DNA of 64,000 bases, from positions 1 to 64,000 of the forward strand of contig CP136064.1 in the NCBI GenBank assembly GCA_032622095.1. The letters run 5' to 3'. The stretch is from Siphonodentalium dalli. Lineage: Eukaryota; Mollusca; Scaphopoda; Gadilida; Siphonodentaliidae. This document shows positions 1 through 64,000 of this stretch, one piece after another. Under the pieces are notes generated by a model. The model had not been told where the DNA came from and searched no databases. It saw only the letters and a program-made list of their open reading frames with translations. Each line of letters begins with the position of its first letter. The first letter of the stretch is position 1. The position numbers and the translations under genes were made by a program.

Positions 1-3000
1 GATACCCCTTAAAGTTGGTGACTGTGTTACTTATGTCCCTTTAAGTTGAGATACATCTGTTCCTTTAAACATACATTTGCATTCCACCATGAAGATATAA
101 ATTTTCTGCAGTCATTGTAAATGACAACCCGATTCGGATATGGCCAGATTTGACATGGCGCGGTATGGAGAAACATGCGCCAAGTAGAAAATATCCAACC
201 GTACTCCACCATGGAACCATTCTAAATCAGACACCTCTTTAAGTTGGTGACTGTGTTACTTATGTCCCTTTAAGTTTGAGATACATCTGTTCCTTTAAAC
301 ATACATTTGCATTCCAACATGAAGATATATATTTTCTGCAGTCCATTGTAAATGACAACCCGATTCGGATATGGCCAGATTTGACATGGCGCGGTATGGA
401 GAAACATGCGCCAAATTGAAAATATCCAACCGTACTCCACCATGTAACCAGTCTATAGCAGATACCCCTTAAAGTTGGTGACGGTGTTACTTATGTCCCT
501 TTAAGTTGAGATACATCTGTTTCCTTTAAACATACATTTGCATTCCAACATGAAGATATATATTTTCTGCAGTCATTGTAAATGACAACCCGATTCGGAT
601 ATGGCCAGATTTGACATGGCGCGGTATGGAGAAACATGCGCCAAATAGAAAATATCCAACCGTACTCCACCATGGAACCAGTCTATAGCAGATACCCCTT
701 AAAGTTGGTGACGGTGTTACTTATGTCCCTTTAAGTTGAGATACATCTGTTCCTTTAAACATACATTTGCATTCCAACATGAAGATATTTATTTCTGTAG
801 TCATTGTAAATGACAACCCCGATTCGGATATGGCCAGATTTGACATGGCGCGGTATGGAGAAACATGCGCAAAATTGAAAATATCCAACCGTACTCCACC
901 ATGTAACCAGTCTATAGCAGATACCCCTTAAAGTTGGTGACTGTGTTACTTATGTCCCTTTAAGTTGAGATACATCTGTTTCTTTAAACATACATTTGCA
1001 TTCCAACATGAAGATATTTATTTTCTGTAGTCATTGTAAATGACAACGCCGATTCGGATATGGCCAGATTTGACATGACGCGGTAGGGAGAAACATGCGC
1101 CAAATTGAAAATATCCAACAGTACTCCACCATGGAACCAGTCTATAGCAGATACCCCTTAAGTTGGTGACGGTGTTACTTATGTCCCTTTAAGTTGAGAT
1201 ACATCTGTTCCTTTAAACATACATTTGCATTCCACCATGAAGATATATATTTTTCTGCAGTCATTGTAAATGACAACCCGATTCGGATATGGCCAGATTT
1301 GACATGGCGCGGTATGGAGAAACATGCGCCAAATTGAAAATATCCAACTGTACTCCACCATGGAACCAGTCTATAGCAGATACCCCTTAAAGTTGGTGAC
1401 TGTGTTACTTATGTCCCTTTAAGTTGAGATACATCTGTTTCCATTAAACATACATTTGCATTCCACCTTGAAGATATAAATTTTCTGCAGTCATTGTAAA
1501 TGACAACCCGATTCGGATATGGCCAGATTTGACATGGCGCGGTATGGAGAAACATGCGCCAAGTAGAAAATATCCAACCGTACTCCACCATGGAACCATT
1601 CTAAATCAGACACCTCTTTAAGTTGGTGACTGTGTTACTTATGTCCCTTTAAGTTGAGATACATCTGTTCCTTTAAACATACATTTGCATTCCAACATGA
1701 AGATATATATTTTCTGCAGTCATTGTAAATGACAACCCGATTCGGATATGGCCAGATTTGACATGGCGCGGTATGGAGAAACATGCGCCAAATTGAAAAT
1801 ATCCAACCGTACTCCACCATGGAACCAGTCTATAGCAGATACCCCTTTAAGTTGGTGACTGTGTTACTTATGTCCCTTTAAGTTGAGATACATCTGTTCC
1901 TTTAAACATACATTTGCATTCCAACATGAAGATATATATTTTTCTGCAGTCATTGTAAATGACAACCCGATTCGGATATGGCCAGATTTGACATGGCGCG
2001 GTATGGAGAAACATGCGCCAATTGAAAATATCCAACCGTACTCCACCATGGAACCAGTCTATAGCAGATACCCCTTTAAGTTGGTGACTGTGTTACTTAT
2101 GTCCCTTTAAGTTGAGATACATCTGTTCCTTTAAACATACATTTGCTTTCCAACATGAAGATATTTATTTTCTGTAGTCATTGTAAATGACAACCCGATT
2201 CGGATATGGCCAGATTTGACATGGCGCGGTATGGAAAAACATGCGCCAAATTGAAAATATCCAACCGTACTCCACCATGGAACCAGTCTATAGCAGATAC
2301 CCCTTAAAGTTGGTGACTGTGTTACTTATGTCTCTTTAAGTTGAGATACATCTGTTTCTTTAAACATACATTTGCATTCCAACATGAAGATATTTATTTT
2401 CTGTAGTCATTGTAAATGACAACCCGATTCGGATATGGCCAGATTTGACATGGCACGGTGTGGAGAAACATGCGCCAAATAGAAAATATCCAACCGTACT
2501 CCACCATGGAACCAGTCTATAGCAGATACCCCTTAAAGTTGGTGACTGTGTTACTTATGTCCCTTTAAGTTGAGATACATCTGTTCCTTTAAACATACAT
2601 TTGCATTCCAACATGAAGATATTTATTTTCTGTAGTCATTGTAAATGACAACCCGATTCGGATATGGCCAGATTTGACATGGCGCGGTAGGGAGAAACAT
2701 GCGCCAAATTGAAAATATCCAACAGTACTCCACCATGGAACCAGTCTATAGCAGATACCCCTTAAAGTTGGTGACTGTGTTACTTATGTCCCTTTAAGTT
2801 GAGATACATCTGTTTCTTTAAACATACATTTGCATTCCAACATGAAGATATTTATTTTCTGTAGTCATTGTAAATGACAACCCCGATTCGGATATGGCCA
2901 GATTTGACATGGCGCGGTATGGAGAAACATGCGCCAAATAGAAAATATCCAACCGTACTCCACCATGGAACCAGTCTATAGCAGATACCCCTTAAAGTTG

Positions 3001-4113
3001 GTAACTGTGTTACTTATGTCCCTTTAAGTTGAGATACATCTGTTCCTTTAAACATACATTTGCATTCCAACATGAAGATATTTATTTTCTGTAGTCATTG
3101 TAAATGACAACCCGATTCGGATATGGCCAGATTTGACATGGCGCGGAATGGAGAAACATGCGCCAAATAGAAAAATATCCAACCGTACTCCACCATGGAA
3201 CCAGTCTAAATCAGACACCTCTTTAAGTTGGTGACTGTGTTACTTATGTTCCTTTAAGTTGAGATACATCTGTTCCTTTAAACATACATTTGCATTCCAA
3301 CATGAAGATATTTATTTTCTGTAGTCATTGTAAATGACAACCCGATTCGGATATGGCCAGATTTGACATGGCGCGGTATGGAGAAACATGCGCAAAGTTG
3401 AAAATATCCAACCGTACTCCACCATGTAACCAGTCTATAGCAGATACCCCTTAAAGTTGGTGACGGTGTTACTTATGTCCCTTTAAGTTGAGATACATCT
3501 GTTCCTTTAAACATACATTTGCATTCCAACATGAAGATATATATTTTCTGCAGTCATTGTAAATGACAACCCGATTCGGATATGGCCAGATTTGACATGG
3601 CGCGGTATGGAGAAACATGCGCCAAATTGAAAATATCCAACCGTACTCCACCATGGAACCAGTCTATAGCAGATACCCCTTAAAGTTGGTGACTGTGTTA
3701 CTTATGTCCCTTTAAGTTGAGATACATCTGTTCCTTTAAACATACATTTGCATTCCAACATGAAGATATATATTTTCTGCAGTCATTGTAAATGACAACC
3801 CGATTCGGATATGGCCAGATTTGACATGGCGCGGTATGGAGAAACAAGCGCCAAATTGAAAATATCCAACCGTACTCCACCATGGGAACCAGTCTATAGC
3901 AGATACCCCTTAAAGTTGGTGACTGTGTTACTTATGTCCCTTTAAGTTGAGATACATCTGTTTCTTTAAACATACATTTGCATTCCACCATGAAGATATA
4001 TATTTTCTGCAGTCATTGTAAATGACAACCCGATTCGGATAGGGCCAGATTTGACATGACGCGGTATGGAGAAACATGCGCCAAATTGAAAATATCCAAC
4101 CGTACTCCACCAT
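1..4113 (-). repeat. Left arm, irregular part: diverged minus-strand monomers
   Basis: Monomers run on the minus strand. Start-to-start distances are often not exact multiples of 229: 212 to 673 is two monomers plus 3, 673 to 1361 three plus 1, 1361 to 1591 one plus 1, 2049 to 3654 seven plus 2, and 3883 to 4113 one plus 1. Small insertions are visible, for example an extra T near 1250 and extra bases near 286 and 341. Substitutions between neighbours are also more frequent than further right. Subtypes can still be recognised: m4-like copies end at 212 and 1591, an m10-like copy lies near 2143 and an m14-like copy at 3698-3883. The pattern suggests a less homogenised zone, possibly nearer to an array edge beyond base 1. 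Confidence 0.85.
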
Positions 4114-7100
4114 GGAACCAGTCTATATCAGACACCCCTTTAAGTTGGTGACTGTGTTACTTATGTCCCTTTAAGTTGAGATACATCTGTTCCTTTAAAC
4201 ATACATTTGCATTCCACCATGAAGATATATATTTTCTGCAGTCATTGTAAATGACAACCCGATTCGGATATGGCCAGATTTGACATGGCGCGGTATGGAG
4301 AAACATGCGCCAAATTGAAAATATCCAACCGTACTCCACCATGGAACCAGTCTATAGCAGATACCCCTTTAAGTTGGTGACTGTGTTGCTTATGTCCCTT
4401 TAAGTTGAGATACATCTGTTCCTTTAAACATACATTTGCATTCCAACATGAAGATATTTATTTTCTGTAGTCATTGTAAATGACAACCCGATTCGGATAT
4501 GGCCAGATTTGACATGGCGCGGTATGGAGAAACATGCGCCAAATTGAAAATATCCAACCGTACTCCACCATGGAACCAGTCTATAGCAGATACCCCTTAA
4601 AGTTGGTGACTGTGTTACTTATGTCCCTTTAAGTTGAGATACATCTGTTCCTTTAAACATACATTTGCATTCCAACATGAAGATATTTATTTTCTGTAGT
4701 CATTGTAAATGACAACCCGATTCGGATATGGCCAGATTTGACATGGCGCGGTATGGAGAAACATGCGCCAAATTGAAAATATCCAACAGTACTCCACCAT
4801 GGAACCAGTCTATAGCAGATACCCCTTAAAGTTGGTGACTGTGTTACTTATGTCCCTTTAAGTTGAGATACATCTGTTCCTTTAAACATACATTTGCATT
4901 CCAACATGAAGATATTTAATTTCTGTAGTCATTGTAAATGACAACCCGATTCGGATATGGCCAGATTTGACATGGCGCGGTATGGAGAAACATGCGCCAA
5001 ATAGAAAATATCCAACCGTACTCCACCATGGAACCAGTCTATAGCAGATACCCCTTAAAGTTGGTGACTGTGTTACTTATGTCCCTTTAAGTTGAGATAC
5101 ATCTGTTCCTCTAAACATACTTTTGCATTCCAACATGAAGATACTTATTTTCTGTAGTCATTGTAAATGACAACCCGATTCGGATATGGCCAGATTTGAC
5201 ATGGCGCGGTATGGAGAAACATGCGCCAAGTAGAAAATATCCAACCGTACTCCACCATGGAACCAGTCTAAATCAGACACCTCTTTAAGTTGGTGAATGT
5301 GTTACTTATGTCCCTTTAAGTTGAGATACATCTGTTCCTTTAAACATACATTTGCATTCCAACATGAAGATATTTATTTTCTGCAGTCATTGTAAATGAC
5401 AACCCGATTCGGATATGGCCAGATTTGACATGGCGCGGTATGGAGAAACATGCGCCAAATTGAAAATATCCAACCGTACTCCACCATGGAACCAGTCTAT
5501 AGCAGATACCCCTTAAAGTTGGTGACTGTGTTACTTATGTCCCTTTAAGTTGAGATACATCTGTTCCTTTAAACATACATTTGCAATCCACCATGAAGAT
5601 ATATATTTTCTGCAGTCATTGTAAATGACAACCCGATTCGGATAGGGCCAGATTTGACATGGCGCGGTATGGAGAAACATGCGCCAAATAGAAAATATCC
5701 AACCGTACTCCACCATGGAACCAGTCTATAGCAGATACCCCTTTAAGTTGGTGACTGTGTTACTTATGTCCCTTTAAGTTGAGATACATCTGTTCCTTTA
5801 AACATACATTTGCATTCCACCATGAAGATATATATTTTCTGCAGTCATTGTAAATGACAACCCGATTCGGATATGGCCAGATTTGACATGGCGCGGTATG
5901 GAGAAACATGCGCCAAATTGAAAATATCCAACCGTACTCCACCATGGAACCAGTCTATAGCAGATACCCCTTTAAGTTGGTAACTGTGTTACTTATGTCC
6001 CTTTAAGTTGAGATACATCTGTTCCTTTAAACATACATTTGCTTTCCAACATGAAGATATTTATTTTCTGTAGTCATTGTAAATGACAACCCGATTCGGA
6101 TATGGCCAGATTTGACATGGCGCGGTATGGAAAAACATGCGCCAAATTGAAAATATCCAACCGTACTCCACCATGGAACCAGTCTATAGCAGATACCCCT
6201 TAAAGTTGGTGACTGTGTTACTTATGTCCCTTTAAGTTGAGATACATCTGTTCCTTTAAACATACATTTGCATTCCAACATGAAGATATTTATTTTCTGT
6301 AGTCATTGTAAATGACAACCCGATTCGGATATGGCCAGATTTGACATGGCGCGGTATGGAGAAACATGCGCCAAATAGAAAATATCCAACCGTACTCCAC
6401 CATGGAACCAGTCTATAGCAGATACCCCTTAAAGTTGGTGACTGTGTTACTTATGTCCCTTTAAGTTGAGATACATCTGTTCCTTTAAACATACATTTGC
6501 ATTCCAACATGAAGATATTTATTTTCTGTAGTCATTGTAAATGACAACCCGATTTGGATATGGCCAGATTAGACATGGCGCGGTATGGAGAAACATGCGC
6601 CAAATAGAAAATATCCAACCGTACTCCACCATGGAACCAGTCTAAATCAGACACCTCTTTAAGTTGGTGACTGTGTTACTTATGTTCCTTTAAGTTGAGA
6701 TACATCTGTTCCTTTAAACATACATTTGCATTCCATAATGAAGATATATATTTTCTGCAGTCATTGTAAATGACAACCCGATTCGGATATGGCCAGATTT
6801 GACATGGCGCGGTATGGAGAAACATGCGCCAAATTGAAAATATCCAACCGTACTCCACCATGGAACCAGTCTATAGCAGATACCCCTTTAAGTTGGTGAC
6901 TGTGTTACTTATGTCCCTTTAAGTTGAGATACATCTGTTCCTTTAAACATACATTTGCTTTCCAACATGAAGATATTTATTTTCTGTAGTCATTGTAAAT
7001 GACAACCCGATTCGGATATGGCCAGATTTGACATGGCGCGGTATGGAAAAACATGCGCCAAATTGAAAATATCCAACCGTACTCCACCATGGAACCAGTC

Positions 7101-7591
7101 TATAGCAGATACCCCTTAAAGTTGGTGACTGTGTTACTTATGTCCCTTTAAGTTGAGATACATCTGTTCCTTTAAGCATACATTTGCATTCCAACATGAA
7201 GATATTTATTTTCTGTAGTCATTGTAAATGACAACCCGATTCGGATATGGCCAGATTTGACATGGCGCAGTATGGAGAAACATGCGCCAAATTGAAAATA
7301 TCCAACAGTACTCCACCATGGAACCAGTCTATAGCAGATACCCCTTAATGTTGGTGACTGTGTTACTTATGTTCCTTTAAGTTGAGATACATCTGTTTCT
7401 TTAAACATACATTTGCATTCCAACATGAAGATATTTATTTTCTGTAGTCATTGTAAATGACAACCCGATTCGGATATGGCCAGATTTGACATGGCGCGGT
7501 ATGGAGAAACATGCGCCAAATAGAAAATATCCAACCGTACTCCACCATGGAACCAGTCTATAGCAGATACCCCTTAAAGTTGGTGACTGTG

Positions 7592-8464
7592 TTACTTATG
7601 TCCCTTTAAGTTGAGATACATCTGTTCCTTTAAACATACATTTGCATTCCACCATGAAGATATATATTTTCTGCAGTCATTGTAAATGACAACCCGATTC
7701 GGATATGGCCAGATTTGACATGGCGCGGTATGGAGAAACATGCGCCAAGTAGAAAATATCCAACCGTACTCCACCATGGAACCATTCTAAATCAGACACC
7801 TCTTTAAGTTGGTGACTGTGTTACTTATGTCCCTTTAAGTTGAGATACATCTGTTCCTTTAAACATACATTTGCATTCCAACATGAAGATATTTATTTTC
7901 TGCAGTCATTGTAAATGACAACCCGATTCGGATATGGCCAGATTTGACATGGCGCGGTATGTAGAAACATGCGCAAAATTGAAAATATCCAACCGTACTC
8001 CACCATGTAACCACTCTATAGCAGATACCCCTTCAAGTTGGTGACGTTGTTACTTATGTCCCTTTAAGTTGAGATACATCTGTTCCTTTAAACATTCATT
8101 TGCATTCCACCATGAAGATATATATTTTCTGCAGTCATTGTAAATGACAACCCGATTCGGATATGGCCAGATTTGACATGGCGCGGTATGGAGAAACATG
8201 CGCCAAATTGAAAATATCCAACCGTACTCCACCATGTAACCAGTCTATAGCAGATACCCCTTAAAGTTGGTGACGGTGTTACTTATGTCCCTTTAAGTTG
8301 AGATACATCTGTTCCTTTAAACATACATTTGCATTCCAACATGAAGATATATATTTTCTGCAGTCATTGTAAATGACAACCCGATTCGGATATGGCCAGA
8401 TTTGACATGGCGCGGTATGGAGAAACATGCGCCAAATTGAAAATATCCAACCGTACTCCACCAT
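7592..8464 (-). repeat. m4-m3-m2-m1 block, copy 1 of a 2061-bp local repeat
   Basis: Four monomers (m1 at 8279-8464, m2 at 8050-8235, m3, m4 at 7592-7777) match 9653-10525 at an offset of 2061 bases, nine monomers. Both copies share a private T in the m2 monomer (AACATTC instead of AACATAC), at 8096 and 10157. This identifies them as copies of each other and not merely the same subtype. The copies differ at a few bases, for example in the m3 monomer near 7962 and 10049. Confidence 0.8.
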
Positions 8465-9652
8465 GGAACCAGTCTATAGCAGATACCCCTTAAAGTTGGT
8501 GACTGTGTTACTTATGTCCCTTTAAGTTGAGATACATCTGTTCCTTTAAACATATATTTGCATTCCACCATGAAGATATATATTTTCTGCAGTCATTGTA
8601 AATGACAACCCGATTCGGATAGGGCCAGATTTGACATGGCGCGGTATGGAGAAACATGCGCCAAATTGAAAATATCCAACCGTACTCCACCATGTAACCA
8701 GTCTATAGCAGATACCCCTTTAAGTTGGTGACTGTGTTACTTATGTCCCTTTAAGTTGAGATACATCTGTTCCTTTAAACATACATTTGCATTCCACCAT
8801 GAAGATATATATTTTCTGCAGTCATTGTAAATGACAACCCGATTCGGATATGGCCAGATTTGACATGGCGCGGTATGGAGAAACATGCGCCAAATTGAAA
8901 ATATCCAACAGTACTCCACCATGGAACCAGTCTATAGCAGATACCCCTTTAAGTTGGTGACTGTGTTACTTATGTCCCTTTAAGTTGAGATACATCTGTT
9001 CCTTTAAACATACATTTGCTTTCCAACATGAAGATATTTATTTTATGTAGTCATTGTAAATGACAACCCGATTCGGATATGGCCAGATTTGACATGGCGC
9101 GGTAGGGAGAAACATGCGCCAAATTGAAAATATCCAACAGTACTCCACCATGGAACCAGTCTATAGCAGATACCCCTTAAAGTTGGTGACTGTGTTACTT
9201 ATGTCCCTTTAAGTTGAGATACATCTGTTTCTTTAAACATACATTTGCATTCCAACATGAAGATATTTATTTTCTGTAGTCATTGTAAATGACAACCCGA
9301 TTCGGATATGGCCAGATTTGACATGACGCGGTAGGGAGAAACATGCGCCAAATTGAAAATATCCAACAGTACTCCACCATGGAACCAGTCTATAGCAGAT
9401 ACCCCTTAAAGTTGGTGACGGTGTTACTTATGTCCCTTTAAGTTGAGATACATCTGTTCCTTTAAACATACATTTGCATTCCACCATGAAGATATATATT
9501 TTCTGCAGTCATTGTAAATGACAACCCGATTCGGATATGGCCAGATTTGACATGGCGCGGTATGGAGAAACATGCGCCAAATTGAAAATATCCAACAGTA
9601 CTCCACCATGGAACCAGTCTATAGCAGATACCCCTTAAAGTTGGTGACTGTG

Positions 9653-10525
9653 TTACTTATGTCCCTTTAAGTTGAGATACATCTGTTCCTTTAAACATAC
9701 ATTTGCATTCCACCATGAAGATATATATTTTCTGCAGTCATTGTAAATGACAACCCGATTCGGATATGGCCAGATTTGACATGGCGCGGTATGGAGAAAC
9801 ATGCGCCAAGTAGAAAATATCCAACCGTACTCCACCATGGAACCATTCTAAATCAGACACCTCTTTAAGTTGGTGACTGTGTTACTTATGTCCCTTTAAG
9901 TTGAGATACATCTGTTCCTTTAAACATACATTTGCATTCCAACATGAAGATATTTATTTTCTGCAGTCATTGTAAATGACAACCCGATTCGGATATGGCC
10001 AGATTTGACATGGCGCGGTATGGAGAAACATGCGCAAAATTGAAAATATATAACCGTACTCCACCATGTAACCAGTCTATAGCAGATACCCCTTCAAGTT
10101 GGTGACGGTGTTACTTATGTCCCTTTAAGTTGAGATACATCTGTTCCTTTAAACATTCATTTGCATTCCACCATGAAGATATATATTTTCTGCAGTCATT
10201 GTAAATGACAACCCGATTCGGATATGGCCAGATTTGACATGGCGCGGTATGGAGAAACATGCGCCAAATTGAAAATATCCAACCGTACTCCACCATGTAA
10301 CCAGTCTATAGCAGATACCCCTTAAAGTTGGTGACGGTGTTACTTATGTCCCTTTAAGTTGAGATACATCTGTTCCTTTAAACATACATTTGCATTCCAA
10401 CATGAAGATATATATTTTCTGCAGTCATTGTAAATGACAACCCGATTCGGATATGGCCAGATTTGACATGGCGCGGTATGGAGAAACATGCGCCAAATTG
10501 AAAATATCCAACCGTACTCCACCAT
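9653..10525 (-). repeat. m4-m3-m2-m1 block, copy 2 of a 2061-bp local repeat
   Basis: This is the partner of 7592-8464. It has the same four monomers in the same order, with the shared T at 10157. To its left lie m12 (9424-9609) and an m13-like copy with the TGACGCGGTAGGG variant, so reading the minus strand gives m1-m2-m3-m4-m12-m13 as in the plus-strand 14-mer. Flanks of the two copies differ, so the exchange limits lie close to the block. Confidence 0.8.
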
Positions 10526-11431
10526 GGAACCAGTCTATAGCAGATACCCCTTAAAGTTGGTGACTGTGTTACTTATGTCCCTTTAAGTTGAGATACATCT
10601 GTTCCTTTAAACATACATTTGCATTCCAACATGAAGATATTTATTTTCTGTAGTCATTGTAAATGACAACCCGATTCGGATATGGCCAGATTTGACATGG
10701 CGCGGTAGGGAGAAACATGCGCCAAATTGAAAATATCCAACAGTACTCCACCATGGAACCAGTCTATAGCAGATACCCCTTAAAGTTGGTGACTGTGTTA
10801 CTTATGTCCCTTTAAGTTGAGATACATCTGTTTCTTTAAACATACATTTGCATTCCAACATGAAGATATTTATTTTCTGTAGTCATTGTAAATGACAACT
10901 CGATTCGGATATGGCCAGATTTGACATGGCGCGGTATGGAGAAACATGCGCCAAATAGAAAATATCCAACCGTACTCCACCATGGAACCAGTCTAAATCA
11001 GACACCTCTTTAAGTTGGTGACTGTGTTACTTATGTTCCTTTAAGTTGAGATACATCCGTTCCTTTAAACATACATTTGCACTGCAACATGAAGATATAT
11101 ATTTTCTGTAGTCATTGTAAATGACAACCCGATTCGGATATGGCCAGATTTGACATGGCGCGGTATGGAGAAACATGCGCAAAATTGAAAATATCCAACC
11201 GTACTCCACCATGTAACCAGTCTATAGCAGATACCCCTTAAAGTTGGTGACTGTGTTACTTATGTCCCTTTAAGTTGAGATACATCTGTTTCTTCAAACA
11301 TACATTTGCATTCCAACATGAAGATATTTATTTTCTGTAGTCATTGTAAATGACAACCCGATTCGGATATGGCCAGATTTGACATGGCGCGGTATGGAGA
11401 AACATGCGCCAAATAGAAAATATCCAACCGT

Positions 11432-11434
11432 ACT
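11432..11434. other. Orientation junction 1 (minus to plus), ACT microhomology
   Basis: The minus-strand arm reads CCAACCGTACT and would continue CCACC. Instead the sequence continues TTAAGGGG, which belongs to a plus-strand monomer tail that normally reads CCAACTTTAAGG. The bases ACT are common to both sides, leaving a 3-bp ambiguity in the breakpoint. The junction is divergent (sense directions point away from it) and has no inserted bases. Confidence 0.85.
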
Positions 11435-11984
11435 TTAAGGGGTATCTGCTATAGACTGGTTCCATGGTGGAGTACGGTTGGATATTTTCCATTTGGCGCA
11501 TGTTTCTCCATACCGCGCCATGTCAAATCTGGCCATATCCGAATCAAGTTGTCATTTACAATGACTACAGAAAATAAATATCTTCATGTTGGAATGCAAA
11601 TGTATGTTTAAAGGAACAGATGTATCTCAACTTAAAGGGACATAAGTAACACAGTCACCAACTTTAAGGGGTATCTGCTATAGACTGGTTACATGGTGGA
11701 GTACGGTTGGATATTTTCAATTTTGCGCATGTTTCTCCATACCGCGCCATGTCAAATCTGGCCATATCCGAATCGGGTTGTCATTTACAATGACTACAGA
11801 AAATAAATATCTTCATGTTGGAATGCAAATGTATGTTTGAAGGAACAGATGTATCTCAACTTAAAGGGACATAAGTAACACAGTCACCAACTTTAAGGGG
11901 TATCTCCTATAGACTGGTTCCATGGTGGAGTACGGTTGGATATTTTCTATTTGGCGCATGTTTCTCCATACCGCGCCATGTCAA

Positions 11985-11987
11985 ATC
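11985..11987. other. Orientation junction 2 (plus to minus), ATC microhomology
   Basis: The plus-strand monomer reads CATGTCAAATC and would continue TGGCC. The sequence instead continues CAACCGTACTCC, the minus-strand form normally preceded by AAAATATC. The bases ATC belong to both sides. This junction is convergent. About 160 to 190 bases of monomer are missing on each side relative to a clean inversion, so simple reversal of a segment cannot explain it. Confidence 0.85.
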
Positions 11988-13464
11988 CAACCGTACTCCA
12001 CCATGGAACCAGTCTAAATCATACACCTCTTTAAGTTGGTGACTGTGTTACTTATGTTCCTTTAAGTTGAGATACATCCGTTCCTTTAAACATACATTTG
12101 CATTGCAACATGAAGATATATATTTTCTGTAGTCATTGTAAATGACAACCCGATTCGGATATGGCCAGATTTCACATGACGCGGTAGGGAGAAACATGCG
12201 CCAAATTGAAAATATCCAACAGTACTCCACCATGGAACCAGTCTATAGCAGATACCCCTTAAAGTTGGTGACGGTGTTACTTATGTCCCTTTAAGTTGAG
12301 ATACATCTGTTCCTTTAAACATACATTTGCATTCCAACATGAAGATATATATTTTCTGCAGTCATTGTAAATGACAACCCGATTCGGATATGGCCAGATT
12401 TGACATGGCGCGGTATGGAGAAACATGCGCCAAATTGAAAATATCCAACCGTACTCCACCATGGAACCAGTCTATAGCAGATACCCCTTAAAGTTGGTGA
12501 CTGTGTTACTTATGTCCCTTTAAGTTGAGATACATCTGTTTCTTCAAACATACATTTGCATTCCAACATGAAGATATTTATTTTCTGTAGTCATTGTAAA
12601 TGACAACCCGATTCGGATATGGCCAGATTTGACATGGCGCGGTATGGAGAAACATGCGCAAAATTGAAAATATCCAACCATACTCCACCATGGAACCAGT
12701 CTATAGGAGATACCCCTTAAAGTTGGTGACTGTGTTACTTATGTCCCTTTAAGTTGAGATACATCTGTTCCTTCAAACATACATTTGCATTCCAACATGA
12801 AGATATTTATTTTCTGTAGTCATTGTAAATGACAACCCGATTCGGATATGGCCAGATTTGACATGGCGCGGTATGGAGAAACATGCGCAAAATTGAAAAT
12901 ATCCAACCGTACTCCACCATGTAACCAGTCTATAGCAGATACCCCTTAAAGTTGGTGACTGTGTTACTTATGTCCCTTTAAGTTGAGATACATCTGTTCC
13001 TTTAAACATACATTTGCATTCCAACATGAAGATATTTATTTTCTGTAGTCATTGTAAATGACAACTTGATTCGGATATGGCCAGATTTGACATGGCGCGG
13101 TATGGAGAAACATGCGCCAAATGGAAAATATCCAACCGTACTCCACCATGGAACCAGTCTATAGCAGATACCCCTTTAAGTTGGTGACTGTGTTACTTAT
13201 GTCCCTTTAAGTTGAGATACATCTGTTCCTTTAAACATACATTTGCATTCCACCATGAAGATATATATTTTCTGCAGTCATTGTAAATGACAACCCGATT
13301 CGGATATGGCCAGATTTGACATGGCGCGGTATGGAGAAACATGCGCCAAATTGAAAATATCCAACAGTACTCCACCATGGAACCAGTCTATAGCAGATAC
13401 CCCTTTAAGTTGGTGACTGTGTTACTTATGTCCCTTTAAGTTGAGATACATCTGTTCCTTTAAA
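11988..13464 (-). repeat. Minus-strand satellite segment between junctions 2 and 3
   Basis: About six monomers on the minus strand. The first 160 or so bases repeat the sequence at about 10969: both carry GTCTAAATCA, the CATCCGTTCC variant and a changed CAACATGAAG context seen nowhere else. Further right are an m5/m1-like copy (12277-12462), two copies with the rare CTTCAAACAT variant (near 12543 and 12773), an m11-like copy with CAACTTGATTC (near 13065) and an m12-like copy (13193-13378). The ATG-to-ATG distance across the inverted segment (11212 to 12233) is 1021, four monomers plus 105, as expected for a broken register. Confidence 0.85.
13462..13464. other. Orientation junction 3 (minus to plus), AAA microhomology
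   Basis: The minus-strand side reads CTGTTCCTTTAAA and would continue CATAC. The plus-strand side reads TAAATATCTTC and is normally preceded by AGAAAA. The three A bases are common to both. The junction is divergent and forms the centre of a large inverted arrangement: the left arm from monomer position 144 onward faces the right arm beginning near position 109. The neighbouring monomers are different subtypes (class A on the left, class B on the right), so the two arms are not mirror copies in register. Confidence 0.85.
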
Positions 13465-16101
13465 TAAATATCTTCATGTTGGAATGCAAATGTATGTTTA
13501 AAGGAACAGATGTATCTCAACTTAAAGGGACATAAGTAACACAGTCACCAACTTTAAGGGGTATCTGCTATAGACTGGTTCCATGGTGGAGTACGGTTGG
13601 ATATTTTCAATTTGGCGCATGTTTCTCCATACCGCGCCATGTCAAATCTGGCCATATCCGAATCGGGTTGTCATTTACAATGACTACAGAAAATAAATAT
13701 CTTCATGTTGGAATGCAAATGTATGTTTAAAGAAACAGATGTATCTCAACTTAAAGGGACATAAGTAACACAGTCACCAACTTTAAGGGGTATCTGCTAT
13801 AGACTGGTTCCATGGTGGAGTACTGTTGGATATTTTCAATTTGGCGCATGTTTCTCCATACCGCGCCATGTCAAATCTGGCCATATCCGAATCGGGTTGT
13901 CATTTACAATGACTACAGAAAATAAATATCTTCATGTTGGAATGCAAATGTATGTTTAAAGGAACAGATGTATCTCAACTTAAAGGGACATAAGTAACAC
14001 AGTCACCAACTTTAAGGGGTATCTGCTATAGACTGGTTCCATGGTGGAGTACGGTTGGATATTTTCTATTTGGCGCATGTTTCTCCATACCGTGCCATGT
14101 CAAATCTGGCCATATCCGAATCGGGTTGTCATTTACAATGACTACAGAAAATAAATATCTTCATGTTGGAATGCAAATGTATGTTTAAAGGAACAGATGT
14201 ATCTCAACTTAAAGGGACATAAGTAACACAGTCACCAACTTTAAGGGGTATCTGCTATAGACTGGTTCCATGGTGGAGTACGGTTGGATATTTTCAATTT
14301 GGCGCATGTTTTTCCATACCGCGCCATGTCAAATCTGGCCATATCCGAATCGGGTTGTCATTTACAATGACTACAGAAAATAAATATCTTCATGTTGGAA
14401 AGCAAATGTATGTTTAAAGGAACAGATGTATCTCAACTTAAAGGGACATAAGTAACACAGTCACCAACTTAAAGGGGTATCTGCTATAGACTGGTTCCAT
14501 GGTGGAGTACGGTTGGATATTTTCAATTTGGCGCATGTTTCTCCATACCGCGCCATGTCAAATCTGGCCATATCCGAATCGGGTTGTCATTTACAATGAC
14601 TGCAGAAAATATATATCTTCATGTTGGAATGCAAATGTATGTTTAAAGGAACAGATGTATCTCAACTTAAAGGGACATAAGTAACACAGTCACCAACTTA
14701 AAGGGGTATCTGCTATAGACTGGTTCCATGGTGGAGTACGGTTGGATATTTTCAATTTGGCGCATGTTTCTCCATACCGCGCCATGTCAAATCTGGCCAT
14801 ATCCGAATCGGGTTGTCATTTACAATGACTGCAGAAAATATATATCTTCATATTGGAATGCAAATGTATGTTTAAAGGAACAGATGTATCTCAACTTAAA
14901 GGGACATAAGTAACACAGTCACCAACTTAAAGAGGTGTCTGATTTAGAATGGTTCCATGGTGGAGTACGGTTGGATATTTTCTACTTGGCGCATGTTTCT
15001 CCATACCGCGCCATGTCAAATCTGGCCATATCCGAATCGGGTTGTCATTTACAATGACTGCAGAAAATTTATATCTTCATGGTGGAATGCAAATGTATGT
15101 TTAAAGGAACAGATGTATCTCAACTTAAAGGGACATAAGTAACACAGTCACCAACTTTAAGGGGTATCTGCTATAGACTGGTTCCATGGTGGAGTACTGT
15201 TGGATATTTTCAATTTGGCGCATGTTTCTCCATACCGCGCCATGTCAAATCTGGCCATATCCGAATCGGGTTGTCATTTACAATGACTGCAGAAAATATA
15301 TATCTTCATGGTGGAATGAAAATGTATGTTTAAAGGAACAGATGTATCTCAACTTAAAGGGACATAAGTAACACCGTCACCAACTTTAAGGGGTATCTGC
15401 TATAGACTGGTTCCATGGTGGAGTACTGTTGGATATTTTCAATTTGGCGCATGTTTCTCCCTGCCGCGTCATGTCAAATCTGGCCATATCCGAATCGGGT
15501 TGTCATTTACAATGACTACAGAAAATAAATATCTTCATGTTGGAATGCAAATGTATGTTTAAAGAAACAGATGTATCTCAACTTAAAGGGACATAAGTAA
15601 CACAGTCACCAACTTTAAGGGGTATCTGCTATAGACTGGTTACATGGTGGAGTACGGTTGGATATTTTCAATTTTGCGCATGTTTCTCCATACCGCGCCA
15701 TGTCAAATCTGGCCATATCCGAATCGGGTTGTCATTTACAATGACTACAGAAAATAAATATCTTCATGTTGGAATGCAAATGTATGTTTAAAGGAACAGA
15801 TGTATCTCAACTTAAAGGAACATAAGTAACACAGTCACCAACTTAAAGAGGTGTCTGATTTAGACTGGTTCCATGGTGGAGTACGGTTGGATATTTTCTA
15901 TTTGGCGCATGTTTCTCCATACCGCGCCATGTCAAATCTGGCCATATCCGAATCGGGTTGTCATTTACAATGACTACAGAAAATAAATATCTTCATGTTG
16001 GAATGCAAATGTATGTTTAAAGGAACAGATGTATCTCAACTTAAAGGGACATAAGTAACACAGTCACCAACTTTAAGGGGTATCTGCTATAGACTGGTTC
16101 C
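13465..16101 (+). repeat. Mixed monomers between junction 3 and the first 14-mer
   Basis: After a partial monomer come copies starting at 13583 (m8-like), 13812 (m9-like), 14041 (m8 variant with CCGTGCC), 14270 (m10), 14499 and 14728 (class A), 14957 (m4-like), 15186 (m12-like with GGAATGAAAATG), 15415 (m13-like), 15644 (m6-like) and 15873 (m7-like). From 14270 on, the order and rare variants match 25034 onward at an offset of 10764. No unique DNA is present. Confidence 0.85.
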
Positions 16102-19100
16102 ATGGTGGAGTACGGTTGGATATTTTCTATTTGGCGCATGTTTCTCCATACCGCGCCATGTCAAATCTGGCCATATCCGAATCGGGTTGTCATTTACAAT
16201 GACTGCAGAAAATATATATCTTCATGTTGGAATGCAAATGTATGTTTAAAGGAACAGATGTATCTCAACTTAAAGGGACATAAGTAACACCGTCACCAAC
16301 TTTAAGGGGTATCTGCTATAGACTGGTTACATGGTGGAGTACGGTTGGATATTTTCAATTTGGCGCATGTTTCTCCATACCGCGCCATGTCAAATCTGGC
16401 CATATCCGAATCGGGTTGTCATTTACAATGACTGCAGAAAATATATATCTTCATGGTGGAATGCAAATGAATGTTTAAAGGAACAGATGTATCTCAACTT
16501 AAAGGGGACATAAGTAACACCGTCACCAACTTGAAGGGGTATCTGCTATAGACTGGTTACATGGTGGAGTACGGTTGGATATTTTCAATTTTGCGCATGT
16601 TTCTCCATACCGCGCCATGTCAAATCTGGCCATATCCGAATCGGGTTGTCATTTACAATGACTGCAGAAAATAAATATCTTCATGTTGGAATGCAAATGT
16701 ATGTTTAAAGGAATAGATGTATCTCAACTTAAAGGGACATAAGTAACACAGTCACCAACTTAAAGAGGTGTCTGATTTAGAATGGTTCCATGGTGGAGTA
16801 CGGTTGGATATTTTCTACTTGGCGCATGTTTCTCCATACCGCGCCATGTCAAATCTGGCCATATCCGAATCGGGTTGTCATTTACAATGACTGCAGAAAA
16901 TATATATCTTCATGGTGGAATGCAAATGTATGTTTAAAGGAACAGATGTATCTCAACTTAAAGGGACATAAGTAACACAGTCACCAACTTTAAGGGGTAT
17001 CTGCTATTGACTGGTTCCATGGTGGAGTACTGTTGGATATTTTCAATTTGGCGCATGTTTCTCCATACCGCGCCATGTCAAATCTGGCCATATCCGAATC
17101 GGGTTGTCATTTACAATGACTGCAGAAAATATATATCTTCATGGTGGAATGCAAATGTATGTTTAAAGGAACAGATGTATCTCAACTTAAAGGGACATAA
17201 GTAACACCATCACCAACTTTAAGGGGTATCTGCTATAGACTGGTTCCATGGTGGAGTACTGTTGGATATTTTCAATTTGGCGCATGTTTCTCCCTACCGC
17301 GTCATGTCAAATCTGGCCATATCCGAATCGGGTTGTCATTTACAATGACTACAGAAAATAAATATCTTCATGTTGGAATGCAAATGTGTGTTTAAAGAAA
17401 CAGATGTATCTCAACTTAAAGGGACATAAGTAACACAGTCACCAACTTTAAGGGGTATCTGCTATAGACTGGTTCCATGGTGGAGTACGGTTGGATATTT
17501 TCAATTTGGCGCTTGTTTCTCCATACCGCGCCATGTCAAATCTGGCCATATCCGAATCGGGTTGTCATTTACAATGACTGCAGAAAATATATATCTTCAT
17601 GTTGGAATGCAAATGTATGTTTAAAGGAACAGATGTATCTCAACTTAAAGGGACATAAGTAACACAGTCACCAACTTTAAGGGGTATCTGCTATAGACTG
17701 GTTCCATGGTGGAGTACGGTTGGATATTTTCAATTTGGCGCATGTTTCTCCATACCGCGCCATGTCAAATCTGCCATATCCGAATCGGGTTGTCATTTAC
17801 AATGACTGCAGAAAATATATATCTTCATGTTGGAATGCAAATGTATGTTTAAAGGAACAGATGTATCTCAACTTAAAGGGACATAAGTAACACCGTCACC
17901 AACTTTAAGGGTATCTGCTATAGACTGGTTACATGGTGGAGTACGGTTTGGATATTTTCAATTTTGCGCATGTTTCTCCATACCGCACCATGTCAAATCT
18001 GGCCATATCCGAATCGGGTTGTCATTTACAATGACTACAGAAAATAAATATCTTCATGTTGGAATGCAAATGTATGTTTAAAGGAACAGATGTATCTCAA
18101 CTTAAAGGAACATAAGTAACACAGTCACCAACTTAAAGAGGTGTCTGATTTAGACTGGTTCCATGTTGGAGTACGGTTGGATATTTTCTATTTGGCGCAT
18201 GTTTCTCCATACCGCGCCATGTCAAATCTGGCCATATCCGAATCGGGTTGTCATTTACAATGACTACAGAAAATAAATATCTTCATGTTGGAATGCAAAT
18301 GTATGTTTAAAGGAACAGATGTATCTCAACTTAAAGGGACATAAGTAACACAGTTACCAACTTTAAGGGGTATCTGCTATAGACTGGTTCCATGGTGGAG
18401 TACGGTTGGATATTTTCTATTTGGCGCATGTTTCTCCATACCGCGCCATGTCAAATCTGGCCATATCCGAATCGGGTTGTCATTTACAATGACTACAGAA
18501 AATAAATATCTTCATGTTGGAATGCAAATGTATGTTTAAAGAAACAGATGTATCTCAACTTAAAGGGACATAAGTAACACAGTCACCAACTTTAAGGGGT
18601 ATCTGCTATAGACTGGTTCCATGGTGGAGTACTGTTGGATATTTTCAATTTGGCGCATGTTTCTCCCTACCGCGCCATGTCAAATCTGGCCATATCCGAA
18701 TCGGGTTGTCATTTACAATGACTACAGAAAATAAATATCTTCATGTTGGAATGCAAATGTATGTTTAAAGGAACAGATGTATCTCAACTTAAAGGGACAT
18801 AAGTAACACAGTCACCAACTTTAAGGGGTATCTGCTATAGACTGGTTCCATGGTGGAGTACGGTTGGATATTTTCAATTTGGCGCATGTTTTTCCATACC
18901 GCGCCATGTCAAATCTGGCCATATCCGAATCGGGTTGTCATTTACAATGACTACAGAAAATAAATATCTTCATGTTGGAAAGCAAATGTATGTTTAAAGG
19001 AACAGATGTATCTCAACTTAAAGGGACATAAGTAACACAGTCACCAACTTAAAGGGGTATCTGCTATAGACTGGTTCCATGGTGGAGTACGGTTGGATAT

Positions 19101-20195
19101 TTTCCATTTGGCGCATGTTTCTCCATACCGCGCCATGTCAAATCTGGCCATATCCGAATCAAGTTGTCATTTACAATGACTACAGAAAATAAATATCTTC
19201 ATGTTGGAATGCAAATGTATGTTTAAAGGAACAGATGTATCTCAACTTAAAGGGACATAAGTAACACAGTCACCAACTTTAAGGGGTATCTGCTATAGAC
19301 TGGTTCCATGGTGGAGTACGGTTGGATATTTTCTATTTGGCGCATGTTTCTCCATACCGCGCCATGTCAAATCTGGCCATATCCGAATCGGGTTGTCATT
19401 TACAATGACTGCAGAAAATATATATCTTCATGTTGGAATGCAAATGTATGTTTAAAGGAACAGATGTATCTCAACTTAAAGGGACATAAGTAACACCGTC
19501 ACCAACTTTAAGGGGTATCTGCTATAGACTGGTTACATGGTGGAGTACGGTTGGATATTTTCAATTTGGCTCATGGTTCTCCATACCGCGCCATGTCAAA
19601 TCTGGCCATATCCGAATCGGGTTGTCATTTACAATGACTGCAGAAAATATATATCTTCATGGTGGAATGCAAATGAATGTTTAAAGGAACAGATGTATCT
19701 CAACTTAAAGGGACATAAGTAACACCGTCACCAACTTGAAGGGGTATCTGCTATAGACTGGTTACATGGTGGAGTACTGTTGGATATTTTCAATTTTGCG
19801 CATGTTTCTCCATACCGCGCCATGTCAAATCTGGCCATATCCGAATCGGGTTGTCATTTACAATGACTGCAGAAAATAAATATCTTCATGTTGGAATGCA
19901 AATGTATGTTTAAAGGAATAGATGTATCTCAACTTAAAGGGACATAAGTAACACAGTCACCAACTTAAAGAGGTGTCTGATTTAGAATGGTTCCATGGTG
20001 GAGTACGGTTGGATATTTTCTACTTGGCGCATGTTTCTCCATACCGCGCCATGTCAAATCTGGCCATATCCGAATCGGGTTGTCATTTACAATGACTGCA
20101 GAAAATATATATCTTCATGGTGGAATGCAAATGTATGTTTAAAGGAACAGATGTATCTCAACTTAAAGGGACATAAGTAACACAGTCACCAACTT
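14270..20195 (+). repeat. Large duplicated block, copy 1 (about 5.9 kb)
   Basis: Twenty-six monomers correspond one for one with 25034-30960 at an offset of 10764 (47 monomers plus one base). The order is m10, two class A copies, m4-like, the rare GGAATGAAAATG monomer (A at 15319, partner 26083), m13-, m6- and m7-like copies, a complete 14-mer, then m1-m4. Upstream, 14041 (m8 variant) does not match its counterpart at 24805 (m9), which places the left limit near 14.2-14.3 kb. Order past 20195 stays collinear apart from loss of m12-m14 in the other copy. Confidence 0.75.
16102..19307 (+). repeat. 14-mer HOR unit (3206 bp), copy 1
   Basis: Fourteen subtypes in the order m1, m2, m3, m4, m12, m13, m14, m5, m6, m7, m8, m9, m10, m11, then m1 again at 19308. 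The distance is 3206 = 14 x 229 although small indels occur inside (extra G near 16504, missing G near 17774, GGG for GGGG near 17910, extra T near 17947) that cancel. m11 here (start 19079) has the AATCAAG variant shared with monomers beside the inversion. This copy is more diverged than the one at 26866. Confidence 0.88.
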
Positions 20196-22284
20196 TAAGG
20201 GGTATCTGCTATTGACTGGTTCCATGGTGGAGTACTGTTGGATATTTTCAATTTGGCGCATGTTTCTCCATACCGCGCCATGTCAAATCTGGCCATATCC
20301 GAATCGGGTTGTCATTTACAATGACTGCAGAAAATATATATCTTCATGGTGGAATGCAAATGTATGTTTAAAGGAACAGATGTATCTCAACTTAAAGGGA
20401 CATAAGTAACACCGTCACCAACTTTAAGGGGTATCTGCTATAGACTGGTTCCATGGTGGAGTACTGTTGGATATTTTCAATTTGGCGCATGTTTCTCCCT
20501 ACCGCGTCATGTCAAATCTGGCCATATTCGAATCGGGTTGTCATTTACAATGACTACAGAAAATAAATATCTTCATGTTGGAATGCAAATGTGTGTTTAA
20601 AGAAACAGATGTATCTCAACTTAAAGGGACATAAGTAACACAGTCACCAACTTTAAGGGGTATCTGCTATAGACTGGTTCCATGGTGGAGTACGGTTGGA
20701 TATTTTCAATTTGGCGCTTGTTTCTCCATACCGCGCCATGTCAAATCTGGCCATATCCGAATCGGGTTGTCATTTACAATGACTGCAGAAAATATATATC
20801 TTCATGTTGGAATGCAAATGTATGTTTAAAGGAACAGATGTATCTCAACTTAAAGGGACATAAGTAACACAGTCACCAACTTTAAGGGGTATCTGCTATA
20901 GACTGGTTCCATGGTGGAGTACGGTTGGATATTTTCAATTTGGCGCATGTTTCTCCATACCGCGCCATGTCAAATCTGGCCATATCCGAATCGGGTTGTC
21001 ATTTACAATGACTGCAGAAAATATATATCTTCATGTTGGAATGCAAATGTATGTTTAAAGGAACAGATGTATCTCAACTTAAAGGAACATAAGTAACACC
21101 GTCACCAACTTTAAGGGGTATCTGCTATAGACTGGTTACATGGTGGAGTACGGTTGGATATTTTCAATTTTGCGCATGTTTCTCCATACCGCGCCATGTC
21201 AAATCTGGCCATATCCGAATCGGGTTGTCATTTACAATGACTACAGAAAATAAATATCTTCATGTTGGAATGCAAATGTATGTTTAAAGGAACAGATGTA
21301 TCTCAACTTAAAGGAACATAAGTAACACAGTCACCAACTTAAAGAGGTGTCTGATTTAGACTGGTTCCATGGTGGAGTACGGTTGGATATTTTCTATTTG
21401 GCGCATGTTTCTCCATACCGCGCCATGTCAAATCTGGCCATATCCGAATCGGGTTGTCATTTACAATGACTACAGAAAATAAATATCTTCATGTTGGAAT
21501 GCAAATGTATGTTTAAAGGAACAGATGTATCTCAACTTAAAGGGACATAAGTAACACAGTTACCAACTTTAAGGGGTATCTGCTATAGACTGGTTCCATG
21601 GTGGAGTACGGTTGGATATTTTCTATTTGGCGCATGTTTCTCCATACCGCGCCATGTCAAATCTGGCCATATCCGAATCGGGTTGTCATTTACAATGACT
21701 ACAGAAAATAAATATCTTCATGTTGGAATGCAAATGTATGTTTAAAGAAACAGATGTATCTCAACTTAAAGGGACATAAGTAACACAGTCACCAACTTTA
21801 AGGGGTATCTGCTATAGACTGGTTCCATGGTGGAGTACTGTTGGATATTTTCAATTTGGCGCATGTTTCTCCCTACCGCGCCATGTCAAATCTGGCCATA
21901 TCCGAATCGGGTTGTCATTTACAATGACTACAGAAAATAAATATCTTCATGTTGGAATGCAAATGTATGTTTAAAGGAACAGATGTATCTCAACTTAAAG
22001 GGACATAAGTAACACAGTCACCAACTTTAAGGGGTATCTGCTATAGACTGGTTCCATGGTGGAGTACGGTTGGATATTTTCAATTTGGCGCATGTTTTTC
22101 CATACCGCGCCATGTCAAATCTGGCCATATCCGAATCAGGTTGTCATTTACAATGACTACAGAAAATAAATATCTTCATGTTGGAAAGCAAATGTATGTT
22201 TAAAGGAACAGATGTATCTCAACTTAAAGGGACATAAGTAACACAGTCACCAACTTAAAGGGGTATCTGCTATAGACTGGTTCC
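19308..22284 (+). repeat. HOR unit lacking m11 (13 monomers)
   Basis: The order is m1-m2-m3-m4-m12-m13-m14-m5-m6-m7-m8-m9-m10, then a switch at 22285 to an m9-type monomer instead of m11. Private changes include CTCATGGTTCTCC in m2 (about 19569), TACTGTTGG in m3, ATATTCGAATC in m13 and AATCAGG in m10 (about 22137). It is the 14-mer interrupted one monomer before completion. Confidence 0.85.
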
Positions 22285-25262
22285 ATGGTGGAGTACTGTT
22301 GGATATTTTCAATTTGGCGCATGTTTCTCCCTACCGCGCCATGTCAAATCTGGCCATATCCGAATCGGGTTGTCATTTACAATGACTACAGAAAATAAAT
22401 ATCTTCATGTTGGAATGCAAATGTATGTTTAAAGGAACAGATGTATCTCAACTTAAAGGGACATAAGTAACACAGTCACCAACTTTAAGGGGTATCTGCT
22501 ATAGACTGGTTCCATGGTGGAGTACGGTTGGATATTTTCTATTTGGCGCATGTTTCTCCATACCGTGCCATGTCAAATCTGGCCATATCCGAATCGGGTT
22601 GTCATTTACAATGACTACAGAAAATAAATATCTTCATGTTGGAATGCAAATGTATGTTTAAAGAAACAGATGTATCTCAACTTAAAGGAACATAAGTAAC
22701 ACAGTCACCAACTTTAAGGGGTATCTGCTATAGACTGGTTCCATGGTGGAGTACTGTTGGATATTTTCAATTTGGCGCATGTTTCTCCCTACCGCGCCAT
22801 GTCAAATCTGGCCATATCCGAATCGGGTTGTCATTTACAATGACTACAGAAAATAAATATCTTCATGTTGGAATGCAAATGTATGTTTAAAGGAACAGAT
22901 GTATCTCAACTTAAAGGGACATAAGTAACACAGTCACCAACTTTAAGGGGTATCTGCTATAGACTGGTTCCATGGTGGAGTACGGTTGGATATTTTCAAT
23001 TTGGCGCATGTTTTTCCATACCGCGCCATGTCAAATCTGGCCATATCCGAATCGGGTTGTCATTTACAATGACTACAGAAAATAAATATCTTCATGTTGG
23101 AAAGCAAATGTATGTTTAAAGGAACAGATGTATCTCAACTTAAAGGGACATAAGTAACACAGTCACCAACTTAAAGGGGTATCTGCTATAGACTGGTTCC
23201 ATGGTGGAGTACGGTTGGATATTTTCAATTTGGCGCATGTTTCTCCATACCGCGCCATGTCAAATCTGGCCATATCCGAATCGGGTTGTCATTTACAATG
23301 ACTGCAGAAAATATATATCTTCATGTTGGAATGCAAATGTATGTTTAAAGGAACAGATGTATCTCAACTTAAAGGAACATAAGTAACACAGTCACCAACT
23401 TAAAGAGGTGTCTGATTTAGACTGGTTCCATGGTGGAGTACGGTTGGATATTTTCTATTTGGCGCATGTTTCTCCATACCGCGCCATGTCAAATCTGGCC
23501 ATATCCGAATCGGGTTGTCATTTACAATGACTACAGAAAATAAATATCTTCATGTTGGAATGCAAATGTATGTTTAAAGGAACAGATGTATCTCAACTTA
23601 AAGGGACATAAGTAACACAGTTACCAACTTTAAGGGGTATCTGCTATAGACTGGTTCCATGGTGGAGTACGGTTGGATATTTTCTATTTGGCGCATGTTT
23701 CTCCATACCGCGCCATGTCAAATCTGGCCATATCCGAATCGGGTTGTCATTTACAATGACTACAGAAAATAAATATCTTCATGTTGGAATGCAAATGTAT
23801 GTTTAAAGAAACAGATGTATCTCAACTTAAAGGGACATAAGTAACACAGTCACCAACTTTAAGGGGTATCTGCTATAGACTGGTTCCATGGTGGAGTACT
23901 GTTGGATATTTTCAATTTGGCGCATGTTTCTCCCTACCGCGCCATGTCAAATCTGGCCATATCCGAATCGGGTTGTCATTTACAATGACTACAGAAAATA
24001 AATATCTTCATGTTGGAATGCAAATGTATCGTTTAAAGGAACAGATGTATCTCAACTTAAAGGGACATAAGTAACACAGTCACCAACTTTAAGGGGTATC
24101 TGCTATAGACTGGTTCCATGGTGGAGTACGGTTGGATATTTTCAATTTGGCGCATGTTTTTCCATACCGCGCCATGTCAAATCTGGCCATATCCGAATCG
24201 GGTTGTCATTTACAATGACTACAGAAAATAAATATCTTCATGTTGGAAAGCAAATGTATGTTTAAAGGAACAGATGTATCTCAACTTAAAGGGACATAAG
24301 TAACACAGTCACCAACTTAAAGGGGTATCTGCTATAGACTGGTTCCATGGTGGAGTACTGTTGGATATTTTCAATTTGGCGCATGTTTCTCCCTACCGCG
24401 CCATGTCAAATCTGGCCATATCCGAATCGGGTTGTCATTTACAATGACTACAGAAAATAAATATCTTCATGTTGGAATGCAAATGTATGTTTAAAGGAAC
24501 AGATGTATCTCAACTTAAAGGGACATAAGTAACACAGTCACCAACTTTAAGGGGTATCTGCTATAGACTGGTTCCATGGTGGAGTACGGTTGGATATTTT
24601 CTATTTGGCGCATGTTTCTCCATACCGTGCCATGTCAAATCTGGCCATATCCGAATCGGGTTGTCATTTACAATGACTACAGAAAATAAATATCTTCATG
24701 TTGGAATGCAAATGTATGTTTAAAGAAACAGATGTATCTCAACTTAAAGGAACATAAGTAACACATTCACCAACTTTAAGGGGTATCTGCTATAGACTGG
24801 TTCCATGGTGGAGTACTGTTGGATATTTTCAATTTGGCGCATGTTTCTCCCTACCGCGCCATGTCAAATCTGGCCATATCCGAATCGGGTTGTCATTTAC
24901 AATGACTACAGAAAATAAATATCTTCATGTTGGAATGCAAATGTATGTTTAAAGGAACAGATGTATCTCAACTTAAAGGGACATAAGTAACACAGTCACC
25001 AACTTTAAGGGGTATCTGCTATAGACTGGTTCCATGGTGGAGTACGGTTGGATATTTTCAATTTGGCGCATGTTTTTCCATACCGCGCCATGTCAAATCT
25101 GGCCATATCCGAATCGGGTTGTCATTTACAATGACTACAGAAAATAAATATCTTCATGTTGGAAAGCAAATGTATGTTTAAAGGAACAGATGTATCTCAA
25201 CTTAAAGGGACATAAGTAACACAGTCACCAACTTAAAGGGGTATCTGCTATAGACTGGTTCC
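22285..25262 (+). repeat. Rearranged m9/m8-variant/m9/m10 blocks
   Basis: Thirteen monomers plus one base. A four-monomer group m9, m8 variant (CCGTGCC), m9, m10 occurs at 22285-23200 and again at 24347-25262, offset 2062 (nine monomers plus the extra C near 24029). Between them lie a hybrid at 23201 (m5-type start, m6-type tail with GAGGTGTCTG) and m7, m8, m9, m10. This is neither 14-mer nor 11-mer and looks like a product of unequal exchange among class B monomers. Confidence 0.8.
23201..23429 (+). repeat. Hybrid monomer m5/m6
   Basis: The first part is m5-like (TTTTCAATTTGGCGC, class A CTGCAG with TATATAT). The tail is m6-like (AAAGGAACATAAG, CACAGTCACC, GAGGTGTCTGATTTAGACTGG). It follows m10 and leads into m7. 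The switch lies between the CTGCAG region (about 23307) and the AAAGGAACAT variant (about 23374). Confidence 0.75.
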
Positions 25263-27781
25263 ATGGTGGAGTACGGTTGGATATTTTCAATTTGGCGCAT
25301 GTTTCTCCATACCGCGCCATGTCAAATCTGGCCATATCCGAATCGGGTTGTCATTTACAATGACTGCAGAAAATATATATCTTCATGTTGGAATGCAAAT
25401 GTATGTTTAAAGGAACAGATGTATCTCAACTTAAAGGGACAAAAGTAACACAGTCACCAACTTAAAGGGGTATCTGCTATAGACTGGTTCCATGGTGGAG
25501 TACGGTTGGATATTTTCAATTTGGCGCATGTTTCTCCATACCGCGCCATGTCAAATCTGGCCATATCCGAATCGGGTTGTCATTTACAATGACTGCAGAA
25601 AATATATATCTTCATGTTGGAATGCAAATGTATGTTTAAAGGAACAGATGTATCTCAACTTAAAGGGACATAAGTAACACAGTCACCAACTTAAAGAGGT
25701 GTCTGATTTAGAATGGTTCCATGGTGGAGTACGGTTGGATATTTTCTACTTGGCGCATGTTTCTCCATACCGCGCCATGTCAAATCTGGCCATATCCGAA
25801 TCGGGTTGTCATTTACAATGACTGCAGAAAATTTATATCTTCATGGTGGAATGCAAATGTATGTTTAAAGGAACAGATGTATCTCAACTTAAAGGGACAT
25901 AAGTAACACAGTCACCAACTTTAAGGGGTATCTGCTATAGACTGGTTCCATGGTGGAGTACTGTTGGATATTTTCAATTTGGCGCATGTTTCTCCATACC
26001 GCGCCATGTCAAATCTGGCCATATCCGAATCGGGTTGTCATTTACAATGACTGCAGAAAATATATATCTTCATGGTGGAATGAAAATGTATGTTTAAAGG
26101 AACAGATGTATCTCAACTTAAAGGGACATAAGTAACACCGTCACCAACTTTAAGGGGTATCTGCTATAGACTGGTTCCATGGTGGAGTACTGTTGGATAT
26201 TTTCAATTTGGCGCATGTTTCTCCCTACCGCGTCATGTCAAATCTGGCCATATCCGAATCGGGTTGTCATTTACAATGACTACAGAAAATAAATATCTTC
26301 ATGTTGGAATGCAAATGTATGTTTAAAGAAACAGATGTATCTCAACTTAAAGGGACATAAGTAACACAGTCACCAACTTTAAGGGGTATCTGCTATAGAC
26401 TGGTTACATGGTGGAGTACGGTTGGATATTTTCAATTTTGCGCATGTTTCTCCATACCGCGCCATGTCAAATCTGGCCATATCCGAATCGGGTTGTCATT
26501 TACAATGACTACAGAAAATAAATATCTTCATGTTGGAATGCAAATGTATGTTTAAAGGAACAGATGTATCTCAACTTAAAGGAACATAAGTAACACAGTC
26601 ACCAACTTAAAGAGGTGTCTGATTTAGACTGGTTCCATGGTGGAGTACGGTTGGATATTTTCTATTTGGCGCATGTTTCTCCATACCGCGCCATGTCAAA
26701 TCTGGCCATATCCGAATCGGGTTGTCATTTACAATGACTACAGAAAATAAATATCTTCATGTTGGAATGCAAATGTATGTTTAAAGGAACAGATGTATCT
26801 CAACTTAAAGGGACATAAGTAACACAGTCACCAACTTTAAGGGGTATCTGCTATAGACTGGTTCCATGGTGGAGTACGGTTGGATATTTTCTATTTGGCG
26901 CATGTTTCTCCATACCGCGCCATGTCAAATCTGGCCATATCCGAATCGGGTTGTTATTTACAATGACTGCAGAAAATATATATCTTCATGTTGGAATGCA
27001 AATGTATGTTTAAAGGAACAGATGTATCTCAACTTAAAGGGACATAAGTAACACCGTCACCAACTTTAAGGGGTATCTGCTATAGACTGGTTACATGGTG
27101 GAGTACGGTTGGATATTTTCAATTTGGCGCATGTTTCTCCATACCGCGCCATGTCAAATCTGGCCATATCCGAATCGGGTTGTCATTTACAATGACTGCA
27201 GAAAATATATATCTTCATGGTGGAATGCAAATGAATGTTTAAAGGAACAGATGTATCTCAACTTAAAGGGACATAAGTAACACCGTCACCAACTTGAAGG
27301 GGTATCTGCTATAGACTGGTTACATGGTGGAGTACGGTTGGATATTTTCAATTTTGCGCATGTTTCTCCATACCGCGCCATGTCAAATCTGGCCATATCC
27401 GAATCGGGTTGTCATTTACAATGACTGCAGAAAATAAATATCTTCATGTTGGAATGCAAATGTATGTTTAAAGGAATAGATGTATCTCAACTTAAAGGGA
27501 CATAAGTAACACAGTCACCAACTTAAAGAGGTGTCTGATTTAGAATGGTTCCATGGTGGAGTACGGTTGGATATTTTCTACTTGGCGCATGTTTCTCCAT
27601 ACCGCGCCATGTCAAATCTGGCCATATCCGAATCGGGTTGTCATTTACAATGACTGCAGAAAATATATATCTTCATGGTGGAATGCAAATGTATGTTTAA
27701 AGGAACAGATGTATCTCAACTTAAAGGGACATAAGTAACACAGTCACCAACTTTAAGGGGTATCTGCTATTGACTGGTTCC

Positions 27782-28010
27782 ATGGTGGAGTACTGTTGGA
27801 TATTTTCAATTTGGCGCATGTTTCTCCATACCGCGCCATGTCAAATCTGGCCATATCCGAATCGGGTTGTCATTTACAATGACTGCAGAAAATATATATC
27901 TTCATGGTGGAATGCAAATGTATGTTTAAAGGAACAGATGTATCTCAACTTAAAGGGACATAAGTAACACCGTCACCAACTTTAAGGGGTATCTGCTATA
28001 GGCTGGTTCC
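27782..28010 (+). repeat. Monomer subtype m12 (absent from the 11-mer)
   Basis: Class A. It is preceded by CTATTGACTGG instead of CTATAGACTGG, has TACTGTTGG near the start, TTCATGGTGG in the middle and ends CACCGTCACC. Other copies lie at 17019 and 20224, with minus-strand relatives at 9424-9609 and 8737-8922. The T in CTATTGACTGG is diagnostic for the m4/m12 boundary. Confidence 0.85.
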
Positions 28011-28239
28011 ATGGTGGAGTACTGTTGGATATTTTCAATTTGGCGCATGTTTCTCCCTACCGCGTCATGTCAAATCTGGCCATATCCGAATCGGGTTGTC
28101 ATTTACAATGACTACAGAAAATAAATATCTTCATGTTGGAATGCAAATGTGTGTTTAAAGAAACAGATGTATCTCAACTTAAAGGGACATAAGTAACACA
28201 GTTACCAACTTTAAGGGGTATCTGCTATAGACTGGTTCC
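28011..28239 (+). repeat. Monomer subtype m13 (absent from the 11-mer)
   Basis: Class B. It has TACTGTTGG, CTCCCTACCGCGTCATG, GTGTGTTTAAAG and AAAGAAACAG. Other copies lie at 17248 and 20453, with a minus-strand relative near 9195. It resembles m9 in its first half (CTCCCTACC) and m8 in its tail (AAAGAAAC), which suggests origin by exchange between those types. Confidence 0.8.
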
Positions 28240-28468
28240 ATGGTGGAGTACGGTTGGATATTTTCAATTTGGCGCTTGTTTCTCCATACCGCGCCATGTC
28301 AAATCTGGCCATATCCGAATCGGGTTGTCATTTACAATGACTGCAGAAAATATATATCTTCATGTTGGAATGCAAATGTATGTTTAAAGGAACAGATGTA
28401 TCTCAACTTAAAGGGACATAAGTAACACAGTCACCAACTTTAAGGGGTATCTGCTATAGACTGGTTCC
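28240..28468 (+). repeat. Monomer subtype m14 (absent from the 11-mer)
   Basis: Class A, marked by GGCGCTTGTTTC where other types have GGCGCATG. It ends CACAGTCACCAACTTTAAGG and always leads into m5. Other copies lie at 17477 and 20682, with a minus-strand relative at 3698-3883. Its 3' part survives in the 11-mer region as the tail of m4 and of the hybrid monomer h. Confidence 0.85.
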
Positions 28469-31400
28469 ATGGTGGAGTACGGTTGGATATTTTCAATTTG
28501 GCGCATGTTTCTCCATACCGCGCCATGTCAAATCTGGCCATATCCGAATCGGGTTGTCATTTACAATGACTGCAGAAAATATATATCTTCATGTTGGAAT
28601 GCAAATGTATGTTTAAAGGAACAGATGTATCTCAACTTAAAGGGACATAAGTAACACCGTCACCAACTTTAAGGGGTATCTGCTATAGACTGGTTACATG
28701 GTGGAGTACGGTTGGATATTTTCAATTTTGCGCATGTTTCTCCATACCGCGCCATGTCAAATCTGGCCATATCCGAATCGGGTTGTCATTTACAATGACT
28801 ACAGAAAATAAATATCTTCATGTTGGAATGCAAATGTATGTTTAAAGGAACAGATGTAACTCAACTTAAAGGAACATAAGTAACACAGTCACCAACTTAA
28901 AGAGGTGTCTGATTTAGACTGGTTCCATGGTGGAGTACGGTTGGATATTTTCTATTTGGCGCATGTTTCTCCATACCGCGCCATGTCAAATCTGGCCATA
29001 TCCGAATCGGGTTGTCATTTACAATGACTACAGAAAATAAATATCTTCATGTTGGAATGCAAATGTATGTTTAAAGGAACAGATGTATCTCAACTTAAAG
29101 GGACATAAGTAACACAGTTACCAACTTTAAGGGGTATCTGCTATAGACTGGTTCCATGGTGGAGTACGGTTGGATATTTTCTATTTGGCGCATGTTTCTC
29201 CATACCGCGCCATGTCAAATCTGGCCATATCCGAATCGGGTTGTCATTTACAATGACTACAGAAAATAAATATCTTCATGTTGGAATGCAAATGTATGTT
29301 TAAAGAAACAGATGTATCTCAACTTAAAGGGACATAAGTAACACAGTCACCAACTTTAAGGGGTATCTGCTATAGACTGGTTCCATGGTGGAGTACTGTT
29401 GGATATTTTCAATTTGGCGCATGTTTCTCCCTACCGCGCCATGTCAAATCTGGCCATATCCGAATCGGGTTGTCATTTACAATGACTACAGAAAATAAAT
29501 ATCTTCATGTTGGAATGCAAATGTATGTTTAAAGGAACAGATGTATCTCAACTTAAAGGGACATAAGTAACACAGTCACCAACTTTAAGGGGTATCTGCT
29601 ATAGACTGGTTCCATGGTGGAGTACGGTTGGATATTTTCAATTTGGCGCATGTTTTTCCATACCGCGCCATGTCAAATCTGGCCATATCCGAATCGGGTT
29701 GTCATTTACAATGACTACAGAAAATAAATATCTTCATGTTGGAAAGCAAATGTATGTTTAAAGGAACAGATGTATCTCAACTTAAAGGGACATAAGTAAC
29801 ACAGTCACCAACTTAAAGGGGTATCTGCTATAGACTGGTTCCATGGTGGAGTACGGTTGGATATTTTCCATTTGGCGCATGTTTCTCCATACCGCGCCAT
29901 GTCAAATCTGGCCATATCCGAATCGGGTTGTCATTTACAATGACTACAGAAAATAAATATCTTCATGTTGGAATGCAAATGTATGTTTAAAGGAACAGAT
30001 GTATCTCAACTTAAAGGGACATAAGTAACACAGTCACCAACTTTAAGGGGTATCTGCTATAGACTGGTTCCATGGTGGAGTACGGTTGGATATTTTCTAT
30101 TTGGCGCATGTTTCTCCATACCGCGCCATGTCAAATCTGGCCATATCCGAATCGGGTTGTCATTTACAATGACTGCAGAAAATATATATCTTCATGTTGG
30201 AATGCAAATGTATGTTTAAAGGAACAGATGTATCTCAACTTAAAGGGACATAAGTAACACCGTCACCAACTTTAAGGGGTATCTGCTATAGACTGGTTAC
30301 ATGGTGGAGTACGGTTGGATATTTTCAATTTGGCGCATGTTTCTCCATACCGCGCCATGTCAAATCTGGCCATATCCGAATCGGGTTGTCATTTACAATG
30401 ACTGCAGAAAATATATATCTTCATGGTGGAATGCAAATGAATGTTTAAAGGAACAGATGTATCTCAACTTAAAGGGACATAAGTAACACCGTCACCAACT
30501 TGAAGGGGTATCTGCTATAGACTGGTTACATGGTGGAGTACGGTTGGATATTTTCAATTTTGCGCATGTTTCTCCATACCGCGCCATGTCAAATCTGGCC
30601 ATATCCGAATCGGGTTGTCATTTACAATGACTGCAGAAAATAAATATCTTCATGTTGGAATGCAAATGTATGTTTAAAGGAATAGATGTATCTCAACTTA
30701 AAGGGACATAAGTAACACAGTCACCAACTTAAAGAGGTGTCTGATTTAGAATGGTTCCATGGTGGAGTACGGTTGGATATTTTCTACTTGGCGCATGTTT
30801 CTCCATACCGCGCCATGTCAAATCTGGCCATATCCGAATCGGGTTGTCATTTACAATGACTGCAGAAAATATATATCTTCATGGTGGAATGCAAATGTAT
30901 GTTTAAAGGAACAGATGTATCTCAACTTAAAGGGACATAAGTAACACAGTCACCAACTTTAAGGGGTATCTGCTATAGACTGGTTCCATGGTGGAGTACG
31001 GTTGGATATTTTCAATTTGGCGCATGTTTCTCCATACCGCGCCATGTCAAATCTGGCCATATCCGAATCGGGTTGTCATTTACAATGACTGCAGAAAATA
31101 TATATCTTCATGTTGGAATGCAAATGTATGTTTAAAGGAACAGATGTATCTCAACTTAAAGGGACATAAGTAACACCGTCACCAACTTTAAGGGGTATCT
31201 GCTATAGACTGGTTACATGGTGGAGTACGGTTGGATATTTTCAATTTTGCGCATGTTTCTCCATACCGCGCCATGTCAAATCTGGCCATATCCGAATCGG
31301 GTTGTCATTTACAATGACTACAGAAAATAAATATCTTCATGTTGGAATGCAAATGTATGTTTAAAGGAACAGATGTAACTCAACTTAAAGGAACATAAGT

Positions 31401-32361
31401 AACACAGTCACCAACTTAAAGAGGTGTCTGATTTAGACTGGTTCCATGGTGGAGTACGGTTGGATATTTTCTATTTGGCGCATGTTTCTCCATACCGCGC
31501 CATGTCAAATCTGGCCATATCCGAATCGGGTTGTCATTTACAATGACTACAGAAAATAAATATCTTCATGTTGGAATGCAAATGTATGTTTAAAGGAACA
31601 GATGTATCTCAACTTAAAGGGACATAAGTAACACAGTTACCAACTTTAAGGGGTATCTGCTATAGACTGGTTCCATGGTGGAGTACGGTTGGATATTTTC
31701 TATTTGGCGCATGTTTCTCCATACCGCGCCATGTCAAATCTGGCCATATCCGAATCGGGTTGTCATTTACAATGACTACAGAAAATAAATATCTTCATGT
31801 TGGAATGCAAATGTATGTTTAAAGAAACAGATGTATCTCAACTTAAAGGGACATAAGTAACACAGTCACCAACTTTAAGGGGTATCTGCTATAGACTGGT
31901 TCCATGGTGGAGTACTGTTGGATATTTTCAATTTGGCGCATGTTTCTCCCTACCGCGCCATGTCAAATCTGGCCATATCCGAATCGGGTTGTCATTTACA
32001 ATGACTACAGAAAATAAATATCTTCATGTTGGAATGCAAATGTATGTTTAAAGGAACAGATGTATCTCAACTTAAAGGGACATAAGTAACACAGTCACCA
32101 ACTTTAAGGGGTATCTGCTATAGACTGGTTCCATGGTGGAGTACGGTTGGATATTTTCAATTTGGCGCATGTTTTTCCATACCGCGCCATGTCAAATCTG
32201 GCCATATCCGAATCGGGTTGTCATTTACAATGACTACAGAAAATAAATATCTTCATGTTGGAAAGCAAATGTATGTTTAAAGGAACAGATGTATCTCAAC
32301 TTAAAGGGACATAAGTAACACAGTCACCAACTTAAAGGGGTATCTGCTATAGACTGGTTCC

Positions 32362-32590
32362 ATGGTGGAGTACGGTTGGATATTTTCCATTTGGCGCATG
32401 TTTCTCCATACCGCGCCATGTCAAATCTGGCCATATCCGAATCGGGTTGTCATTTACAATGACTGCAGAAAATATATATCTTCATGTTGGAATGCAAATG
32501 TATGTTTAAAGGAACAGATGTATCTCAACTTAAAGGGACATAAGTAACACAGTCACCAACTTTAAGGGGTATCTGCTATAGACTGGTTCC
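32362..32590 (+). repeat. Hybrid monomer h (m11/m14), copy 1
   Basis: It starts like m11 (TTTTCCATTTGGCGCATG) and, from CTGCAG on, is class A with TTCATGTTGG, CACAGTCACC and AACTTTAAGG, as in m14. It follows m10, as m11 does, and precedes m5, as m14 does. The exchange lies between monomer positions 37 (A, unlike m14's T) and 104, a stretch otherwise identical in the two parents. Confidence 0.85.
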
Positions 32591-33048
32591 ATGGTGGAGT
32601 ACGGTTGGATATTTTCAATTTGGCGCATGTTTCTCCATACCGCGCCATGTCAAATCTGGCCATATCCGAATCGGGTTGTCATTTACAATGACTGCAGAAA
32701 ATATATATCTTCATGTTGGAATGCAAATGTATGTTTAAAGGAACAGATGTATCTCAACTTAAAGGGACATAAGTAACACCGTCACCAACTTTAAGGGGTA
32801 TCTGCTATAGACTGGTTCCATGGTGGAGTACGGTTGGATATTTTCTATTTGGCGCATGTTTCTCCATACCGCGCCATGTCAAATCTGGCCATATCCGAAT
32901 CGGGTTGTCATTTACAATGACTACAGAAAATAAATATCTTCATGTTGGAATGCAAATGTATGTTTAAAGGAACAGATGTATCTCAACTTAAAGGGACATA
33001 AGTAACACAGTTACCAACTTTAAGGGGTATCTGCTATAGACTGGTTCC

Positions 33049-33277
33049 ATGGTGGAGTACGGTTGGATATTTTCTATTTGGCGCATGTTTCTCCATACCG
33101 CGCCATGTCAAATCTGGCCATATCCGAATCGGGTTGTCATTTACAATGACTGCAGAAAATATATATCTTCATGTTGGAATGCAAATGTATGTTTAAAGGA
33201 ACAGATGTAACTCAACTTAAAGGAACATAAGTAACACAGTCACCAACTTAAAGAGGTGTCTGATTTAGACTGGTTCC
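33049..33277 (+). repeat. Mosaic monomer (m7/m8 start, class A core, m6 tail)
   Basis: It begins TTTTCTATTTGG as in m7 and m8, then has class A CTGCAG and TATATAT, then the m6 tail with GATGTAACTC, AAAGGAACAT and GAGGTGTCTG. Native m6 is class B, so at least two switches are needed. It lies between two m7 copies (32820 and 33278). Confidence 0.75.
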
Positions 33278-34193
33278 ATGGTGGAGTACGGTTGGATATT
33301 TTCTATTTGGCGCATGTTTCTCCATACCGCGCCATGTCAAATCTGGCCATATCCGAATCGGGTTGTCATTTACAATGACTACAGAAAATAAATATCTTCA
33401 TGTTGGAATGCAAATGTATGTTTAAAGGAACAGATGTATCTCAACTTAAAGGGACATAAGTAACACAGTTACCAACTTTAAGGGGTATCTGCTATAGACT
33501 GGTTCCATGGTGGAGTACGGTTGGATATTTTCTATTTGGCGCATGTTTCTCCATACCGCGCCATGTCAAATCTGGCCATATCCGAATCGGGTTGTCATTT
33601 ACAATGACTACAGAAAATAAATATCTTCATGTTGGAATGCAAATGTATGTTTAAAGAAACAGATGTATCTCAACTTAAAGGGACATAAGTAACACAGTCA
33701 CCAACTTTAAGGGGTATCTGCTATAGACTGGTTCCATGGTGGAGTACTGTTGGATATTTTCAATTTGGCGCATGTTTCTCCCTACCGCGCCATGTCAAAT
33801 CTGGCCATATCCGAATCGGGTTGTCATTTACAATGACTACAGAAAATAAATATCTTCATGTTGGAATGCAAATGTATGTTTAAAGGAACAGATGTATCTC
33901 AACTTAAAGGGACATAAGTAACACAGTCACCAACTTTAAGGGGTATCTGCTATAGACTGGTTCCATGGTGGAGTACGGTTGGATATTTTCAATTTGGCGC
34001 ATGTTTTTCCATACCGCGCCATGTCAAATCTGGCCATATCCGAATCGGGTTGTCATTTACAATGACTACAGAAAATAAATATCTTCATGTTGGAAAGCAA
34101 ATGTATGTTTAAAGGAACAGATGTATCTCAACTTAAAGGGACATAAGTAACACAGTCACCAACTTAAAGGGGTATCTGCTATAGACTGGTTCC

Positions 34194-34422
34194 ATGGTGG
34201 AGTACGGTTGGATATTTTCCATTTGGCGCATGTTTCTCCATACCGCGCCATGTCAAATCTGGCCATATCCGAATCGGGTTGTCATTTACAATGACTGCAG
34301 AAAATATATATCTTCATGTTGGAATGCAAATGTATGTTTAAAGGAACAGATGTATCTCAACTTAAAGGGACATAAGTAACACAGTCACCAACTTTAAGGG
34401 GTATCTGCTATAGACTGGTTCC
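34194..34422 (+). repeat. Hybrid monomer h (m11/m14), copy 2
   Basis: It has the same composition and neighbours (m10 before, m5 after) as the copy at 32362, 1832 bases upstream, so it is a copy of one exchange and not an independent event. Confidence 0.85.
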
Positions 34423-36025
34423 ATGGTGGAGTACGGTTGGATATTTTCAATTTGGCGCATGTTTCTCCATACCGCGCCATGTCAAATCTGGCCATATCCG
34501 AATCGGGTTGTCATTTACAATGACTGCAGAAAATATATATCTTCATGTTGGAATGCAAATGTATGTTTAAAGGAACAGATGTATCTCAACTTAAAGGGAC
34601 ATAAGTAACACCGTCACCAACTTTAAGGGGTATCTGCTATAGACTGGTTACATGGTGGAGTACGGTTGGATATTTTCAATTTTGCGCATGTTTCTCCATA
34701 CCGCGCCATGTCAAATCTGGCCATATCCGAATCGGGTTGTCATTTACAATGACTACAGAAAATAAATATCTTCATGTTGGAATGCAAATGTATGTTTAAA
34801 GGAACAGATGTAACTCAACTTAAAGGAACATAAGTAACACAGTCACCAACTTAAAGAGGTGTCTGATTTAGACTGGTTCCATGGTGGAGTACGGTTGGAT
34901 ATTTTCTATTTGGCGCATGTTTCTCCATACCGCGCCATGTCAAATCTGGCCATATCCGAATCGGGTTGTCATTTACAATGACTACAGAAAATAAATATCT
35001 TCATGTTGGAATGCAAATGTATGTTTAAAGGAACAGATGTATCTCAACTTAAAGGGACATAAGTAACACAGTTACCAACTTTAAGGGGTATCTGCTATAG
35101 ACTGGTTCCATGGTGGAGTACGGTTGGATATTTTCTATTTGGCGCATGTTTCTCCATACCGCGCCATGTCAAATCTGGCCATATCCGAATCGGGTTGTCA
35201 TTTACAATGACTACAGAAAATAAATATCTTCATGTTGGAATGCAAATGTATGTTTAAAGAAACAGATGTATCTCAACTTAAAGGGACATAAGTAACACAG
35301 TCACCAACTTTAAGGGGTATCTGCTATAGACTGGTTCCATGGTGGAGTACTGTTGGATATTTTCAATTTGGCGCATGTTTCTCCCTACCGCGCCATGTCA
35401 AATCTGGCCATATCCGAATCGGGTTGTCATTTACAATGACTACAGAAAATAAATATCTTCATGTTGGAATGCAAATGTATGTTTAAAGGAACAGATGTAT
35501 CTCAACTTAAAGGGACATAAGTAACACAGTCACCAACTTTAAGGGGTATCTGCTATAGACTGGTTCCATGGTGGAGTACGGTTGGATATTTTCAATTTGG
35601 CGCATGTTTTTCCATACCGCGCCATGTCAAATCTGGCCATATCCGAATCGGGTTGTCATTTACAATGACTACAGAAAATAAATATCTTCATGTTGGAAAG
35701 CAAATGTATGTTTAAAGGAACAGATGTATCTCAACTTAAAGGGACATAAGTAACACAGTCACCAACTTAAAGGGGTATCTGCTATAGACTGGTTCCATGG
35801 TGGAGTACGGTTGGATATTTTCCATTTGGCGCATGTTTCTCCATACCGCGCCATGTCAAATCTGGCCATATCCGAATCGGGTTGTCATTTACAATGACTA
35901 CAGAAAATAAATATCTTCATGTTGGAATGCAAATGTATGTTTAAAGGAACAGATGTATCTCAACTTAAAGGGACATAAGTAACACAGTCACCAACTTTAA
36001 GGGGTATCTGCTATAGACTGGTTCC

Positions 36026-39002
36026 ATGGTGGAGTACGGTTGGATATTTTCTATTTGGCGCATGTTTCTCCATACCGCGCCATGTCAAATCTGGCCATAT
36101 CCGAATCGGGTTGTCATTTACAATGACTGCAGAAAATATATATCTTCATGTTGGAATGCAAATGTATGTTTAAAGGAACAGATGTATCTCAACTTAAAGG
36201 GACATAAGTAACACCGTCACCAACTTTAAGGGGTATCTGCTATAGACTGGTTACATGGTGGAGTACGGTTGGATATTTTCAATTTGGCGCATGTTTCTCC
36301 ATACCGCGCCATGTCAAATCTGGCCATATCCGAATCGGGTTGTCATTTACAATGACTGCAGAAAATATATATCTTCATGGTGGAATGCAAATGAATGTTT
36401 AAAGGAACAGATGTATCTCAACTTAAAGGGACATAAGTAACACCGTCACCAACTTGAAGGGGTATCTGCTATAGACTGGTTACATGGTGGAGTACGGTTG
36501 GATATTTTCAATTTTGCGCATGTTTCTCCATACCGCGCCATGTCAAATCTGGCCATATCCGAATCGGGTTGTCATTTACAATGACTGCAGAAAATAAATA
36601 TCTTCATGTTGGAATGCAAATGTATGTTTAAAGGAATAGATGTATCTCAACTTAAAGGGACATAAGTAACACAGTCACCAACTTAAAGAGGTGTCTGATT
36701 TAGAATGGTTCCATGGTGGAGTACGGTTGGATATTTTCTACTTGGCGCATGTTTCTCCATACCGCGCCATGTCAAATCTGGCCATATCCGAATCGGGTTG
36801 TCATTTACAATGACTGCAGAAAATATATATCTTCATGGTGGAATGCAAATGTATGTTTAAAGGAACAGATGTATCTCAACTTAAAGGGACATAAGTAACA
36901 CAGTCACCAACTTTAAGGGGTATCTGCTATAGACTGGTTCCATGGTGGAGTACGGTTGGATATTTTCAATTTGGCGCATGTTTTTCCATACCGCGCCATG
37001 TCAAATCTGGCCATATCCGAATCGGGTTGTCATTTACAATGACTACAGAAAATAAATATCTTCATGTTGGAAAGCAAATGTATGTTTAAAGGAACAGATG
37101 TATCTCAACTTAAAGGGACATAAGTAACACAGTCACCAACTTAAAGGGGTATCTGCTATAGACTGGTTCCATGGTGGAGTACGGTTGGATATTTTCCATT
37201 TGGCGCATGTTTCTCCATACCGCGCCATGTCAAATCTGGCCATATCCGAATCGGGTTGTCATTTACAATGACTGCAGAAAATATATATCTTCATGTTGGA
37301 ATGCAAATGTATGTTTAAAGGAACAGATGTATCTCAACTTAAAGGGACATAAGTAACACAGTCACCAACTTTAAGGGGTATCTGCTATAGACTGGTTCCA
37401 TGGTGGAGTACGGTTGGATATTTTCAATTTGGCGCATGTTTCTCCATACCGCGCCATGTCAAATCTGGCCATATCCGAATCGGGTTGTCATTTACAATGA
37501 CTGCAGAAAATATATATCTTCATGTTGGAATGCAAATGTATGTTTAAAGGAACAGATGTATCTCAACTTAAAGGGACATAAGTAACACCGTCACCAACTT
37601 TAAGGGGTATCTGCTATAGACTGGTTACATGGTGGAGTACGGTTGGATATTTTCAATTTTGCGCATGTTTCTCCATACCGCGCCATGTCAAATCTGGCCA
37701 TATCCGAATCGGGTTGTCATTTACAATGACTACAGAAAATAAATATCTTCATGTTGGAATGCAAATGTATGTTTAAAGGAACAGATGTAACTCAACTTAA
37801 AGGAACATAAGTAACACAGTCACCAACTTAAAGAGGTGTCTGATTTAGACTGGTTCCATGGTGGAGTACGGTTGGATATTTTCTATTTGGCGCATGTTTC
37901 TCCATACCGCGCCATGTCAAATCTGGCCATATCCGAATCGGGTTGTCATTTACAATGACTACAGAAAATAAATATCTTCATGTTGGAATGCAAATGTATG
38001 TTTAAAGGAACAGATGTATCTCAACTTAAAGGGACATAAGTAACACAGTTACCAACTTTAAGGGGTATCTGCTATAGACTGGTTCCATGGTGGAGTACGG
38101 TTGGATATTTTCTATTTGGCGCATGTTTCTCCATACCGCGCCATGTCAAATCTGGCCATATCCGAATCGGGTTGTCATTTACAATGACTACAGAAAATAA
38201 ATATCTTCATGTTGGAATGCAAATGTATGTTTAAAGAAACAGATGTATCTCAACTTAAAGGGACATAAGTAACACAGTCACCAACTTTAAGGGGTATCTG
38301 CTATAGACTGGTTCCATGGTGGAGTACTGTTGGATATTTTCAATTTGGCGCATGTTTCTCCCTACCGCGCCATGTCAAATCTGGCCATATCCGAATCGGG
38401 TTGTCATTTACAATGACTACAGAAAATAAATATCTTCATGTTGGAATGCAAATGTATGTTTAAAGGAACAGATGTATCTCAACTTAAAGGGACATAAGTA
38501 ACACAGTCACCAACTTTAAGGGGTATCTGCTATAGACTGGTTCCATGGTGGAGTACGGTTGGATATTTTCAATTTGGCGCATGTTTTTCCATACCGCGCC
38601 ATGTCAAATCTGGCCATATCCGAATCGGGTTGTCATTTACAATGACTACAGAAAATAAATATCTTCATGTTGGAAAGCAAATGTATGTTTAAAGGAACAG
38701 ATGTATCTCAACTTAAAGGGACATAAGTAACACAGTCACCAACTTAAAGGGGTATCTGCTATAGACTGGTTCCATGGTGGAGTACGGTTGGATATTTTCC
38801 ATTTGGCGCATGTTTCTCCATACCGCGCCATGTCAAATCTGGCCATATCCGAATCGGGTTGTCATTTACAATGACTACAGAAAATAAATATCTTCATGTT
38901 GGAATGCAAATGTATGTTTAAAGGAACAGATGTATCTCAACTTAAAGGGACATAAGTAACACAGTCACCAACTTTAAGGGGTATCTGCTATAGACTGGTT
39001 CC
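36026..39002 (+). repeat. 13-mer HOR variant (2977 bp)
   Basis: The order is m1-m2-m3-m4, then m10 (36942), h (37171), m5-m6-m7-m8-m9-m10-m11, and m1 at 39003. It can be derived from an 11-mer by insertion of m10-h between m4 and m5. The m4 tail (AACTTTAAGGGG) leads straight into an m10 body. Confidence 0.85.
37171..37399 (+). repeat. Hybrid monomer h (m11/m14), copy 3
   Basis: TTTTCCATTTGG start with class A core and m14-like tail, between m10 (36942) and m5 (37400). Its place within the 13-mer shows that h units moved as an m10-h-m5 cassette. Confidence 0.85.
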
Positions 39003-39231
39003 ATGGTGGAGTACGGTTGGATATTTTCTATTTGGCGCATGTTTCTCCATACCGCGCCATGTCAAATCTGGCCATATCCGAATCGGGTTGTCATTTACAA
39101 TGACTGCAGAAAATATATATCTTCATGTTGGAATGCAAATGTATGTTTAAAGGAACAGATGTATCTCAACTTAAAGGGACATAAGTAACACCGTCACCAA
39201 CTTTAAGGGGTATCTGCTATAGACTGGTTAC
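39003..39231 (+). repeat. Monomer m1 of the reference 11-mer
   Basis: Class A, marked by TTTTCTATTTGG, TTCATGTTGG and a CACCGTCACC tail. It ends with GGTTAC, so m2 starts ACATGG instead of CCATGG. Confidence 0.88.
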
Positions 39232-39460
39232 ATGGTGGAGTACGGTTGGATATTTTCAATTTGGCGCATGTTTCTCCATACCGCGCCATGTCAAATCTGG
39301 CCATATCCGAATCGGGTTGTCATTTACAATGACTGCAGAAAATATATATCTTCATGGTGGAATGCAAATGAATGTTTAAAGGAACAGATGTATCTCAACT
39401 TAAAGGGACATAAGTAACACCGTCACCAACTTGAAGGGGTATCTGCTATAGACTGGTTAC
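39232..39460 (+). repeat. Monomer m2 of the reference 11-mer
   Basis: Class A, marked by TTCATGGTGG, GCAAATGAATG (others have GTATG), a CACCGTCACC tail and AACTTGAAGGGG leading to m3. Confidence 0.88.
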
Positions 39461-39689
39461 ATGGTGGAGTACGGTTGGATATTTTCAATTTTGCGCATGT
39501 TTCTCCATACCGCGCCATGTCAAATCTGGCCATATCCGAATCGGGTTGTCATTTACAATGACTGCAGAAAATAAATATCTTCATGTTGGAATGCAAATGT
39601 ATGTTTAAAGGAATAGATGTATCTCAACTTAAAGGGACATAAGTAACACAGTCACCAACTTAAAGAGGTGTCTGATTTAGAATGGTTCC
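39461..39689 (+). repeat. Monomer m3 of the reference 11-mer (A/B mosaic)
   Basis: It has TTTTGCGCATG, which removes the E2F-like octamer, and class A CTGCAG joined to class B TAAATAT. GGAATAGATG and a GAGGTGTCTGATTTAGAATGG tail complete the signature. The A/B combination marks it as a recombinant of the two monomer classes. Confidence 0.88.
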
Positions 39690-39918
39690 ATGGTGGAGTA
39701 CGGTTGGATATTTTCTACTTGGCGCATGTTTCTCCATACCGCGCCATGTCAAATCTGGCCATATCCGAATCGGGTTGTCATTTACAATGACTGCAGAAAA
39801 TATATATCTTCATGGTGGAATGCAAATGTATGTTTAAAGGAACAGATGTATCTCAACTTAAAGGGACATAAGTAACACAGTCACCAACTTTAAGGGGTAT
39901 CTGCTATAGACTGGTTCC
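39690..39918 (+). repeat. Monomer m4 of the reference 11-mer
   Basis: Class A with TTTTCTACTTGG and TTCATGGTGG. Its tail ends CTATAGACTGG and joins m5. In 14-mers the m4 tail ends CTATTGACTGG and joins m12, so this m4 is an m4/m14 fusion with the switch between monomer positions 126 and 219. Confidence 0.88.
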
Positions 39919-39946
39919 ATGGTGGAGTACGGTTGGATATTTTCAA

Positions 39947-39954
39947 TTTGGCGC
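39947..39954 (+). promoter_or_regulatory. E2F-consensus-like octamer TTTGGCGC (example in m5)
   Basis: TTTGGCGC at monomer positions 29-36 fits the published E2F consensus WTTSSCSS. It is intact in m1, m2, m5 and m7 to m14, is altered to TTTTGCGC in m3 and m6, and has C for the first T in m4. In the 11-mer, eight of eleven monomers keep it. Whether any E2F protein binds it is unknown; an 8-bp degenerate match amplified with the monomer could be chance. Confidence 0.3.
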
Positions 39955-39975
39955 ATGTTTCTCCATACCGCGCCA
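39949..39975. other. Dyad TGGCGC ... GCGCCA within the monomer
   Basis: Six-base inverted arms at monomer positions 31-36 and 52-57 are separated by 15 bases. The arms are kept in most monomers; m3 and m6 lose one pair through TTGCGC, and m13 loses one through GCGTCA. They hold three of the monomer's CpGs. Confidence 0.6.
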
Positions 39976-39993
39976 TGTCAAATCTGGCCATAT

Positions 39994-40020
39994 CCGAATC
40001 GGGTTGTCATTTACAATGAC
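39994..40020. other. Pair of adjacent short dyads in the monomer centre
   Basis: CCGA-A-TCGG (monomer 76-84) is followed after three bases by GTCATT-TAC-AATGAC (88-102). The second has six-base arms and a three-base loop. Both are present in almost every monomer in either orientation; rare exceptions are AATCAAG, AATCAGG and CCGTATCGGG copies, which damage the first dyad. Short dyads like these can be protein sites or form cruciforms, but no function is shown. Confidence 0.6.
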
Positions 40021-40061
40021 TGCAGAAAATATATATCTTCATGTTGGAATGCAAATGTATG

Positions 40062-40147
40062 TTTAAAGGAACAGATGTATCTCAACTTAAAGGGACATAA
40101 GTAACACCGTCACCAACTTTAAGGGGTATCTGCTATAGACTGGTTAC
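40062..40147 (+). repeat. Internal sub-repeats within the monomer (three degenerate copies)
   Basis: Three segments begin with closely similar words: TTTAAAGGAACAG (monomer 144), CTTAAAGGGACATA (168) and CTTTAAGGGGTATC (199). Spacing is about 25 and 31 bases. The 3' third of the monomer therefore looks built from a shorter ancestral unit of about 25-31 bases that has since diverged. The 5' two thirds show no such pattern. Confidence 0.5.
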
Positions 40148-40376
40148 ATGGTGGAGTACGGTTGGATATTTTCAATTTTGCGCATGTTTCTCCATACCGC
40201 GCCATGTCAAATCTGGCCATATCCGAATCGGGTTGTCATTTACAATGACTACAGAAAATAAATATCTTCATGTTGGAATGCAAATGTATGTTTAAAGGAA
40301 CAGATGTAACTCAACTTAAAGGAACATAAGTAACACAGTCACCAACTTAAAGAGGTGTCTGATTTAGACTGGTTCC
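40148..40376 (+). repeat. Monomer m6 of the reference 11-mer
   Basis: Class B with TTTTGCGCATG, GATGTAACTC, AAAGGAACATAAG and the GAGGTGTCTGATTTAGACTGG tail. In the early array (17935, 21140) the TAACTC change is absent, so it arose later. Confidence 0.88.
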
Positions 40377-40605
40377 ATGGTGGAGTACGGTTGGATATTT
40401 TCTATTTGGCGCATGTTTCTCCATACCGCGCCATGTCAAATCTGGCCATATCCGAATCGGGTTGTCATTTACAATGACTACAGAAAATAAATATCTTCAT
40501 GTTGGAATGCAAATGTATGTTTAAAGGAACAGATGTATCTCAACTTAAAGGGACATAAGTAACACAGTTACCAACTTTAAGGGGTATCTGCTATAGACTG
40601 GTTCC
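40377..40605 (+). repeat. Monomer m7 of the reference 11-mer
   Basis: Class B with TTTTCTATTTGG and a CACAGTTACCAAC tail; the T in GTTACC is its diagnostic base in the right arm. Confidence 0.88.
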
Positions 40606-40834
40606 ATGGTGGAGTACGGTTGGATATTTTCTATTTGGCGCATGTTTCTCCATACCGCGCCATGTCAAATCTGGCCATATCCGAATCGGGTTGTCATTTA
40701 CAATGACTACAGAAAATAAATATCTTCATGTTGGAATGCAAATGTATGTTTAAAGAAACAGATGTATCTCAACTTAAAGGGACATAAGTAACACAGTCAC
40801 CAACTTTAAGGGGTATCTGCTATAGACTGGTTCC
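40606..40834 (+). repeat. Monomer m8 of the reference 11-mer
   Basis: Class B with TTTTCTATTTGG and TTTAAAGAAACAG. A variant with CCGTGCC in place of CCGCGCC occurs at 14041, 22514 and 24576, and on the minus strand near 2455. Confidence 0.88.
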
Positions 40835-41063
40835 ATGGTGGAGTACTGTTGGATATTTTCAATTTGGCGCATGTTTCTCCCTACCGCGCCATGTCAAATC
40901 TGGCCATATCCGAATCGGGTTGTCATTTACAATGACTACAGAAAATAAATATCTTCATGTTGGAATGCAAATGTATGTTTAAAGGAACAGATGTATCTCA
41001 ACTTAAAGGGACATAAGTAACACAGTCACCAACTTTAAGGGGTATCTGCTATAGACTGGTTCC
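40835..41063 (+). repeat. Monomer m9 of the reference 11-mer
   Basis: Class B with GAGTACTGTTGG and CTCCCTACCGCGCC. Confidence 0.88.
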
Positions 41064-41292
41064 ATGGTGGAGTACGGTTGGATATTTTCAATTTGGCGCA
41101 TGTTTTTCCATACCGCGCCATGTCAAATCTGGCCATATCCGAATCGGGTTGTCATTTACAATGACTACAGAAAATAAATATCTTCATGTTGGAAAGCAAA
41201 TGTATGTTTAAAGGAACAGATGTATCTCAACTTAAAGGGACATAAGTAACACAGTCACCAACTTAAAGGGGTATCTGCTATAGACTGGTTCC
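41064..41292 (+). repeat. Monomer m10 of the reference 11-mer
   Basis: Class B with GTTTTTCCATACC, TTGGAAAGCAAATG and AACTTAAAGGGG in the tail. Minus-strand relatives with TTTGCTTTCC and GGAAAAAC lie near 2143, 6041 and 6955. Confidence 0.88.
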
Positions 41293-41521
41293 ATGGTGGA
41301 GTACGGTTGGATATTTTCCATTTGGCGCATGTTTCTCCATACCGCGCCATGTCAAATCTGGCCATATCCGAATCGGGTTGTCATTTACAATGACTACAGA
41401 AAATAAATATCTTCATGTTGGAATGCAAATGTATGTTTAAAGGAACAGATGTATCTCAACTTAAAGGGACATAAGTAACACAGTCACCAACTTTAAGGGG
41501 TATCTGCTATAGACTGGTTCC
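41293..41521 (+). repeat. Monomer m11 of the reference 11-mer
   Basis: Class B with TTTTCCATTTGG. Older relatives (19079, 11466 and minus strand 13149) carry AATCAAG where this one has AATCGGG. It is followed by m1 of the next unit. Confidence 0.88.
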
Positions 41522-44500
41522 ATGGTGGAGTACGGTTGGATATTTTCTATTTGGCGCATGTTTCTCCATACCGCGCCATGTCAAATCTGGCCATATCCGA
41601 ATCGGGTTGTCATTTACAATGACTGCAGAAAATATATATCTTCATGTTGGAATGCAAATGTATGTTTAAAGGAACAGATGTATCTCAACTTAAAGGGACA
41701 TAAGTAACACCGTCACCAACTTTAAGGGGTATCTGCTATAGACTGGTTACATGGTGGAGTACGGTTGGATATTTTCAATTTGGCGCATGTTTCTCCATAC
41801 CGCGCCATGTCAAATCTGGCCATATCCGAATCGGGTTGTCATTTACAATGACTGCAGAAAATATATATCTTCATGGTGGAATGCAAATGAATGTTTAAAG
41901 GAACAGATGTATCTCAACTTAAAGGGACATAAGTAACACCGTCACCAACTTGAAGGGGTATCTGCTATAGACTGGTTACATGGTGGAGTACGGTTGGATA
42001 TTTTCAATTTTGCGCATGTTTCTCCATACCGCGCCATGTCAAATCTGGCCATATCCGAATCGGGTTGTCATTTACAATGACTGCAGAAAATAAATATCTT
42101 CATGTTGGAATGCAAATGTATGTTTAAAGGAATAGATGTATCTCAACTTAAAGGGACATAAGTAACACAGTCACCAACTTAAAGAGGTGTCTGATTTAGA
42201 ATGGTTCCATGGTGGAGTACGGTTGGATATTTTCTACTTGGCGCATGTTTCTCCATACCGCGCCATGTCAAATCTGGCCATATCCGAATCGGGTTGTCAT
42301 TTACAATGACTGCAGAAAATATATATCTTCATGGTGGAATGCAAATGTATGTTTAAAGGAACAGATGTATCTCAACTTAAAGGGACATAAGTAACACAGT
42401 CACCAACTTTAAGGGGTATCTGCTATAGACTGGTTCCATGGTGGAGTACGGTTGGATATTTTCAATTTGGCGCATGTTTCTCCATACCGCGCCATGTCAA
42501 ATCTGGCCATATCCGAATCGGGTTGTCATTTACAATGACTGCAGAAAATATATATCTTCATGTTGGAATGCAAATGTATGTTTAAAGGAACAGACGTATC
42601 TCAACTTAAAGGGACATAAGTAACACCGTCACCAACTTTAAGGGGTATCTGCTATAGACTGGTTACATGGTGGAGTACGGTTGGATATTTTCAATTTTGC
42701 GCATGTTTCTCCATACCGCGCCATGTCAAATCTGGCCATATCCGAATCGGGTTGTCATTTACAATGACTACAGAAAATAAATATCTTCATGTTGGAATGC
42801 AAATGTATGTTTAAAGGAACAGATGTAACTCAACTTAAAGGAACATAAGTAACACAGTCACCAACTTAAAGAGGTGTCTGATTTAGACTGGTTCCATGGT
42901 GGAGTACGGTTGGATATTTTCTATTTGGCGCATGTTTCTCCATACCGCGCCATGTCAAATCTGGCCATATCCGAATCGGGTTGTCATTTACAATGACTAC
43001 AGAAAATAAATATCTTCATGTTGGAATGCAAATGTATGTTTAAAGGAACAGATGTATCTCAACTTAAAGGGACATAAGTAACACAGTTACCAACTTTAAG
43101 GGGTATCTGCTATAGACTGGTTCCATGGTGGAGTACGGTTGGATATTTTCTATTTGGCGCATGTTTCTCCATACCGCGCCATGTCAAATCTGGCCATATC
43201 CGAATCGGGTTGTCATTTACAATGACTACAGAAAATAAATATCTTCATGTTGGAATGCAAATGTATGTTTAAAGAAACAGATGTATCTCAACTTAAAGGG
43301 ACATAAGTAACACAGTCACCAACTTTAAGGGGTATCTGCTATAGACTGGTTCCATGGTGGAGTACTGTTGGATATTTTCAATTTGGCGCATGTTTCTCCC
43401 TACCGCGCCATGTCAAATCTGGCCATATCCGAATCGGGTTGTCATTTACAATGACTACAGAAAATAAATATCTTCATGTTGGAATGCAAATGTATGTTTA
43501 AAGGAACAGATGTATCTCAACTTAAAGGGACATAAGTAACACAGTCACCAACTTTAAGGGGTATCTGCTATAGACTGGTTCCATGGTGGAGTACGGTTGG
43601 ATATTTTCAATTTGGCGCATGTTTTTCCATACCGCGCCATGTCAAATCTGGCCATATCCGAATCGGGTTGTCATTTACAATGACTACAGAAAATAAATAT
43701 CTTCATGTTGGAAAGCAAATGTATGTTTAAAGGAACAGATGTATCTCAACTTAAAGGGACATAAGTAACACAGTCACCAACTTAAAGGGGTATCTGCTAT
43801 AGACTGGTTCCATGGTGGAGTACGGTTGGATATTTTCCATTTGGCGCATGTTTCTCCATACCGCGCCATGTCAAATCTGGCCATATCCGAATCGGGTTGT
43901 CATTTACAATGACTACAGAAAATAAATATCTTCATGTTGGAATGCAAATGTATGTTTAAAGGAACAGATGTATCTCAACTTAAAGGGACATAAGTAACAC
44001 AGTCACCAACTTTAAGGGGTATCTGCTATAGACTGGTTCCATGGTGGAGTACGGTTGGATATTTTCTATTTGGCGCATGTTTCTCCATACCGCGCCATGT
44101 CAAATCTGGCCATATCCGAATCGGGTTGTCATTTACAATGACTGCAGAAAATATATATCTTCATGTTGGAATGCAAATGTATGTTTAAAGGAACAGATGT
44201 ATCTCAACTTAAAGGGACATAAGTAACACCGTCACCAACTTTAAGGGGTATCTGCTATAGACTGGTTACATGGTGGAGTACGGTTGGATATTTTCAATTT
44301 GGCGCATGTTTCTCCATACCGCGCCATGTCAAATCTGGCCATATCCGAATCGGGTTGTCATTTACAATGACTGCAGAAAATATATATCTTCATGGTGGAA
44401 TGCAAATGAATGTTTAAAGGAACAGATGTATCTCAACTTAAAGGGACATAAGTAACACCGTCACCAACTTGAAGGGGTATCTGCTATAGACTGGTTACAT

Positions 44501-47500
44501 GGTGGAGTACGGTTGGATATTTTCAATTTTGCGCATGTTTCTCCATACCGCGCCATGTCAAATCTGGCCATATCCGAATCGGGTTGTCATTTACAATGAC
44601 TGCAGAAAATAAATATCTTCATGTTGGAATGCAAATGTATGTTTAAAGGAATAGATGTATCTCAACTTAAAGGGACATAAGTAACACAGTCACCAACTTA
44701 AAGAGGTGTCTGATTTAGAATGGTTCCATGGTGGAGTACGGTTGGATATTTTCTACTTGGCGCATGTTTCTCCATACCGCGCCATGTCAAATCTGGCCAT
44801 ATCCGAATCGGGTTGTCATTTACAATGACTGCAGAAAATATATATCTTCATGGTGGAATGCAAATGTATGTTTAAAGGAACAGATGTATCTCAACTTAAA
44901 GGGACATAAGTAACACAGTCACCAACTTTAAGGGGTATCTGCTATAGACTGGTTCCATGGTGGAGTACGGTTGGATATTTTCAATTTGGCGCATGTTTCT
45001 CCATACCGCGCCATGTCAAATCTGGCCATATCCGAATCGGGTTGTCATTTACAATGACTGCAGAAAATATATATCTTCATGTTGGAATGCAAATGTATGT
45101 TTAAAGGAACAGATGTATCTCAACTTAAAGGGACATAAGTAACACCGTCACCAACTTTAAGGGGTATCTGCTATAGACTGGTTACATGGTGGAGTACGGT
45201 TGGATATTTTCAATTTTGCGCATGTTTCTCCATACCGCGCCATGTCAAATCTGGCCATATCCGAATCGGGTTGTCATTTACAATGACTACAGAAAATAAA
45301 TATCTTCATGTTGGAATGCAAATGTATGTTTAAAGGAACAGATGTAACTCAACTTAAAGGAACATAAGTAACACAGTCACCAACTTAAAGAGGTGTCTGA
45401 TTTAGACTGGTTCCATGGTGGAGTACGGTTGGATATTTTCTATTTGGCGCATGTTTCTCCATACCGCGCCATGTCAAATCTGGCCATATCCGAATCGGGT
45501 TGTCATTTACAATGACTACAGAAAATAAATATCTTCATGTTGGAATGCAAATGTATGTTTAAAGGAACAGATGTATCTCAACTTAAAGGGACATAAGTAA
45601 CACAGTTACCAACTTTAAGGGGTATCTGCTATAGACTGGTTCCATGGTGGAGTACGGTTGGATATTTTCTATTTGGCGCATGTTTCTCCATACCGCGCCA
45701 TGTCAAATCTGGCCATATCCGAATCGGGTTGTCATTTACAATGACTACAGAAAATAAATATCTTCATGTTGGAATGCAAATGTATGTTTAAAGAAACAGA
45801 TGTATCTCAACTTAAAGGGACATAAGTAACACAGTCACCAACTTTAAGGGGTATCTGCTATAGACTGGTTCCATGGTGGAGTACTGTTGGATATTTTCAA
45901 TTTGGCGCATGTTTCTCCCTACCGCGCCATGTCAAATCTGGCCATATCCGAATCGGGTTGTCATTTACAATGACTACAGAAAATAAATATCTTCATGTTG
46001 GAATGCAAATGTATGTTTAAAGGAACAGATGTATCTCAACTTAAAGGGACATAAGTAACACAGTCACCAACTTTAAGGGGTATCTGCTATAGACTGGTTC
46101 CATGGTGGAGTACGGTTGGATATTTTCAATTTGGCGCATGTTTTTCCATACCGCGCCATGTCAAATCTGGCCATATCCGAATCGGGTTGTCATTTACAAT
46201 GACTACAGAAAATAAATATCTTCATGTTGGAAAGCAAATGTATGTTTAAAGGAACAGATGTATCTCAACTTAAAGGGACATAAGTAACACAGTCACCAAC
46301 TTAAAGGGGTATCTGCTATAGACTGGTTCCATGGTGGAGTACGGTTGGATATTTTCCATTTGGCGCATGTTTCTCCATACCGCGCCATGTCAAATCTGGC
46401 CATATCCGAATCGGGTTGTCATTTACAATGACTACAGAAAATAAATATCTTCATGTTGGAATGCAAATGTATGTTTAAAGGAACAGATGTATCTCAACTT
46501 AAAGGGACATAAGTAACACAGTCACCAACTTTAAGGGGTATCTGCTATAGACTGGTTCCATGGTGGAGTACGGTTGGATATTTTCTATTTGGCGCATGTT
46601 TCTCCATACCGCGCCATGTCAAATCTGGCCATATCCGAATCGGGTTGTCATTTACAATGACTGCAGAAAATATATATCTTCATGTTGGAATGCAAATGTA
46701 TGTTTAAAGGAACAGATGTATCTCAACTTAAAGGGACATAAGTAACACCGTCACCAACTTTAAGGGGTATCTGCTATAGACTGGTTACATGGTGGAGTAC
46801 GGTTGGATATTTTCAATTTGGCGCATGTTTCTCCATACCGCGCCATGTCAAATCTGGCCATATCCGAATCGGGTTGTCATTTACAATGACTGCAGAAAAT
46901 ATATATCTTCATGGTGGAATGCAAATGAATGTTTAAAGGAACAGATGTATCTCAACTTAAAGGGACATAAGTAACACCGTCACCAACTTGAAGGGGTATC
47001 TGCTATAGACTGGTTACATGGTGGAGTACGGTTGGATATTTTCAATTTTGCGCATGTTTCTCCATACCGCGCCATGTCAAATCTGGCCATATCCGAATCG
47101 GGTTGTCATTTACAATGACTGCAGAAAATAAATATCTTCATGTTGGAATGCAAATGTATGTTTAAAGGAATAGATGTATCTCAACTTAAAGGGACATAAG
47201 TAACACAGTCACCAACTTAAAGAGGTGTCTGATTTAGAATGGTTCCATGGTGGAGTACGGTTGGATATTTTCTACTTGGCGCATGTTTCTCCATACCGCG
47301 CCATGTCAAATCTGGCCATATCCGAATCGGGTTGTCATTTACAATGACTGCAGAAAATATATATCTTCATGGTGGAATGCAAATGTATGTTTAAAGGAAC
47401 AGATGTATCTCAACTTAAAGGGACATAAGTAACACAGTCACCAACTTTAAGGGGTATCTGCTATAGACTGGTTCCATGGTGGAGTACGGTTGGATATTTT

Positions 47501-50500
47501 CAATTTGGCGCATGTTTCTCCATACCGCGCCATGTCAAATCTGGCCATATCCGAATCGGGTTGTCATTTACAATGACTGCAGAAAATATATATCTTCATG
47601 TTGGAATGCAAATGTATGTTTAAAGGAACAGATGTATCTCAACTTAAAGGGACATAAGTAACACCGTCACCAACTTTAAGGGGTATCTGCTATAGACTGG
47701 TTACATGGTGGAGTACGGTTGGATATTTTCAATTTTGCGCATGTTTCTCCATACCGCGCCATGTCAAATCTGGCCATATCCGAATCGGGTTGTCATTTAC
47801 AATGACTACAGAAAATAAATATCTTCATGTTGGAATGCAAATGTATGTTTAAAGGAACAGATGTAACTCAACTTAAAGGAACATAAGTAACACAGTCACC
47901 AACTTAAAGAGGTGTCTGATTTAGACTGGTTCCATGGTGGAGTACGGTTGGATATTTTCTATTTGGCGCATGTTTCTCCATACCGCGCCATGTCAAATCT
48001 GGCCATATCCGAATCGGGTTGTCATTTACAATGACTACAGAAAATAAATATCTTCATGTTGGAATGCAAATGTATGTTTAAAGGAACAGATGTATCTCAA
48101 CTTAAAGGGACATAAGTAACACAGTTACCAACTTTAAGGGGTATCTGCTATAGACTGGTTCCATGGTGGAGTACGGTTGGATATTTTCTATTTGGCGCAT
48201 GTTTCTCCATACCGCGCCATGTCAAATCTGGCCATATCCGAATCGGGTTGTCATTTACAATGACTACAGAAAATAAATATCTTCATGTTGGAATGCAAAT
48301 GTATGTTTAAAGAAACAGATGTATCTCAACTTAAAGGGACATAAGTAACACAGTCACCAACTTTAAGGGGTATCTGCTATAGACTGGTTCCATGGTGGAG
48401 TACTGTTGGATATTTTCAATTTGGCGCATGTTTCTCCCTACCGCGCCATGTCAAATCTGGCCATATCCGAATCGGGTTGTCATTTACAATGACTACAGAA
48501 AATAAATATCTTCATGTTGGAATGCAAATGTATGTTTAAAGGAACAGATGTATCTCAACTTAAAGGGACATAAGTAACACAGTCACCAACTTTAAGGGGT
48601 ATCTGCTATAGACTGGTTCCATGGTGGAGTACGGTTGGATATTTTCAATTTGGCGCATGTTTTTCCATACCGCGCCATGTCAAATCTGGCCATATCCGAA
48701 TCGGGTTGTCATTTACAATGACTACAGAAAATAAATATCTTCATGTTGGAAAGCAAATGTATGTTTAAAGGAACAGATGTATCTCAACTTAAAGGGACAT
48801 AAGTAACACAGTCACCAACTTAAAGGGGTATCTGCTATAGACTGGTTCCATGGTGGAGTACGGTTGGATATTTTCCATTTGGCGCATGTTTCTCCATACC
48901 GCGCCATGTCAAATCTGGCCATATCCGAATCGGGTTGTCATTTACAATGACTACAGAAAATAAATATCTTCATGTTGGAATGCAAATGTATGTTTAAAGG
49001 AACAGATGTATCTCAACTTAAAGGGACATAAGTAACACAGTCACCAACTTTAAGGGGTATCTGCTATAGACTGGTTCCATGGTGGAGTACGGTTGGATAT
49101 TTTCTATTTGGCGCATGTTTCTCCATACCGCGCCATGTCAAATCTGGCCATATCCGAATCGGGTTGTCATTTACAATGACTGCAGAAAATATATATCTTC
49201 ATGTTGGAATGCAAATGTATGTTTAAAGGAACAGATGTATCTCAACTTAAAGGGACATAAGTAACACCGTCACCAACTTTAAGGGGTATCTGCTATAGAC
49301 TGGTTACATGGTGGAGTACGGTTGGATATTTTCAATTTGGCGCATGTTTCTCCATACCGCGCCATGTCAAATCTGGCCATATCCGAATCGGGTTGTCATT
49401 TACAATGACTGCAGAAAATATATATCTTCATGGTGGAATGCAAATGAATGTTTAAAGGAACAGATGTATCTCAACTTAAAGGGACATAAGTAACACCGTC
49501 ACCAACTTGAAGGGGTATCTGCTATAGACTGGTTACATGGTGGAGTACGGTTGGATATTTTCAATTTTGCGCATGTTTCTCCATACCGCGCCATGTCAAA
49601 TCTGGCCATATCCGAATCGGGTTGTCATTTACAATGACTGCAGAAAATAAATATCTTCATGTTGGAATGCAAATGTATGTTTAAAGGAATAGATGTATCT
49701 CAACTTAAAGGGACATAAGTAACACAGTCACCAACTTAAAGAGGTGTCTGATTTAGAATGGTTCCATGGTGGAGTACGGTTGGATATTTTCTACTTGGCG
49801 CATGTTTCTCCATACCGCGCCATGTCAAATCTGGCCATATCCGAATCGGGTTGTCATTTACAATGACTGCAGAAAATATATATCTTCATGGTGGAATGCA
49901 AATGTATGTTTAAAGGAACAGATGTATCTCAACTTAAAGGGACATAAGTAACACAGTCACCAACTTTAAGGGGTATCTGCTATAGACTGGTTCCATGGTG
50001 GAGTACGGTTGGATATTTTCAATTTGGCGCATGTTTCTCCATACCGCGCCATGTCAAATCTGGCCATATCCGAATCGGGTTGTCATTTACAATGACTGCA
50101 GAAAATATATATCTTCATGTTGGAATGCAAATGTATGTTTAAAGGAACAGATGTATCTCAACTTAAAGGGACATAAGTAACACCGTCACCAACTTTAAGG
50201 GGTATCTGCTATAGACTGGTTACATGGTGGAGTACGGTTGGATATTTTCAATTTTGCGCATGTTTCTCCATACCGCGCCATGTCAAATCTGGCCATATCC
50301 GAATCGGGTTGTCATTTACAATGACTACAGAAAATAAATATCTTCATGTTGGAATGCAAATGTATGTTTAAAGGAACAGATGTAACTCAACTTAAAGGAA
50401 CATAAGTAACACAGTCACCAACTTAAAGAGGTGTCTGATTTAGACTGGTTCCATGGTGGAGTACGGTTGGATATTTTCTATTTGGCGCATGTTTCTCCAT

Positions 50501-53500
50501 ACCGCGCCATGTCAAATCTGGCCATATCCGAATCGGGTTGTCATTTACAATGACTACAGAAAATAAATATCTTCATGTTGGAATGCAAATGTATGTTTAA
50601 AGGAACAGATGTATCTCAACTTAAAGGGACATAAGTAACACAGTTACCAACTTTAAGGGGTATCTGCTATAGACTGGTTCCATGGTGGAGTACGGTTGGA
50701 TATTTTCTATTTGGCGCATGTTTCTCCATACCGCGCCATGTCAAATCTGGCCATATCCGAATCGGGTTGTCATTTACAATGACTACAGAAAATAAATATC
50801 TTCATGTTGGAATGCAAATGTATGTTTAAAGAAACAGATGTATCTCAACTTAAAGGGACATAAGTAACACAGTCACCAACTTTAAGGGGTATCTGCTATA
50901 GACTGGTTCCATGGTGGAGTACTGTTGGATATTTTCAATTTGGCGCATGTTTCTCCCTACCGCGCCATGTCAAATCTGGCCATATCCGAATCGGGTTGTC
51001 ATTTACAATGACTACAGAAAATAAATATCTTCATGTTGGAATGCAAATGTATGTTTAAAGGAACAGATGTATCTCAACTTAAAGGGACATAAGTAACACA
51101 GTCACCAACTTTAAGGGGTATCTGCTATAGACTGGTTCCATGGTGGAGTACGGTTGGATATTTTCAATTTGGCGCATGTTTTTCCATACCGCGCCATGTC
51201 AAATCTGGCCATATCCGAATCGGGTTGTCATTTACAATGACTACAGAAAATAAATATCTTCATGTTGGAAAGCAAATGTATGTTTAAAGGAACAGATGTA
51301 TCTCAACTTAAAGGGACATAAGTAACACAGTCACCAACTTAAAGGGGTATCTGCTATAGACTGGTTCCATGGTGGAGTACGGTTGGATATTTTCCATTTG
51401 GCGCATGTTTCTCCATACCGCGCCATGTCAAATCTGGCCATATCCGAATCGGGTTGTCATTTACAATGACTACAGAAAATAAATATCTTCATGTTGGAAT
51501 GCAAATGTATGTTTAAAGGAACAGATGTATCTCAACTTAAAGGGACATAAGTAACACAGTCACCAACTTTAAGGGGTATCTGCTATAGACTGGTTCCATG
51601 GTGGAGTACGGTTGGATATTTTCTATTTGGCGCATGTTTCTCCATACCGCGCCATGTCAAATCTGGCCATATCCGAATCGGGTTGTCATTTACAATGACT
51701 GCAGAAAATATATATCTTCATGTTGGAATGCAAATGTATGTTTAAAGGAACAGATGTATCTCAACTTAAAGGGACATAAGTAACACCGTCACCAACTTTA
51801 AGGGGTATCTGCTATAGACTGGTTACATGGTGGAGTACGGTTGGATATTTTCAATTTGGCGCATGTTTCTCCATACCGCGCCATGTCAAATCTGGCCATA
51901 TCCGAATCGGGTTGTCATTTACAATGACTGCAGAAAATATATATCTTCATGGTGGAATGCAAATGAATGTTTAAAGGAACAGATGTATCTCAACTTAAAG
52001 GGACATAAGTAACACCGTCACCAACTTGAAGGGGTATCTGCTATAGACTGGTTACATGGTGGAGTACGGTTGGATATTTTCAATTTTGCGCATGTTTCTC
52101 CATACCGCGCCATGTCAAATCTGGCCATATCCGAATCGGGTTGTCATTTACAATGACTGCAGAAAATAAATATCTTCATGTTGGAATGCAAATGTATGTT
52201 TAAAGGAATAGATGTATCTCAACTTAAAGGGACATAAGTAACACAGTCACCAACTTAAAGAGGTGTCTGATTTAGAATGGTTCCATGGTGGAGTACGGTT
52301 GGATATTTTCTACTTGGCGCATGTTTCTCCATACCGCGCCATGTCAAATCTGGCCATATCCGAATCGGGTTGTCATTTACAATGACTGCAGAAAATATAT
52401 ATCTTCATGGTGGAATGCAAATGTATGTTTAAAGGAACAGATGTATCTCAACTTAAAGGGACATAAGTAACACAGTCACCAACTTTAAGGGGTATCTGCT
52501 ATAGACTGGTTCCATGGTGGAGTACGGTTGGATATTTTCAATTTGGCGCATGTTTCTCCATACCGCGCCATGTCAAATCTGGCCATATCCGAATCGGGTT
52601 GTCATTTACAATGACTGCAGAAAATATATATCTTCATGTTGGAATGCAAATGTATGTTTAAAGGAACAGATGTATCTCAACTTAAAGGGACATAAGTAAC
52701 ACCGTCACCAACTTTAAGGGGTATCTGCTATAGACTGGTTACATGGTGGAGTACGGTTGGATATTTTCAATTTTGCGCATGTTTCTCCATACCGCGCCAT
52801 GTCAAATCTGGCCATATCCGAATCGGGTTGTCATTTACAATGACTACAGAAAATAAATATCTTCATGTTGGAATGCAAATGTATGTTTAAAGGAACAGAT
52901 GTAACTCAACTTAAAGGAACATAAGTAACACAGTCACCAACTTAAAGAGGTGTCTGATTTAGACTGGTTCCATGGTGGAGTACGGTTGGATATTTTCTAT
53001 TTGGCGCATGTTTCTCCATACCGCGCCATGTCAAATCTGGCCATATCCGAATCGGGTTGTCATTTACAATGACTACAGAAAATAAATATCTTCATGTTGG
53101 AATGCAAATGTATGTTTAAAGGAACAGATGTATCTCAACTTAAAGGGACATAAGTAACACAGTTACCAACTTTAAGGGGTATCTGCTATAGACTGGTTCC
53201 ATGGTGGAGTACGGTTGGATATTTTCTATTTGGCGCATGTTTCTCCATACCGCGCCATGTCAAATCTGGCCATATCCGAATCGGGTTGTCATTTACAATG
53301 ACTACAGAAAATAAATATCTTCATGTTGGAATGCAAATGTATGTTTAAAGAAACAGATGTATCTCAACTTAAAGGGACATAAGTAACACAGTCACCAACT
53401 TTAAGGGGTATCTGCTATAGACTGGTTCCATGGTGGAGTACTGTTGGATATTTTCAATTTGGCGCATGTTTCTCCCTACCGCGCCATGTCAAATCTGGCC

Positions 53501-54116
53501 ATATCCGAATCGGGTTGTCATTTACAATGACTACAGAAAATAAATATCTTCATGTTGGAATGCAAATGTATGTTTAAAGGAACAGATGTATCTCAACTTA
53601 AAGGGACATAAGTAACACAGTCACCAACTTTAAGGGGTATCTGCTATAGACTGGTTCCATGGTGGAGTACGGTTGGATATTTTCAATTTGGCGCATGTTT
53701 TTCCATACCGCGCCATGTCAAATCTGGCCATATCCGAATCGGGTTGTCATTTACAATGACTACAGAAAATAAATATCTTCATGTTGGAAAGCAAATGTAT
53801 GTTTAAAGGAACAGATGTATCTCAACTTAAAGGGACATAAGTAACACAGTCACCAACTTAAAGGGGTATCTGCTATAGACTGGTTCCATGGTGGAGTACG
53901 GTTGGATATTTTCCATTTGGCGCATGTTTCTCCATACCGCGCCATGTCAAATCTGGCCATATCCGTATCGGGTTGTCATTTACAATGACTACAGAAAATA
54001 AATATCTTCATGTTGGAATGCAAATGTATGTTTAAAGGAACAGATGTATCTCAACTTAAAGGGACATAAGTAACACAGTCACCAACTTTAAGGGGTATCT
54101 GCTATAGACTGGTTCC

Positions 54117-54803
54117 ATGGTGGAGTACGGTTGGATATTTTCTATTTGGCGCATGTTTCTCCATACCGCGCCATGTCAAATCTGGCCATATCCGAATCGG
54201 GTTGTCATTTACAATGACTGCAGAAAATATATATCTTCATGTTGGAATGCAAATGTATGTTTAAAGGAACAGATGTATCTCAACTTAAAGGGACATAAGT
54301 AACACCGTCACCAACTTTAAGGGGTATCTGCTATAGACTGGTTACATGGTGGAGTACGGTTGGATATTTTCAATTTGGCGCATGTTTCTCCATACCGCGC
54401 CATGTCAAATCTGGCCATATCCGAATCGGGTTGTCATTTACAATGACTGCAGAAAATATATATCTTCATGGTGGAATGCAAATGAATGTTTAAAGGAACA
54501 GATGTATCTCAACTTAAAGGGACATAAGTAACACCGTCACCAACTTAAAGGGGTATCTGCTATAGACTGGTTCCATGGTGGAGTACGGTTGGATATTTTC
54601 CATTTGGCGCATGTTTCTCCATACCGCGCCATGTCAAATCTGGCCATATCCGAATCGGGTTGTCATTTACAATGACTACAGAAAATAAATATCTTCATGT
54701 TGGAATGCAAATGTATGTTTAAAGGAACAGATGTATCTCAACTTAAAGGGACATAAGTAACACAGTCACCAACTTTAAGGGGTATCTGCTATAGACTGGT
54801 TCC
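54117..54803 (+). repeat. Three-monomer insertion at an unequal-exchange junction (m1-m2-m11)
   Basis: After m1 (54117) and m2 (54346) the sequence goes to m11 (54575) and then m1 (54804), not to m3. The m2 tail begins ACACCGTCACC, typical of m2, then continues AACTTAAAGGGG, typical of m10, which normally precedes m11. The exchange point lies in the 11 bases GTCACCAACTT at 54536-54546. It is the junction of a 14-monomer tandem duplication. Confidence 0.88.
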
Positions 54804-57800
54804 ATGGTGGAGTACGGTTGGATATTTTCTATTTGGCGCATGTTTCTCCATACCGCGCCATGTCAAATCTGGCCATATCCGAATCGGGTTGTCATTTACA
54901 ATGACTGCAGAAAATATATATCTTCATGTTGGAATGCAAATGTATGTTTAAAGGAACAGATGTATCTCAACTTAAAGGGACATAAGTAACACCGTCACCA
55001 ACTTTAAGGGGTATCTGCTATAGACTGGTTACATGGTGGAGTACGGTTGGATATTTTCAATTTGGCGCATGTTTCTCCATACCGCGCCATGTCAAATCTG
55101 GCCATATCCGAATCGGGTTGTCATTTACAATGACTGCAGAAAATATATATCTTCATGGTGGAATGCAAATGAATGTTTAAAGGAACAGATGTATCTCAAC
55201 TTAAAGGGACATAAGTAACACCGTCACCAACTTGAAGGGGTATCTGCTATAGACTGGTTACATGGTGGAGTACGGTTGGATATTTTCAATTTTGCGCATG
55301 TTTCTCCATACCGCGCCATGTCAAATCTGGCCATATCCGAATCGGGTTGTCATTTACAATGACTGCAGAAAATAAATATCTTCATGTTGGAATGCAAATG
55401 TATGTTTAAAGGAATAGATGTATCTCAACTTAAAGGGACATAAGTAACACAGTCACCAACTTAAAGAGGTGTCTGATTTAGAATGGTTCCATGGTGGAGT
55501 ACGGTTGGATATTTTCTACTTGGCGCATGTTTCTCCATACCGCGCCATGTCAAATCTGGCCATATCCGAATCGGGTTGTCATTTACAATGACTGCAGAAA
55601 ATATATATCTTCATGGTGGAATGCAAATGTATGTTTAAAGGAACAGATGTATCTCAACTTAAAGGGACATAAGTAACACAGTCACCAACTTTAAGGGGTA
55701 TCTGCTATAGACTGGTTCCATGGTGGAGTACGGTTGGATATTTTCAATTTGGCGCATGTTTCTCCATACCGCGCCATGTCAAATCTGGCCATATCCGAAT
55801 CGGGTTGTCATTTACAATGACTGCAGAAAATATATATCTTCATGTTGGAATGCAAATGTATGTTTAAAGGAACAGATGTATCTCAACTTAAAGGGACATA
55901 AGTAACACCGTCACCAACTTTAAGGGGTATCTGCTATAGACTGGTTACATGGTGGAGTACGGTTGGATATTTTCAATTTTGCGCATGTTTCTCCATACCG
56001 CGCCATGTCAAATCTGGCCATATCCGAATCGGGTTGTCATTTACAATGACTACAGAAAATAAATATCTTCATGTTGGAATGCAAATGTATGTTTAAAGGA
56101 ACAGATGTAACTCAACTTAAAGGAACATAAGTAACACAGTCACCAACTTAAAGAGGTGTCTGATTTAGACTGGTTCCATGGTGGAGTACGGTTGGATATT
56201 TTCTATTTGGCGCATGTTTCTCCATACCGCGCCATGTCAAATCTGGCCATATCCGAATCGGGTTGTCATTTACAATGACTACAGAAAATAAATATCTTCA
56301 TGTTGGAATGCAAATGTATGTTTAAAGGAACAGATGTATCTCAACTTAAAGGGACATAAGTAACACAGTTACCAACTTTAAGGGGTATCTGCTATAGACT
56401 GGTTCCATGGTGGAGTACGGTTGGATATTTTCTATTTGGCGCATGTTTCTCCATACCGCGCCATGTCAAATCTGGCCATATCCGAATCGGGTTGTCATTT
56501 ACAATGACTACAGAAAATAAATATCTTCATGTTGGAATGCAAATGTATGTTTAAAGAAACAGATGTATCTCAACTTAAAGGGACATAAGTAACACAGTCA
56601 CCAACTTTAAGGGGTATCTGCTATAGACTGGTTCCATGGTGGAGTACTGTTGGATATTTTCAATTTGGCGCATGTTTCTCCCTACCGCGCCATGTCAAAT
56701 CTGGCCATATCCGAATCGGGTTGTCATTTACAATGACTACAGAAAATAAATATCTTCATGTTGGAATGCAAATGTATGTTTAAAGGAACAGATGTATCTC
56801 AACTTAAAGGGACATAAGTAACACAGTCACCAACTTTAAGGGGTATCTGCTATAGACTGGTTCCATGGTGGAGTACGGTTGGATATTTTCAATTTGGCGC
56901 ATGTTTTTCCATACCGCGCCATGTCAAATCTGGCCATATCCGAATCGGGTTGTCATTTACAATGACTACAGAAAATAAATATCTTCATGTTGGAAAGCAA
57001 ATGTATGTTTAAAGGAACAGATGTATCTCAACTTAAAGGGACATAAGTAACACAGTCACCAACTTAAAGGGGTATCTGCTATAGACTGGTTCCATGGTGG
57101 AGTACGGTTGGATATTTTCCATTTGGCGCATGTTTCTCCATACCGCGCCATGTCAAATCTGGCCATATCCGTATCGGGTTGTCATTTACAATGACTACAG
57201 AAAATAAATATCTTCATGTTGGAATGCAAATGTATGTTTAAAGGAACAGATGTATCTCAACTTAAAGGGACATAAGTAACACAGTCACCAACTTTAAGGG
57301 GTATCTGCTATAGACTGGTTCCATGGTGGAGTACGGTTGGATATTTTCTATTTGGCGCATGTTTCTCCATACCGCGCCATGTCAAATCTGGCCATATCCG
57401 AATCGGGTTGTCATTTACAATGACTGCAGAAAATATATATCTTCATGTTGGAATGCAAATGTATGTTTAAAGGAACAGATGTATCTCAACTTAAAGGGAC
57501 ATAAGTAACACCGTCACCAACTTTAAGGGGTATCTGCTATAGACTGGTTACATGGTGGAGTACGGTTGGATATTTTCAATTTGGCGCATGTTTCTCCATA
57601 CCGCGCCATGTCAAATCTGGCCATATCCGAATCGGGTTGTCATTTACAATGACTGCAGAAAATATATATCTTCATGGTGGAATGCAAATGAATGTTTAAA
57701 GGAACAGATGTATCTCAACTTAAAGGGACATAAGTAACACCGTCACCAACTTGAAGGGGTATCTGCTATAGACTGGTTACATGGTGGAGTACGGTTGGAT

Positions 57801-59841
57801 ATTTTCAATTTTGCGCATGTTTCTCCATACCGCGCCATGTCAAATCTGGCCATATCCGAATCGGGTTGTCATTTACAATGACTGCAGAAAATAAATATCT
57901 TCATGTTGGAATGCAAATGTATGTTTAAAGGAATAGATGTATCTCAACTTAAAGGGACATAAGTAACACAGTCACCAACTTAAAGAGGTGTCTGATTTAG
58001 AATGGTTCCATGGTGGAGTACGGTTGGATATTTTCTACTTGGCGCATGTTTCTCCATACCGCGCCATGTCAAATCTGGCCATATCCGAATCGGGTTGTCA
58101 TTTACAATGACTGCAGAAAATATATATCTTCATGGTGGAATGCAAATGTATGTTTAAAGGAACAGATGTATCTCAACTTAAAGGGACATAAGTAACACAG
58201 TCACCAACTTTAAGGGGTATCTGCTATAGACTGGTTCCATGGTGGAGTACGGTTGGATATTTTCAATTTGGCGCATGTTTCTCCATACCGCGCCATGTCA
58301 AATCTGGCCATATCCGAATCGGGTTGTCATTTACAATGACTGCAGAAAATATATATCTTCATGTTGGAATGCAAATGTATGTTTAAAGGAACAGATGTAT
58401 CTCAACTTAAAGGGACATAAGTAACACCGTCACCAACTTTAAGGGGTATCTGCTATAGACTGGTTACATGGTGGAGTACGGTTGGATATTTTCAATTTTG
58501 CGCATGTTTCTCCATACCGCGCCATGTCAAATCTGGCCATATCCGAATCGGGTTGTCATTTACAATGACTACAGAAAATAAATATCTTCATGTTGGAATG
58601 CAAATGTATGTTTAAAGGAACAGATGTAACTCAACTTAAAGGAACATAAGTAACACAGTCACCAACTTAAAGAGGTGTCTGATTTAGACTGGTTCCATGG
58701 TGGAGTACGGTTGGATATTTTCTATTTGGCGCATGTTTCTCCATACCGCGCCATGTCAAATCTGGCCATATCCGAATCGGGTTGTCATTTACAATGACTA
58801 CAGAAAATAAATATCTTCATGTTGGAATGCAAATGTATGTTTAAAGGAACAGATGTATCTCAACTTAAAGGGACATAAGTAACACAGTTACCAACTTTAA
58901 GGGGTATCTGCTATAGACTGGTTCCATGGTGGAGTACGGTTGGATATTTTCTATTTGGCGCATGTTTCTCCATACCGCGCCATGTCAAATCTGGCCATAT
59001 CCGAATCGGGTTGTCATTTACAATGACTACAGAAAATAAATATCTTCATGTTGGAATGCAAATGTATGTTTAAAGAAACAGATGTATCTCAACTTAAAGG
59101 GACATAAGTAACACAGTCACCAACTTTAAGGGGTATCTGCTATAGACTGGTTCCATGGTGGAGTACTGTTGGATATTTTCAATTTGGCGCATGTTTCTCC
59201 CTACCGCGCCATGTCAAATCTGGCCATATCCGAATCGGGTTGTCATTTACAATGACTACAGAAAATAAATATCTTCATGTTGGAATGCAAATGTATGTTT
59301 AAAGGAACAGATGTATCTCAACTTAAAGGGACATAAGTAACACAGTCACCAACTTTAAGGGGTATCTGCTATAGACTGGTTCCATGGTGGAGTACGGTTG
59401 GATATTTTCAATTTGGCGCATGTTTTTCCATACCGCGCCATGTCAAATCTGGCCATATCCGAATCGGGTTGTCATTTACAATGACTACAGAAAATAAATA
59501 TCTTCATGTTGGAAAGCAAATGTATGTTTAAAGGAACAGATGTATCTCAACTTAAAGGGACATAAGTAACACAGTCACCAACTTAAAGGGGTATCTGCTA
59601 TAGACTGGTTCCATGGTGGAGTACGGTTGGATATTTTCCATTTGGCGCATGTTTCTCCATACCGCGCCATGTCAAATCTGGCCATATCCGAATCGGGTTG
59701 TCATTTACAATGACTACAGAAAATAAATATCTTCATGTTGGAATGCAAATGTATGTTTAAAGGAACAGATGTATCTCAACTTAAAGGGACATAAGTAACA
59801 CAGTCACCAACTTTAAGGGGTATCTGCTATAGACTGGTTCC
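54804..59841 (+). repeat. Two further 11-mer HOR copies (2 x 2519 bp)
   Basis: Units start at 54804 and 57323 with order m1 to m11. The m11 at 57094 carries the rare T at 57172 (CCGTATCGGG) also found at 53966, exactly 3206 bases upstream; the m11 copies at 54575 and 59613 do not have it. Confidence 0.92.
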
Positions 59842-62800
59842 ATGGTGGAGTACGGTTGGATATTTTCTATTTGGCGCATGTTTCTCCATACCGCGCCATG
59901 TCAAATCTGGCCATATCCGAATCGGGTTGTCATTTACAATGACTGCAGAAAATATATATCTTCATGTTGGAATGCAAATGTATGTTTAAAGGAACAGATG
60001 TATCTCAACTTAAAGGGACATAAGTAACACCGTCACCAACTTTAAGGGGTATCTGCTATAGACTGGTTACATGGTGGAGTACGGTTGGATATTTTCAATT
60101 TGGCGCATGTTTCTCCATACCGCGCCATGTCAAATCTGGCCATATCCGAATCGGGTTGTCATTTACAATGACTGCAGAAAATATATATCTTCATGGTGGA
60201 ATGCAAATGAATGTTTAAAGGAACAGATGTATCTCAACTTAAAGGGACATAAGTAACACCGTCACCAACTTGAAGGGGTATCTGCTATAGACTGGTTACA
60301 TGGTGGAGTACGGTTGGATATTTTCAATTTTGCGCATGTTTCTCCATACCGCGCCATGTCAAATCTGGCCATATCCGAATCGGGTTGTCATTTACAATGA
60401 CTGCAGAAAATAAATATCTTCATGTTGGAATGCAAATGTATGTTTAAAGGAATAGATGTATCTCAACTTAAAGGGACATAAGTAACACAGTCACCAACTT
60501 AAAGAGGTGTCTGATTTAGAATGGTTCCATGGTGGAGTACGGTTGGATATTTTCTACTTGGCGCATGTTTCTCCATACCGCGCCATGTCAAATCTGGCCA
60601 TATCCGAATCGGGTTGTCATTTACAATGACTGCAGAAAATATATATCTTCATGGTGGAATGCAAATGTATGTTTAAAGGAACAGATGTATCTCAACTTAA
60701 AGGGACATAAGTAACACAGTCACCAACTTTAAGGGGTATCTGCTATAGACTGGTTCCATGGTGGAGTACGGTTGGATATTTTCAATTTGGCGCATGTTTC
60801 TCCATACCGCGCCATGTCAAATCTGGCCATATCCGAATCGGGTTGTCATTTACAATGACTGCAGAAAATATATATCTTCATGTTGGAATGCAAATGTATG
60901 TTTAAAGGAACAGATGTATCTCAACTTAAAGGGACATAAGTAACACCGTCACCAACTTTAAGGGGTATCTGCTATAGACTGGTTACATGGTGGAGTACGG
61001 TTGGATATTTTCAATTTTGCGCATGTTTCTCCATACCGCGCCATGTCAAATCTGGCCATATCCGAATCGGGTTGTCATTTACAATGACTACAGAAAATAA
61101 ATATCTTCATGTTGGAATGCAAATGTATGTTTAAAGGAACAGATGTAACTCAACTTAAAGGAACATAAGTAACACAGTCACCAACTTAAAGAGGTGTCTG
61201 ATTTAGACTGGTTCCATGGTGGAGTACGGTTGGATATTTTCTATTTGGCGCATGTTTCTCCATACCGCGCCATGTCAAATCTGGCCATATCCGAATCGGG
61301 TTGTCATTTACAATGACTACAGAAAATAAATATCTTCATGTTGGAATGCAAATGTATGTTTAAAGGAACAGATGTATCTCAACTTAAAGGGACATAAGTA
61401 ACACAGTTACCAACTTTAAGGGGTATCTGCTATAGACTGGTTCCATGGTGGAGTACGGTTGGATATTTTCTATTTGGCGCATGTTTCTCCATACCGCGCC
61501 ATGTCAAATCTGGCCATATCCGAATCGGGTTGTCATTTACAATGACTACAGAAAATAAATATCTTCATGTTGGAATGCAAATGTATGTTTAAAGAAACAG
61601 ATGTATCTCAACTTAAAGGGACATAAGTAACACAGTCACCAACTTTAAGGGGTATCTGCTATAGACTGGTTCCATGGTGGAGTACTGTTGGATATTTTCA
61701 ATTTGGCGCATGTTTCTCCCTACCGCGCCATGTCAAATCTGGCCATATCCGAATCGGGTTGTCATTTACAATGACTACAGAAAATAAATATCTTCATGTT
61801 GGAATGCAAATGTATGTTTAAAGGAACAGATGTATCTCAACTTAAAGGGACATAAGTAACACAGTCACCAACTTTAAGGGGTATCTGCTATAGACTGGTT
61901 CCATGGTGGAGTACGGTTGGATATTTTCAATTTGGCGCATGTTTTTCCATACCGCGCCATGTCAAATCTGGCCATATCCGAATCGGGTTGTCATTTACAA
62001 TGACTACAGAAAATAAATATCTTCATGTTGGAAAGCAAATGTATGTTTAAAGGAACAGATGTATCTCAACTTAAAGGGACATAAGTAACACAGTCACCAA
62101 CTTAAAGGGGTATCTGCTATAGACTGGTTCCATGGTGGAGTACGGTTGGATATTTTCCATTTGGCGCATGTTTCTCCATACCGCGCCATGTCAAATCTGG
62201 CCATATCCGAATCGGGTTGTCATTTACAATGACTGCAGAAAATATATATCTTCATGTTGGAATGCAAATGTATGTTTAAAGGAACAGATGTATCTCAACT
62301 TAAAGGGACATAAGTAACACAGTCACCAACTTTAAGGGGTATCTGCTATAGACTGGTTCCATGGTGGAGTACGGTTGGATATTTTCAATTTGGCGCATGT
62401 TTCTCCATACCGCGCCATGTCAAATCTGGCCATATCCGAATCGGGTTGTCATTTACAATGACTGCAGAAAATATATATCTTCATGTTGGAATGCAAATGT
62501 ATGTTTAAAGGAACAGATGTATCTCAACTTAAAGGGACATAAGTAACACCGTCACCAACTTTAAGGGGTATCTGCTATAGACTGGTTACATGGTGGAGTA
62601 CGGTTGGATATTTTCAATTTTGCGCATGTTTCTCCATACCGCGCCATGTCAAATCTGGCCATATCCGAATCGGGTTGTCATTTACAATGACTACAGAAAA
62701 TAAATATCTTCATGTTGGAATGCAAATGTATGTTTAAAGGAACAGATGTAACTCAACTTAAAGGAACATAAGTAACACAGTCACCAACTTAAAGAGGTGT

Positions 62801-63963
62801 CTGATTTAGACTGGTTCCATGGTGGAGTACGGTTGGATATTTTCTATTTGGCGCATGTTTCTCCATACCGCGCCATGTCAAATCTGGCCATATCCGAATC
62901 GGGTTGTCATTTACAATGACTACAGAAAATAAATATCTTCATGTTGGAATGCAAATGTATGTTTAAAGGAACAGATGTATCTCAACTTAAAGGGACATAA
63001 GTAACACAGTTACCAACTTTAAGGGGTATCTGCTATAGACTGGTTCCATGGTGGAGTACGGTTGGATATTTTCTATTTGGCGCATGTTTCTCCATACCGC
63101 GCCATGTCAAATCTGGCCATATCCGAATCGGGTTGTCATTTACAATGACTACAGAAAATAAATATCTTCATGTTGGAATGCAAATGTATGTTTAAAGAAA
63201 CAGATGTATCTCAACTTAAAGGGACATAAGTAACACAGTCACCAACTTTAAGGGGTATCTGCTATAGACTGGTTCCATGGTGGAGTACTGTTGGATATTT
63301 TCAATTTGGCGCATGTTTCTCCCTACCGCGCCATGTCAAATCTGGCCATATCCGAATCGGGTTGTCATTTACAATGACTACAGAAAATAAATATCTTCAT
63401 GTTGGAATGCAAATGTATGTTTAAAGGAACAGATGTATCTCAACTTAAAGGGACATAAGTAACACAGTCACCAACTTTAAGGGGTATCTGCTATAGACTG
63501 GTTCCATGGTGGAGTACGGTTGGATATTTTCAATTTGGCGCATGTTTTTCCATACCGCGCCATGTCAAATCTGGCCATATCCGAATCGGGTTGTCATTTA
63601 CAATGACTACAGAAAATAAATATCTTCATGTTGGAAAGCAAATGTATGTTTAAAGGAACAGATGTATCTCAACTTAAAGGGACATAAGTAACACAGTCAC
63701 CAACTTAAAGGGGTATCTGCTATAGACTGGTTCCATGGTGGAGTACGGTTGGATATTTTCCATTTGGCGCATGTTTCTCCATACCGCGCCATGTCAAATC
63801 TGGCCATATCCGAATCGGGTTGTCATTTACAATGACTACAGAAAATAAATATCTTCATGTTGGAATGCAAATGTATGTTTAAAGGAACAGATGTATCTCA
63901 ACTTAAAGGGACATAAGTAACACAGTCACCAACTTTAAGGGGTATCTGCTATAGACTGGTTCC
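59842..63963 (+). repeat. 18-mer HOR variant (4122 bp) containing hybrid h
   Basis: The order is m1 to m10 (59842-62131), h (62132), then m5 to m11 (62361-63963), with m1 starting at 63964. This is an 11-mer and a 7-monomer run joined through h, and is equivalent to the m10-h-m5 junction in the transitional region near 32-34 kb. Spacing is exact. Confidence 0.88.
62132..62360 (+). repeat. Hybrid monomer h (m11/m14), copy 4
   Basis: It has the same structure and neighbours as the copies at 32362, 34194 and 37171, but is embedded among highly homogeneous 11-mers about 25 kb further on. Confidence 0.85.
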
Positions 63964-64000
63964 ATGGTGGAGTACGGTTGGATATTTTCTATTTGGCGCA
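63964..64000 (+). repeat. Partial m1 monomer at the window end
   Basis: It begins the next HOR unit (TTTTCTATTTGGCGCA) and is cut by the window edge. The array therefore continues beyond base 64000. Confidence 0.9.

Follow-up and report, generated by a model that had tools for sequence, protein, structure and literature searches.

A 229-bp satellite array with three orientation switches

We analyzed a window of 64,000 nucleotides at the start of contig CP136064.1 (C4:1–64000) of the Siphonodentalium dalli assembly, in which a genome of 2.23 Gb is represented by 9 contigs. Tandem Repeats Finder assigned the whole window to one tandem array of a 229-bp satellite repeat, and adjacent monomers within 13462–64000 are 96% identical. 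Samples of 500 bp along C4 consisted of satellite through position 2,200,001, except at 500,001, where an insert was sampled, and those at 2,300,001 and beyond were non-satellite, giving an array of about 2.2 Mb. All of the satellite-search matches, among those listed, lie on C4, and no match came from the opening 500 bp of any of the eight remaining contigs. C4 starts inside the satellite without a telomere; C3 starts with CCCTAA telomere repeats.

We refer to the orientation of positions 1–11434 as A and to the opposite orientation as B, and count the phases of all switches in one 229-bp frame. The array begins with a plus-strand A block (1–11434; 49.9 copies by Tandem Repeats Finder, also delimited by a phase map), followed by a minus-strand B segment of about 2.4 monomers (11432–11987), a plus-strand A segment of about 6.5 monomers (11985–13464) and a minus-strand B block that fills the remainder of the window (13462–64000; 220.7 copies). 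Successive blocks overlap by 3 bp at each boundary. These overlaps define three joints: J1 (A to B, 11432–11434, shared ACT, left and right phases 209/22), J2 (B to A, 11985–11987, shared ATC, phases 157/200) and J3 (A to B, 13462–13464, shared AAA, phases 73/111). An orientation and phase caller based on the Viterbi algorithm, applied to the window in four overlapping pieces, recovered J1, J2 and J3 and called no further switch, so that two methods place the flips exactly where the original prediction had them. A 13-bp direct repeat lies immediately left of the B segment (11422–11434, plus strand), with its partner at 11985–11997. Positions 1–3885 show phase drift through many small indels, and most of the remaining window is almost free of them; of the four pieces, the first (16.5 kb) gave 14 small-indel calls, the second 5 and the last two 0.

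The three joints share 3, 3 and 3 bases when compared at base level with the monomer consensus, and the count is unchanged against neighboring real monomers, as had been anticipated from the sequence. By chance, at least 3 shared bases occur in 6.05% of all consensus phase pairs and in 6.04% when 200,000 joins were drawn at random from actual monomers of the window. The probability that all three joints would do so is p = 2.2e-4 if they are independent, an assumption made doubtful by the copies elsewhere described below. Because these microhomology joins sit at unrelated monomer phases, homologous exchange between monomers did not make them, and its exclusion by the original prediction stands. 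The three flips are microhomology joins that are real in the assembly.

Two of the three joints recur near 620 kb

Whole-genome pattern searches allowing up to 3 mismatches found the J1 pattern in the window and, otherwise, only at C4:620,014 (pattern start), with the joint at C4:620,029. The J2 pattern was likewise found in the window and only at 619,090 (pattern start), with the joint at C4:619,103. The same search, at up to 3 mismatches, returned J3 at its window position and found no second copy. The far copies lie 607–609 kb from those in the window, in reversed order and with J3 absent. From left to right, the window reads A, J1, 553 bp of B, J2, 1477 bp of A, J3 and B; between 614 and 624 kb the order is A, a further switch termed X (618,696), about 410 bp of B, J2, about 930 bp of A, J1 and B.

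Close similarity between the two sites is confined to patches around the shared joints, with 0/247 mismatches at J1 (11215–11461) and 1/448 at J2 (11725–12172); outside these patches the flanks diverge by about 3–4%. In tests with 59 random queries for each length, a match with 0 mismatches over 247 bp was met at a mean of 0.4% of in-phase places and one with at most 1 mismatch over 448 bp at a mean of 1.3%. Since the flank match is far above this background, common descent of the J1 and J2 copies is better supported than their independent formation.

These results weigh against the part of the original prediction that read J1, J2 and J3 as a single clustered event: two of the joints recur at a distance, reversed and without the third, and their flanks match the far copies only within the two patches. 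The cluster does not establish one three-switch event, as J1 and J2 are shared with another site in a different order.

A survey of switch types across the array

We surveyed 312 kb of the array, a non-uniform sample that comprises the window and stretches of 30, 75, 94 and 49 kb, partly picked where switches were expected. This yielded 11 switch types at 19 places, with three copies of J9, two each of J1, J2, J4, J6, J8 and J10, and one each of J3, X, J5 and J7. Thus 7 of the 11 types occur at more than one place. One of the two J6 copies is inverted: the copies at C4:222,503 and 243,262 lie 20.8 kb apart and match in opposite orientation with zero mismatches, over about 0.7 kb to one side of the joint and about 0.9 kb to the other.

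The survey bears on whether chimeric or collapsed reads could have produced false flips within a near-identical repeat. Such an assembly artefact would fit the presence of J3 at one place only and the start of C4 within the array without a telomere. Random chimeras would not, however, generate the same joints repeatedly, as seen for J1 and J2 in different contexts and for the recurrent types generally, and no switch was called in five plain B stretches totaling 45 kb. We therefore regard an artefact as very unlikely.

Microhomology extends to other types. By a strict consensus count, J4 shares 5 bases, J5 shares 3 and J9 shares 2, and zero shared bases were counted at X, J6, J7, J8 and J10 (5 of 11 types). 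Together with the window joints, 5 of the 11 types carry microhomology of at least 3 bp (p = 2.7e-4). The overlap at X would rise to 8 if its B template had the T variant observed beside J4, and J10 contains 4–5 extra nucleotides beside a copy of the same letters.

A clean reciprocal inversion was rejected as the source of the switches: none of 30 opposite-type pairs among the 11 types is exactly reciprocal. The nearest pair, J9 and J2, misses reciprocity by 8 bases; with 60 comparisons, this is no surprise.

The array also shows local departures from its regular structure. Monomers at C4:1,740,001–1,740,500 are unusually diverged (87% to consensus), as is the arm left of J8 (C4:473,556–473,855), for which only its own other copy and one further place (9 mismatches) lie within 12%. 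A 6.6-kb non-satellite insert (C4:494,434–501,044) contains a 553-amino-acid reverse-transcriptase frame (RVT_1, E 3.6e-07); the adjacent 368-amino-acid frame matched no Pfam family. At a 3.3-kb insert (C4:239,147–242,492), the phases of the satellite on the two sides (128, then 126) overlap by 3 bases, which resembles a short target-site duplication. A non-satellite insert of 0.7 kb lies within B array at C4:306,861–307,604.

Candidate donors and fold-back geometry

We searched for donors of the inter-joint blocks exhaustively within the surveyed stretches and, genome-wide, among the few candidates that were scored. At 620 kb, the A block that runs for 929 bp from J2 to J1 differs by 1 mismatch from B-orientation sequence at 179784, 1689824 and 1790935, and its best A-orientation match in surveyed DNA has 10 mismatches. 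In the genome search (30 of 539 candidates scored), all 57 near-full-length matches listed are in B orientation. The 410-bp B block left of J2 at the same site has 1 mismatch to 180578–180987 and to 1690618–1691027. The two arms of this copy of J2 can therefore be placed on a single haplotype, still present at both 180 kb and 1.69 Mb, with a turn of about 272 bases. A fold-back would leave this arrangement, as would the fusion of staggered sister ends.

Our fold-back test with long arms covered 4 of the 11 types (J1, J2, J3 and J5), two of which, J2 and J5, were positive. Both copies of J2 passed at slack 0; in the window copy the right arm is diverged (24/929 mismatches at best). J5, at 176,426, shows fold-back geometry within its own locus, its arms being identical over 600 bp across a spacer of 512 bp. 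Neither copy of J1, nor J3, gave a long-arm hit at slack 0 or 1. Among control joins made at random between opposite orientations, 5/127 and 6/150 were positive at slack 0 (about 4%), rising to 14% at slack 1. The longer arms were chosen only after the result with 300-bp arms was known; that version of the test, in which 11 of 16 joint copies were positive, was dropped because 199 of 400 controls also passed it.

The B segment in the window is an inverted near-copy of 12626–13181 (4/556 mismatches, with a single one across the initial 500 bp and 3 within the 50 bp adjoining J2). The next best match in surveyed DNA has 9, and 12626–13181 was also the best among the matches listed in a genome search (7 of 262 candidates scored). 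For the A segment between J2 and J3, all 51 genome matches listed are in the opposite orientation, the best at about 98%. Among the candidates scored, no close donor was found for the B sequence adjoining J1 at 620 kb. The array right of J3 finds its best matches at C4:622001–622916 and 624062–624977; on the left side of this joint, the adjoining 300 bp are identical to 8706–9005 and 614604–614903. J3 hence joins sequences that have close relatives several kb apart, and no fold-back relation between its two sides could be demonstrated.

These data allow the single-event reading to be weighed further. One template-switching event could have made J1, J2 and J3 in the window, the copies at 619–620 kb being later partial copies; the uniform 3-base overlaps accord with this, as does the B segment, an inverted near-copy of A sequence lying 0.7 kb farther right, which is the outcome expected of a local switch. 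The far J1 and J2, however, have other outer joins (X and ordinary B array), and the 620-kb blocks resemble their donors more closely than the window flanks resemble the 620-kb copy; on this evidence the window does not appear to be the more recent of the two sites. The failure of J1 and J3 in the fold-back test detracts further from this reading, which we consider improbable. Template switching of the FoSTeS/MMBIR class, which the original prediction also invoked, is plausible in view of the microhomology at the joins and the fold-back donors of J2; this support does not extend to a single clustered event.

Microhomology-mediated end joining is a rival of greater weight, although in our judgment still unlikely. 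Broken sister-chromatid ends or captured satellite fragments would be ligated at 3-bp matches; fused staggered sister ends would give the same inverted arms and spacer as a fold-back, and the overlaps at J1, J2 and J3 fit this pathway as well as they fit template switching and cannot separate the two. Error-prone end joining often leaves extra letters copied from adjacent sequence, as at J10, and J1 and J3 are without fold-back donors. An inversion in maize CentC has likewise been attributed to microhomology end joining (PMC8997354). Against it, the inter-joint blocks are near-perfect copies of surviving haplotypes (1/929 mismatches), which would require a copying step or a duplicated fragment in addition.

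A different view holds that the same joints formed independently and repeatedly at hot spots where the monomer folds. In 5 of 11 types the phase distance is 38–44 bases (scan p = 0.015), a range picked after seeing the data; 94 kb added to the survey after this pattern was noticed supplied two more copies of known types and no new type. Judged by the donors, the turns span 272 bases at J2 and 512 bases at J5, and on this ground we rejected a preferred hairpin loop near 40 bases. The flanks of the two J1 and the two J2 copies are, moreover, far more alike than background, and we find hot spots extremely unlikely.

Discussion

We propose that the 2-kb cluster is a composite A-to-B boundary assembled stepwise from joints that spread with the array, J2 having most likely arisen by fold-back or template switching; we give this account as a whole about an even chance. 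That the cluster was built in two or more steps from such joints is probable, and microhomology-mediated fold-back or template switching is a plausible source. The data directly show the coordinates, phases and overlaps of the joints, their second copies and the identities of the donors. In the scheme that we infer, including its order of events, its polymerase copying and its pathway, single switches would arise by non-homologous joins, often using few shared bases. At J2, the donors suggest that a strand copying a B-orientation haplotype reversed at an ATC/GAT match lying about 272 bases behind it, from where it would have copied the same haplotype in the other direction. Switch joints, once formed, would be copied along with the array, and J1 and J2 indeed lie at two sites in different orders; J3 would have been added in the window lineage through a separate join. 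In the most likely history, each joint forms by itself, whether through fold-back, template switching or end joining, and is later copied and reshuffled by the turnover of the array.

A more doubtful extension is that switch modules travel as mobile passengers: J2, the inverted block and J1 might be duplicated or circularized as a unit and re-enter the array through homologous stretches in either orientation. Such movement would account for the opposite orders in which J1 and J2 stand in the window and at 620 kb. If so, a satellite array would reseed its own inversions.

Changes of orientation within satellites are poorly known because the joints are difficult to assemble. The array described here offers 11 joint types at base resolution, several with microhomology, two with fold-back donors and most of them recurrent, and switch formation and later spread thereby become testable in one locus. 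Our results also carry a warning that a cluster of satellite joints should not be read as one catastrophe before copies elsewhere have been checked.

Rearrangements of the FoSTeS/MMBIR class show microhomology at their joins and inverted copied blocks, with the donor kept. The array resembles them in its microhomology and in copied blocks whose donors remain (1 mismatch in the 929-bp block, 4/556 in the B segment; the A segment between J2 and J3 is matched at about 98% at best), but differs in that two of the three joints in the cluster exist separately elsewhere.

Inverted arms with a spacer between them are likewise found in yeast and human fold-back inversions. The yeast events have stems of 4–15 bp (PMC7467729), human inverted duplications have 2–8 bp of inverted microhomology in 13 joints (PMC3907307), and some spacers reach hundreds of bases or more (PMC7467729, PMC3907307). 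In both cases the events arose anew, in cells or in patients, and their flanks are unique (PMC7467729, PMC3907307). The joints described here are old events inside a satellite, and among the four types tested with long arms only J2 and J5 have fold-back donors.

Two systems offer comparisons within satellite DNA. Maize CentC has undergone microhomology-mediated rearrangement within a satellite array, including an inversion that split the array (PMC8997354); that is one inversion, in contrast to the 11 joint types found here, of which 7 are repeated and none pairs with another as a clean inversion. The satellites of Tribolium madens show macro-dyad symmetries, orientation changes and a few recurring types of inversion site (PMC13081366), a recurrence paralleled by the 7 of 11 types that we find at more than one place. 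Arrays there tend to consist of two subarrays of balanced size, and the subunit at the inversion site is degenerate; microhomology goes unmentioned in the Tribolium text (PMC13081366). On C4 the segments are uneven in length, and each joint cuts the monomers off precisely, with a short overlap.
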